Shown here: piece by piece, positions 1 through 64,000 of the stretch
How the letters are laid out: each line of letters opens with the position of its first letter
How positions within the stretch are numbered: position 1 is the stretch's first letter
DNA from: Scilla litardierei
Taxonomy: Eukaryota > Streptophyta > Magnoliopsida > Asparagales > Asparagaceae
DNA: 64,000 bases
Direction of reading: 5' to 3'
Assembly: GCA_030789695.1 (NCBI GenBank)
Contig: JAULAV010003347.1
Location: forward strand, 1-64,000
Position numbers and translations under genes: made by a program
The notes under the pieces: generated by a model
Told to the model about the DNA's origin: nothing
What the model saw: only the letters and a program-made list of their open reading frames with translations
Database searches by the model: none

Positions 1-139
1 AAATTTTCAAATCAAGAAGTGGACATGCTACGAAGACAAATACATATAGCACGATAAAATAGGCTAGCAATGATAATAAAGACGATGGGTGTCAAATCGA
101 CGTAGAGGGAAGAGGTTCACGTATACCAGTGATTACTGG

Positions 140-630
140 CTATGCAGCCTCAGTATCTCTGGTTGACTTGATGGATGCTTGACACCTAGCTTGGTTCAGC
201 TCGGCCTGATGAAAGACTCGATGTTGTGGAGCTAGGGGTGGTTTAAGATGTGCTGATCCAGAAACTCCTGTTGTCGTAATCGCTTTCTTGTTAATGCGGC
301 GGGGGCAGTTCCTGATAGAGTGCTCAGATGCTCCACAGGCCAAACATTGATTCAGCAGCAGGCGGCAGTTCTTCTTGATATGTCCCTTTCGGTTGCAATG
401 GAAGCACACCATCGGGGATTTCTTGTTGACTGAAGATGTGGCCTCTTGAATGTAGTCGTCGTCGGTTGGAGAGCGTCTCTCAGTGGTTCCATAGGATGCT
501 TCCTTTGGGATGCTTTACAGAGTTTGTCAACAGCCTCATGGAGAACTTGGCGTTGAATTTCCAGTATTTCCTTTACGATACCCAAGATATCGTTGTTGGT
601 GGCGACGTGGGTATCTGGTTGACCTGCCAT
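140..630 (-). pseudogene. Remnant gag of Ty3/gypsy element A
   Basis: Two overlapping minus-strand frames remain. The upstream one (630 to 352) begins MAGQPDTH and has the short N-terminal helix typical of gypsy gag leaders. The downstream one (412 to 140) contains two zinc-knuckle-like motifs, CFHCNRKGHIKKNC and CLACGASEHSIRNC, which bind genomic RNA in the capsid. The capsid (retrotransposon gag) domain expected between them is missing and the frame shifts, so this is a deleted, non-functional gag. It lies on the internal side of the LTR at 764-3878, on the same strand, as expected for the 5' end of that element. Positions 1-139 hold nothing I can recognise; they are presumably more of the element interior. 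Confidence 0.8.
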
Positions 631-730
631 ACTTCAAAACAAACCGCGATGTAAAGTAGGTTAGAATAAATCTATTCTAGCTGTACACTTAGATATTAAT
701 GTCATTTAAACCGATCTTAAAGTATTTGCA

Positions 731-763
731 AATGCATGACCTGCATGGGCCGCCACCAAAACC
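731..763 (-). other. Conserved post-LTR leader of element A (candidate primer-binding site)
   Basis: Read on the minus strand, the bases after the LTR end (TGACA) go GGTTTTGGTGGCGGCCCATGCAGG. Element G2 has a related leader at 46077, AGTTTAGTGGCCCATGCAGG. The shared TGGCCCATGCAGG-like block is a plausible tRNA primer site. It is not the initiator-Met type seen in the two copia elements of this window. The primer tRNA is not identified. Confidence 0.45.
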
Positions 764-1826
764 TGTCACGCCCCGCTTCCCATTCTACCGGGAGCGAGGA
801 CGCGAGCGGGTCCGCGATGTGCTTAAAACAAGGAGGAGTACTTTTTTTTTCTTTTCAAAATCTTTTCTTTTTGAAATCTTCTCTTTTCTTCCTCCTTGGC
901 TTAAACACACTAAGCATCTGTATAAAAATTGCAGATCCTTGCATGCAAATTTAAGAAGCAGCTCAAACAACATTATTACATATCCAGCGTACAATAATTA
1001 AGATACAACATGTGCCTATTATAGCAATACAAACAAGGTACACAAATTACATTATTTTAAATGTAAAGAAACAGTCGCGAAGGGGATTGTCTAATCTTCT
1101 GTGAGTAGGTACTCCACGTGCTCATCAAGCACTGGCTTGACTCCTGCAGTAGTGTCTTCAAAGAACTCACTATTGATACCTGACGGACATTTCGTAAAAC
1201 AACAAAATGAAATGTCCGTCAGCGAGATTTACTCGGCAAGATATTCTCAAAACCAAAATATTGGACATTTTAAAATTAAACAACGATGAACTTTAAAGAC
1301 AAGCAATAAGCTTAATTTACAAATAAGCAATAAAAGAGATAAATCAGTTTAAAGCAGTTAAAACATTTAAAGCAGTTAAATCAGTTAAATCAGTTAAACA
1401 TTTGCAACCTGTAGCAATTTAATCATTTGATAGCCATTTGCGATACCATTTGCAACCTGTAACAATTTCATTATTCAATAACAATTTGCAAGCCGTCTGT
1501 AACCTGTGACAATTTAGCATTCAATAAACACACTGTAGCAACCTGTAGAAAAAGATATTAGAACAATAATCAATAACCAGTCTATCCTAGTGATAAGTCC
1601 ATGTCCAAGAGTACCAGAGATAACCAACATGCAGCCTGCGACGGGAGCAACTCCGAGGCTTACCCACCGTTCCGATATGGCAACGGTCAAGGTTCTAACC
1701 CCCGTAATGTGTTGGAGGTAATTTAGTATGGCGCATCCAGTCATTCTGTAACACGTGTGATCATAGACTACCCCAATCCCAGGTCAAGTCTAGTGTCGGG
1801 TCAAAAGAATGTGTACTAACTGTCTA

Positions 1827-1942
1827 TTATTGAAATTCCATCTTCCATTCTATATATATTATTAAAGTTCCATCTTCCATTCAATTTTGTTGAAGTTCCA
1901 TCTTCCATTCAATATTGTTGAAGTTCCATCTTCCATTCAGTC
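1827..1942. repeat. Short tandem repeat within LTR A
   Basis: Four imperfect copies of a unit of about 30 bases built on AAGTTCCATCTTCCATTCAA. They are local to this LTR; no copy was noticed in LTR B or C. Confidence 0.75.
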
Positions 1943-3149
1943 AATTCAATCTCGGTGTTCCAATAGTCTGTACAACAGTCTCGTGAAAGTTCACAACTTC
2001 ACGACTCGATTAAATGAAAACATCAGGATCACTTAAATAAATAAAAGAACGAGTAAGATATGATTTTAACCAAGCAAAAGAGTTTAAATTAGCTTAAAAT
2101 ACTTTCTAAGACTAGTAGTTATTTTCAAGATTTTTAAACAATTTTTAAACAATTTTAAATAGCCAAAAAGCAATTTTAAATCAAGAAATGATTTTTAAAA
2201 CGTATGTTCAAGGAATTGTTTAGAGCAAATCGTACATCAGAATTCTTCAAACAAGGTGTCAAAATGATCGTATTCACTAGTACTACGACATATATTTTTA
2301 TCATACATAGGTGTACGTAAAAATCACAGATTACGAATTTTAAAAGGATTTTTAAAACAAGAATTTATCATTACAACATATCTTCAAAGATTTATTCCGG
2401 GCAAACCGTACGTCGGAATTCTGTAAACAAGATGTCAAAACGATCGTATTTACAAATATTTTAACATATATTTTTATCGTATAGAGGTATGTGTAAAAAT
2501 TGCAAGCTACGAATTTTAAAAGGATTTTAACCTATTTAAGTTTTGCCTTTAAAAATTCACTGTGAGAAATATACTTGCCTGATCGCGATGAAACTAGCGC
2601 CAATGGATTCGTTTCGACGTTTCTGATTTTCTGGGACTAGTCACTCATTTTTCTGGCCCCTGTATAATTAGTTATGGATTTATAACTGTAAAACCCATTT
2701 ATTAATTAATAAAAATACGAAAAATACGAAAGTTCGTGATATTTACAAGTTTGCCATTTCGAATTTAACTCACGCTGCCGTCGACAGCTGAGGGGTTCAA
2801 GCGGCGGGGGAGCGGCGACTGGCGGCGAGGGCGAGGCGGAGCACGGCGAGCGGCGGCGCTGTCGGAGGCGTCGGGCGGAAGGCACGGCGGAGGGAGGAAG
2901 CGGGGGAGAGAGGGGCGGTGGTGGCGGGCTCGGGGCGCTGCTCGGGGTTCGCCGGCGTTCAGGGCTTCGGCGGACGGCGGGGCGGTCGCGGAGGAGCGGC
3001 AGCGGTCGGTGGTTGAGGCCGGAGGGCGGAGTTGAAGAGGTGAGCGGGAACAGGGGAGGGGAGATGGGTTCGACGTGAAGGGGAAGAGAGCGGGGGATCG
3101 GGGCTTTTGCCTGGGTTGTTGTGAAGAGGAGATAGGATAGTAGAGGGGT

Positions 3150-3158
3150 TTATATAGG
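3150..3158 (-). promoter_or_regulatory. TATA box of LTR A
   Basis: Minus strand CTATATAAACCCC. Homologous sites sit in LTR C (minus, 8251-8258) and LTR B (plus, 5609-5618), each followed by a GC-rich transcribed-leader block. Confidence 0.55.
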
Positions 3159-4387
3159 TTATAATATTAGTTTAATAAGGGGGGTAATTAATATTTAGTC
3201 AAGATAGCCATTAATACAAAGTTAGTCCTTTTGAAAAATTGGTTAGAAGGTTAGACTAAAACTCTAAATCAAAACGTGTGAGGTTGCCGACATCAGGGGA
3301 TTTAAACTAGGTAATTTAGTTAAGTAAAAGTAATTAGCGAAGATCATTAGTAAATCCTTGCAACCAAATTACGATTTTGTCCCTGGGGTTAAACGACTCC
3401 GAAAAATTACGAAAATATAGCCACGGGTTCGTATCATCACGAGGATCGTGACTACGAGATCTATTTCGTAGTTTGGACTACGGAAATACGTGTTTTGGGC
3501 GAAAACGTTTAGGAAGCGGGTTTACGGGTTCTCTATTGTTTTGACCTCGGAAAATTACGAAATTAATGTGGAAGGCTCTAAATGATCTTAGAGTGACGCT
3601 GTAGAAGTTTGAAATCATTTTGAAAACGTTTACTTAGAAAAATAATTGTTACGGCTATAATGTTAAAATTGGGTTTAAATAATTATAAAAATCATTTAGG
3701 GATTTAGGTTGGTACTCGTATACCCTAAAATATGTTTTAAGCATATTGGTTCCACAAAACATTTTTTTATAAATGATTTATAAACTATTTTGATGTTCAA
3801 CTCCTAACAAACCATTATAAATATTATTAATTAAGAAAATACATAGAAAATGGGTATTGCTGAATACGGGTCATCACACTAGCCTTGACCAGGATTTCCG
3901 ATCACAACACCTAGACTTGTCTAGGGTTTACCCTTGCCTCACAAACTGAGGACTTTCCAACTGGAAACAACTAGACTTGTCTAGTGTTCCAACAATCAAC
4001 ACAATAAGAGATTTATCCAATACTCTACAATAAGTGATAGAGATTGGTTTATACACCCGATTCTATAGCCAATCAAAAGATAGACAATTTGTGTAGTGGC
4101 TTAATAGAATGATAGTCTAGATCACACAAAGATACGAGATAAGTTCTTTGTGATCTAGAGCTTTTTCAAAAATCCTTCAAATAAAATTAGAGAGAATAAT
4201 AGTAAGGATTTTGAAAAACAATTTAGCCAACAAAAAAATAATAGTATGATCTTCAAAAAGAATGAGAAAATATTGCAAGATCAAAACAGAAATTAAATTG
4301 GCTAGAGAGAAAATTAGAGAGCTTTAATTCAAGAGAGCTTTCACAAATTTGATTTTCAATGTTGTATTTTTTACAAAATATTTCAGC

Positions 4388-4398
4388 TCTATTTATAG
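4388..4398 (-). promoter_or_regulatory. TATA box of LTR X-left
   Basis: Minus strand CCTATAAATAG. It lies about 115 bases downstream of the palindrome cluster at 4514-4617, matching the arrangement in the intact relatives. Confidence 0.6.
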
Positions 4399-4513
4399 GG
4401 AAAAACCGAGATTTGAATTTCAAATTTCGTTTGACTTTTGTCCCAAAAATTTTGGAGTAAATTGCTCAAAGGATTTCAAAATTTGAATTTCAAAACGTCT
4501 GAAATTTACAGCT

Positions 4514-4617
4514 GGTAGTCGACTCCCTCATATAGGTAGTCGACTCATAGAGAACTCCAGGAGTTTTCGATCTCTGACAAGTAGTCGACTCCCTACTTTT
4601 GGTAGTCGACTCCCAGA
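4514..4617 (-). promoter_or_regulatory. AGTCGACT palindrome cluster of LTR X-left
   Basis: Four copies of (G)GTAGTCGACTC(C), two and two, in the upstream (U3) part of the LTR. The same cluster is at 50724-50823 in X-right. Confidence 0.7.
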
Positions 4618-5081
4618 GGAGTTTTTCCTGTTGTTCTTCTAGTCAGACAGGTAGTTAGCTCCAGGGTGCGTGGAGTTTCACTACGAAAGTTTATGAAGTG
4701 ACTAGAAAAGCTCTTGAAAATTATTTTGAAGATAATTAAAAGTATTTTTGAAATTTTTTTGTGTGTGTGTTTTGTCTATTTGATATGGCTTTGACAAATA
4801 CCCTAAAAGACACGACACACTCACTCTAGACTCAGAACATGTCTTCGGAAGTTTGGTCAACTTGATGAAGTGAAAGCGAGCTACTCTTTGTGCTTCTTGT
4901 TCTGTTTGAGCTTGAGCTTCATCACTTGAGTTTAGTCATGTTCGTCTTTGTCTTGGAGCGTTGAAGTGTGCTTCTTTGAGTATGAGTAGAGCTTCACGAA
5001 ATCTGCATACTTAAAGTGTAGTGTAGTTAGTACACTAAGCTTTGGTGTGCTCATCATCAAAATTACTTGGGGTGGAATTCA

Positions 5082-8000
5082 ATTATAACGTATTTCAGTA
5101 AGTTCAGATTTCATCAGATACTTAAAACAATTTCGATAAAAATTCACTTCAATAATTACCATTTTGACTTAACGAATTTATTTTCTATTCAAACGTCTTC
5201 AAAACATTTTCAAACTTTTACAGTAGCATCCTATGATCATTTAGGGCTCCCCACATTAATTTCGTAATTTTCTGATATCATTTTAATAGAGAACCCGCAA
5301 ACCCGCTTTCTAAATGTTTTAGCCTGAAACTAGTATCCCCGTAGCTCAAATCCCAAAACGGTCTTCGTATTCGTGATTCTCGCGACGATACGATCCTGTG
5401 GGTATGTTTTCGTAATTTTTCGGACACGTTTACTACTATGGGCAAAATCGTAATTTCAAATGTGTATTTTACTAATTACTTCACTAATGATTTTCTAATC
5501 ACCCTAATTAACTTTTAACCTATTTAATCACCTAACCGTATCTACCCCCCACCCACTCTCTCTCTCAGCTAACCCACACATCCCCCAACTACCCTATTTT
5601 ATTAACCCTATATATTAAACCCCCACCCCTCTTCATTTTAACCTACAGACACAGTCTAACTCTCTCTCCGTTTCATTTAAGCCCAAAGGAACCCATCCTC
5701 AGCTCTCGAACCTCATCCCCTCTCTCATTATCTCTCTCCCGTAGCTCCCTCTCCCGCTCTCCCACGGCAAGCCCACGCCTCGCCGTCCTCCTCCCTCGGA
5801 CCCACCGCCGTCAGCAGCTCCGCCCCGATCTCCACAACGCCCCATCGCTCGACGGCTCACCGCCGGTAACCAAGCCCGAACGAAGCCCCACCATCACTCC
5901 TCTCCGCTCGAGGTGGGCTCCTCCCCAAGCCTCGACGCCCACCTGAGCTCGTCGTGTCATCGCCAACCCCGAGCTCTGCCTCTCGATCGCCACGAGTTCC
6001 TCCCTCCGCCGCCTGCTCGAACATCCCGAGCCCATCGCTCCGACGTCGCCACGAACGGAGCAGCGCCACTCCCTCCGACCACCACAGCGCTCGGCACCAC
6101 CGCCTCGAGCTCGCCCCCTCCCCGAGCTCACGGTCCCGCCCCCGGTCGCCGCCTCCGACCGTCGGCGTCGATAGACACGCCCCTCCGCCGCTGACAAAGA
6201 GAAGAGCGTAGGTATAAACGCGATGGCAAACTCGTAATTACGAGTTAATTTCATATTTTCCTGTATTTTATTAATTAATAAATAGGGTTTTATGGTTTTA
6301 AACCCATAACTTAAAATATAGGCCCCAGAAAAATGTAAGACTATCTCCAGAAAATCAGAAATAATATTTTGGACCTAATAGCGCTAGTTTCATCTCAATC
6401 AGATGCTTTATTTTTCCAGAATTAATTTTTAAGCCTAAAACTTAAATACATTATTTTCATTTAAAAATACATAACTTGTTATTTTCACGTACACTAATAA
6501 GTGATAAAAATATATGTTATAGTACTCTTCGAGACGGTCATTTTGACCGGTCATTTGCAAATTTCCGATACAGATTGCACCCAGAAGAAATGTTTGAATA
6601 AATACGTTACTAATTGAAAAATAGTTTTTAAATTGTTTTTGAGCTTTTAAAAAATTCTAGAAATTAATGTAAGCTTCAGAAAATTATTTCCTCTTGCTGT
6701 AAAATTATTTTTAACATATCTAGCCTATAGAAAAATTTAGAATGCTTTTCATCACCGTTTTAATCGGTTTAAAAATCAAAACGATCAAGTTTAATAAGTA
6801 GAAAATAGGGTGTGCTTTAACCAATTATTTCTTGTGTTTACAGGTACCAATCCTCATGCACCAGCTTCTCTAGATCCAACCTCGTCTTGCCACGACGAGC
6901 CTGATAGTGTAAGTCACAGTTAATTCTAATCTTAGAAATTTAGATAGTGCACGTAATGGAAAGTAGTGTATTAAATGGAGATACCGCATGCTCGAAGCAT
7001 GGAATCGGTAACTTAGTTGTTGGACTTCAAATCATTGCTCAAGACTGACATTCTCTCTTGAGGTTTCTGCCTTGACTTTTCAACAAGCGAAGATCTTTGG
7101 AGTGTTGTTAATGCATGTGAACAGCTTTACTTTTGGAACAACAAAATTGACATACCGTATTGCAACACAATGACTGAGTGATATACCGCATTGACATCAT
7201 ACTGCTAGAACATCTTATTGAAATTGAAAGCTTAAAGATAGTTGGCACTGTACTGGGTTTTTGGGGTAAACTTATATTAGTGAAAGTGCGGGAGCGACCG
7301 CGAGCTATCTACACAGTGCATAGTACCGACCGTCTAAATGAAATGTACCGACTAAGTGAAATGAGATCCGCCTGGGTGAGCGCCCCCGTGGCAGGAGATG
7401 GGCTCAATGGTTGCACACTGTACCTTCCTATATAAGTCACGTAGCTTTTTAGTGTTACTATTGTCTGCTTGTACTTTCAGTGTTACTACATCTGCCTGTT
7501 TGTCCTACTATCGTCATTACTATTGCATGCTGGTTAAAATATTGCTGCTACCTTATTCCATGCCACAATTGTTGCTCTTGCACGTGACTTTTACACTTGC
7601 ATCGTCACCTTTACTTTACGCACTACATTCACTTTACTTACTACACCTGTACAGCCACTAGCACTTTACTTATTGCTCTCGTATGCATGTTCGTTTTTAC
7701 TTTACTTTCTGCACTTGTTTACTATAGCCTACTCCATTTTTATGCACTCCTTATTTTCTATCACTAGAATTGTTGTGACTTACCTACGGTTCCATCTCCG
7801 TGGCACCGCAGACGACGCACAGGTTGACTTAGGCACTCCTGAGTTCGCAGAGCCGTAGCACGATCCTGGAACTGTCGACTTTTATATTTAGAGTGTATGT
7901 GTGATGTACCTTCGATGTATTTCCTTTCCGCTTTACTTTTCATGTAGTTTGTGAGAGAGTGCTGGATTGTTGTTGTACTTTTAATTTGTGGACTGTAATA

Positions 8001-8121
8001 ATGTCTGTTGGCTTGAGTATTATTGTACGTCTCTGCATCGTGGCTATGTTGATTTCATTAGTAAACTGCAGGATCTGTAAATATCAAATAAGTAACTGGC
8101 CCCCGAGAGCGGGTCGTTACA
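5082..8121 (+). mobile_element. Ty3/gypsy LTR B, 5'-truncated by X-left
   Basis: On the plus strand it ends in GGGTCGTTACA at 8121, the family terminus. Its left part is the reverse complement of LTR C (8640-8830) and similar to LTR A. About 150 bases of the 5' end are missing because X-left is inserted there. It contains a TATA box (5609-5618), a GC-rich pyrimidine-biased block (5700-6200) and splice-like signals: a possible donor at 6212 and a pyrimidine-tract CAG acceptor at 6843. Several short GC-rich frames here (5811-6254) look like composition effects, not genes. Confidence 0.75.
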
Positions 8122-8980
8122 GAGGGAGAGGGCTGAAGAGAGGGGGCTTGTGTTTGGTGAGGCTGCCGTTGGGTTGGGCTTGATGTGAAGGGTAGGGGAA
8201 AGAGAGGGAGAGAGATCTGTGTTATAGAAGAAGCTGTGGGGTTAGGGTGTTTATATAGGTTTGAGAATGATATGATAATAATAAAAATAAAAATAATAGT
8301 AACTGTAAAATTAAATAGGATGGTTGGATCTCACCCATATCATACGATGAGTTATAGAGGTGGGGTTAGGGGATTAATTAAGGGTAGATTTAGGGTTAAG
8401 GTAAGAGTGTAAATAGTTAGTTAGTAATAATGAAAATGTCATTAGTGATTGTAATTAGTAAAAACGGAGGAATACAACTCCATTTTTGCATACGACTCCA
8501 AAAAATTACGAAAACATACCCACGTGATCGTATCGTCACGAGTATTGCGAATACGAGATCCATTTCGGGGTTTGAGTTACGGAGATACTAGTTTTAGGCC
8601 AAAATGCTTAGGATGCGGGTTCTAGGTCGATACGATATCAGAAAATTACGAAATTAAAATGGGGAGCCCTAAATGATCATAGAATGATACTGTAGAAGTT
8701 TGAAAACATTTTGATGATGTTTGTATAGAAAATTAATTCATTAAGCCGAAACAGTAATAATTGAAAATGAATTTTTATCAAAATTATTTAGAGGTATTTG
8801 AGGAAACTCGAACTTACTGAAATACACTATAACTAGTTTACGGCTTTAAAATATTTTTACAAGAAATTTTTGAAATCATTTTTGATCTAAAACTCCTGAT
8901 CAACCACTATAAAAATACTTTTAAAAATAAAAATACGTTAAATACGTAATTAAGTGTATTGAAAAATACGGGTCGTTACA
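8122..8980 (-). mobile_element. Ty3/gypsy LTR C fragment, interrupted by B
   Basis: On the minus strand it starts with the complete terminus TGTAACGACCCG at 8980 and runs through the upstream LTR part and TATA box (8251-8258). It stops abruptly at 8122 against the end of LTR B. B is therefore inserted in C, and the rest of C should lie left of the window. Confidence 0.7.
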
Positions 8981-10662
8981 GGTAGGTTAAATCCCATCTC
9001 CTCCCACTTTCCCTTATTTGCAAGCTTGCCAATGCTTCTTCATCAACCCCAAATGCACATCCACGTCGACATATTTATGTGTTTGCCATTGGTATTGTTG
9101 CACTTTTTTTGCAGTTTAGCACTCGATTCCACCCCAACGATTCACACACACACCCACACTTCTCTCCCCTTCTCGGTTTCGTGCGTGCATCACATCCTTT
9201 TCGTAGTGGTTTTTTGACGTCATGCACTGTGTACACGAGTACTCAGTGTATTCTGTTCACACCATTTTAGCACATCTATATTACAAACGAGGGCTTTGAT
9301 GTGATGTTTGTCCTACTAAGACAATCCAACGAACAAACAACTGGCCTAGATTGTGCGACCTTGGCATGGTGGGGTCCCATTGGGGGTGGGTGGGAGAGTG
9401 AGCTTGCTTGGGGGTGGTAGGTTTAATGCCCCTTAATTCCCCTTATTTGCAAGCTTGCCATTGGTATTGTTGCACTTTCCCCCCCGAAGATTTTTTTGCA
9501 AGTTAGCCCCTCATTTTTTTCCTTTACCCACCGACAATGCACACACACATACATCTCGCTCCTTCTTGGTTTCACATGTGCACCGCATCCTTTTCGTGGG
9601 AATTGTTTGACTTCGTGCACTATGTGCACGTGTTATTTCTAGTCCTTTATACAATTATGGGATGTTGACAAACATTCATGTCCCCATGCGACAAAAGATG
9701 GGCCCACAAGGACAAAGGGTGGTCTAGGTTTTGCCACATGGGCATGGTGGGACCTACTTTGTGGAGGGTGTGAGCTTGGATTTGGGGTTTTGGGTGAAGT
9801 AGTGGAGAAGCCAAATAAAAGCCCCACTCATTCCCATTTTTTGCAATCTTGCCATTACTGTTTAATGAAAGAAAAACGCACCTCCCTGTTTCACTTATTT
9901 ATGGGTTTGCCATCGGTCTTTCTTCATTTTGGCCCCCTGTGCTTTTTGCACTTTAACGCCTACTTTTTCCCTTTTACCCTATGCACTTTGCCCCCTAAAT
10001 TTTTTTTGCATTTTAACCTCTTTTACCCCCAACGATACCCACACACCCACACCCACGCTTCTCTCTCTTTTTCGGTTGCACATGTCATGCCTCCTACCGA
10101 TGATACCCACACGCAAACCCTCTCTTCTGGCTCTTTTATCGATTGTGCACGTGCACCAAATCCTTTATGTGGGATTTTTCTTTGGTCCATGTGTACTATG
10201 TGCACGTGTTATTTCTAGTCTATCTTACAATTGAGGGAGTGAGACAAACATCCATATTCCCATAGGACAAAAAGCGGGCCCCACCTTTGTCCCAGTAGGA
10301 CAAAGGGATGGCATAGGTTGTGCCACATGGGCATGGTGGGCCCCGTTTGGTGGAGAGTGAGGGCTTATGTTTTTGATTTGGGGTGAGGTTATGGAGAACC
10401 CAAACAAAGGCCCCTTATCCCCAGTATTTTCAAGCTTGCCATTGCTTTTTAATGAAAGCCAAATGCCCCTCCCTTCTCCACTTATTTACAGGTTTGCCAT
10501 AGGTCTTTTTTCACTTTGGCCCTTGTGTTTTTTGCACTTTAACGTCCGCCTTTTCCCTTTTTACCACCAAGTGGTTTGGGGTGGGATTTATGCACTTTGC
10601 TCCCCAAAGTTTTTTTGCAATTTAACCATTTTAATCCCCCGACGATAATTTCACACACACAC
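8981..10662. repeat. Degenerate tandem repeat, units of about 400-590 bases
   Basis: The anchor CAAGCTTGCCATT recurs near 9020, 9448, 9845 and 10430. A second anchor, GCACGTGTTATTTCTAGTC, recurs near 9625 and 10205. Units are rich in CCCC, poly-T and CACACA blocks. The array continues after the Athila-like element (22575-22853) and after the copia solo LTR (25659-25897), so those insertions landed in it. The frames in it are not conserved between units and look non-coding. I do not recognise the family. Confidence 0.7.
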
Positions 10663-11024
10663 TGGTCGGTCCTGAGTATACACCCAAAGAACGGTTGTAG
10701 TTTTACCGCAAGCGCACGGTGTAGCGGCGAGCGGGATATCGAACACAGGGAGGACGAATGACCGTGCTTGCTCCTAATTAACCTGGCTATTTAAGAATAG
10801 AGAAAATTGCCTTGGGCGATCCTGTCACAATCGTCAGACAAATGTGCGAAATATCAAATCAAAATAAAGAACGTCTAGGGAATGGGGAATTCCCGCTACT
10901 CACCGTATTTCATAAATGCGGTTCGTCGGTATCAAAATTGCTAGAATGAGAATTCGGATGAACTAGTTGCAACTAAATGTGTAACCAAGCTCATGCTCTC
11001 GCGTTGTTGCCGGTCTATAGCTAT

Positions 11025-11328
11025 CCTAGGTTTGGGTCCAATCTCTTGCAAACCCTAGCCTAGGAAAACTAGCATTAGGATCAACATCATCGTCCAATTG
11101 CGCACCGAGCCCAATCTCTTGCAAACTCGGTCCACAATCTAAATTAGGATAGTTCCTACCCGTCCAATCTCTTGCAAACAGGTATTGGCATGTAATTGCA
11201 ATCGGAAATCCTGGTATCGGTCCAATCTCTTGCAAACCGATACTTCGAAAATCCGACTCCAACCCAATTCGGATTTCTAGGGCTTCCTATCAAATTGGGA
11301 TCCAATCTCTTGCAAATCCCAATTGATA
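11025..11328 (-). other. Constant-loop, variable-stem hairpin array (3' LTR)
   Basis: Five hairpins share the 16-base loop TCCAATCTCTTGCAAA (first base C in the second), starting at 11037, 11110, 11163, 11221 and 11301. Stems differ: CCTAGG..GGG with CCC..CCTAGG; ACCGAG with CTCGGT; TACCCG with CGGGTA; GTATCGG with CCGATAC; and a 12-bp stem with TCCCAATTGATA. Here one base of the third stem has changed (CAGGTA); the partner LTR keeps it intact. A further hairpin, AAATCCGA with TCGGATTT, lies at 11249-11276. The array is 360-700 bases downstream of the TATA box, so it should be in the RNA leader. Confidence 0.85.
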
Positions 11329-11713
11329 TGAATACCTAGCAATCCGTAGTAAATCGATCCCAATCTAATCTCTAATAGCAATTCTAGCTCAATTTCTACC
11401 AATTCATCACAAATATGAAAGTGGGCTTGTAGGGTTCATCCCCACGCCCCAAGACGTGGAGACTACTCACAAATCATAGCAAGATCACAAAAATAATCGT
11501 TGAGATAAGCAATAGAATTCATCACAACAATGATATAAACAATAAAAATAGAATTTTTAGGGAAAAGAGATGAAAACCAATGTAGTTCTTCAATTAATCC
11601 AACAAAAATCCAAGTTTTGCTCCTTCTCCAATCACAAGAATAAAGCTAAAAAACTAATCTAAAAAGCAGCAAAAAATCTCAGAGAGAGCTCTCAAAACTA
11701 GGGTAAAAACAGG

Positions 11714-11724
11714 GCTTAAATAGC
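11714..11724 (-). promoter_or_regulatory. TATA-like box of the Athila-like 3' LTR
   Basis: Minus strand GCTATTTAAGC. It follows the palindrome cluster by about 80 bases. The 5' LTR has the identical site at 21807-21817, which would drive the genomic RNA. Confidence 0.55.
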
Positions 11725-11805
11725 CCCAAAAATCGTCCAAAAATCGTGACCAAAATACCCCTGCACAGCCTGTTTTCCGCAGTTTTCGCTACAGGCAGCG
11801 CAGCG

Positions 11806-12185
11806 CACTCGGCCGAGTGACAAAAGTCGCTCGGCCGAGTGAAAACCCTGCAATTTTCCAGTAAGTCGGGTCTTTCAGGGGTCTTCAGTTCGGGGGCGGC
11901 TCGGCCGAGTGAGTTGTCGTCACTCGGCCGATGACTTCACTGCACTCGGGCGGACGGGATTTACCACTCGGCCGAGTGGGTCTTCTGAAGTTCAGGCAGC
12001 CGAAAACAGTAACTTCGATGTTTTGGAAGGGCTCCGTCTGGGCGCCACTCGGGCGGACGTGGTATCGTCACTCGGCCGATGTGGTCTTCGGTGCTCGGCC
12101 GAGTGCACATAGAAATCGTGTCTGAACTGGTCGGCCGAGCAGTGTCTCGCTGGTCGGCCGAGTGGCTCCTCCACTCGGCCGAGTG
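11806..12185 (-). promoter_or_regulatory. CACTCGGCCGAGTG palindrome cluster (3' LTR)
   Basis: About a dozen full or degenerate copies of the 14-base palindrome CACTCGGCCGAGTG lie within 380 bases, upstream of the TATA-like box. The core CGGCCG is nearly invariant while the flanks vary (for example GGTCGGCCGAG, CTCGGCCGATG). Confidence 0.85.
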
Positions 12186-12479
12186 GGACACAAAAAATGC
12201 CCAATCTGCTTGTTTTGGCCTCCTCGTCGCTCCTGCGACGTCCATTCTTCTTCCGCTCCTCTCCAACAGCAAAATACCCCTCGGGGAGGTCGTCGGTGAC
12301 CGTCTAGAGTAAGCGCATCTCGAGATCACTCCAAATCGCGCCAAATCACTTGAAATGCGACAAAAACAACAAATCGTGAAAAGCATCGCAATATCGTCGA
12401 TATATCGTGAAAAACATGATTTGGGCGATCTAAATGGCATGCAAACATGCGGAAAAAGGTGTAAAATAAGGAGTGATCA

Positions 12480-12493
12480 AAATCCCCCAAGCT
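12480..12493 (-). other. Polypurine tract of the Athila-like element
   Basis: Minus strand AAGCTTGGGGGATTT immediately precedes the 3' LTR. It is the expected primer for plus-strand DNA synthesis. AGCTTGGGGGA recurs on the minus strand at about 13083, 14099 and 17955. Confidence 0.8.
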
Positions 12494-14435
12494 TGCCTCT
12501 TACTCGTCCTCGAGGAAGATAAGTAAAAGGCGAACCCGGTGGATTCGGAAAACGAGAACGGCGAAAAATGAAAAAATGAAAAACGAAGAAGAATGAAAAC
12601 GAAATGAAAATAAAGAAAGAAAGAAAGAAAGAAAGAAGCGAAGAGGTAGGATGCTAGATCATTTTCTCAGGACGTGGGTTTCACTTACTCTTATAGCATG
12701 CACCGAATGAAAAATACATGTCAAAGAATTTTATTTTGATATCATAGTATAATGGTGCAAATAGAAATAGAAAACCCACGAAAAACGATATAATCATGAA
12801 AAACGGAATAATTTTAAAATTAACGTCGTCTGAATCATTTAAAGCGGTATACAAATCACAGATCACACACTTTTCAATTGAACGCTTTCTATCTGGAGTA
12901 TAAGAGTATCACACTATAGAATAGAGAGAATAGAAAAGTATGGATTTCATGAAATGAACGCTAGGCTTAGATTTCTGGATTTCGTAAAACTAAAAAAAAA
13001 TCTCACCGAGTATAGAATATTACTTAGCCTAGGTTGTCGTGCAATGTCAAGTAGTCACTCTCTCACACATCAATGGATCCCCTCCCCCAAGCTTATCTAT
13101 AAGCGTGGTGGCATAAAAAAATATTTACATCCCCATTTTTTTTATACATATAGCTCCAAAAGCAACGAAAAGAAAGAAGAAAGAAAGTAAGTGAGATGGG
13201 ATCTTTTATCGAGGATTTTTCCTCTCTTTTTTTTCTTTTGTTGTTGTTTTTTCTTTGCAATAAGCAACATATACACAACGATCCCAACTCAGAGAGAGAT
13301 AATGATGTACAAGAATGTTTTTCTCTCTCTCTTTTTTTATAGAATAAGAGATTTGGAGCTAGGAATTAGTAGCGGGGGAAAATGCCATAAAATAGAATCA
13401 CTAAGGGGAGATTCACCAATGATTTTAAAAGTAGAGAAATGATGTTCAAGATTTGTGGAGAAAGAAATAAATATAACTCTCGGTTCACTCTATAAGACAT
13501 GCACGACAACTTCAGCAGGGTAATCTAATCTACTCAGTTTCGATCACAAAAAAGCTAACTAATCCAGATTTATCATAGCTAACATCATTCAATCATCCTG
13601 AAGTGAAGTGTACAATTCATGCATATAGAAGTGATATAGGAAAAGAAAGTCAGTACTCCAGATATAAGCATTCAATGCGTGAATCTTGGTGTGTTTTCTG
13701 TGATAGCATACATATGAATATTCAGACTCGGCTAATAATAAAATTTCATCCATTTTCATGCGGAAAAAGGTGTGGGTTACTATTCTAAATGCAAAGCAAG
13801 TCATAGCATCTGATATCTGAAATAAAACCTAAGACATGACAAATATAGCATGCATATAGAATAAGCTAAATCCAACGTCATCATCATCACAGAAAAGTCA
13901 TCTCTAGCATGAGATGAAAAAGAAATAAAGATAAAGGGAAAATAGAAACTATGCAATGCGGCAAACAGGAAAATAAGAAAAACGTGATGCATGGCAAAAC
14001 AAAAGAAAAGTGATGAAAAATAAGTGCGAAAGCGAAAAAATGGTGTGAAAAAACTAAAAATAAAGGTGGCAAATAGAAAAAGAACGTGAGAACTCACTCC
14101 CCCAAGCTAAATGGCACAGTGTCCTCAATGTGCAAAGTGTGGCACACCGAGAGACAAGCGATGGGAGGGGCAAGTGAGGATGCATGCATGAAAAGAAAAA
14201 GGTAAAATAAAGAAATGAAAATATGATGCGGACATGATGCATGCACAGATAGGAGCGATACATAGATATAAGTGTCACCAAAAACTCTCCCTTTCCCCCA
14301 AAATAGATATAAATAGATATGATCAAAAAGAGAATACCATAATAAGTGAGGGGAGGGGGGTGGACAAAAAGTGCAACAGGACCCAGCAGAAACGGGCAGC
14401 ACAACGGCAGGAATAAATCAAGGCATCAAGGGTGC
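12494..14435 (-). other. Non-coding 3' region of the Athila-like element
   Basis: No convincing coding frame. It holds a (GAAA)n run near 12612-12637, AT-rich sequence, and two extra polypurine-tract-like motifs (AGCTTGGGGGA at about 13083 and 14099, minus). The short minus frames at 13801-14404 have membrane-like composition only because of T-rich sequence. Confidence 0.6.
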
Positions 14436-16611
14436 CTAAGAAGGTGGTGCTGCGCCGTCTCCGTCCTGAGGCGGAGGTGGTGGTGGTGGTGGTGTAGGCT
14501 GCTGAGCTGGGGTGGGCGTGGAAGTGGAAGCAGGTCTAGTGTGTGTGGAAGTGTGTGTGGGAACCTGCTGGGTGGGTGGGGGTACGCATGGGAGACGCTC
14601 CAAGACCTGTGTAAGGCAGTAGTGGATCTGGGGGATCAGCTCGAAGCGTCCAGCCATCGCAGAGACGGTGGAGGACAGGGTCCTAAGGTCACCTCTAAGA
14701 CCACTCACCGCCAACTCAAGAGCATGTATGCTCTGCAGTACAGTGTCGGGCGGGGGTGGTGCAGAGGGACGCACCGGTCTAGGCTGTGCAGGGCGAGGCT
14801 GGCGTACGCGAGTAGAGTATGTAACGGGCTCAGCAGGGAAGGGGACAAAAGGTGCCGTGCCTGCAAATGTGGGCCTGGCCTCAGTGTGAGGCCGGGACAT
14901 GCGGTGAGAAGTGGAGGCAGCGGCATCGAAAGAAGAGTGCAAAAGTGGCTGCGAGGCGGCTAGAGAGGTCAGTGGCACAGAAGTGTGGACAGACGCCACG
15001 ACGCTCTCAGAAAATACAGCAGGGGTGGAGACAGAGGTAACTACCGCTGGGGCGGAAGTGTGTGGACCAAAAGGCGCAATCCCAGCGGAGATCATGCTAG
15101 CCATGGTCTCCAAGACCGCGGCAAACGAGGGCTCTCCACTCTCGACAAAGGTCGGCGGGCGCTCAGGGAGTGCGGAGCAAAGAGGCTCCACGGACAGAGG
15201 GCCAGAGGTGGCAGTGGGAGTGGTGGTGACAGCCTCGGAAGTGGTGACAGTGGTGGAAGTGGGCTCAGCAAAAGTACTCTCGACACCGACAGCGGTGTCA
15301 GGAGCAGCGGAAGCATCTGGTATGGGCTGAGAGGCCACTGGGTCAACAGGGTCGGCGGCAGGCTCGGCAGGGTGTGCAGCAGGGTCTGCGGGGGGGGGCA
15401 GCGTGGGCAGCGTGGGCCTGCTCGGCCTCCTCGGCCTCGAGCACGTAGGCAGCGGGGATGAGAACATCCATCGCAGGGAGCCAGTCGACGTGGGCTGGTG
15501 CAATCTGAGTCCGAGCAGGGCTCGGGAGAATCATGTAGTCGGCACCGTAAGGGCCGTGCAACCAGACCCAGTGACGCTCACCATGCGAACGAAGCATCTT
15601 CATCCGGGCCATAACGTCTATCGACAGAGAAGTGGGGCCCGGGACGCGTCGCAAGTCGTCAGGTATGTCCTTGCCGGTCATCATGGTAAGCAAGGTGATC
15701 AGACCGCCGCAGCATATCGGTGAGCGAGCGCCCACCGATACAATGATGCGGTCTAAAAACCAAGCCGCAATGTCGATCACGACGGCGGGGACAAGCTCGG
15801 CTCCATCCCTAGATAGAGCTCTGGGACGAGTCATCGCATAGAGCATGTAGAGCTCTGGCGTAGACATCGTGCCCGGCTCATATCTGGCCAAAAAGGTGGT
15901 CGCCATGAGGCGCTGGGCTATGCGGAGGCAGGGGTGGACAATGGTCGAGGCCTTGGCCCTACTAGGGTCAAAGGCAGCGTGGTGACCCGTAATCCGGGCC
16001 CAGAAGGCACCAGCGTCGAAGGAAGGTGGGGGGATATGGGTGGGGCCGTAACCGCGATCGGCACCGGGGACAGCGGGCCACGAGAAGAATGCTCTCATCA
16101 TATCGAGAGTGACCTGGCACTCTCGATCCATGAACCGGAATGAGCATCCCTCGTCGGTCCGGGCGATCGAACTCAAAACCTCAAGTGTCGGGCGGGTAAA
16201 AGTATCCGCCGACACCTGCAGAAAATCTCGCCAGCCCACGTTGTCGTACAACGTGAGCATCCCCTCTAGTACCCCCAGGCGTCCTAGGTCAGCGAGGTGT
16301 GCAAACCTGGAGGGTACGATCGAGCGCTGGGAGATACGCTCGAAGACGGCGCGGTGTGCGTCGTCTCGGAACGTAATCCCGAGCGGCCCGACCAGTGGAG
16401 CCGGTGGTGGTGGCTGTGGGTCGGCGGGGAGAGGCTGTGCGGGCTGTGGGTGCACTGCAGGCTGTGCGGGGTGTGCGGGGCCTGCAGGCTGTGCTGGGTG
16501 TGCGGGGGACGGTGGAGGAGAGTCCTCCAACTCGTGGGAGGGGCCGGCATCATCCGACCGCTTCCGCTTAGCGGAAGCTCTCTTCGACCGCGGCCGTGTC
16601 CGGGGCGGCAT
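14436..16611 (-). pseudogene. Third ORF (Athila ORF, env position) with one frameshift
   Basis: The frame starts at 16611 with MPPRTRPRSKRASAKRKRSDD, a basic, likely nuclear-localising stretch, followed by a Pro/Ala/Gln-rich segment (about residues 25-75). A folded domain follows (about 80-380; motifs LADLGRLGVLEG, FRFMDRECQVTLDMMRAFFSW). A run of nine G at 15390-15398 shifts the frame. The second frame (15503 to 14436) continues with a Pro/Ala/Thr-rich tail and a short heptad-like segment (LQSIHALELAVSGLRGDL). It resembles the ORF downstream of pol in Athila elements and the plant-transposon domain family. No signal peptide or clear membrane helix is visible, so a true envelope role is doubtful. 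The frameshift could also be a homopolymer sequencing error. Confidence 0.7.
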
Positions 16612-17149
16612 ATCGGCCCCGAGCGCGCCGAAAAGTGAAAAAAGTGCGGTGCGTGTAAAAGAGTGGAAAGAGTGTACCCCGACACGCCGCGAGTGCTAAG
16701 CAGTGGAAGCGTGCGAAGTCAGCGCCTCCACGAAGTCCGGATCAGCCCGTAGAAGCTCCCCTGGGCTCCCCTAAGCTCCAAAAAGCAACCTGCGCATGAA
16801 AAAGCGATATCAGCGAGTAATAATCAAAATGTATGGAGCAATAGGGGTATAATGGATAGGTATAGAAATTGATTTGGGTTAGGGGGGCGTTTAGCACATG
16901 GATCCTCAAGAAATACACGAAAAGAGGAGAAAACGACGAAAACAGGGGTACTGGAGGTGATCGGACGGGCGGCCGCCGGCGGCGACTCGGGCGAGGCGTC
17001 GGCGGTCCTCGGCCGGCGGTGGCGGGCCGAGCGGCGGCGGGGCGGCGCTGGTCGGGCGAGTGAGGGGGCGAAGCGATCGGGCGAGGGAAGTCGAGGGGTC
17101 GGGCGGTTTGGGGTTTTGCGACTTCGAAAGATGTGCCCCCCCTCGCCCC

Positions 17150-17160
17150 TTATATATAAA
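17150..17160 (-). promoter_or_regulatory. Internal TATA box before the third ORF
   Basis: Minus strand TTTATATATAAGGGG. It lies 10-20 bases downstream of the internal palindrome cluster and about 540 bases upstream of the third-ORF start at 16611. The order (palindromes, TATA, leader, ORF) copies that of the LTR, so it is a strong candidate for an internal promoter. Confidence 0.6.
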
Positions 17161-17169
17161 AAAGTTACG

Positions 17170-17494
17170 ACTCGGCCGAATGACGTGGCACTCGGCCGAG
17201 CGTTACCAATGAAAATTTCCTCCCCGCCATCGCTTCGGCCGAGTGGCTTTGCCAGACTCGGCCGAGTGGAGTAAGTCCATTCGGCCGAGTGACTCAAGCT
17301 ACTCGGCAAGACTCGCCCTAGGAGGGTATCCGTTTTACTCGGCCGAGTGACAATATATACTCGGCCGAGTAGCAGTTATATTGAAATCAGGAAAATAAAC
17401 AGAGAGTTGGGTACAGCAGACTTCCCTCGTTCGTGAGCGGCTCGGCCGGACGAACTTGTATACTCGGCCGAGTGACTAGTATGCTCGGCCGAGT
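17170..17494 (-). promoter_or_regulatory. Internal CTCGGCCGAGTG palindrome cluster
   Basis: About eleven full or degenerate copies of the same palindrome found in the LTR U3 recur in the spacer between gag-protease and the third ORF. Intervening sequence is not LTR-like, so this is not simply an internal LTR copy. Confidence 0.82.
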
Positions 17495-17823
17495 GAGCCT
17501 TGTGTTCTGCTGTTTGTCTTCGTTTTGGCTCTAAACTCCGTCTTTCTTCCTCCAATCGATTTCATCTTCCTCCTAAACGTCGAGCGCCTTCTCGGGGCGC
17601 TCCTCGTCGACTCGTTCATCCTCCTCATGATGGATCTACCTATCTCCTCTCCTGTCAAGAAAAATAGGACCCGTTATCACAAAATTTTTGGGCGAACGAC
17701 TCAAAACACTAAAAATTTCTAAAACGAAAATAAAGAAAAAGTAAAAATAAAGCAAAAACCGTCGGGTTGCCTCCCGACAAGCGCTCGTTTAAGGTCGTGA
17801 GCTCGACCCCCTATAATTTTCAA

Positions 17824-20595
17824 TCAATGCGGGATGTTTGGTGCATATGAGATGCACCCATCAAACTTTCCGGGGAGAACGCTTGGATTGGGAAGTTGCG
17901 GCGTAGTGTTCTCCCGCGGTGGTCTCTCGTCTCGAATAGTGTTGGGGGGAGGCTCCCCCAAGCTAGCATTTGCTCCGGTCAACGGTTTTGCCGGTGATGC
18001 CGGTTTCCGTGCCGGCGGAGCTTTCTTCGGAGACTTTAATTTCGAGAGCTTGCAGAGCTCTCGAATCCTTGCGACATCAGCGTCGCCTTCATCATCTTCA
18101 GCGGAGAGGTCGGGGGAATCATTTTTCTTCTCATCGTGGCCTAAATCCGGGCCTTCCTCGAAATCTTCGTCAAAAAGAGCGCCAATTGAGTGAGGGATCG
18201 CCTCCTCTATCACCTCATCAAGGAGGTCCATGTAGTCAAGTTCCTCGTGGTAAGGCATGTGCTTCATGGCCTTAGGAATGTGGAGCTCCACCTCGATGTT
18301 TCCGACGTTTAAAGTTAGGGTACCTTCGCGCACGTCGACGATGACTCCGGCGGTGGCTAGGAACGGGCGTCCAAGTATCAATGAAGTGTCTCCCTCCTCC
18401 TTGACGTCCATGATCACGAAGTCACATGGCAAGCATATTCCACCCGGGACTTGTAGCGGTATGTCTTCGGCAATCCCCACCGGCCTTGTTATCCGTCCAT
18501 CGGCTAATTGAATGCGCATGTCGGTGGGTTTCAACTTTGTCCCGGTGTTTAACCTTAAGAACATGGAGAGAGGCATGAGGCTCACACTAGCCCCAAGATC
18601 AACCAACGCCTTTTGAAGAGGGACGCCGCCCAAGGTGCAAGGAATCCGAAAACTCCCCGGGTCTTTGAATTTTGCCGGCTCCTTCTCTCTCTTGGTGAAC
18701 CAAGAACCCTCCTCGGCTAGCATGATCTTCTCCTTCCTTTTCCTCCCCGAAATCAAGTCCTTCAAAAATTTAGCATACGTGGGGATCTCGACGATGGCGT
18801 CAAGGAAGGGAATGTTAAGGCTAACTCCTCTTAGGTACTCGAGAAATTTTGCTAGCCTTTTCTCCATTTTCGCTCTAGCGAGCCTTTGGGGGAATGGAAC
18901 CGGTGGCATGAAGCGCCTTTCCTCAATCAATTTCTCCGCTCTAGATTTCTCTTTGTCTTGTGGCTCCTTCTCCTTTTCAACTTCAACTATCGGCTCAGTT
19001 GGCTCCAAGCTTTCCTCCACGGGCTCCTTAATAGGAATCATGGCGGGGGTGGTGTCCTTCCCGCCTCTAGTAGTAACGGCAACTACGGCATTGATGTGGC
19101 CCGTGTTGCCCCGTGGGTTTTGCTCCGGTTGCGCCGGCAATCTTTGAGTGTTCCGATTGAGCAACGCCAATTGCTCCGATATTTGAGCCACAACGGTATT
19201 AAGGGAGTCTTGCCCCGCCTTCAAGCTAGCATTTACCTTATTTTGCTCGACCATGAACGCCTCCACTCTAGTTTCGAAGTCGGATCGTTGTGGAGCTTGT
19301 GGAGGGTTTTGATTTTGATTCCTCCACCCTTGGTTGTATCCGGGAGGCCTATATGGTGGAACTTGTTGCTTTGGTTGAAAGTTTTGTTGTGGAGGCCCCC
19401 TCGGTGGATAGTATTGTTGTTGGGGTGGTGGTGGTCGAGCTTGTTGAGGTGGTTGTTGTGGCGGGTTCAAAGCTCCTTCATTGTTGGCGTAAGAGAATCC
19501 GGGATGATTTCTTGTGGCCGGATTGGCCCAATATCCTTGGTTCCCCGCAACATATTGTACTTGCTCCAAGGATCCTTCTACTTGCTCTCCTCCCGAGTAC
19601 ATGGCTTGAGATTGGTCTTGCCAATCACACATTTGGTTCGTCGGCGCGGAGGTGGAAGGGGTCCCTTGGGGCTCCGTGATGAACTTCTCCAATCTCTCCA
19701 CTACCTTGTGGAGAGAATCAAATTTGCTCGTGAGCTCCGCTACGGCCTTTGCCTCATAGATGCTAGTTGGCTTTAAGGAGGAAGTAGAGTGTCCTCGCTC
19801 ATCGCCCCATTGTTGGTTATTTGAGGCCATCTCCTCAATTAGGGCCGTAGCTTCCTCGGGAGTCTTTGACAAGATTGCACCATTCGCCGCGGCATCAATA
19901 ATTTGTTTGGTCCCCGGTTGGAGACCGTTGTAGAAGCTATGCACTAGCTCCCAATCTTCTATACTGTGGTGCGGGCATTGGTGCTGCAAATCCTTAAAAC
20001 GCTCCCAAGCCTCATAGAGCGTCTCCTGCGGTCCTTGCTTGAAGGACATGAGAGCGCTCCGGATCTTCACCGTCTTGGATGGCGGGTAGAATTTGTCAAT
20101 GAATGCACTTGCCAACTCGTCCCAAGTGGTGAAAACTCCGTCAGCCTGCGTCCTTAACCAATAGAGTGCCTTGTCCTTTAGCGTGAAAGGGAAGAGACGC
20201 AGTCTGATGGCATCGATGGAGACCCCCGTCATCTGAAATGTGGCGCACTTCGACAAGAATAGTTGGATGTGGTAGTGGGGGTTCTCATGGGCGTTCCCAT
20301 GAAATGGGTCTTGTTGCATCAAAACCACCAATCCAGTCTTTAGCTCGAAGTTCTTGTCAGCCGCCAACTGCGGCATGGCAATGGACGAGGTAGTAGAAGA
20401 GGTCTTAGGCCGAAGCCTATCGCGAATAGAAATTATCCTCGCCATCCTTGCCGCCAATTCTTCAGGAGTTTCCGGGTTGGTCATATACCTCCCTTCCGGA
20501 TCTTGTCTTCTCTCCGCTCTAAGTCTCCGCGCGGTACGTTCGATCTCGGGATCAAATAATAAAGCTTCAGGGTCCGCCGTAGATCTCGTGTTCAT
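17824..20595 (-). CDS. Gag-protease polyprotein of the Athila-like element
   Basis: One open frame of 923 codons. A retrotransposon gag (capsid) domain lies at about residues 95-265 (motifs LFPFTLKDKALYWL, FIDKFYPPSKT, ETLYEAWERFKDLQHQCPHH). A Gln/Pro-rich linker follows (about 350-470). A retropepsin-like domain has the aspartate of DLGAS at residue 665 and a later LILGRPFLAT. Gag packages the RNA and the protease matures the particle. Athila proteases usually read DLGAS rather than DTGAS. The frame then ends after a Pro-rich tail with no reverse transcriptase; in complete Athila elements pol would follow. The start at 20595 is the first ATG after the primer site. The intact frame fits a recently mobile, trans-complemented element. 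Confidence 0.9.
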   Translation of the reverse strand: MNTRSTADPEALLFDPEIERTARRLRAERRQDPEGRYMTNPETPEELAARMARIISIRDRLRPKTSSTTSSIAMPQLAADKNFELKTGLVVLMQQDPFHGNAHENPHYHIQLFLSKCATFQMTGVSIDAIRLRLFPFTLKDKALYWLRTQADGVFTTWDELASAFIDKFYPPSKTVKIRSALMSFKQGPQETLYEAWERFKDLQHQCPHHSIEDWELVHSFYNGLQPGTKQIIDAAANGAILSKTPEEATALIEEMASNNQQWGDERGHSTSSLKPTSIYEAKAVAELTSKFDSLHKVVERLEKFITEPQGTPSTSAPTNQMCDWQDQSQAMYSGGEQVEGSLEQVQYVAGNQGYWANPATRNHPGFSYANNEGALNPPQQPPQQARPPPPQQQYYPPRGPPQQNFQPKQQVPPYRPPGYNQGWRNQNQNPPQAPQRSDFETRVEAFMVEQNKVNASLKAGQDSLNTVVAQISEQLALLNRNTQRLPAQPEQNPRGNTGHINAVVAVTTRGGKDTTPAMIPIKEPVEESLEPTEPIVEVEKEKEPQDKEKSRAEKLIEERRFMPPVPFPQRLARAKMEKRLAKFLEYLRGVSLNIPFLDAIVEIPTYAKFLKDLISGRKRKEKIMLAEEGSWFTKREKEPAKFKDPGSFRIPCTLGGVPLQKALVDLGASVSLMPLSMFLRLNTGTKLKPTDMRIQLADGRITRPVGIAEDIPLQVPGGICLPCDFVIMDVKEEGDTSLILGRPFLATAGVIVDVREGTLTLNVGNIEVELHIPKAMKHMPYHEELDYMDLLDEVIEEAIPHSIGALFDEDFEEGPDLGHDEKKNDSPDLSAEDDEGDADVARIRELCKLSKLKSPKKAPPARKPASPAKPLTGANASLGEPPPNTIRDERPPRENTTPQLPNPSVLPGKFDGCISYAPNIPH

Positions 20596-20730
20596 GCACA
20601 GGGGAAACAGAGTTTCAAAGAAATGATTAGCACCGTGGAAGGGTTGGGTAAGAAATAAGAAATAAAAATAATGATAATAATAATAATAATAAAGAATAGC
20701 TAGGGTGAGAAAGAATCAAACGCAATCGCC

Positions 20731-20748
20731 TCCCCGGCAACGGCGCCA
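20731..20748 (-). other. Primer-binding site, tRNA-Asp type
   Basis: Minus strand TGGCGCCGTTGCCGGGGA, six bases after the 5' LTR end. This is the primer site characteristic of Athila/Tat elements. Confidence 0.88.
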
Positions 20749-21116
20749 AAAACTTGGTCGGTCCTGAGTATACACCCAAAGAACGGTTGTAGTTTTACCG
20801 CAAGCGCACGGTGTAGCGGCGAGCGGGATATCGAACACAGGGAGGACGAATGACCGTGCTTGCTCCTAATCAACCTGGCTATTTAAGAATAGAGAAAATT
20901 GCCTTGGGCGATCCTGTCACAATCGTCAGACAAATGTGCGAAATATCAAATCAAAATAAAGAACGTCTAGGGAATGGGGAATTCCCGCTACTCACCGTAT
21001 TTCATAAATGCGGTTCGTCGGTATCAAAATTGCTAGAATGAGAATTCGGATGAACTAGTTGCAACTAAATGTGTAACCAAGCTCACGCTCTCGCGCTGTT
21101 GCCGGTCTATAGCTAT

Positions 21117-21420
21117 CCTAGGTTTGGGTCCAATCTCTTGCAAACCCTAGCCTAGGAAAACTAGCATTAGGATCAACATCATCGTCCAATTGCGCACCGA
21201 GCCCAATCTCTTGCAAACTCGGTCCACAATCTAAATTAGGATAGTTCCTACCCGTCCAATCTCTTGCAAACGGGTATTGGCATGTAATTGCAATCGGAAA
21301 TCCTGGTATCGGTCCAATCTCTTGCAAACCGATACTTCGAAAATCCGACTCCAACCCAATTCGGATTTCTAGGGCTTCCTATCAAATTGGGATCCAATCT
21401 CTTGCAAATCCCAATTGATA
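21117..21420 (-). other. Constant-loop, variable-stem hairpin array (5' LTR)
   Basis: Same five hairpins as at 11025-11328. Here the third stem is fully paired (TACCCG with CGGGTA). Because this is the 5' LTR, these hairpins would be in the leader of the genomic RNA (loop UUUGCAAGAGAUUGGA) between the cap and the primer site. Confidence 0.85.
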
Positions 21421-21897
21421 TGAATACCTAGCAATCCGTAGTAAATCGATCCCAATCTAATCTCTAATAGCAATTCTAGCTCAATTTCTACCAATTCATC
21501 ACAAATATGAAAGTGGGCTTGTAGGGTTCATCCCCACGCCCCAAGACGTGGAGACTACTCACAAATCATAGCAAGATCACAAAAATAATCGTTGAGATAA
21601 GCAATAGAATTCATCACAACAATGATATAAACAATAAAAATAGAATTTTTAGGGAAAAGAGATGCAAACCAATGTAGTTCTTCAATTAATCCAACAAAAA
21701 TCCAAGTTTTGCTCCTTCTCCAATCACAAGAATAAAGCTAAAAAACTAATCTAAAAAGCTGCAAAAAATCTCAGAGAGAGCTCTCAAAACTAGGGTAAAA
21801 ACAGGGCTTAAATAGCCCCAAAAATCGTCCAAAAATCGTGACCAAAATACCCCTGCACAGCCTGTTTTCCGCAGTTTTCGCTACAGGCAGCGCAGCG

Positions 21898-22279
21898 CAC
21901 TCGGCCGAGTGACAAAAGTCGCTCGGCCGAGTGAAAACCCTGCAATTTTCCAGTAAGTCGGGTCTTTCAGGGGTCTTCAGTTCGGGGGCGGCTCGGCCGA
22001 GTGAGTTGTCGTCACTCGGCCGATGACTTCACTGCACTCGGGCGGACGGGATTTACCACTCGGCCGAGTGGGTCTTCTGAAGTTCAGGCAGCCGAAAAAC
22101 AGTAACTTCGATGTTTTGGAAGGGCTCCGTCTGGGCGCCACTCGGGCGGACGTGGTATCGTCACTCGGCCGATGTGGTCTTCGGTGCTCGGCCGAGTGCA
22201 CATAGAAATCGTGTCTGAACTGGTCGGGCCAAGCAGTGTCTCGCTGGTCGGCCGAGTGGCTCCTCCACTCGGCCGAGTG
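21898..22279 (-). promoter_or_regulatory. CACTCGGCCGAGTG palindrome cluster (5' LTR)
   Basis: Same dozen-copy cluster as in the 3' LTR. One copy near 22224 has been altered by a one-base insertion and a substitution. Confidence 0.85.
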
Positions 22280-22574
22280 GGACACAAAAAATGCCCAATC
22301 TGCTTGTTTTGGCCTCCTCGTCGCTCCTGCGACGTCCATTCTTCTTCCGCTCCTCTCCAACAGCAAAATACCCCTCGGGGAGGTCGTCGGTGACCGTCTA
22401 GAGTAAGCGCATCTCGAGATCACTCCAAATCGCGCCAAATCACCTGAAATGCGACAAAAACAACAAATCGTGAAAAGCATCGCAATATCGTCGATATATC
22501 GTGAAAAACATGATTTGGGCGATCTAAATGGCATGCAAACATGCGGAAAAAAGGTGTAAAATAAGGAGTGATCA

Positions 22575-22853
22575 CACACCCACACTTCTCTCTTTTTCTG
22601 CTGCATGTGGGTCCTGCCTCCTTCTAACGATACCCACACACACTTACTATTATTGCTCTTTTTTTGATTGCTCGCATGGGTTTTTTCTTGGGTCACCATG
22701 CACTAAGTGCACGGGTTATTTCTAGTCCTTATTGCAAATGGGGGATGTTGACAAACATATAGGCCACACCCCATGGGACAAAGGAGTTGCCCATGTGGCA
22801 CCATTTGTCCCATGTGACAAGAGAAGAGGGTGCCCATGGCCCTACACACAAAT
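22575..22853. repeat. Continuation of the degenerate tandem repeat
   Basis: It resumes with CACACCCACACTTCTCTC and contains the anchor GCACGGGTTATTTCTAGTCC near 22709. It joins the unit cut at 10662 by the Athila-like insertion. Confidence 0.7.
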
Positions 22854-23019
22854 TGTAAGTACCCTGGCTACGAGGAAAACACTAGAAGGAGGTTGAATAG
22901 TGTTAATAAAATTTAAACAATAGTTATACTAATTTAAATTCCTAACCAAAAATATATGCGGAATTATAAATTAACCCAAAGTGAAACAATGCTAACACAA
23001 AGAATGTTTCAAGGGTTCG

Positions 23020-23223
23020 GATTACCCAAGTCCAATCCCGACTTGTTCCCGGTAATCATACGTCCTTTCAACCCGGATACCTCAGGATACTCAAGTTAGA
23101 ACCCTAACTTGAGGTTTCCTTTAAACCTACTTGTAGCAACCGCACAAGTGTAATCGAAACACAATCGATGTTCTTGACTCCCACAACTTGGAATCAAGCA
23201 AACCACTCTCACAAACCGAGAGT
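23020..23223 (-). other. Hairpin array of the copia solo LTR
   Basis: At least seven stem-loops: GATTACC/GGTAATC enclosing AAGTC/GACTT; CTCAAGTTAG/CTAACTTGAG (10 bp, 23090-23113); GGTTT/AAACC; ACTTGT/ACAAGT; ATCGA/TCGAT; CTTGA/TCAAG; ACTCTC/GAGAGT with loop ACAAACC (23205-23223). In RNA sense the last loop is GGUUUGU, the same as in LTR X. Confidence 0.75.
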
Positions 23224-23531
23224 AAAACTAATTACGAAAGTTATGAAATTCGAAATGAAATTACAACACTTACAATCACATATACCTTGAACTAGAACTA
23301 GACGGAGCAACTGTGTTGTATGTTGATGTCTCTTCCAAGAAGAGAGAAAGCCCTTTCTCTTGTCACCACTAAATGCCTAGAGGTTATCACTTTGATTCTA
23401 GGTTGGAGAGCAAGAGAGAATGAGATTGGAGTTCTAAGGCTTTTTGAGAATGAGAGCTTAGAGATGAAAGCTTGAATTCTTAAGAGCTTGCTTATGGGAG
23501 AGAGAACTCCAATGGAACAGTAGAAGTTCCT

Positions 23532-23539
23532 CTTATAGG
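23532..23539 (-). promoter_or_regulatory. TATA box of the copia solo LTR
   Basis: Minus strand ACCTATAAGAGG, about 90 bases downstream of the palindrome cluster. Confidence 0.5.
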
Positions 23540-23625
23540 TTCTTCAAAACCCTCAAATAGAATACCCAAAAACCTCTTTGAAATGCGTGTGGAAACAGCC
23601 AACAGATAGAATTTACACAACAGAC

Positions 23626-24270
23626 AGTCGGCTGATGAATAACTTACAGTCGCCTGCTGCACTGTATCAAATGGTAGATGAGAATTCAAACGGTAACTTA
23701 CCACATAGAACAGTCGACTGTTGAAGGTCGAACATGCGCCTGTAAACCAACAGGCGACTGATAAACCTTCTACAGGCGACTGAGCGAAACTTGAGTAAGT
23801 TATGAAAACTCAGGAAGTTTTGGGAAGACAGGACATGCGACTGATGTGATATCCACAGGTGCCTGTGCCATGGACAGGCGATTGTGAAACCAACATCAGT
23901 CGTCTGGCCAAAACTTGCATAGCTTGCCAAACACCAAGTGTCAGGGCAAAGATCGACAGGCGATTGTAGAAGCATTCACAGGCGCTTGTGCCATAGGCAG
24001 GCGACTGTGAAAGCAACATCAGTCGTCTGATCGAAAGATGACAAGTTAGAGATCATTTGGCAAGAGAGAGACATGCGATTGACTACCAAATCACAGGCAC
24101 CTGTAACTGGACATGTGCATGTACTTTGTACAACAGTCGCCTGTTGAAAGTAATAGCAAAAAGCCCAAAAACCAAGTGTCAAAGTATGTGCAAAACAGAC
24201 GACTGTAAACCAAATCACAGGCGACTGTTTGGAGACAGTCGCTTGTAAATCGTTCAGCAATCGCCTGTTG
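23626..24270 (-). promoter_or_regulatory. CAGTCGACTG/CAGGCGACTG palindrome cluster
   Basis: About 20 copies of CAG(T/G)CG(A/C)CTG-like ten-base motifs, in both symmetric and asymmetric forms, lie in the U3 part of the solo LTR. The same motif family fills the U3 of the gag-only element. Confidence 0.8.
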
Positions 24271-24561
24271 AAAGTCCAAAATACACATGTTAGAGAATAA
24301 TGAATTGGAGGCCAATGAAATGAGTTCTAATGATTTCCTAGGACAGAAAGAAGAATGTGTGTGTGCTCCAACATAATTCTACTTCTAAGCTACATACTAG
24401 AAGATAATAAAAAGATTACATCTTGTTTTTTCCTCTCTTCTTTCTATAGAATGAGCTTGAAGTCTTCTAGGAGCTTCAATCATCATCTTCGATCATCCAA
24501 TCTACTTTATATGCGTTGATTGATCCTTGAGTGACATCCATTGCTAATTGATCTTCATGAT

Positions 24562-25554
24562 TGTTACGACCTCGAGATCGGCCCAGTTGATCTAAGCCCG
24601 CATATTCGAAGCCCAAGTCTTGGCCCGCCAAATATCTACAATGAGGCCTAGTTCGCCAATGCTTAGAGAAGCTCGCCAAGGCCGAGAGCAACTCGCACAT
24701 GCAGAGCTGCAGACTCGTCAATCAAACCAAAGAGAAGAGCCCTCCAGCGGATTCAGCGGATCGCCCCAGAGGCAGCTCGCATACCTCTCCATCCAGGCGA
24801 AGTCCGTCCACTGAGGAAGACGACACGCCACTAGCGCCACTACCAGTCTCACTACAGACAAGTCTGATAAAAGTGCACCTGGCAGCTTCGCTGCCTGATC
24901 GCCTGATCGCCTGTCGAAAGCACGCCTAGCCATTTCGCCGCCAGACAACCTGACAAAAGCACACCTGACATTAACGGCTCTGACGGCCTGACAAAAGCGT
25001 GCCTGACACGTTCCGCTCTGACATCCTCAGCCGGACCCCTGACACCGCCAGCTCAGCTAAAGCAACCGACTCCAGCAGCCTATGAATACCCCCTATCCTC
25101 CAACGAGAAGGAGGCTGGCTAATCTGTAAGAATTCCTAACACATCTACTGATACTCAAGGTCGAATATCCTCCACATATTCGTGCCTTCCACACTAGTTT
25201 GCACACAGGCACCGATCTGCCTCTAAGATCGCCCTGTGTGTTCGACATTCTCCAAGCAGTCACCCAATGACTTAAGCATCGAGAGGCTACAGGCTGGCAC
25301 CCGGCCCCGCCTTTTTGACGAGTTGTTCTCCTTGCAGGTAGTTCGCCATTGCTGCGGACGATTGAAGCAACATAGGGTGATTAACTCCAATAGACTGGCA
25401 ACCTACTCCGATTGAAGGGCGACCTTGAGCTTTCCATCTACAAAGCGTCTTTCAATCAAGATTAGCCTCGTCTATCCCCCAAAACTTGTAATCATTGTAC
25501 CCGTGATTCTCATTTCAATACAAATTCAGTGTTAGCAGATTTTACCCCGCAACA
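24562..25554 (+). mobile_element. Solo LTR (Ty3-like, 993 bases) nested in the copia LTR
   Basis: TGTTACGACCTCGAG ... TACCCCGCAACA, with inverted TGTT/AACA ends, flanked by the perfect duplication ATGAT (24557-24561 and 25555-25559). Orientation is guessed from the TATGAATACCCC box (about 25081) and the downstream CAATACAAATTC. Lineage is uncertain. Confidence 0.88.
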
Positions 25555-25658
25555 ATGATATGATTAGGCAATTGATTAACTTCAAGTAGAGGATTAGTCA
25601 CAAGTATTTATGTTTGCTCATCATCAAAACCAAGCAGGGAGAAGTCCAATACTCAACA

Positions 25659-25897
25659 CAAATGGCCCCCCTTTTGCACAATTACATGGTTGCCAAGGTC
25701 CTTTCATATTTGCCAAAACATCATCCCTCTTCTCTGTTTTTACATGTTTGACATTGGACTTTGTGTTTTTGCGCTTTAACCCCCATTATCTTGAGTTGCA
25801 AGTTTACCATTGGGGTTTTTGCACTTTGCCCCACCAATTTTTTTGCAATTTAACCCGCGCTTTTCCGCCTTTTACCACACGATGATACCCACACACC
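25659..25897. repeat. Last visible unit of the degenerate tandem repeat
   Basis: It contains GGGGTTTTTGCACTTTGCCCC and ends ACGATGATACCCACACACC, like the units at 9900-10060. LTR Y begins immediately after. Confidence 0.65.
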
Positions 25898-26852
25898 TGT
25901 TGAGGGATATATGCCCTCAGTTCATTTGTATTTGATGCAAATGGATTTAATGATAGATGTGGAAATTTTGCATATGATGCAAAGGTAATTAAATGTGTCG
26001 TAAAATATTTACATATATATTTAATATAATAAATGCATGAAAAAGGTTACATGGATGACAGAAACATCCTGGTCAAAACCCAGGTTCAAACGGCGTCAAA
26101 ATCGGACTCAAAATGAGCCTGAAACACCAAAAAATAGGATATCAAGCTATTTGGGCTCGACCCAGGCTGTTTGGACTCGAGGCCAAGCCGATGCAAGCAG
26201 CTGGGTCGAACCCAGACACCCTGGATGTGACCCAGGTTGTCTCGGCTCGAGCCCACGCTACTACAAGCGGCCTGGGTCGAGCCCATCTGCCGTGGGCGTG
26301 ACCCATGGGCGGGAAAAAAGCCCGCCCACCTGATTGCGGGCGGGGCCCACTACTAAGCAACCGGAAAAAATGCCCGCTAGCTTGATTACAGGCAGGGCCC
26401 GCTACTGAGCAGCGGGCGGGGCCCGCCCGCTTCATACCGGCAGGGCCTGCCCGACGCGCTGCAGGCGCGTGCATAGCACGCACCCGCGAGGCGCGTACTA
26501 AGCACGCACCGTGCTGGAAGCGTGCACCAGTGGGGCACTCGCTGTGGGCCCCACAGCCTAGGTTTTCGAACCTGGAGGATTTTTTGGTATGGCGGCTGAG
26601 TTTTGTTGCATAGTAGGATTTTTGGCCATCTTTGGGTCTTCGTTTGAGAGGTCAAACAAACTCGAATTATAGTGCCATTTTTTCCTACGCGTTCACCGTT
26701 CAACCCTCTTCGCAATGATGTATGACATCGTTCTTCGAGCTCAATTGTGAGGGAGAGAAAATTCGTCAAAGTTTGGCCTTTGTGTAAGACAAACTAATTT
26801 GAATTTTTTCTTCTCCAAAATTAGTCCCACATCAGAAATTGAGAAGAGAGGA
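25898..26852 (+). mobile_element. LTR Y, first part
   Basis: It starts TGTTGAGGGATATATGCCCTC. It contains a cluster of GGGTCGAGCCCA and GGCTCGAGCC-like palindromes (26150-26320) and GGGCGGGGCCC repeats (26320-26450). It is split at 26852 by the gag-only element and resumes at 33552, where its TATA box follows within 20 bases. Confidence 0.65.
26150..26320 (+). promoter_or_regulatory. GGGTCGAGCCC palindrome cluster of LTR Y
   Basis: Six or seven variants of a TCGA-centred palindrome: GGGCTCGACCCAGG, GGACTCGAGGCC, GGGTCGAACCC, GGCTCGAGCCC, GGGTCGAGCCC. They lie upstream of the Y TATA box once the nested insertion is removed. Confidence 0.6.
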
Positions 26853-27059
26853 TGTAAGGATCGTCTTACCCTTGCAATACTAACAACACACACTAGAGGT
26901 GGGGTGAATAGTGTAATGGCAATACAATTGTTCAATTAAAATTAAACTGGCAAATGCGGAATAATAAATGCAAGAGGAAATAATTGACACAATTAATCCA
27001 AATGCAAACACAAGATTTTACACTGGTTCCCCTAACTTGGGTACGTCCAGCCACACCAA

Positions 27060-27358
27060 TATTCACTATAATCCCACAAAGAGAAGTGAATACAAATCTC
27101 ACAAGGAGATACCCCACCAAGAGGATTTTTCCCTACACAAGGACCCAACCAACCCTACACGAGGGTCAAAACTCCCACCTAGAGAATTACTAACTCCCAC
27201 TCAGAGAATTAGGGTTAGCCCTACACTAAGACACCAAACTCCCACAAAGAGAGTTACTCCCACAAAGAGAGTTATTCCCACAAAGAGAATATCCTAATCC
27301 CACAAAAAGATAAACTCCCACAAAGAGAGAAAGACTAATTCCCACAAAGAAAATTAGT
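27060..27358 (-). other. Constant-loop hairpin array of the gag-only element (3' LTR)
   Basis: Stem pairs flank repeats of TCCCACAAAGAGA: TATTCACT/AGTGAATA (27060-27092), ATCTC/GAGAT, ACCCT/AGGGT, CTAA/TTAG, AACTC/GAGTT (27237-27255), TATTC/GAATA (27273-27291), ACTAATT/AATTAGT (27334-27358). The loop CCACAAAGA (RNA sense UCUUUGUGG) is constant in the last ones while stems change and still pair. Confidence 0.75.
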
Positions 27359-27618
27359 GTTACAAGAATCACCAAGTAAAATAAATACTCTTACCTATGC
27401 CTTGAGATGCTTACTCATATATGAATGGAAGGCATGGAAGAGGATCTCCAAGTGTTGAGATTGGCTTGAAAGCACTTGGATGATTTCCCTTGAGCTGGAC
27501 TTCAATGCATGAAGAGGAATGAGTGCTCAAAGAGGAAAATTGAGAGAGTTTAGGAGTGGCTTATAAAACTCTTATAATTTGCAATTGCATCAAGAAGTTC
27601 TAATGAACTCAGCACACC

Positions 27619-27628
27619 CATATATATC
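27619..27628 (-). promoter_or_regulatory. TATA box (3' LTR, gag-only element)
   Basis: Minus strand CGATATATATGGG. The counterpart in the 5' LTR is at 32525-32535. Confidence 0.55.
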
Positions 27629-27714
27629 GAAGCCACAAATCAACCCTCAAAACCCAAGAAAACAGCCAAAGGCACAAGACAGCAACGACTAGAAACTGGG
27701 CGAAAACAACAGCG

Positions 27715-28226
27715 ACAGTCGACTGATGATCAAAAGACAGTCGACTGATCAACGTCTAGAAAATATCCAACGGCTATAATCTGAGCCAGGACAGTCGATT
27801 GATGAAGTCGATACAGTCGACTGTGAACAGGACATGCGCATGTAAAACCTTCAGCAGGCGACTGTTGCAGGGGATGGAATAAAACAGAGAGCTGCACTCT
27901 TTCTCCAGATAAGCATACATGCGACTGATGTCAATAATACAGTCGACTGTAAAATAGACAGGCGACTGTAAAACCTTCCTCAGTCGTCTGCTGCAGGAGA
28001 TGGGGAAAAAATAGAAAGAGTCAGAGAATGCACTTATGCTACTTAGACGACTGTTGACCAATTCCCAGGCGACTGTAAACTGTGCAGCAGTCGACTGTTG
28101 CGTAAAGCTCAAGTAGAGTCAATGGAAATGTTGACTTGAGCAGTGCATATCAGTCGAATATAGAAGGATCGACAGGCGACTGGAAATCACCCAGTCGACT
28201 GTAAATCCCTCATCAGGCGACTGATG
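27715..28226 (-). promoter_or_regulatory. CAGTCGACTG/CAGGCGACTG palindrome cluster (3' LTR)
   Basis: More than 15 copies of CAGTCGACTG and its variants CAGGCGACTG and CAGTCGTCTG, directly upstream of the TATA box. The counterpart in the 5' LTR is at 32631-33150. Confidence 0.85.
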
Positions 28227-28666
28227 GAAAGCCAGAGACTCTAAGTGAGTCTTTGGACAAGATGAACCTATTAGGCTGGATTCTATGATAATCCTAAGGC
28301 TCACTAAGATGGTTAAATGCATATGCATATATTAGTAGACCATCTATCAAGGCATTACATTAACCTAGACTTAAATGAGAGAAAAAGCAATAAGGAAATA
28401 TTACATGGATTACATTGCTTTCCTTAGAGTCTAAGTCTTCCATCATGATGCCTTGATGCTCTCCATCACCTCCAAGCTTTGGCACCCCTTGAGTCCAAGC
28501 TTTGGCCCTTCTTCACTTGATGTCCATCCTTGCACCAAGTGTTTAGTCTCCAAGAAAGATATTCTAGAACTGAAACTGTGAGACTAAAACAAGAGAGTCA
28601 TTAGCAACAACATAATGTTGTGATCATCATCAAAATAAGATTGGTATGAAACACTAATGCTCAACA

Positions 28667-29889
28667 ATCTCCCCCTTTTTGATGATGACACACATCATGT
28701 AAAACACAAAGAAATAAAGCACAATGCTAATGAGCCCCCCTACTTATATGCACCAATTATACAATGAGATACACAATAGAAAATACTCATTATACCAAAT
28801 GAAATCATGGTGACATATAATAGGTATGGATTACATAAACCAATTGCAACAGACAATATTAAGCAAACATGAATGGGTTATATAATCCCATATATCTCTC
28901 CCTATGAATATATCTCTCCCCAAATGCATATGTATGAAATACAAGAAGTACATTTACATAATGCATATATCTCTCCCCCTTGACATCGTCAAAAAGGTGG
29001 ACATCAAAAATATCCCCCTTTGTCATCTTAACCAAGATGTGACAATATGCAAGATATAAGGAGATGTATGATACCAAATTAAAAAATTTAGTGGGTATCA
29101 ATCACTATCTCATGCTCCCCCTAGATCATAGAAATGGTCAAATATTGACTTCTAGGATCTAATACTAATTATAAAGAAGGAGAATAAAAATCTCTAACAA
29201 TTGAGGTAAATACCAATTGTAGAAAAAGAATCATGGAAAATAATCCTCTTTACTAATTGATATACATATATTGGAGCCATGTGACTAAAGTATATCAAAG
29301 CAAAAGATATGGAAAAATCAAGCTTCAAAGATACACAATGATATTGTAAAAAAGAAGTATAACATGAAACATGTTGGCAATATCTAAGGGGTTTGGTTTG
29401 AGACCACAAAATAACCAATTGAAAAAAATGATCTCAAATACACCCCAAAATGAGAGTCAAAATATGTTTTAAAATATTTTAAACATACTCATATTAACTC
29501 CCCCATTGACATACATATGGATCAATAAATGCATGTTTGTCAATGCATTCCACAAGGTCCCCATTTTCATGAAAAGAATAAATTTGAAAACATTTTCAAA
29601 ATCATGGAACACACACAAACAATGGGTATGCTAAAAATAAAACATTTAAGCACAATACCCATGCAATATGCATATGTGTGAGGAACCTAAACATTAGGGA
29701 ACCAAACCCAAGAGGAGTTTGATTTCCTAATGTAATCACATGAGGTGATCACATCCCTAACTAGAGAGTTGATGTAACTATCCCTCTTTTACACACTAAC
29801 CTTAGTGGGAATCCATAAACTTAAGGATTTCCTAGGCAAGGGTTTTGCCTTTGCAAGAGGGATGGATGTGGCATGCTTCGGTGTAGAAA
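28667..29889 (-). other. 3' untranslated region with repeated polypurine tracts
   Basis: AT-rich with no credible ORF. On the minus strand GGGGGA-type tracts occur near 28672, 28735, 28975, 29012, 29115 and 29502. Repeated polypurine tracts before the 3' LTR are a known Sirevirus trait. This is where pol would lie in a complete element. Confidence 0.7.
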
Positions 29890-31744
29890 CTAATTTCTTG
29901 GCATGCAAAGAATGATGATTTTGATTCTTAGCAAAAAATGAAGAGCTTCATTCTTCCTCATCACCGTGTGATCTACATGCTTCTTGTTGATGTTATTGTT
30001 GTACAAGAAAGCATGTTGATTCTTCTTAGGTGCTTTAGCAATATTTCTTGTCTTTGCACCGTAAGAGGAATTAGAGGTGGGTTTGGGTACCACATTTTGG
30101 ATATACCCCAAACCTCCTCTATGATTTGCCGGATGTTGCTTTTCCAACAAATCGTGGAGTGAATCCCTAGAATACACAACGCTTTTGAGCTTACGGGATT
30201 CCTCTTCACATTTCAACGTAAGTTGTTGAATGCGAGTTTCTAAGCTAAGGTTTTGAGCAACAATATTATCATTAGTGAAACTCAATTCCTTAACTTGAGA
30301 TAGAAGTGTGTCTCTCTCACTAGTGTCACAATCATGCATTTCATCATGAATTACACTAGCAATTTCTAGTTCATACAATGTACTCTTAGCAATCTTATAT
30401 TTTGCTTTTAATTTGTTGTAAGAGTTAATGCACTTACTAGCATTTTCGGAAACCATACTGAAACGATATTCAAGCTCCTCGTATGAGATCTTCTCCTCAA
30501 TCTCATCATCGACTTCTTCTTTGCTAGAGCTTGATGAAGACTTCTCCCCGATAGCCATGATGCACGATTCCTCATAGGAGTTGTAAGAGTTGAGCCATGC
30601 TTCCAACTCATCTTCATTTAAGCTAGAGGGGATTGGTGTAGGAGCATTAATTGCTACAAAGCACGCATGAGCATCGTCCTTTGCGTCCTCTTCTTCGTTA
30701 CTAGATGTATCCTCACTTGAATCATCAAAAGTCCCGACAAGTCCCTTCTTGTGATTTTTGGACTTGGACTTTCCTTTCCAATGCTTCTTCCCTTTACCCT
30801 TGTAAGTTTCTTTGTTGGGTTTGGAAGGGCATTCGGTGGATAAGTGACCTTTTCCACTGCAAGTATAACAAGTAGGAACCTTGTTAGAATTGGAAGCAAA
30901 CTTTGACAAAGACTTACATTGCTTGCATTTGAGGAATGCCTTGAATTGCTCGGTAAGATCCTCAATTTCTTCTCCACTCACTTCTTCTAGCTCATCATCT
31001 TCACTAGGAGCTTCTCGATGGAATTTCTTCCTCCACTTGATTGGCTCCTCCTTGGCATGGAATGCAATCCCCTTTTGCTTCTCCGGCTTCTCGGGTCTTG
31101 ATGGTTGAATCTCCTTCTTGTGTTGAAGCTTCGCTTCATACGCCATGAGATTACCAATGCACTCCTCAACGGTGTATTTGGACGTGTCATATGACTCCAA
31201 AATTCCGTTGGCCTTTGACTCCCAATGAGGAGTGAGAGAGTCAAGGATCTTCTTTACACGATCCTCTTGAGAAATCGTCTTCCCAAGACCCTCCAAAGCG
31301 TTCAATATCAGTGAACCTTGTGAACATCTCTGAAATGCTTTCTCATTCCTGCATCTTAAACATTTCATATTTAGATCTAAACACAGTTTGTATAGATTTC
31401 TTTACCTTTGTAGTCCCTTCATGACATACCTCCAAAGTATGCCAAATTTCGTTGGCTATTTTACACATGGAGATGCGGTTGAACTCATTTGCTGAGAGGG
31501 CGTAATGGAATGCATTCATAGCCCTCGCATTGAACTTGATCGAGTCCTTCTCCGCCTTTGTCCTTGAAGCCGCAGGTGTAGTGGGCTTCTCAAATAGCAC
31601 CTCCGTGATGTCCCATAGGTCTTGACCCTCCATGTAGATTATCATTCTGATCTTCCAACTTGGGTAGTTGGTTCCGTTGAAGAGCGGGGGTCGAACGGTT
31701 GAATGCCCTTCTTCATGAGACGCGGATGTAGCGTTGAATGCCAT
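29890..31744 (-). pseudogene. Gag of the gag-only copia element (one frameshift)
   Basis: The frame starts at 31744 (MAFNATSASHEE). It has the copia gag N-terminal and UBN2-type capsid regions (PPLFNGTNYPSWKIRM, AMNAFHYALSANEF, EIWHTLEVCHEGT), then a frameshift near 31350. The second frame (31368 to 29890) continues with the capsid end (LTPHWESKANGILESYD), an acidic/Lys-rich linker and the zinc knuckle CYTCSGKGHLSTEC (about residue 167 of that frame). It ends with an acidic/Ser-rich region and a coiled coil (YKIAKSTLYELEIA to QQLTLKCEEESRKL). Gag forms the particle and binds the RNA. A stop follows with no protease, so the product is gag alone. The frameshift could postdate insertion. Confidence 0.85.
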
Positions 31745-31767
31745 CGTTGCAGTATGCTATAACCTCA

Positions 31768-31778
31768 CTCTGATACCA
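31768..31778 (-). other. Primer-binding site, initiator-Met type
   Basis: Minus strand TGGTATCAGAG, two bases after the LTR end. This is the usual copia primer site. Confidence 0.88.
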
Positions 31779-31780
31779 AT

Positions 31781-33551
31781 TGTAAGGATCGCCTTACTCT
31801 TGCAATACTAACAAAACACACTAGAGGGGGGTGAATAGTGTAATGACAATAAAATTGTTCAATTAAAATTAAACTTGCAAATGCGGAATAATAAATGCAA
31901 GAGGAAATAATTGACACAAGATTTTACCCTGATTCCCCAAACTTGGGTACGTCCAGCCACACCAATATTCAGTATAATCCCACAAAGAGAAGTGAATACA
32001 AATCTCACAAGGAGATACCCCACCAAGAGGATTTTTCCCTACACAAGGACCCAACCAACCCTACACGAGGGTCAAAACTCCCACCTAGAGAATTACTAAC
32101 TCCCACTCAGAGAATTATGGTTAGCCCTAAACTAGGACACCAAACTCCCACTAAGAGAGTTACTCCCACAAAGAGAGTTATTCCCACAAAGAGAATATCC
32201 TAATCCCACAAAGAGATAAACTCCCACAAAGAGAGAAAGATTAATTCCCACAAAGAGAATTAGTGTTACAAGAATCACCAAGTAAAATAAATACTCTTAC
32301 CTATGCCTTGAGATGCTTACTCATATATGAATGTAAGGCATGGAAGAGGATCTCCAAGTGTTGAGATTGGCTTGAAAGCACTTGGATGATTTCCCTTGAG
32401 CTGGACTTCAATGCATGAAGAGGAATGAGTGCTCAAAGAGGGAAATTGAGAGAGTTTGAGAGTGGCTTATAAAACTCTTATGATTTGCAATTGCATCAAG
32501 AAGTTCTAATGAACTCAGCATACCCATATATATAGAAGCCATAAATCAACCCTCAAAACCCAAGAAAACAGCCAAAGGCACAAGACATCAACGGCTAGAA
32601 ACAGGGCGAAAACGACAGCGACAGTCGACTGATGATCAAAACAAAGTCGACTGATCAATAGCTAGAAAATATCCAACGGCTATAATCTGAGCCAGGACAG
32701 TCGACTGATGAAGTCGATACAGTCGACTGTGAACAGGACAGGCGCCTGTAAAACCTTCAGCAGGCGACTGCTGCAGGGGATGGAATAAAACAGAGAGCTG
32801 CACTCTTTCTCTAGATAAGCATACAGGCGACTGATGTCAATAATACAGTCGACTGTAAAATAGTCAGGCGACTATAAAACCTTCATCAGTCGTCTGCTGC
32901 AGGAGATGGAGAAAAAACAGAAAGAGGCAGAGAATGCACTTACGCTACTCATACGACTGTTGACCAATTCCCAGGCGACTGTAAATATACAGGCGACTGT
33001 AAACTGTGCAGCAGTCGACTGTTGCGTAAAGCTCAAGTAGAGTCAATGGAAATGTTGACTTGAGCAGTGCATATCATTTGACTGTAGAAGGATCAACAGG
33101 CGACTGGAAATCAGCCAGTCGACTGTAAATCCCTCATCAGGCGACTGATGGAAAGCCAGAGACTCCAAGTGAGTCTTTGGACAAGATGAACCTATTAGGT
33201 TAGATTCTATGATAATCCTAAGGCTCACTAAGATGGTTAAATGCATATGCCTGTATGAGTAGACCATATATCAAGACATTACATTAACCTAGACTCAAAT
33301 GAGAGAGAAAGCAATAAGAAAATATTATCATGATGCCTTGATGCTCTCCATCATCTCCAAGCTTTGGCACCCCTTAAGTCCAAGCTTTTGCCCTTCTTCA
33401 CTTGATATCCATCCTTGCACCAAGTGTTTAGTCTGCAAGAAAGATATTCTAGAACTGAAACTGTGAGACTAATATAAGAGAGTCATTAGCAACAACGTAA
33501 TGTTGTGATCATCATCAAAATAAGATTGGTATGAAACACCAATACTCAACA
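31781..33551 (-). mobile_element. 5' LTR of the gag-only element
   Basis: On the minus strand it starts TGTTGAGTATTGGTG and ends CGATCCTTACA. The palindrome cluster (32631-33150), TATA box (32525-32535) and hairpin array (31975-32275) are all present. The outer stem of the first hairpin carries one mismatch here (ATTCAGT). Confidence 0.9.
32631..33150 (-). promoter_or_regulatory. Palindrome cluster, 5' LTR of the gag-only element
   Basis: Same CAGTCGACTG family as the 3' LTR. Individual copies differ between the two LTRs (for example CAAAGTCGACTG and CATTTGACTG), so motifs decay and vary independently. Confidence 0.8.
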
Positions 33552-33880
33552 GAGGAATGGTCAGCCGCCTATATAAATAGGGGCCTACTCTTCTCCTTGA
33601 AACTCGTCCCAAGCTCCAGATCTTAGTAGCTCCACAAAACGCGAGCGGGCCCGGATCTGAGTTGAAAGAAAATATTCTCTCTTTCTCCCTAAATTCTTCC
33701 TTGCTCCTGATTGGGCTCTAGCAAAGCTACAAAGGAGTTCGGATCAGATCCGAAGTCTTGATAGAGGATCCACTCAAGGTGAAACTTTCTTCGATGCGTG
33801 GTTGGCTCGGGTAATAGTCACTAATTATTGCGCCACGATCAACCCCCCCTTAATATGGGTAACCGTCGCTGACGTCCCCG
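33552..33880 (+). mobile_element. LTR Y, second part (right end uncertain)
   Basis: It continues LTR Y after the nested element. The TATA box CCTATATAAATAGGGG is at 33569-33584, followed by a leader with CT-rich sequence. I could not place the LTR end or find a primer site, so Y may be truncated where the next element begins. Positions 33880-34110 hold no recognised feature. Confidence 0.45.
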
Positions 33881-34109
33881 TTATTTATGAGCTTCACTTC
33901 AATCCCACTTTCAATGGGTGGAAGTGTAATGGGTGAATGGCATGTGGGCTTTGATTGAGTCAGCTTTGGGCTTCTTTTATGGGCTTTGTGGGCTTTTTAT
34001 GCACACCAAAATAATCCCTCGAGAGCCGGCCCAAGGGTGCAACAATAGCCCCCGTTGCTCGAGCTCAGACAATCCGTTTGTTGGGATCAAGCGACGTTAC
34101 ATCTTATTA

Positions 34110-35510
34110 ATGGGCCAACCCCTTGTAACCGAACTACCGTGCTCGTCGTCAGCCGTAAGCCTAGGGGACACACCCTCGTTACTAAACAACATCCTTCGTC
34201 AGCCGTAAGCCGAAGGGCCAATCACTCACCGTTGAACGACCTTCGTCATCCACCGTAAGTCGAGGGGCCAACCCCACGCCACTGAACGAAATCCATCGTC
34301 AGCCGTAAGCTGAGGGGACATACCCTCGCCATTGAACTATATCCGTCGTTATCCATAAGCCGAAGGCCAACCACTCGCCACTGAACGACATCTGTTGTCA
34401 GCCGTAAGTCGAGGGGCCAACCCCTCGCCACTGAACGCCATTCGTCGTCAGCCATAAGCCGAGGGGGCAACCCCTCACCACTGAACGACATTCGTCATCA
34501 GCCGTAAGTCGAGGGGACACACCCTTGCCACTGAACGACATTCGTCGTTCAGCCGTAAGCCAAGGGACCAATCTCTTGCCACTGAACGACCTTTACCGTA
34601 AGCAGTACACCGAGGGGCCAACCCCTTGCCACTGAACAACATCCATCGTCAGCCGTGAGTCGAGGGGCCAACCCCTCGCCACTGAACTACATCTGTCGTC
34701 AACCGTGATTCGATAGGCCAACCCCTCGCCACTGAACTATATCCATTGTTAGCCGTAAGCCGAGGGGCCAACCCATCGCCACTGAACGACATCCGTCGTC
34801 AGCCGTGAGCTAAGGGGCCAATCCTTTACCACTGAACGACCTTCGTCGTCAGCCGTAAGCCGATGGAACATACCCTCGCCGCTGAACGGCCTTCCACATC
34901 AGCCGTAAGGTGAGGGACCAACCCCTCGACACTGAACAATCTTCGTCATCAGCCGTAAACTGAGGGGCCAACCTCTCGCCACTGAACGACATCCGTCGTC
35001 AGCAATAAGCTGAGGGGACACACCCTTGCCACTGAACGCAAGCCAAGGGGCCAACCCCTCGCCACTGAACGACATTCATCGTCAGTCGTAAGTTGAGGGG
35101 ACACACCCTTGCCACTGAACGACAACTCGACCAACCTTCGTCGTCAGCCGTAAGCCGATGGACCATCCCCTTGCCACTGAACGAAAATATTCATCGTCAG
35201 CCGTAAGTCGAAGGGACTAATCCCTCGTCACTGAACGACTCCAACTTTGTCGTCGGTCATAATTTAAAGGGGCCATCCCCTCGCAGCCAAATGACAGTTC
35301 TTGTCATCGGCCGTAAGCCGAATGTGCCACCCCATCGCAACCGAATGACATTCCTCCTTGTAGACCGTAAGTCGAAGGGACCTTCCCTTTATCACTGGAC
35401 GACACTGAACGACATTCACATCGTCGGTTGTAAGTCGAAAGGGCCATCCCCTCACAACCGAACGACATCTGTTGTCGACCGTAAGTCGAAGAGGCCACCT
35501 CACTGACTGA
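34110..35510. repeat. Tandem array of a roughly 50-base unit
   Basis: About 27 diverged copies of a unit built on GTCAGCCGTAAGCCGAGGGG and CCAACCCCTCGCCACTGAACG. Each unit can form a hairpin GAGGGG-CCAA-CCCCTC. Later units (35230 on) are longer and more diverged. It lies just upstream of a polypurine tract and LTR Z, the place where Tat-lineage elements are known to carry tandem repeats in the 3' untranslated region. Frames within it come from the repeat. Confidence 0.88.
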
Positions 35511-35581
35511 TCGACTCAAGTTTATTCTTCCTCTTTGATTAACACATCACCCGACTTCAATCTTAACAACGGTTGAACTCG

Positions 35582-35594
35582 GGCGATGGGGGCC
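35582..35594 (+). other. Polypurine tract before LTR Z
   Basis: GGCGATGGGGGCC directly precedes the TGTTAAATACATGG start of LTR Z. Confidence 0.6.
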
Positions 35595-35778
35595 ATTGTT
35601 AAATACATGGGTCAAGCCCATTAAGCAAGTGGATAGATTCTACCAGCCGAGTAAGACCCGCGGCCCACATTGCATGTGATGAATAAGTCAACCCTCGTCC
35701 CCACTTAAAGAGCCTTTAATTGTAGGCAGTTATCCTTCATCATTGGCCACTTAATTGGCCAATAAAGAGAAAATTAGA

Positions 35779-35794
35779 GGGGGGGGGGGGGGGG
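35779..35794 (+). repeat. Poly-G run of 16
   Basis: An uninterrupted G run preceded by AAATTAGA, in LTR Z. Confidence 0.9.
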
Positions 35795-35889
35795 TAGTTA
35801 ATCCCATGAATATGCATCAATGGCCTATATTTTTGGTGGCCATTATCTCCATGCGGCGGACTTAAATGACCACTAATTGAGCAATTAGT

Positions 35890-35890
<1 letters not shown>

Positions 35891-35935
<45 letters not shown>
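35891..35935 (+). repeat. Poly-G run of 45
   Basis: An uninterrupted run of 45 G preceded by GCAATTAGTC, similar to the context of the 16-G run about 110 bases upstream. The length is extreme for a plant genome and may reflect assembly or polymerase error. Confidence 0.9.
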
Positions 35936-35936
<1 letters not shown>

Positions 35937-36198
35937 TTACAAGCCATCATTAAGGACATAAATACTCCAGAGGCCAAAGAGAAAATGGGAGGCCAGATCT
36001 CAACCCAAGGCTAAGTACCATACACCAAGATGCTTTCATCTTTTTCTCTAATTTCCTCCCTTTGATCTTGCTCTATATGTTTCATCTATTAGAGACTAAC
36101 TTGAGCGTCGGAAGGGAATTGGTCGGGCCCCAACCCCGACCCCCTAACGATCTTCTCATATTGCAAGATTACGGAGAAACCGCGAAACTATATCAACA

Positions 36199-36973
36199 TC
36201 TATCCATCCGTGGAGTCCGATCCTATCTCACCTCTACATGGAGATTCTCGATCACGGGTGATGGATCCCACTTCAACCGCGGGCGAGGCTCCACCCGACG
36301 AAGGAGCCACTTCAGCTCAAATACCGTTATCGCCAATTTTGACTTTAAAAGTTTAAGTCTGAAACTTATCGTGACCATTAAATGTAGAACGTGTGGTCTA
36401 CACGGATGCATAAAAACTAAATCAACAAAAGAATTTGATAGACTTGTGGCCAAAACTCGCTTGACATGGGCCTTGCGAGTCGGACCAATATCCAACAAGA
36501 AGAGATTGAATTCGGACCTGGTCCAATGAATCCAAACATTGGAGTGAAATCTCTTATAATTCATTATCACTCTTTTACATCTAAGGTGGGCTTCACTAGG
36601 ATTATCATAACCTACATGCGTTGGCTAGGTCAAGTAGTCCCAGTCGTTGGCAGTCTAAAAGCATTTTCCACCTTTTGTTAATAATCATCCTCATGTACAC
36701 ACACACGCCCGCCCATTGTGTCCATGGTCCTTACTTTTGCATGGCAAGTCGGCCATCTCATTTTCTTCCCTTCACATTCTTCTTAACTCTCTAGAGGAGT
36801 ATGAAATCTATCAAATTTCTCATGCAAGATTGTCCTATGTGAAAAAGGGAAAAAAATTGGGATCTTTTATTTACACTACACTTTTTTTATAACAAAGAGT
36901 AGGGATGTAAATAAAAGCTCCCGAAAACAGGCCCCATCAAATAAGGGGGCTGGTTCTTCCCCTCTCATGCCAA
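36199..36973. other. Unassigned sequence
   Basis: The long frames at 36062-36570 run across the LTR end on both strands, lack any motif and are probably spurious. Near 36790-36840 there is a partial relative of the MITE at 36974. Confidence 0.4.
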
Positions 36974-37186
36974 ACATCCTGCATGAGACGTGTTATGTTA
37001 GGAAGAATTGTTATATGCATCTCAATTGAAGGATAGTAAGGTGACATTTTGCCAAAAATGAAAAGAAATTGGAGAAGAGAGGAAAAGATGTAATCCATAA
37101 TGTAATTTTTCTTTCCTTTTTGACAATATGTCACCACTCTTCACCTCAATTGAGGAGTACATGGTCCATCTCTCATGCTAGGATGT
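36974..37186 (+). mobile_element. MITE-like element, copy 1
   Basis: The inverted ends ACATCCTGCATGAG and CTCATGCTAGGATGT bound about 213 bases containing TTTTGCCAAAAATGAAAAGA. The interior resembles, in reverse, the element at about 41210-41365. No transposase, so non-autonomous. Target duplication not established. Confidence 0.5.
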
Positions 37187-37768
37187 GAATTCTGTAGACT
37201 AAAATGCGCATACATCTCGTCCAAATCAAATCAAATCAACTGGCTCCTCCGCGCCCACGGGTCATTGCATCCAACTCAACCCAAAGTCCATGCTTTAGTT
37301 TGACGGCGAGACGGTGACCAAGCCGAAAAAGGTCCAGTTTTGTCCAAAAATGGATGGAAGCGGTAAACGCGTCCATCTTTCTCAAATGTCGGTCCTCATT
37401 CACACTCACGATCACAGTGTGATGTGCACCTTGAGCTCGAAATCGTTTACAGAACGAAAACGGTAATGAAGGTTGTCAACCGTACGGGTACGAAGGGAGA
37501 AGTCCCAATAGTAGAACTTGCAATTCTGGGCTGAGTTGTTTTTGAACGATGTGGAGATATAGTAGATGGTATGCATGGACAGTGAAGATTGGTGTGCACA
37601 TAGAATCACCCCCAATCCACGGATTCCACACCTCCCCCCACAAGTCAACTCAACCAACTCCCAAACCCCTCCCAAACATCAACCCCAATCTCATCTCATC
37701 TTCACCCCAAGATCCCCCCAGATGGAGCTCTTTCAACAAACCACTCTCCCTCCTCTATTCACACAACA
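37187..37768 (+). other. 5' flank of the receptor kinase gene
   Basis: Presumed promoter and 5' untranslated region. No clear TATA box. It is C/T-rich just before the ATG (37600-37768), as is common in plant leaders. The small frame at 37412-37675 shows no motif. Confidence 0.4.
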
Positions 37769-40437
37769 ATGTATCCCCTCCTCTTTCTCCTCTCCATCAT
37801 CTCTATTCCCCTCCCTCTCTCCTCCTCAGCCGCGATCTCCTCCCAATTCCTCTACCCAAACGCCACCTTCAACCCCTTCCACTTCATCGACACCGCCGGC
37901 ACCTTCCTCTCCTCCCCCAACCTCACCTTCTCCGCCGGCTTCTCCAACCCCGGCCGCCAGCAAACCCACTACTACCTCGCCCTCATCCACGCCGCCTCTA
38001 ATTCTATCGTCTGGTCCGCCAACCCCGACGTCCCTGTACCCGCCTCCGCCACCCTCTCCCTCTCCTCCTCTGCCCTCTCCCTCTCCTTCCCCAACGGCAC
38101 CCTCGCCTGGTCCACCCCCAAACTCCCCTCCCCAATCCACTCCCTTCAGCTCCTCGATTCCGGCAATCTCCGCCTCCTCGATTCGTCGAATTCTTCTCTC
38201 TGGCAGTCCTTCGAACACCCTACCGACACTCTCCTCCCCGGCCAACGCCTCCCCGTTGGGTCGTCCCTCTCGAGCTCCGTATCGGCCTCCGACCTCTCCG
38301 ACAGCGGCTACCGCCTTTTTGTCACAGCAAACGACGTCGTCATGCGGTGGCGGGGCTTGCAGCAGTACTGGAGCCTCTCGTCGGATCCGAAATCGATCAG
38401 GGACTCTAACGCTCCGGCCGCTTACATGCAGATAAACGACACCGGGCTGTACCTGCTTGACGCCGGGAACATGGTCATCTTTCAAGTGGTTCTTCCGTTG
38501 CCGGACGGGCTTCGGGTCGGTAAATTGGATTACAACGGCCGGTTTCGCGTCGTCAGCTACGGCTCGAAGAACGACGAGGCTGATGACTTTTCCGCTCCGA
38601 GCGACGCTTGCGATCTTCCTTTATCTTGTGGGGCTGTCGGGTTGTGTCCTACCGGGGGGACTTGCGGCTGCCCGGATTCTTTCAAGCCGGTGAAGGACGG
38701 CGGTTGCTCGCCGGTCGATGGCTCGGCAATCGCCTCGCCGTCGACTTGCTATAAATCTTCACCACTTTCCTATCTGAGCCTAGGGAACGTGACTAGCTAT
38801 TTTGCAAACAGGTTTTCTTCGCCGATCAACGGCAACGATTTCTCCTCGTGCGAGGATGCTTGTTCGAAGAACTGCTCTTGTCTTGCTTTCTTTTACCGGA
38901 ATTCGTCGATGGCTTGCTATCTGGTTCATGACCAGCTCGGTTCTTTAGTAACAGGGCACCCTGATACCGCCACCGGCTACATTAAAACAATCAAGTCTCC
39001 TCCTCCTCCATCGCCGTCATCAGCGACATCATCGACCAACGTTGTGCCTATACTGCTTCCATTGATAGCTGCAGCTCTCCTCCTGGTTGTTCTTTTCTTC
39101 GTGGGCGTTCTATGGTGGAGGAAGAAGATCAAGGAGAGAGGGCTGCCGGTCAGGCCAAGATCGCCGTTGAAGGCCGTCAAGCTCGGCCACCGTAGTTCAT
39201 CTCGAGACGATGAGTTCAGTGACAGTGAGGAGATCTCGATTCCTGGCCTGCCGACTAGGTTCACTTACACCGAACTGGCTCTGGCCACCAATGATTTTGA
39301 GACTTTGATCGGGTCCGGTGGGTTCGGATCCGTTTACAAAGGCGAGCTCCCGGACAAGAGCCTCATTGCTGTCAAGAAGATCACCAACATTGGGATACAA
39401 GGGAGGAGGGAGTTCTGCACGGAGATCGCCGTCATTGGGAAGATTCACCATGTGAACTTGGTGAGGCTCAGGGGGTATTGCGCGCAGGGCTCGAACAGGT
39501 TGCTGGTGTACGAGTACATGAACCGGGGATCGCTGGACCGGCCCTTGTTCGGACTGGGTCCTGTGCTTGAATGGCAGGTATAATTCGTTATAAGAACCAG
39601 GCTTTTGATGGAGTCTTGAAGTCTATGCTCATCAAACTTCAAAAGATTTGCATTCTAACAAATGCTGTTGGAGTTACAATGAGATTGTGATTGTTATCGC
39701 AGGAGAGGTTAGAAATCGCCATTGGCGCAGCTCGAGGGCTTGCATATCTTCACTCTGGTTGTGATCACAAAATACTCCACTGTGATATCAAGCCAGAAAA
39801 CATTCTGCTTGCCGATCACGGACAGGTCAAGATTGCAGATTTTGGAATGGCCAAGCTCATGACCCCGGAGCAGTCCGGACTGTTTACCACGATGAGAGGC
39901 ACAAGGGGCTACTTGGCTCCCGAATGGTTGACAAACACCGCAATCTCGGACAAGACCGACGTGTACAGCTACGGGATGGTGTTGTTGGAGATCGTGAGAG
40001 GGAGGAAGAACCGTTTCAATCCCAGCGGCGCGAGCGAGTTCAGCGGGTCGAGCGGGTCGAGCGCAGAGTACTTTCCGATGGTGGCGGTGGAGAGGCACGT
40101 CGAGCAGAGGTGGCTGGAGCTGGCCGATCCAAGGATGCAAGGGAGAGTGAAGGAAGCAGAAGTGATGAGGGCCGTGAAGGTCGCGTTGTGTTGCTTGCAC
40201 GAGGAGCCGTGGATGAGGCCAGGCATGTCCACGGTGGTGGGGATGCTGGAGGGGACGATGGCGGTGTGGGAGCCGAAGGTGGAGGGGCTCAAGTTCTTGA
40301 GGTTGTACGGGGGAGCTCCCGGAGGGGAGACCGAGGTGGCGGTTGGCGGGGGGATGTACACCGGGTCGGAGTCCAGCAGTGCTGGCGCGTCGTTGCTGAC
40401 ATACATATCGTCGCAGGAGGTCTCAGGGCCGAGATAG
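37769..40437 (+). CDS. G-type lectin S-receptor-like Ser/Thr kinase (two exons)
   Basis: Exon 1 is 37769-39577 (603 codons). A 125-base phase-0 intron (39578-39702, GT..AG) follows, then exon 2 39703-40437, giving 847 aa. Order: signal peptide (about 1-21), mannose-binding-lectin-like domain (about 40-170, with LLDSGNLRLLD and LWQSFEHPTDTLLPGQ), Cys-rich EGF-like region (about 285-315), PAN-like domain (about 325-410), Pro/Ser stalk, membrane helix (424-450) and kinase. Kinase residues: GSGGFG 515-520, Lys536, HCD 629-631, DFG 649-651, APE 675-677. HCD instead of HRD makes it a non-RD kinase, a class often linked to immune receptors. It most resembles the SD3-1-like subgroup. The ligand is unknown. 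The gene is intact, GC-rich in third codon positions, and the only cellular gene here. Confidence 0.95.
39578..39702 (+). other. Intron of the receptor kinase gene
   Basis: GTATAATTCG ... TTGTTATCGCAG. It is AT-rich relative to the exons and lies between the codons for LEWQ and ERLEIA in the kinase domain, where the frame would otherwise stop at once. Confidence 0.92.
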
Positions 40438-41205
40438 CAGCGGACGGGTGTAAAGAAATTGTTCAACAGCATCAAGGGTTTCCTGTGTACAATTCGACAT
40501 TTTTTTTTGAGTTTGATACGTGCAATACTTAAGAAATTCTTGCCTGATGACCTTCTCGGTGAGAATCGGCGACCAAAATGAGTGTAGTCTGGGTGTTTGA
40601 AACTGGGTCATCGGGGAAGTTTGGTTGCCGGATGTATAAAATATATTTGTTAAATATTTTTATATGAATATGTACGAGGTGGTTTTTGATTTGAACCTGT
40701 CAAAATATGTAGATGGTTGGGTAGAGGATTGGCTTATAACTTTGTATTCGGTTGTCTGATAACCCTTGGTAGCGAACAAATCTTGGTGTTTTGATGTAGG
40801 AGAGGGATGAGAATTTTACTATGTTTTATTTTGATGGAACTTTTAAGATTTAATTTTATTTTGATTGCTTGGTCAACAAAGTGGCGCTCTGGCAGCCCAT
40901 CATAATAGTTCTCGTGAGTTTACTACATTGATTTAATGGCGTTGGTGGTGACCATGCGAAAAAAAAGTCTAATTTTGTCCAAAATCGGTTTGCAGTGGTG
41001 AGATGAGACGCGCAACTTGGGCCGGAAATTGCTTTCACAAAGCACACGACAACGGAAGTGTGTTAAATTACCACCGGTTTGTGGGTCAAAACATACACGC
41101 ATTCATACGCATTCGTCTGAAAACCGCCGCAAGAAGTCAAAAGACATGGGTCCTTATTGGTGAGTTGCCTTGATTACAAAGTTAATATCCATTCATTTTT
41201 TGACC
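40438..41205 (+). other. 3' flank of the kinase gene
   Basis: Presumed 3' untranslated region, then AT-rich intergenic DNA. A possible polyadenylation region lies near 40636-40670 (TATAAAATATATTTG). No other gene seen. Confidence 0.4.
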
Positions 41206-41209
41206 TTGG

Positions 41210-41365
41210 AGATGGACTATATACACCTCAGTTGAGGTGCAAGGAGTTGACACAAAGAAAAATCATTTCATATGTCACATCTTCACATTTCTTTTCATTT
41301 TTGGCAAATATCACCTCCATACATACACCACATTAAATGAGGTGTATGTAGCAATTCTCTTTTTT
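41210..41365 (-). mobile_element. MITE-like element, copy 2
   Basis: In reverse orientation it shares the TTTTGCCAAAAATGAAAAGAAAT core and ends resembling CACCTCA..TGAGGTG with copy 1. Ends are approximate. Confidence 0.5.
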
Positions 41366-41444
41366 TGAACTTGTCAATCCTTAAGCTGGTGATTGTATTT
41401 ATGAAGTCAATGTTGGGATGTGACAGGATGAGCTTAGCAATGTG

Positions 41445-41632
41445 TTATGCTATGTACACCCTCCAAGAAGAAGGGCGTGTATGTACTATTATTTTGCCAA
41501 AAAAATAAGAAATTTGTCACATCAATTGTCTCCCCACACACTCTTTCTTCTAATTTTGTTTCCATTTTTGACAATGAACAGTGCATTCACCCTATCTTTA
41601 GAGGGTGCATATAGCACAACCCTTAGCAATAT
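41445..41632 (+). mobile_element. MITE-like element, copy 3
   Basis: Inverted arms TGCTATGTACACCCTC and GAGGGTGCATATAGCA flank a TTTTGCCAAAAAAATAAGAAATTT core related to copies 1 and 2. Non-coding. Confidence 0.5.
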
Positions 41633-41639
41633 GAGATGG

Positions 41640-42716
41640 GAATGAAATCTCACTCATGTTCCCTATATTGTTTGGTACCCAACTTTAATACTAATAATCA
41701 TGATAAATCTCGGTTATTCCCAACATGTATCGCCCATTGTATCATGTGTATCAGATTTCGAGCATGGCGATAACATTCTTTTGCCATACCAATAATCATA
41801 TAACTTGCATAGTATACAAGACAGAACATGGGGTTCAAATCACCAAAAAATGAAATTCTATTTTATTTCATATTGCGTTTTGAAAATCTCATGTAACCAT
41901 CAAAATTAATGTTTGAAAAATCGAATGACACATGGCAACCAGTTTATGAGCTTGTAGATGATGAAGAGGTTTTATATGCTTGAGCCTCCCACCGTCTACA
42001 ATACCTGTGATTTTAATTTAGTATCATTTTACAGATCATCACAGTATAATATATCATGTTGCAAAACTATCCATGCCTTCTCTGATGTCACCTTTGAAAA
42101 ACGATACACTCGTGACATTAGCAAATACATTATATAATGTAATTGTGAGCGGCAAGAGGCATTTCAAAACTATGATTTCCGCATTCTTAGCACAATCATG
42201 GCTCGATGAATTATTTTTGCATTTGATAAAGACTGTAATGGCTTTCGTGGGCGGATGAGACATCAGCTTATAATATCATAATCCCATGCCTAGAGAGACC
42301 CGTAAAATTAGGCAACAATTAAGGATCCCAAAAGACTATAGTTAGCGGTGATAAGTGTATTATTGGTATGAAGGATTGAAATTTGCTGTCCCCTGTAGGT
42401 GTAGAATCCTAAAAGACCAATGGAATTATGACTTGTCACTATGGATCATTTATTGGTGCTATAAACTCTTAATTACTTGTAAATATTTAATCCAAGTTGC
42501 GTAGGTTCATGCTACAAATTAAATTGAAGATCTAGAGCCATACCTGTTGGTCTTTGTGCCCGGCTTCATTGATCTCTCCAGAAATCGATCCATGGGCTCA
42601 TTTATTCATCAAAATCCATCCAGAAATTCACAAATGCATACATCCTTGTTATACTTACAAGGTTTTTTTTCTCCAGTAAACGCAAAAAATAAAATAAAAA
42701 AATAAAATATATACTA
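41640..42716. other. AT-rich intergenic DNA
   Basis: I see no gene, repeat or regulatory structure here that I can support. Confidence 0.5.
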
Positions 42717-42725
42717 ATGTTTAGG

Positions 42726-43030
42726 GAGTGTTGTTATTCGCATCACAGAAATTTATGAATACACCCCACTACTTGATTCACCACACATATATTTTTAACA
42801 TCAGATGATCGGATTTGGAGATCCGAATGGCTTTAATACAATACAAATGTAAATCAGAACACAATACATATTTTATTATACTGTTCGGCTTTGCAATTCC
42901 GAACGGAAGAATAAAAGTATTGGAGCCATTCGGATCTCCAAATCCGAACATCTGATGTTAAACATATATGTGTGGTGAATCAAGTAGTGTTGTGTATGCA
43001 TAAATTTCTGTGGTGCGAATAACAACACTC
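42726..43030. mobile_element. Mutator-like MITE with long inverted arms
   Basis: A 305-base foldback. Arms of about 105 bases (GAGTGTTGTTATTCGCA ... TGCGAATAACAACACTC) are nearly identical in inverted orientation around a roughly 95-base centre. Flanks ATGTTTAGG (42717-42725) and TTGTTTAGG (43031-43039) form a 9-base target duplication with one mismatch, as expected for Mutator-type elements. No coding capacity. Confidence 0.82.
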
Positions 43031-43139
43031 TTGTTTAGGCTTCCAATGTACATTCGATTTGTCAAAGAGTATATTTAAAAAGAGCGTGGCTTTAGTGCTT
43101 TGTAGTAAAGCACGAAAGTAATGTTTTGTCGCGTAATTT

Positions 43140-43626
43140 CACTACTACAAAAGGGACCTTTAACAGCGCTTAAATGAGATCTTTGATAGCGCTTCTGCGT
43201 GCTGTCTATCTCGCCACTGCTAAAGGGGGGCTGGTTTTAATAGCGCTTTACAAGCGCTGTCAAAGGTCCAATAGACAGCGCTTTTTAGTATAAGCGATGT
43301 TAAAGGTCCACCATAGACAGTGCTTGTACTAAAGAAGTGCTATCTATTGGAACCTTTAACAGCTTGTTAAGTACAAGCGCTGTTAAATGTCTCAATAGAC
43401 ATCACTTCTTTAGTTTAAGTACTGTTAAAGGTCCACCATAGACAGCGCTTGTACTAAAGAAGCGCTGTCTATTGGAACCTTTAACATCGCTTGTTTATAC
43501 AAGCGCTGTTTATGGTAGACCTTTAACAGCGCTTGTACTAAAGAAGCGCGGTCTATTGGAACCTTTAACAGCGCTTGTTTGTACAAGCGCTGTCTATGTT
43601 GGACCTTTAACAGCGCTGTCTATGGT
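43140..43626 (+). mobile_element. CACTA transposon terminus with subterminal repeats
   Basis: It starts CACTACTACAAAAGGGACC, a typical CACTA terminus. Many direct and inverted copies of ACCTTTAACAGCGCT and AAGAAGCGCTGTCTATTGG follow, as in the transposase-binding subterminal region. It is interrupted at 43626 by Ty3 element G2, so the rest of the transposon would lie beyond the window. Confidence 0.75.
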
Positions 43627-46076
43627 TGTAACGGCCTGTTTTTCTAGTCGTATTTTGACTATTGTGTGCGTGTATTTTTACTTCGTTGATCCGGTTATTT
43701 TCATCTGAGTGGTTATTCGTCCGCATGTCGACGCGAGCGCGTCGTCGTTTTCAGGGTACCGGAGCGTAATTTCGTAATTTTTATCTGTAAATCATGATTA
43801 TTTTTAATTAAAAAGTTAATTATTAATTACCTTTAACTAAATTACCTTTACTAATAACTTTTTCTAAAACTACCTTTACCCAATTACTTTTACCCTAAAC
43901 CCTAACCTACCCAATTGAATCCCACCGAAAGAATCGGTGAGATCCAACATCTGTTTTCATTCCTCCCCTACCATCAACCACCCCCTTCAAAGAGCTGTCC
44001 CCTCCATCCCCCGTTGTTAAACCAACCTACAAGAACCGAACACACAGTAGCAATCATCATCAGCCACCCCCTCCCCATACAACGACGATAAGCCACCACA
44101 AAGAGACCAGCAACAACATCATCATCGTCACAACAACCAGCAGCCACCACAACGACAACCCAACATCTTCTCCTCCACAATTCAGCCATCCAACTCCTTA
44201 CAAGCCAAAATCAAACCAAAAATCCCCATTCAAACCAGAAATCAAAACAAACTAGATCTGTAACCAAAAACCCAAAATCAACCAATTGCAACCCAATTTC
44301 AGAAATCAAAAATCCCCTCCGACAGCCGCCGTGCACAGCCCCCTACCCGCCGTCGCCCCGACCGCCCTCTTTGTCGCCTGGGAATCATCGACGCCGCGCC
44401 CCGAGCTCGGATCTGAGCCGCCGTGCCTCGGAACCCGCCCCCACCGTGATCCCGCCTCCGATCCGACCGTCCCCGCCTTGATCGCCGTCGCCGCTCCGGA
44501 GAACCGCCCCGCCGCCGCTTCAAAACTGCCCCGCCGCCGCTCCGGAGAACCGCCCCGACGCCGCCTTGGCCCGTGCCCGCCCCGATCCGCCGCCTGAGCC
44601 CCCCTGCTGACCGTTCCCCCCTTGCGCCGCCAAACCCCCTCAAACGCCGCCCCTTGCCCTTTCACCTGCAACAAAAAGAGAGAGGGAAAGAACGAAAGAC
44701 AGAGCAGAACAGAACGAGAAAGAGACAGAGTGAGAAGGAGTGAGAGGTAAAGTTTTAAAGTGTTATTATATTAGATGTTATAAGACTTATAAGCTAAGTT
44801 AATTTTTCTAAAGTTAAGTTATAAAGATAGTTTATTAAATAAGTTAAGTAAGAGTGTTATGCTAAGTTTAAAATTAAAGTTAAACATGATTTTTAAAATA
44901 AGTTATAATATAAGTTATTACAGCAAGTTATTTAATAAGTTAATAATTTCAAATCTATAGTAGTTAAAATAGTAAGTAGATGCTATTATTATTATGTAAC
45001 TAACTTGCCATGCAACGTATGTGTACCAGGTATCCCTATCGTTGTCCAAACGCGCATTTCGCTACAAGGCGAAATCGATAACTCACAGTACCCTAGCTAT
45101 GGAGTTTAAAAATAATATTGATGCATGCTAAATTAGTTTCTTTTCATCAGCAAAGTGATTCACATGAACCGTTAGCTAAATTTGATATGTTGCATAGCAT
45201 CGTAAGTTGCACCGTATCATAAATTGAATTGAATTGGACTCCGTGACAGGTTTAACCGAAAGAGATAACTGGAAAAGTGAGAATGGTAGTTGACTCGTAA
45301 ATTGTAAATATGATAACCTGCACACACACATGGGGTTTGGGGTAACTTATAATAGCGGAAGTGCGGGAGCGACCAGTCTGATCTTTGTAATGCACAATAT
45401 CGATTTGTTGAATAGTACCGATTTGTTGAACAGTATTGTTTTGTTGTAACCCGGGATATCAGGTGGACTCTTGGTTGCTTACCGTACTACCCATTATATG
45501 TCACGAACTAGGATCAGGCACAACTAAAAACCTCTGGTCTTTTTAATATTGTTTATTGTTGACAGAATTGTGATAGTGGTAAATCTGTTATGTTACTTTT
45601 CTGCTCTATTGTACGCACTTTACTTATTGTCTCTTTAGATTGCCATGCTAGTTTTGCCATGTTAGTTTATTGTTTTAAATATCATGCTAGAGATACTTTG
45701 AGTTACGTCTGATCCTGGCGACCCTTCCTTTGGTGGTGGACTCGCCAGATAACCCCCAGGTCGAGGAGTTTGCACCAGAGGCTGTAGGCACTGAGTTTGT
45801 GGTTGAGTTTGACCAGCAGGACCAGCATGACCCTGAGTATTGAGAGTGAGTGTGGGAGTTTTATTATGTTGCTTTCAGAGTGGTTTGATGTATTTTGTAT
45901 TCTGTTGTATTTTTCCTTTTCCTGTTAGCTGCTGGGTTGTAATAAGGTTGTAAAACCACTTTCATTATCAGTATTTTGACGTATTTCTGCAACAGAGCCT
46001 GTGTTGACTTCATTGGTGCCTAGCAGGACTTGTGCATGTTCCAAACAGTAACGGGCCCCGAGAGTGGGTCGTTACA
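43627..46076 (+). mobile_element. 5' LTR of Ty3/gypsy element G2 (2.45 kb)
   Basis: Bounded by TGTAACGGCCTG and GAGTGGGTCGTTACA, the same terminal style as LTRs A-C. It shares a block with LTR B (GTGCGGGAGCGACC at about 45360 and 7285). GC-rich Pro/Arg-coding-like sequence at 44330-44640 is followed by a possible splice donor (GAG/GTAAAG at 44747) and a CAG acceptor at 45029. It is inserted in the CACTA terminus. Confidence 0.85.
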
Positions 46077-46194
46077 AGTTTAGTGGCCCATGCAGGTCCG
46101 CGCTAAAAGCCACATGAACAATACAGGAAGTTCAGAATATGTCGTATAAAATACTCAATGGAACTGATCAAACCTTATGAAATGCAGATAAGCC

Positions 46195-47238
46195 ATGGAA
46201 AGGAACACTTCGGGAAGCGGTGACAGTGCTTTTGGATCAGGGATCAACCACCAGAATGGGGGTCCCAACCAGAATGATGCTGGCAATGGAGCCAATAACG
46301 GTTCGGGCGCAACAGCATTCCCGGCTGCACCGTTGTATGCAGAAGATTGCATGCGGGGCATGTATGCCCTTCACCAGCAGCTTGGACAGGCCTTGGAACA
46401 GGCTTTGCACAGAGAGCAATGAGCTGACCCGAGTGCTTATCACTTTCGAGGGATGAGCCCGAATACCTTCGCAGGGACTGAGAACCATCTTCAGGCGGAA
46501 GAATGGCTCAAGCGTATCACTGATGATCTGAGAGCATCTCAGATTCGAGAAGAAGCCTGGGTGGCTGTCATCAAGAGGCAACTAACGGATGGTGCTAGAG
46601 ACGGGTGGCAGGTGGTTGAAGACCGCTTGGGATTGCCGATTTCGTGGGATGTATTTACAAGTACATTCAACGCTCAGTACTTTCCCCCACACGCAACGAT
46701 CAAGATGAGGAAGAAGTTCATCAACCTGAAGCAGGGCTCGATGACGGTGGATCAGTATGACGCTGAGTTCTCCAGGCTCAGTAGGTTTGCTCCAGAGATG
46801 GTTACAAATGCTTTGACTCGAGCCCAGCAGTTCCAGCAGGGGCTCAATATTGAGATTCGAAGGATGATGGTCGGTGCTAGCCCGACCACACATGCTGAAG
46901 TTCTGGCCATTGCTCGTAACCATGAGATGGTCGAAGAGGAGGAAAAGGAAGAACGCATGATGGCAGCATCTGCGAGGCCCCCACCGACCCATGCTGGGCC
47001 AAGCAGACGGCCACAGATGCACCGCCCTATTCAGCAGGTTCAGTTTAAGAGGCCAGGACCGCAGCAGCAGGCCCAGCCAGTTTGCCATTACAGTGGGAGG
47101 CCTGGACACTTCAAGTCTGAGTGCCGAAGTCTTTTAGGCCTTTGTTTGGTTTGTGGGGCGTCAGGACACATGGCTAAGGATTTCCCTCATTTAAAGCCAC
47201 GTGCTTCAGCTCCAGGCTACACACTCGCAACCGAATGA
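46195..47238 (+). pseudogene. Gag of element G2, broken
   Basis: Frames 46195-46422 and 46453-47238 are in the same phase, separated by one TGA (46420-46422). The capsid domain is clear (EEWLKRITDDLRAS, FTSTFNAQYFPPHATIKMRKKFINLKQGSMTVDQYDAEFSRLS, here in parts). A first zinc knuckle has lost cysteine spacing (CHYSGRPGHFKSEC) and a second is degraded (CLVCGASGHMAKDF). The frame then runs into foreign repeat DNA at about 47229. Confidence 0.85.
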
Positions 47239-47870
47239 CCCTTCTTCGTCTTCGACAGTAAGACGAAGGGGCAATGCCCCTCGCTACTGAATGACTCTAC
47301 TGGATCTTCAGTCGTAAACCGAGGGGTCTCCCCCTTGCAACTAAACGATCCTAATTCATCGTCGGTCGTAAGACGAAGGAGCCATGCCCCTCGCTACGGA
47401 ACGACTCTACTTGGTCATCATCCATAAGCTGAGGGGCCACCTCTCGCAACAGAATTACCCGACTTCATCGTCGGCTGTAAGACGAAGGGTCCATGCCCCA
47501 GGCTACCGAACGACTCTACTTCATCGTCTGCCATAAGCCGAGGGCTTTCTCAAAGACAGAGAGCACTACGGCATCCACCCGATCACTGAACCGATCGGGT
47601 GGGATCTGCTCCTTTGATGCTCCTCGTCGGGTCAGATACGTGTGCACGAACCGATCGGGTGGGTCTGTCCATCCGATCGGTTGAAGCTCCAAGTCATCAA
47701 ATCATCATCTTTGGCCATCGGATCTTCGCCGTATAAGCGCGCCTTGGTCCCGGCATGCAAGGTTGATCCCAGAAGACACCGAAATGCTGACATTTGCTTG
47801 AAATACAAACAATACACCCAATAGTCAATATGAACCAAAAAAGTGATATATACAAGGTAAGGCAGCAACC
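47229..47870. repeat. Foreign insert between gag and pol of G2, with array-like repeats
   Basis: 47229-47545 holds about six units of 53-58 bases related to the array at 34110-35510 (CGTCGGTCGTAAGACGAAGG, CCCCTCGCTACTGAACGACTC). 47546-47870 contains GAACCGATCGGGTGGG repeats and no ORF. G2 coding similarity resumes near 47875. It probably derives from a Tat-like 3' untranslated region. No target duplication found. Confidence 0.65.
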
Positions 47871-47874
47871 ACCA

Positions 47875-50248
47875 TCGAGACGCCAGGCTTACACCATGAC
47901 TGTCAAAGAGGCCGAGGCCACCGGTGAAGTGATCACAGGTATAATTCTTGCATTGTTAGTATATCTTTGCTTTCATTAGCATTGGTTGCTTAGATTAGTG
48001 TTTGAACCTAGCTGTCGTGCTAGTAGCTGGGAATCCCGCCCTCTCCTTGTTCGACTCGGGAGCATCACACTGCTTTCTAGCGAGTCGATTCGTTCACACC
48101 CATACTGTTCCTGTCAAAACTCTAACTACCGGTTGGAACGTCAATACCAGTGGCGGAGTGATAAAGGCGACCAGTGGGTATCCTCAATGCCCCGTGGTGA
48201 TTTGTGGGCGAGCTTTGTTCGCCGACTACATGATTATTGATATCCCGAACTTTGATGCTGTATTCGGGATGGATTGGTTGGGAACTTTCCATGCCACCAT
48301 CGACTGTTGTCGAAGGAGGGTAGCCTTCGACATTCCTGATCATCCGAAGTTCGAGTTCATTAGTGGGAGCAGATCTGTGGGACCGGTGAAGTACAAGGCC
48401 AGGTCGACCGAAGCAATAGCAGCCGCGATGGACGCTGAGCCCGAGATACCTGAAGTGGTTCGAGAGTTCTTGGATGTGTTTCCGGACGTCCTTACAGGTT
48501 TGCCTCTGGATCGCACTCTCAAATTTGCCATCGAACTAATGCCAGGAGCCCAGCCGATGTCCAGGGGACCGTATCGTTTAGCACCATCTGAGCTAGAAGA
48601 ATTGCGGGTCCAACTTGATGATCTACTGAAGAAGGGATGGATACGACCCAGTGTATCTCCCTGGGGATCTCCTATATTGCTGGTGAAGAAGAAAGACGGA
48701 TCCCTTCGTATGTGCGTTGACTATCGCGAGCTGAACAAAGTCACCGTGAAGAACAAGTACCCTCTACCGCGCATCGACGATCTTTTCGACCAGCTCGGTG
48801 GGTCAAGCGTCTATTCGAAGCTGGATCTGAGGACAGGGTACCATCAAGTGAAGGTGAAGGATGAAGATGTTCCCAAGACTGCATTCAGGACTAGATACGT
48901 ACATTATGAGTACTTAGTGATGCCGTTTGGTGTGACCAATGCACCCGCAGTATTTATGAGTCTCATGAACCAAGTATTGTATGAATACTTGGACAAGTTC
49001 GTTGTAGTCTACATTGACGACATTCTCATCTACTCGAAGAATGCCGTGGAGCATGCAGAGCATCTCATGAAGGTTCTCGAGACCCTGCGAAGACACCAGC
49101 TTTATGCCAAACTTAGCAAGTGCGAGTTCTGGCTAAACAAGGTGGCATTTCTGGGCCACGTGGTGTCCGGAGCAGGGATTGCTGTTGATCCTGAAAAAGT
49201 AGCCGCTGTTCAAAACTGGCCAGTCCCCCGAACGGTGACCGAGATTCGAAGCTTCTTGGGACTAGCTGGCTACTACCAGAGGTTCATCAAAGACTTCTCA
49301 AAGATCGCGGGAGCCATGACGCGATTAACGAGAAAGGATGTGATGTTTGTTTGGTCGAAAGCATGTGAGGATGCTTTCTAGGAACTGAAGAAGAGGTTGA
49401 TGACTGCACCCATCTTAATCATTCCTGACCGATCAGGAGGATTTGAAGTCTTCTGCGATGCATCTGGCAAAGGACTTGGATGCGTGCTACATCAGCACGG
49501 TCGAGTCGTAGCATATGCATCCCGACAGTTGAAGATACATGAGAAGAACTACCCCACACATGATCTTGAGTTGGCGGCAGTGATTTTTGCACTGAAGATT
49601 TGGAGGCACTTCCTATTGGATGAGCACATGAAGGTGTTCTCGGATCATAAGAGTCTGAAGTATCTCTTCACTCAGAAGGAGCTCAACATGCGTCAGAGAT
49701 GATGGGTCGAGCTCATGGCAGATTATGACAATGACCTTCAGTACCATCCTGGAAAAGTCAATGTTGTGCCGGATGCATTGAGTCGTCTTCCAGCAGTGAT
49801 GACCCTTACGACTCAGTGGAGGTTGCAGCAAGAGATCCGAGACATGGGTATAGAAGTGATTCTACCAGGGATGCCTGCATCTTTGATGGGCATGCATATC
49901 CAGTCGACCTTGGTAGAGAGGATCAAGTCTACTCAGATGGAGGATGAGAAGCTACGGAAGATTATAGATCTAGTGTTGGCAGGCCAAAGACCAGAGTTCA
50001 AGATTCATGCAGATGGGTCCTTGAGGTTTGAGGACAGGATATGTGTACCGTCTGGTGCCATTAGAGAGGAGCTATTGGAGGAAGCTCACAGCTCTCCTTA
50101 CTCTATACATCCTGGAGGTACCAAGATGTATCAGGATCTGCGACAACATTACTGGTGGCATGGCATGAAGAGAAGCGTCACTCGGAGTGTAGCGAAGTGT
50201 ATTGTGTGCCAACAGGTGAAGGTTGAACACCAGAGAACTGATGGAAAT
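47875..50248 (+). pseudogene. Pol of element G2, two stops and truncated by LTR X
   Basis: The protease active site is FDSGASH (about 48050). The reverse transcriptase (48420-49150) has the catalytic YIDD at residues 337-340 of the 48002 frame. RNase H (49397-49702) has [10 protein letters not shown] and [11 protein letters not shown]. The integrase zinc-binding domain (50060-50220) has HPGGTKMYQDLRQHYWW..CIVCQQVK. One frame runs throughout but is broken by TAG at 49379 and TGA at 49700. LTR X-right is inserted at 50248 before the integrase core. Sequence style is that of Tekay/Del-type chromoviruses; a chromodomain would lie beyond the window. Confidence 0.88.
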
Positions 50249-50934
50249 TGAATTCCAACCCTAAGTAATTTTGATGATGAGCACACCAAATGAATGCTTA
50301 GTGTACTAACTACACTACACTACACTTTAAGTATACAGATTTCGCGAAGCTCTACTAATACTCCAAGAAGCACGCATCAATACTCCACGACAAAGACGAA
50401 CATGGCTAAACTCAAGTGATGAAGCTCAAGCTCAAACAAAACAAGAAGCTCAAAGAGAAGCTCATCTTCACTTCATTAAGTTGACTAAACTGCCGAAGAC
50501 ATGTTCAGAGTCTAGTGTGAGTGTGTCGTGTCTTTTAGGATATTTGTCAAAGCCATATCAAATAGACAACACACACACACAAATGATTTCGAAACAATTT
50601 TTAACTATCTTCAAAAACAGTTTTTAAAGAGCTTTTCTAGTCACTTCATAATTCTCGTAGTGAAACTCCACGCACCTTGGAGTTAACTACTCTTTTGACT
50701 AGAACAACAGGAAAAACTCCTCTGGGAGTTGACTACCAAAAGTAGGGAGTCGACTACTTGTCAGGGACGAAAATTTCCTAGACTCCTCTGGGAGTCGACT
50801 ACCTATAGAGGGAGTCGACTACCTGCTGGAAATTTTCAGACGTTTTGAATTTGAATTTTAAAATCTTTTGAGCAATTTACTCCGAAATTTTTGGGACAAA
50901 AGTCAAACGAAATTTGAAATTCAAATCTCAATTT
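50249..50934 (+). mobile_element. Copia LTR X-right, first part
   Basis: It starts TGAATTCCAACCC at 50249, inside the G2 integrase region. A palindrome cluster is at 50724-50823 (GGGAGTCGACTACC). It is split at 50934 by the full-length Sirevirus and resumes at 63309. Confidence 0.85.
50724..50823 (+). promoter_or_regulatory. AGTCGACT palindrome cluster of LTR X-right
   Basis: Five variants of GGAGTCGACTACC, about 120 bases upstream of the X TATA box after removing the nested Sirevirus. Confidence 0.75.
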
Positions 50935-51359
50935 TGTTGAATATTGGACTCCCCGGATTTGGTTTTGGATGATGAGCAAACATAAATACTTCATGAACTA
51001 ACAATTTGTGAGCGAAGTATTGGAGATCGTCGCCAATTTCACGAGAATATTCAAAGCGACATCTCAACACTTCCAAAAGCTCGTTTTCATGCCTAAAGCT
51101 TCGTTGAAGCTCTTGCGACGCTTTGGAAGTAATGAAGATTCAATCGAAGCTCTCAAAGACCGTTTATTAAGGTTTTATTTATAGTCTTTTAGTTTCGATT
51201 GATAGAATGTTAAGCCTTGAGTATATCTTACGTTTCTATCTTCATTACGCTCATTTCGTAGCTCTAGGATTCTTGCACAAGGTCACTCTAACTTCCTCGA
51301 AGCGTCGCGCTTCGATTCGGACTTTGTTGTGCATGTTAGTTGGTACAAGAACAAGTACT

Positions 51360-51875
51360 GACCGACTAGATGGTGATCTAGTCGGTCGGCCACTGTTCTT
51401 GGACCGACTAGTTTCTGTCAGTTAATTCTTAGCTCTTTACTGTTTACAGTTAGTCGGTCTATGTTGACTCACCGACCGACTAGTTTGTGAACTAGTCGGT
51501 CAGTGATGCTTCTTTGACCGACTAGTTGAGACTGACTGTTCACTCTAAAATTCTCCTAAGCTACTGTTTACCGTTAGTCGGTCTAAGAACGTTTGATGAC
51601 CGACTAGTTGACAATCTAGTCGGTCAACTTTTGTTCTTGGACCGACTAAGTCAACTTGCCTTCAGACTATGTTGTTTTGCCTCTTAGTCGGTCTACGTTC
51701 ATTGGATGACCGACTAGTTGTGAAACTAGTCGGTCAGACAGTGTTCTTGGACCGACTAGTTTTCTAGGTCTGAAATTCTATCTCCTCTCAGATCTGCTCT
51801 TAGTCGGTCCATGCTTTGTGACTGACCGACTAGTTGATGAACTAGTCGGTCAGTGAGTGTTCTTTGACCGACTAG
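51360..51875 (+). promoter_or_regulatory. ACCGACTAGTCGGT palindrome cluster (5' LTR)
   Basis: About 18 half-sites GACCGACTAG and CTAGTCGGTC alternate, many paired across short spacers (ACCGACTAGATGG..CTAGTCGGT), directly upstream of the TATA box. Confidence 0.85.
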
Positions 51876-51929
51876 ATCTCACAGATTTCTTTCCGTTGGA
51901 GATTGACCTAACTTGTTTTTATGGGTCCC

Positions 51930-51938
51930 TATAAATAT
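51930..51938 (+). promoter_or_regulatory. TATA box of the Sirevirus 5' LTR
   Basis: CCCTATAAATATGAAC. It should drive genomic RNA starting near 51965. The counterpart in the 3' LTR is at 62561-62569. Confidence 0.7.
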
Positions 51939-52295
51939 GAACCTAGGTCATTTCTATCTTCAACAGAGTTGCCATTAAGAGATTCATTGAGTTCTAAAGA
52001 GATAGCTATTCTCCCTCAAATCTAAAGCTCTCTTCCTCACAAGAAACCCATTCTCTCTCATTTCTAGATCTAGAGAGAAGCTTGTTCTTGGTGAGCTCTT
52101 CAAGCTATTGCTTGATTCAAGTTTCCAAATCTTCCCTAGGCACCCATTGCTGCTCATTTCCTTGGTGCTAGGGTTTGGTAACTTCATCTTCCTCAAATCC
52201 TTCATTCCACCTTTTGGGTAAGAAAAACTCAAGGTATAGGATTTTGTGGTAAGAGTATTTATTTCATATTAAACTCTTTTATATTGCTTATTGGC

Positions 52296-52492
52296 TCTCT
52301 CGGTTGTGAGAGAAGTTTGTGATCCCGGGTTGTGGGATTCACTTTGCCATTGCATGTATGATTTGATCTTGTGAAGGTTTTTCACAAGATATTCATAGTG
52401 GAAATCTTGAGTTAGGGTTTCTAACTCAAGTATCCGGAGGGGATCCGGGTGGTTGGGACGTAGGATCACCGGGAACAAGTCGGGGAGACTTG
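52296..52492 (+). other. Hairpin array in the Sirevirus leader
   Basis: Six stem-loops whose loops all begin GG: TCTCTC/GAGAGA loop GGTTGT (52296-52313); GTGATCCC/GGGATTCAC loop GGGTTGT (52319-52342); ATCTTGTGAA/TTCACAAGAT loop GGTTT (52366-52390); CTTGAGTTAG/CTAACTCAAG loop GGTTT (52406-52430); CCGGA/TCCGG loop GGGGA (52434-52448); CAAGTC/GACTTG loop GGGGA (52476-52492). All lie after the TATA box and before the primer site. Confidence 0.82.
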
Positions 52493-52678
52493 GGTGGATC
52501 CGAACCCATTAACTTCATTTGTTAGCATTGTTAATTTCATTGTTGTCATTCAATTTAAGCTTCCGCAAATTGACTTGGTAGTTGTGTGCAATTTAATTTG
52601 GAATAATACGCCTTATTATTTTAAAGTACTATTCACCCCCCCTCTAGTACTTGTGCAGTAGCTGGTAGGGCATTACAT

Positions 52679-52692
52679 TTGGTATCAAAGCC
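52679..52692 (+). other. Primer-binding site of the Sirevirus
   Basis: TTGGTATCAAAGCC, one base after the LTR, an initiator-Met-type site with one difference from the usual TGGTATCAGAGC. Confidence 0.85.
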
Positions 52693-52704
52693 AGATACTC
52701 AGCT

Positions 52705-54948
52705 ATGTCTGCCAACGACAACAAGACCGTGCCTCCACCTTCCAACTACGACACCTTCAGGAACCGTGAAGGAGCGTCATCGGTGATGGAAGGACATTCC
52801 TCTACAAGGCCTCCATTCTTCAACGGTACCAACTACGGGTACTGGAAATGTCGGATGGAAATCTTCCTCCGAAGTGCATCTTTATGGAGGACTACAATGA
52901 AGGAGTACAACGAGCCCGAAGAAGAAGATTTTGAGAAATGGACTACCGCGGAGGTCGCCGCGGAGGTAAGCAATGCCAAGGCAATGAACGCCTTGCAATG
53001 CGCATTGGAGCCCGAGGATTTCAATAAGATATGCACATGTAAGAGTGCATATCAAATTTGGAACTCTCTCCTCATACTACATGAAGGGACGAGTCGGGTA
53101 AGAGACTCTAAACTCGTTGTCGTAACCAAAGATTACGAAATGTTTCACATGCAACAGGGCGAGAAGATGAAAGAATATTACGCTCGCTTCGTTGACATAA
53201 TAAACGAGTTAGAGGCCCTCGGCAAGATCTACACTCAAAAGGAGAAGTGCTTAAAGCTTATTGAAGGACTTCCCTCTTCTTGGGAAAAACGTACCTTCGC
53301 CATCGAGGAAGGTAATGACATGAACAAATATACCGTAGTTCAACTAATGGGTACTTTGATGTCATACGAGGTACGCAAAGATAGCAAGGTGAAGCTACAA
53401 GAAAAGATGAAGTCATATTTGAACCTAGATGCGCCTAAGAAAAAGGCGATTGCATTCAAGGCGGCTTCATCCACATCTTCCGATGATGAAGACTCGGAAA
53501 ACGAGTTGGACTTGGAGTCCATGGCACTCATGGCCAAGAAGTTCAACCGTTTCTTCCGGAAAGGTAACTTCAAGACCAAAGGTAAATTTGGTTCTTCTAA
53601 CGCCTCTTCCTCTCCTTTGTGTTTCAAGTGTAATAAGCCAGGACACATGAAAGCGGAGTGTCCTCTCAACAAACAAAAGGAGAAGTGGAAGGCGCCAAAA
53701 TTCGATAAGTCCAAGAAATACAAGAAGGGGTACAAGAAAGGACTTGTCGGAGCAACATTCACCGACTCCGAGGATTCCTCAAGCGGAGAGTCGGATGATG
53801 AGAAAGTGGAGCAAGCACATATGTGCTTCATGGCAAGAGAGGAGAACGATCAAGGATCCTCCTCTTCCGATGATAGTAATGACGAAAGCGATGAGGTAAC
53901 GATGGATGATCTTAGAAATGCTAACTCTCAACTTTGGTCAAAATACACTAAGTTAGTAAATAGATATACTAAGGTAAAAGATGACCTAGCTAGCATTCAA
54001 ACATCGCCTAAGAATATCATCACCAACAACGACACCGTTGTTGAAGAGTTAAGAAATGAGATTGTGAATCTCAAATCTAAACTTGAACATGTTAGCATTG
54101 AGGATGCGGAAGAACATGAGATAGCGGATTTAACTTCTCAAAACTCGACTTTGAGTATTGAGAACGAGAATCTTAAATCTCGTGTTTATGTGCTCACATC
54201 GCAAATATCCGTTTTGGATACTTCTTTGCGTTCTCTCAAAGAGAAATATGAGGACACATTGGGCCGAATCAACAAATTCAACAAGGGTAAGGGCCATTTG
54301 GATAATATCCTAAAAGATTTACTTCCGGCCAAACACCACATTGGCTTGGGGTATATGATGGGAAATTCATCCAAGTCGGTCACTACTTTTGTTAGGCCAA
54401 CTTCCGAAGCCTCAACGAGTGGGAGCAAACACTCTATTGGTAGTTCATCTACCAATGGTGCTTCCACCTCGTCCACACCCTCTTTCGGAAAGAAACCCAC
54501 TTTGGGTGGACCTCCAAAGAAGGGGCATGCCTACATGTACACTAATAACATGCCACGTAGGAACACACGTCCTACTCCACCGTCTCACACTTATGATGAT
54601 TTTTATGCAACACATTCCCGGGCACGTGCACACCAAGTGAGACACCCTCACGCACGTGTTTCCACACATGCATATGTACACCCACCTCATCATATGAATA
54701 ATTCTTTTCGTGCACCATTCCATCATGTCCCGTATGCCTATCCACAACATGCATCACGTAGAAATCAACGTAGCATGCATGCACCCAATAGGATGATGGC
54801 TCCCAAAATTTTCACTGTTTGGAGCCCAAATGACACAAGCATGGACGAAAAACAAATGTACATGAATGCTTATTTTTCGGATGTTGTGCATAGTAAGAAT
54901 TATGTGGGGAAGTCTAAGTCCACTTGGACTTGGCTTCCAAAGGTCTAA
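52705..54948 (+). CDS. Gag of the Sirevirus
   Basis: 747 codons, intact; ATG 12 bases after the primer site. Copia gag N-terminus (about 30-60, FFNGTNYGYWKCRM), UBN2-type capsid region (about 90-230, AYQIWNSLLILHEGTSRV), zinc knuckle CFKCNKPGHMKAEC at residues 306-319, a Lys-rich segment, an acidic/Ser-rich segment, a long coiled coil (about 400-540) and a His/Pro-rich C-terminus. A gag this long with a coiled coil is a Sirevirus trait. It forms particles and binds RNA. The pol frame follows in another phase, so expression of pol needs a frameshift, bypass or separate RNA. Confidence 0.93.
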   Translation: MSANDNKTVPPPSNYDTFRNREGASSVMEGHSSTRPPFFNGTNYGYWKCRMEIFLRSASLWRTTMKEYNEPEEEDFEKWTTAEVAAEVSNAKAMNALQCALEPEDFNKICTCKSAYQIWNSLLILHEGTSRVRDSKLVVVTKDYEMFHMQQGEKMKEYYARFVDIINELEALGKIYTQKEKCLKLIEGLPSSWEKRTFAIEEGNDMNKYTVVQLMGTLMSYEVRKDSKVKLQEKMKSYLNLDAPKKKAIAFKAASSTSSDDEDSENELDLESMALMAKKFNRFFRKGNFKTKGKFGSSNASSSPLCFKCNKPGHMKAECPLNKQKEKWKAPKFDKSKKYKKGYKKGLVGATFTDSEDSSSGESDDEKVEQAHMCFMAREENDQGSSSSDDSNDESDEVTMDDLRNANSQLWSKYTKLVNRYTKVKDDLASIQTSPKNIITNNDTVVEELRNEIVNLKSKLEHVSIEDAEEHEIADLTSQNSTLSIENENLKSRVYVLTSQISVLDTSLRSLKEKYEDTLGRINKFNKGKGHLDNILKDLLPAKHHIGLGYMMGNSSKSVTTFVRPTSEASTSGSKHSIGSSSTNGASTSSTPSFGKKPTLGGPPKKGHAYMYTNNMPRRNTRPTPPSHTYDDFYATHSRARAHQVRHPHARVSTHAYVHPPHHMNNSFRAPFHHVPYAYPQHASRRNQRSMHAPNRMMAPKIFTVWSPNDTSMDEKQMYMNAYFSDVVHSKNYVGKSKSTWTWLPKV

Positions 54949-55001
54949 TCCCTTGGACCCAATGACCTTGGGTACCATGATATGAAAGTGTCTATCTTTA
55001 G

Positions 55002-58000
55002 GTACTCAAGGAAAAGAAAAAGAAAAGGAGCATCAAATTTAAATTTAGCTCCAAAGGGAATTGGATACTCGATAGCGGGTGCTCCAAACACATGACGGGT
55101 GACGCTCGTTTGCTCTCCGGAGTGGTTCCCATTGCGAATGGAAACCGCGTCGTATTTGGAGGCAACGAGAGCGGAACCATCATAGGTGTTGGTAAAGTCG
55201 GTAACCCTTCTAAACCATTAATTAGTGACGTTTATCTTGTTAGTGGTTTAAATCATAATCTTATTTCAATAAGTCAACTTTGTGACAAAGGTTACAAAGT
55301 TAGCTTTGCGAAAGGATTGTGTCACATTTTAAGAAAGGATAATGAAAAATTATTATTTTCCGGAACTCGTCGTAAAGACATCTATATTTTGGATCTTCCT
55401 AAGTCATATGAACAATGTCTCGTTGCCAACACAAGTGAACAACACTTATGGCATCGACGCTTTGGACATGTGAACTTTGGAACACTATATAAGCTTTCAA
55501 AATTGAATTCTATTAAAGGTTTTCCGAAGCTTGTTTTTGAAAAGAAAAGTTTTTGTGATTGTTGTCAACGCGGCAAGCTTCCTAAATCTTCATTTAAACC
55601 TAAGAAAAGCATCTCTACTAAACGGCCACTAGAGCTATTACATCTAGATTTATTTGGGCCAACTAGAGTAGCTTCCTTAGGAAATGCAAGGTATGGACTT
55701 GTCATCGTAGATGACTATTCAAGATTTACTTGGGTATTTTCATTGTGTAATAAAAATGAAGCTTTTGAAAACTTCACAATTTTTGTTAAGAAAGTACAAA
55801 ATCTCTTAGGAACCACCATTGTCACTATTCGTAGTGATCATGGAGGTGAATTTGAGAATGAGTCTTTTGAGACATTTTGTGATGAAGTTGGTATTACTCA
55901 CACCTTCTCTTTCCCTCGTGCACCTCCTCAAAATGGTGTAGTTGAGAGAAAGAATAGGACGCTAGTGGAGTGTGCTCGCACTATGCTTGATGATAGCCAA
56001 CTTGGCCATCAATTTTGGGCGGAAGCGGTACACACCGCTTGCTATGTGTTTAATAGAATACTTTTGAGGCCCGGCACTAAACAAACTTGTTATGAATTGT
56101 TGTTTGGTAGGTTGCCTCAAGTTAAACATTTTCGTGTTTTTGGTTCGAAATGTTTTATTAAGAACACATATGGTAGTTTGGACAAATTCGATCCGAGATC
56201 CGATGAGGGGATTTTTGTTGGATATTCTACGCGTAGCAAAGCCTACTGGATATTCAACAAACGAACCTCAACGATCGAGGAATCGCTTCATGTCTCATTT
56301 AATGAAGGATTTGTTCCAACTAGAATTTCAAATGATAATGATTCTATGGATGTTTTATGTGATTCGTTTGAAAATTCTAAGTCTAATGATTCTATTGATT
56401 CTATTGAGACTAACCCAACTAATGAAGTTGTTGAGAATGTTCCAAGTGATCAAGGTATTCCCAAACGGCTTCATTCGGTTCGTGACCATCCCCATGAGCA
56501 AGTCATTGGCAATATCTATGATAGTGTCAAGACGAGATCCCAAGTTCACCGCTTCGCAAGTTGTGCCTTTGCCTCATCGATAGAGCCAAAGAATATTAAT
56601 GAAGCATGCGAAGATAGCGCTTGGATCTTAGCCATGGAGGAGGAGCTCATTCAATTCGAGAGGAATGAAGTTTGGGAGCTTGTTCCATTGCCATCGAAGA
56701 ACCACACCGTCATAGGGACAAAGTGGATCTTCAAGAACAAAACCGACGAAAACCAAGTCGTCGTCCGGAACAAAGCTCGGTTAGTAGCTCAAGGCTATCG
56801 TCAAGAGGAAGGTATCGATTTCGAAGAATCTTTCGCTCCGGTAGCTAGATTAGAATCAATTAGATTACTTTTGTCTTTTGCATGCCATAAGAATTTTAAA
56901 TTATTTCAAATGGATGTTAAAAGTGCATTTTTAAACGGAGATGTCGTTGAGGAAGTTTACGTTTCTCAACCTCCGGGCTTCGTAAATGAAAAATTTCCAA
57001 ATCACGTTTTTAAACTAAAGAAAGCTCTTTATGGTTTGAGATAAGCTCCTCGAGCTTGGTATGATCGCCTAAAGAATTTTCTTTTGGATTTGAATTTTAA
57101 AATGGGCGAAGCCGATTCAACACTTTTTATTAAGCATGCGAATAATGATATTTTATTAGTTCAAATTTATGTTGATGATATCATTTTCGGTTCTACTAAC
57201 TTCGCTCTTTGCGAAGAGTTTTCTAATGTGATGAAGGAACAATTTGAGATGAGCCACATGGGCGAACTAAAATATTTCTTAGGTCTCCAAATTCGCCAAA
57301 TGAACGATGCAATCTTCATCCACCAAACGAAGTACACGGTGGAGTTGCTAAAGCGATTTGGAATGGAGAATGCCTCCGGGAAAAAGACTCCAATGAGCAC
57401 GACTACGCATCTTGACAAGGATACGGGCGGTAAGGATGTAGACATTCGTCTATATCGAGGTATGATAGGTAGTTTGCTTTATCTTATCGCAAGTAGGCCC
57501 GATATTATGTTTGCCGTATATATATGTGCTCGTTATCAGTTTCAACCTAAGGAGTCTCACTTAGTAGCGGTAAAGCGTATTTTTCGCTATCTAAGTTACA
57601 CATTAGATTTTGGATTACTTTATCCGAGATCTAGCACATATGAGTTAGTCTCATATAGTGACGCTGATTATGCGGGATGCAAATCCGACAGGAAAAGTAC
57701 TAGTGGCACTTGCCATTTTATAGGAAATTCTCTTGTCTCTTGGTTTTCCAAGAAGCAAAATTCCGTATCACTTTCAACCACCGAGGCGGAATATATTGCT
57801 GCCGGTGCCGCGTGTGCTCAAGTTCTTTGGATGAGACACACACTTAAAGACTTTGGTATAAATTGTGATACTTGCCCTATCATGGTTGACAACCAAAGTG
57901 CAATATGTCTTTCCAAGAACCCGGTACATCATTCCCGTTCGAAACACATAGATGTCCGACACCACTTTTTAGATGATCATGTTGCTAAAAAGGACATCAT

Positions 58001-58118
58001 TCTAGTGTACGTTGAAACCCAAAAGCAAATCGCCGATATTTTCACGAAACCCCTAAAGGAGGACTCTTTTGTGCGGTTGCGTCGAGAATTGGGGATTATG
58101 GGTGAATCCGAGATATAG
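55002..58118 (+). pseudogene. Pol of the Sirevirus (one in-frame stop)
   Basis: The open phase begins after a stop at 54999-55001; the first ATG is at 55092. Order: protease [10 protein letters not shown] (about 55071), integrase zinc domain ([17 protein letters not shown]) and catalytic core ([20 protein letters not shown]), reverse transcriptase ([27 protein letters not shown] at about 57170), and RNase H (SDADYAGCKSDRKSTSG, STTEAEYIA). A single TAA at 57042-57044 interrupts reverse transcriptase; downstream the phase stays open to 58118. Integrase before reverse transcriptase is the copia order. Otherwise intact, which fits a recent insertion. Confidence 0.93.
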
Positions 58119-58360
58119 GATTCATGTTTCATTCAATAATTTTGCATGCTATTATTTTTGGCAATATCTCATTCATGCTAGAATTATTGGATTTTTCGGG
58201 AATTTTATGTGATATCTTGATTTTTCGTTCGATTTGAGCGTAATCGTCAAATTTCTGTTTTTCGATGATTAATGGGGTAGTTTAGATGTTTATTGAGAGC
58301 TTTGAGATTTATCGTCCAAGCGTATTATGGAGAGAACTTGATTTTCAAGTTTTTGACTCT

Positions 58361-58637
58361 TTAGTCGGTTCATGTTCAGTGACCGACCGACTAGATTGAG
58401 ATCTAGTCGGTCAGTACTTGAACGCAGACCGACTAAATCTTGTCAGTAATTCTTGGATTCAGCCACTGTTTGCAACTAGTCGGTTCAAGCTCATTGACCG
58501 ACCGACTAGATCGTGATCTAGTCGGTCAGTGCTTGAACTGTGACCGACTAGTTGTGCCAGGGGCTGTTTGGTCATTTGAGAAATCGACCGACTTAAACTC
58601 AGTTTAGTCGATCGATTTTCATTCTAATCGATCGAAA
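58361..58637 (+). promoter_or_regulatory. Internal palindrome cluster before the third ORF
   Basis: About eight copies of the LTR half-sites ACCGACTAG and CTAGTCGGT, plus GATCGATC variants, recur between pol and the third ORF, about 260-530 bases upstream of its ATG. No clear TATA box, but a pyrimidine-rich patch (CTTCTCTCTCCGCTC) follows at about 58640, as in TATA-less plant promoters. It may be a promoter for the third ORF. Confidence 0.7.
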
Positions 58638-58893
58638 TCTCTTCTCTCTCCGCTCAAAACCCCGACCTCCCTCGAAACCCTTCGACTTCCGATCGATCTC
58701 CGGCCATTTTCCGGCCTTCTCCGTCGATCTCCTCCGTCGGCCCCTCGTTCTAGGTGATCTCCTCTCCTCCTAGGGTTAGATTTCCTTTCCTAGAGCTAGG
58801 GCTTGCTCGGTTTCTAGGGTTCTTAGGGTTTATCTTTTTTTTTCGGCTAGGGCTTCTTCGTTTGATCTCCTTGTCCCGTGTCTTGCTTCGACT

Positions 58894-60627
58894 ATGGCAA
58901 GAACACGCATTTCGATCACTCCCTCTAGCCCCTCTCCGATGACCGTTGATCCAATCTCTTCGGATCCCGAGCATCCAACCCCTCCGAAGCGTAGATCCAA
59001 GACCACCCATCCTTCGTCGTCTTCGCCTCCTCTCAAGAAGAAGAGGACGACGACCGCTCAACCTAGAGGTCAACCGAAACCCAAGCCCAAGCCTAAGCCA
59101 AAGGCCAAAATTCTTGCTTCTCAATCTTCGTTCCATACTCCTACCGATTCCGATACGGAGTATAACCCCGAGACCGAGACTCATAGGGAACCCACTCCTC
59201 CTATTCATCCCGAGTCTAGCACCCACCCTCGTACGTCTACCCGTAAGCCTAAGGGAAAGGGTCCGATGCCGGTGGGCGGTGTCGATATTTCCTTATGTCG
59301 CGATGACCCTTTGTGTCTCGCGGCGTATAACCGTATCGAACATTGCCCGCTGCTTCTGGAGCATTTCGTCCAGTTTAGCGACTTCATAGGGTTAGCTGAT
59401 CTTCTGTCGTCGTCGGGTCTTCTCGATTACCTTCGATATGACCCGAAGGCGAATCCTCACCCCTACCCTAGATTAGTGAAGCTTTTCTATGCTAATAGGA
59501 TCCGGGGTCAGTACGATCAGACCCACTCTGTTGAGACGACCGTTTTGGGGACTCCTATAGTCCTCACTGCGGAAATCTTAGGAGAGATTTTGGGTATCTC
59601 TTCGTCTGGCCTTCTTCCTTCTGATATCTCGGTAGATGATATTTCTTCTCTTGATCAGACCATCCTTTCAGAGATTTTCCATCAGATTCCTCCTGCCATG
59701 ATTGGCGTGCCATCTAAATCTTTCAAGCCTAATGCATGGGTCCTAAATCTGATTCTGAAGTCGTGCTTGCTTCCCAAGTACGGCTCCTCATCTTTACCAT
59801 CCCAGCCATTTTTGAAGCTTATCTATGCGATCTTCATGGGGAGCTCGATTAATTGGGCTCGAATTATACTCGATAAGATTGACTCTTTCGAGTGTATTCG
59901 AAAGTCCAATAAATCGGCTCATATCCCATTTCCTTGCATGTTGACCCTCGTGTTTCGTCATTTTCGTGTCACATTGCCTCGTGACGATGAGCGTCCCCTT
60001 GGTCCTCCCCTGAATGCGACGGCCGTCAAGAAATCTCTTGCGGCGCTTCGTCACGTTCAGAGGACGACACCTTCAGCATCTGTCCCTGCCTCTGCCAGTG
60101 CCTCTGCTACTCCAGTTGCCACCCTTGATGATGTCCTACGGATACTTCGTCGTCACGAGTCCCGCTTGGCTCGTACCGAGGAGGTAGTCTGCCGTATGGC
60201 TCGTCGGATGGGTGTTGAGCTTCCTCCTTCCGTGTCTGAGGATGAGGAGTTTGATGAGATGGCTGAGGAGGACATTGAGGAGCTCTGTCGTGCTTCGACT
60301 CGTGCCCCCGAGGGCACTTCTGCTGGTACTGCTGCTGCTGGTACTTCCACTTCTGCTCCTGGAGTTGCCACCTCTTCCGGTGTTCCAGAGCCATCTGCTG
60401 CAGCTCTTCAGCCTTCTGAGCCTGCTGCTGACCCAGTTTCCGAGCCTGCTCATGTATCTGCTGCTGCTGCTTCTGTCGAGACTCATGCTGCTTTTGAGCC
60501 TGTTGCTGAGATCTCGACTCCTGCCCTGACGATTCCATCTGTTGAGACACCTCTTCTCCCTGCAGAGCCTGAGTCCACTCCGTCGACTGGACCCACGGAC
60601 GCTGCAGATCCAGCCTCCTCCTCGTGA
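58894..60627 (+). CDS. Third ORF of the Sirevirus (env position)
   Basis: 577 codons, intact. The N-terminus is Ser/Pro-rich with basic clusters (PPKRRSK, PLKKKR, KPKPKPKPKAK) that look nuclear-localising. A folded domain lies at about 130-350 (RDDPLCLAAYNRI, YPRLVKLFYANRIRGQ, VLTAEILGEILGI). A short coiled coil follows (about 409-435) and then an Ala/Pro/Ser/Thr-rich tail. The central domain resembles the 'putative plant transposon protein' family and the Athila-like third ORF at 16611 (same order of basic N-terminus, domain, coil and tail). I see no signal peptide or clear membrane anchor, so calling it an envelope is not supported. It stays open while pol carries a stop. Confidence 0.85.
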   Translation: MARTRISITPSSPSPMTVDPISSDPEHPTPPKRRSKTTHPSSSSPPLKKKRTTTAQPRGQPKPKPKPKPKAKILASQSSFHTPTDSDTEYNPETETHREPTPPIHPESSTHPRTSTRKPKGKGPMPVGGVDISLCRDDPLCLAAYNRIEHCPLLLEHFVQFSDFIGLADLLSSSGLLDYLRYDPKANPHPYPRLVKLFYANRIRGQYDQTHSVETTVLGTPIVLTAEILGEILGISSSGLLPSDISVDDISSLDQTILSEIFHQIPPAMIGVPSKSFKPNAWVLNLILKSCLLPKYGSSSLPSQPFLKLIYAIFMGSSINWARIILDKIDSFECIRKSNKSAHIPFPCMLTLVFRHFRVTLPRDDERPLGPPLNATAVKKSLAALRHVQRTTPSASVPASASASATPVATLDDVLRILRRHESRLARTEEVVCRMARRMGVELPPSVSEDEEFDEMAEEDIEELCRASTRAPEGTSAGTAAAGTSTSAPGVATSSGVPEPSAAALQPSEPAADPVSEPAHVSAAAASVETHAAFEPVAEISTPALTIPSVETPLLPAEPESTPSTGPTDAADPASSS

Positions 60628-61565
60628 TCGTTGTTCCGAGGACTCTCCATATACGCTTTGGATGATATATTCTAGTGAGAGTGTCTTGGGTTAGGATGGG
60701 TTGAGAGTTGCTTTGATGTATTTTTTTTGTGCTTTCTGGTTGTCGGTGTTGGATTTTGATGATGATGATGATGTATTTCTTTTTGATGATATGTAGCGCT
60801 TGATATGATGTATCTCATATATTCGATGTGATATTTTTTGGATGTACTCATGTTGTCTATATATATATATATATGTTCATCATCGTTCACTTTATCTTTT
60901 ATTCGTCGTGCAAATTTTAATATTCGTTGAATATATTTGAAATGTGATATCGAATCGACGCATAAAAAAATTGGTTAAATGGATTTAAATTCTGTAATTT
61001 TATAGAATTGTTTTCCATGCACAAAATTAACCAAGAATATTGAATATTGAAGAGTATGTTTCTTTATTCAAGAAATGAATAATGATTTGGTGTTTTTGAT
61101 GATTTTGATTTTTTTTTGATAATGGAAAATTTGGCACACCTTGTTTTGATTTCCACAATTTTTCCCTTGGTGTCAAGTTGGTCCATTGCCTTTGTCTATG
61201 ACTCCCGATGTTGGATTTTACATTTCCTAATTGTTGTCGTTGTATGCCCCCCATTTTTGGGATAATGCCAAAGGGGGAGAGATAATGATAATAAATAGCG
61301 CAAATGAAAATTTAATTCAATTTCCAAGAATCTAGTTTGATATGCTAGATTCAGGGGGAGTTAAGATACATATAAGGATTTTCAAAATCCGATATTTCAA
61401 AAATCAATTCACTTTATTTATCTTACTCGTCTGCTTGATGCAATTCATTTATATTCATTTTGGAATTAACGTGTCATCAATGCAGGGGGAGTAAGTATTT
61501 TACATTTGAATTATTATCTTTGATTATTATTTATGTTGGTTTGTCATCACCAAAAAGGGGGAGAA
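60628..61565 (+). other. 3' untranslated region with repeated polypurine tracts
   Basis: AT-rich. (GAT)n near 60751-60770 and (TA)n near 60855-60873. GGGGGAG-type tracts at about 61271, 61350, 61484 and 61555; the last (AAAAAGGGGGAGAA) precedes the 3' LTR and should be the active one. Confidence 0.75.
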
Positions 61566-63308
61566 TGTTGAATATTGGACTCCCCGGATTTGGTTTTGGA
61601 TGATGAGCAAACATAAATACTTCATGAACTAACAATTTGTGAGCGAAGTATTGGAGATCGTCGCCAATTTCACGAGAATATTCAAAGCGACATCTCAACA
61701 CTTCCAAAAGCTCGTTTTCATGCCTAAAGCTTCGTTGAAGCTCTTGCGACGCTTTGGAAGTAATGAAGATTCAATCGAAGCTCTCAAAGACCGTTTATTA
61801 AGGTTTTATTTATAGTCTTTTAGTTTCGATTGATAGAATGTTAAGCCTTGAGTATATCTTACGTTTCTATCTTCATTACGCTCATTTCGTAGCTCTAGGA
61901 TTCTTGCACAAGGTCACTCTAACTTCCTCGAAGCGTCGCGCTTCGATTCGGACTTTGTTGTGCATGTTAGTTGGTACAAGAACAAGTACTGACCGACTAG
62001 ATGGTGATCTAGTCGGTCGGCCACTGTTCTTGGACCGACTAGTTTCTGTCAGTTAATTCTTAGCTCTTTACTGTTTACAGTTAGTCGGTCTATGTTGACT
62101 CACCGACCGACTAGTTTGTGAACTAGTCGGTCAGTGATGCTTCTTTGACCGACTAGTTGAGACTGACTGTTCACTCTAAAATTCTCCTAAGCTACTGTTT
62201 ACCGTTAGTCGGTCTAAGAACGTTTGATGACCGACTAGTTGACAATCTAGTCGGTCAACTTTTGTTCTTGGACCGACTAAGTCAACTTGCCTTCAGACTA
62301 TGTTGTTTTGCCTCTTAGTCGGTCTACGTTCATTGGATGACCGACTAGTTGTGAAACTAGTCGGTCAGACAGTGTTCTTGGACCGACTAGTTTTCTAGGT
62401 CTGAAATTCTATCTCCTCTCAGATCTGCTCTTAGTCGGTCCATGCTTTGTGACTGACCGACTAGTTGATGAACTAGTCGGTCAGTGAGTGTTCTTTGACC
62501 GACTAGATCTCACAGATTTCTTTCCGTTGGAGATTGAACTAACTTGTTTTTATGGGTCCCTATAAATACGAACCTAGGTCATTTCTATCTTCAACAGAGC
62601 TGCCATTAAGAGATTCATTGAGTTCTAAAGAGATAGCTATTCTCCCTCAAATCTAAAGCTCTCTTCCTCACAAGAAACCCATTCTCTCTCATTTCTAGAT
62701 CTAGAGAGAAGTTTGTTCTTGGTGAGCTCTTCAAGCTATTGCTTGATTCAAGTTTCCAAATCTTCCCTAGGCACCCATTGCTGCTCATTTCCTTGGTGCT
62801 AGGGTTTGGTAACTTCATCTTCCTCAAATCCTTCATTCCACCTTTTGGGTAAGAAAAACTCAAGGTATAGGATTTTGTGGTAAGAGTATTTATTTCATAT
62901 TAAACTCTTTTATATTGCTTATTGGCTCTCTCGGTTGTGAGAGAAGTTTGTGATCTCGGGTTGTGGGATTCACTTTGCCATTGCATGTATGATTTGATCT
63001 TGTGAAGGTTTTTCACAAGATATTCATAGTGGAAATCTTGAGTTAGGGTTTCTAACTCAAGTATCCGGAGGGGATCCGGGTGGTTGGGACGTAGGATCAC
63101 CGGGAACAAGTCAGTGAGACTTGGGTGGATCCGAACCCATTAACTTCATTTGTTAGCATTGTTAATTTCATTGTTGTCATTCAATTTAAGCTTCCGCAAA
63201 TTGACTTGGTAGTTGTGTGCAATTTAATTTGGAATAATACGCCTTATTATTTTAAAGTACTATTCACCCCCCCTCTAGTACTTGTGCAGTAGCTGGTAGG
63301 GCATTACA
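61566..63308 (+). mobile_element. 3' LTR of the Sirevirus
   Basis: 1743 bases, same landmarks as the 5' LTR. Palindromes 61991-62506, TATA 62561-62569, hairpins 62927-63123. One hairpin loop differs (AGTGA instead of GGGGA) with the stem unchanged, and one stem pair differs (GTGATCTC). Confidence 0.95.
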
Positions 63309-64000
63309 AGTTTTCCCCTATAAATAGAGCTTAATTCTTTTGTGAAAAATACAAGATTGAAAAATCAAAATTCGTAAAAGCTCTCGTGAATCAAAGCTCT
63401 CTAAATTTTCTCTCTAGCCAATTTTAATTTCAGTTTTTGATCTTGCAATATTTTCCCAATTCTTTTGAAGATCATATTATTATTTTATTGGCTAAATTGT
63501 TTTTCAAAATCCTCACTATTATTTCTCTTTAATTTTATTTGAAGGATTTTTTGAAAAAGCTCTAGATCACAAAGAACTTATCTCGTATCTTTGTGTGATC
63601 TAGACTATCATTCTATTAAGCCACTACACAATTGTCTATCTTTTGATTGGCTATAGAATCGGGTGTATTTTTCAATCTCTATCATTTATTGTAGAGTATT
63701 GAACAAATCTCTCATTGTGTTAATTGTTGGAACACTAGACAAGTCTAGTTGTTGCCAGTTGGAAAGTCCTCGGTTTGTGAGGCAAGGGTAAACCTTAGAC
63801 AAGTCTAGGTGTTGCGTTCGGAAATCCTGGTCAAGGCTAGGTCGTTGGAAATCCTAACAAGTGAAGTTAGGTGCTTGTATTTGCCAAGGCAGATAGTGGA
63901 AATCTCGTACCGGATTGGTCGGGGACTGGACGTACCCGGGTTGCGGGGAACCAGGATAAAATCCTTTTGTTTGCGCTTGTTTATCTGTGTTTGATTATCT
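63309..64000 (+). mobile_element. Copia LTR X-right, second part (runs off the window)
   Basis: It resumes with the duplication AGTTT and then the TATA box TATAAATAG (63319-63327). Hairpins: a 15-bp TCTAGATCACAAAGA stem (63561-63604), ACTAGAC/GTCTAGT (63734-63749), CCTC/GAGG with loop GGTTTGT (63768-63782), and CCTAAC/GTTAGG (63853-63871). The LTR end is beyond 64000. Confidence 0.8.

Follow-up and report, generated by a model that had tools for sequence, protein, structure and literature searches.

The window analysed here, a stretch of 64,000 nucleotides of Scilla litardierei DNA, holds an LTR retrotransposon on its minus strand, the 5' LTR of which is bounded by TG...CA (Table 1). Filed on its domain content, it is probably an Athila-type element (Ty3/gypsy, OTA), because it carries both a gag-protease ORF (PF03732, PF13650) and an ORF with an ATHILA ORF-1 domain (PF03078; 46.9 bits, against a Pfam cutoff of 20.2). 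The ATHILA ORF-1 domain is given as present in 16% of Athila elements (PMC6317226). Transcription probably starts near position 21782, about 30 nt downstream of a TATA-like box. Between this box and the primer binding site (PBS), at 21110-21438, lies an array of five hairpins, which is therefore expected in the RNA leader and should lie about 340-670 nt from the putative transcript start. Three further features of the element were seen in passing. A repeated palindrome, CACTCGGCCGAGTG, is found at 21910-22290 (minus strand), upstream of the TATA-like box, and resembles the repeat boxes of Sireviruses. Positions 19961-20066 (plus strand), antisense to gag, match the plant C/D snoRNA snoR71 (40.9 bits, cutoff 40), and the stretch between capsid and protease in the window Gag (17824-20595, minus strand) is partly rich in proline and glutamine.

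Table 1. Features of the window (positions within the 64,000 nucleotides) and what each assignment is based on
Feature	Position	Strand	Basis
5' LTR	20755-22574	-	self-BLAST, 99.4% identical to 10663-12479
3' LTR	10663-12479	-	twin array at about 11025-11328
TATA-like box TATTTAAG	21807-21814	-	sequence
Primer binding site (PBS) TGGCGCCGTTGCCGGGGA	20731-20748	-	sequence
gag-protease ORF (923 aa) lacking a CCHC zinc knuckle	17824-20595	-	PF03732, PF13650; motif scan
ORF with ATHILA ORF-1 domain	15343-16611	-	PF03078, E = 2.3e-12
Hairpin 1 and outer arms	21362-21438, tip 21393-21408	-	predicted fold; core pairs 601/623 cells paired, 39 arrays
Hairpin 2 and outer arms	21276-21360, tip 21313-21328	-	predicted fold; core pairs 508/544 cells paired, 39 arrays
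Hairpin 3	21250-21275, tip 21255-21270	-	predicted fold; core pairs 381/390 cells paired, 39 arrays
Hairpin 4 and outer arms	21188-21231, tip 21202-21217	-	predicted fold; core pairs 597/623 cells paired, 39 arrays
Hairpin 5 and outer arms	21110-21163, tip 21129-21144	-	predicted fold; core pairs 534/545 cells paired, 39 arrays
Similar-looking array in a Sirevirus-like copia LTR, tip UCUUUGUGG	27050-27370, twin 31960-32310	-	fold z = -4.2
Third array-like set in another Sirevirus-like LTR, GGUUG/GGUUU tips	52290-52440, twin near 62921-63071	+	hairpin listing

A sequence-only reading of this DNA had described five hairpins with a common 16-base motif and self-complementary arms, and motif positions, shuffles and arm pairing bear this out. 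The motif, TCCAATCTCTTGCAAA, stands on the plus strand at 21129, 21202 (where the first base is C), 21255, 21313 and 21393, and again at the corresponding places of the other LTR (11037-11316), which confirms the twin array reported there. With up to three mismatches allowed, the window holds 11 matches against an expected mean of 1.01, and none of 100 shuffles reached 11. The innermost 6-nt arms pair with their own partner at 6, 6, 6, 6 and 4 of 6 positions, versus 1-5 of 6 with wrong partners. The arms of hairpins 1 to 4 thus pair best with their own partner, but for the inner arms of hairpin 5, the weakest of the set, two wrong partners do equally well; the helix of hairpin 5 depends in the predicted fold on GGG/CCC and on the outer stem. 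Such outer stems extend several of the hairpins, the longest having 29-nt arms with 79% complementarity (21362-21438). Different hairpins have only 2-8 of 12 stem bases in common, and the tips follow one another in the RNA at irregular distances (80, 58, 53 and 73 nt); the array is therefore no plain tandem repeat, as had been argued. The folding check proposed at that time gave -129.2 kcal/mol for the array versus -87.8 (sd 4.9) for 100 dinucleotide shuffles (z = -8.5), none of which was as stable. A single base within 14 nt of the tips distinguishes the two LTRs of the window; it changes a C-G pair of hairpin 3 to U.G, which leaves the pairing intact. A search of Rfam over the array assigned it to no family, the sole match listed (E up to 5) being mir-4875 at 25 bits, against a cutoff of 90.

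The array is very abundant. The motif has 139,488 exact matches in the 3.68-Gb host genome, and the reversed control has 0; since an array holds at most five, we estimate at least about 28,000 arrays. For a covariation analysis, we took 37 array regions at the beginning of contig C1 (148 Mb) and aligned them with the two arrays of the window; all genome copies come from the first 6.5 Mb of this one contig. The resulting 39 rows, with a minimum pairwise identity of 0.72 and a median of 0.82, are not fully independent, because some are likely the 5' and 3' LTRs of one element. Over the 130 predicted pairs, 93.1% of cells are paired, versus 26-46% in slid registers; the percentage is biased towards the structure, because the fold was computed on a member of the alignment, the window's own sequence. 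Changes on both sides of a pair occur in 27 of the 130 pairs (214 cells), versus 7-13 pairs and 15-40 cells in the slid registers; examples of compensation are CCC/GGG versus UUC/GAA in hairpin 3 and CGG/CCG versus UGG/CCA in hairpin 2.

When the changes are placed on the tree of the 39 arrays, the internal branches carry 14 two-sided changes that keep a pair, 75 one-sided changes that keep it and 33 that break it, and the terminal branches 0, 66 and 82, respectively. Pairing is thus kept rather than broken 89 versus 33 times on internal branches and 66 versus 82 times on terminal ones, the pattern expected if the structure is selected in active lineages and decays after insertion. The 14 two-sided single-branch changes compare with a mean of 0.98 and a maximum of 5 in a partner-permuted null, and none of 300 permutations reached them. 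Adding 20 arrays (59 in all) left 7018 of 7572 cells paired and gave 12 two-sided events on internal and 2 on terminal branches, against a permuted mean of 0.59 and maximum of 5 (200 permutations). Parsimony ties were broken by alphabet in the 39-array tests and at random in the 59-array and tip-pair tests. Two loci with fewer recognised tips (L055, three; L075, four) were excluded from the 59-array set, and from the ten gag-bearing loci compared below; L023, with no recognised hairpin 5, and L008, with a 1-nt deletion in a tip, were kept in the set. The covariation check called for by the sequence-only reading thus finds stem changes mostly compensated and supports its proposal of selection for structure together with a constant tip.

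One part of the original description, that of an open 16-base loop, does not stand: the tip is itself folded. All five hairpins share the same predicted order, in which the stem is followed by the pairs U1-A16 and U2.G15, a 2-nt UG bulge, a 3-bp CAA/UUG helix and a GAGA tetraloop. The open loop is rejected because tip pair 7-12 covaries. Among the 59 arrays, this pair is C-G in 43, A-U in 13, U.G in 2 and a gap in 1 for hairpin 4, and A-U in 43, C-G in 14 and U.G in 2 for hairpin 5, with three two-sided switches between A-U and C-G on internal branches of the tree and zero mismatches in the two hairpins. Tip position 16 alternates between A and G (29 and 30 of 59 in hairpin 5), keeping either U-A or U.G, and the other tip positions show a single base in 55-59 of 59 arrays. 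The mean frequency of the majority base is 0.977 in the tip, versus 0.86 in the rest of the array. As a counter-case, pair 5-14 of hairpin 1 is broken to C-A in 4 of the 59 arrays, partly shared by descent. The array is a real and strongly selected RNA element, and a more structured one than first described.

Which elements carry it was examined through the PBS. The pattern TTTTTGGCGCCGTTGCCGGGGA has 19,894 copies in the genome, and the LTR regions flanking 40 of them were scanned with a strict hairpin descriptor (stem, 2-nt bulge, 3 bp, GNRA). Two to five such hairpins are found in 22 of the 40 regions, and 18 are array-free: 16 gave zero hits and two (L078 and L079) one unrelated hit each. 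Block shuffles gave a mean of 0.00-0.15 hits per locus; for the descriptor and loop scans (50-60-nt blocks) and for the region identities below, the shuffles keep base composition only. As a separate observation, two PBS copies lie 88 bp apart at one Athila-type locus (G000, contig C1, near 4730737).

The array is not confined to elements with the window's gag, which is matched at 12 of the 22 array loci, and left without a match at the other 10, in the roughly 4 kb that follow the PBS. Eight of these 10 fall into two groups. The first is a gag-less family of five (L053, L061, L067, L070, L082), the internal sequence of which is unlike that of the window except near its end, where, at 3.6-3.8 kb, it matches the terminal 60-120 nt of the internal region of the window with 79-93% identity; therefore, the entire internal part of this family was read. 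In the corresponding downstream loci (L086, L090, L105, L108, L112), the internal part measures about 3.6-3.8 kb and both element ends are kept; L090 contains a 542-aa ORF with no Pfam match. The second group (L065, L066, L071), which we call pol-first after a reading of 4 kb past the PBS, shares a 3.9-kb stretch and keeps the array. In all three loci, an RT-RNase H-integrase ORF directly follows the PBS, as judged by a Pfam search of one of them, L066, whose 837-aa ORF contains reverse transcriptase, RNase H and integrase H2C2 domains, and no gag. Further downstream in this group (L104, L092 and L109 for L065, L066 and L071), there follows a stretch that matches, at 89%, the 3' portion of the gag-protease ORF in the window. 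Other kinds of gag may be present in both groups. The internal sequence of the gag-less family also occurs at L074/L117, yet the 1.6 kb that precede the doubled PBS there contain no array.

Pairwise alignment of the full fetched sequences with the window, against a shuffled baseline of mostly 0.35-0.41, shows which regions these elements have kept. In the five gag-less loci, identity is 0.957 in the tips, 0.727 in the remaining array, 0.522 in the leader before the array, 0.621 in the leader after it, 0.762 in the 130 nt immediately preceding the PBS and 0.515 in the sampled U3 (versus 0.350 when shuffled). The same six regions give 0.972, 0.818, 0.695, 0.747, 0.815 and 0.721 in the ten gag-bearing loci, and 0.969, 0.870, 0.783, 0.807, 0.884 and 0.858 in the pol-first loci. 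The array and the PBS end are thus the best-kept regions, most clearly so in the gag-less family, but the LTRs show relatedness over their whole length. Since the LTR of the gag-less family is recognisable outside the array, the sharing is in part due to common descent.

A C-x2-C-x4-H-x4-C motif is absent from all 22 array loci and present in 10 of the 18 array-free ones. Seven of these ten have a gag 35-37% identical to that of the window; the other three (L046, L047, L077) have another motif at about 292 nt and no gag match. We do not claim that presence of the array equals loss of the zinc knuckle: only 12 of the 22 array loci match the window gag, and two array-free loci (L052, L063), with a gag 43-62% identical in parts, have neither knuckle nor array. 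Knuckle loss and array are therefore not tightly linked. Nor is absence of the knuckle a mark of the whole Athila clade, since Diaspora, an Athila relative, has CX2CX4HX4C in its gag (PMC1142308). L052 and L063, together with L045 (which has no gag match and clusters with them by LTR), each have just one hairpin, the tip of which reads CAC-GAGA-GUG or CAU-GAGA-GUG. It stands at -389 to -408, counted from the PBS end, near the usual place of hairpin 5, which is -403 to -421 in many arrays. This suggests that the array may have grown from one hairpin. A de novo scan of the 18 array-free loci for shared loops found no words in 17 and three in L048, two from a CCCGCCTG palindrome and one AT-rich; a looser scan of the same loci for bulged GNRA hairpins hit 5 of them once each. 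Motif pairs gave 0 hits in the viral and prokaryote contigs scanned, as did gag in viral contigs.

We propose that the array serves for multivalent recognition of the genomic transcript through its 5' leader, most likely as a packaging signal read by Gag, and give this reading a probability of a little under one half (about 0.47). Each of the five hairpins would present the same tip on a stem that is largely free in sequence as long as pairing is kept, and a protein that multimerises, most likely the Gag encoded by the element itself, would bind one RNA many times through these equal tips; because there are several of them, multiple binding of one RNA would select it for particles. RNA of relatives that lack gag and keep the array would also be taken into particles. 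Starting from the structure, its covariation, the constancy of the tip and the sharing with elements without recognised gag, as observed above, we infer that Gag binds the array and that the RNA is packaged through it. Packaging by Gag, which the sequence-only reading gave as an example, is the best-fitting role in view of leader position, retention in elements with no recognisable gag and a Gag without knuckle; selection on structure and tip stands independently of it. The conservation pattern would fit a packaging signal, and any trans-acting reader would do.

Indeed, the sharing fits a host RNA-binding protein equally well. Simple retroviruses have a constitutive transport element with repeated identical internal loops in free stems, and the array might similarly be bound by a host protein and serve nuclear export, stability or translation. 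A constant tip on free stems, several copies, a leader position and occurrence in elements without recognisable gag would all be explained in this way. A host factor should, however, be available to every relative, whereas 18 of the 40 loci that share the PBS are array-free, and we regard this explanation as somewhat unlikely.

A selected DNA feature is improbable. Palindromes able to form cruciforms, or a protein-binding site in several copies, would make up such a feature, in line with proposals for the U3 repeat boxes of Sireviruses; the inverted repeats are nearly perfect, and the same LTR has the CACTCGGCCGAGTG palindromes upstream of its TATA-like box. The array itself lies downstream of that box, and the direction of stem changes favours one RNA strand. 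On internal branches of the 39-array tree, Watson-Crick pairs changed to G-U versus A-C in a ratio of 49:13, and on terminal branches of 57:43 (Fisher p = 0.006). With 59 arrays, the ratios are 50:20 and 97:69 (p = 0.077), departing from 1:1 with p = 0.0004 and p = 0.036, respectively; the larger set weakens the contrast between internal and terminal branches, no longer clearly different, which speaks for a DNA feature. In both sets, changes to G-U outnumber those to A-C on the internal branches, and we see in this a moderate argument for the sense RNA, rather than a DNA cruciform, as the selected molecule. A palindrome box of the Sirevirus U3 kind was rejected for the position of the array downstream of the TATA-like box and for its differing stems.

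Dimerisation through the loop, also suggested originally, finds no support. In a dimer initiation site array, the tips would kiss through UUGCAA, which is self-complementary, is present in most tips and is their sole 6-nt palindrome. In the predicted fold, however, it lies in the bulge and inner helix, outside the apical loop; that loop, GAGA, is not self-complementary, and the palindrome is absent from the CAC-GAGA-GUG tips (those with C-G in hairpin 4, 43 of 59, and in hairpin 5, 14 of 59). We consider such an array still more improbable than a DNA feature. Ordinary tandem duplication with unselected structure, which five similar units in 300 bases might bring to mind, is contradicted by the covariation and by the dissimilar stems, and has next to no chance of being right.

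Several structures with a shared small motif and variable stems are familiar from alphaviruses and some coronaviruses, with their multi-stem-loop packaging signals, and from the constitutive transport elements of retroviruses; these differ from the array in belonging to other viruses, with other motifs and proteins. Among LTR retrotransposons, the Ty1 leader contains kissing hairpins that are rescued by compensatory change and have a proposed role in dimerisation and packaging (PMC5454406). The array resembles them in its expected leader position and compensatory changes, but Ty1 is described there as having two different hairpins with complementary loops, unlike the five copies of one tip seen here. 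Sirevirus LTRs have boxes of repeated motifs, likewise many palindromic units in plant LTRs, which are similar between divergent families; their place is upstream of the TATA box, and a CGG-CCG palindrome is conserved in them, whereas the array lies downstream and has free stems and a constant tip (PMC2829016). BARE2 is unable to produce Gag but has retained conserved signals, and BARE1 particles package it (PMC3735527). It parallels our case as a plant LTR retrotransposon, and our gag-less family would likewise keep a signal; BARE is, however, a copia element, for which the portions of that source relied on here describe no repeated hairpins with a shared tip. In the plant reverse-transcribing viruses CaMV and RTBV, a structured leader exposes a coat protein site (PMC5902531); the site there is a single purine-rich one atop one large stem-loop, in contrast to five equal hairpins. 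Our searches of one open-access library, to which these statements are confined, brought up no account of such an array, in agreement with the sequence-only reading, which knew of none. They also gave no paper with both "Athila" and "packaging signal", and no account of how an Athila element selects its own RNA.

Similar-looking arrays occur in Sirevirus-like LTRs of the same window (Table 1). That of the copia LTR at 27050-27370 beats its shuffles, none of 100 being as stable. When the window was scanned, without shuffle control, for hairpins that have a 9-base loop word in common, five groups were listed, including the Athila and copia arrays; the other three lie at 2146-2498, 17273-17464 and 43464-43821. 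Elsewhere in the window, a diverged tandem-repeat block with a periodicity of about 50 bp (self-BLAST offsets) extends over 34110-35380. The Sirevirus-type PBS has 12,310 matches in the genome, and ten loci (L123-L132) were folded. In these folds, UUUGU- or UGUGU-type tips appear in L123, L126 and L129 (only one in L129), and GGUUG- or GGUUU-type tips on differing stems in L125, L127, L128, L131 and L132; L124 and L130 have neither type as a clear set. By the folds, then, 8 of the 10 Sirevirus-type leaders appear to carry similar-looking arrays of repeated-tip hairpins, with the one-tip case of L129 included. At four Sirevirus-type loci, two PBS copies lie 65 bp apart (G000, contig C1, near 11380736, 11456662, 11777282 and 11883325).

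Taken together with the Athila array, this leads us to a wider and more tentative proposal, to which we give about one chance in three: plant LTR retrotransposons would use repeated hairpins, with a lineage-specific tip on drifting stems, as an address read by Gag. Here the Gag would be one without a zinc knuckle, gag-less relatives would persist by keeping the address, and Sireviruses would use other tips in the same manner. The array provides a compact candidate, supported by covariation, for how Athila picks its own RNA, and one genome offers a comparison set of gag-bearing, gag-less, pol-first and array-free relatives. The mobilisation of elements without gag thereby becomes directly testable, and the RNA motif can be searched for in other plants.
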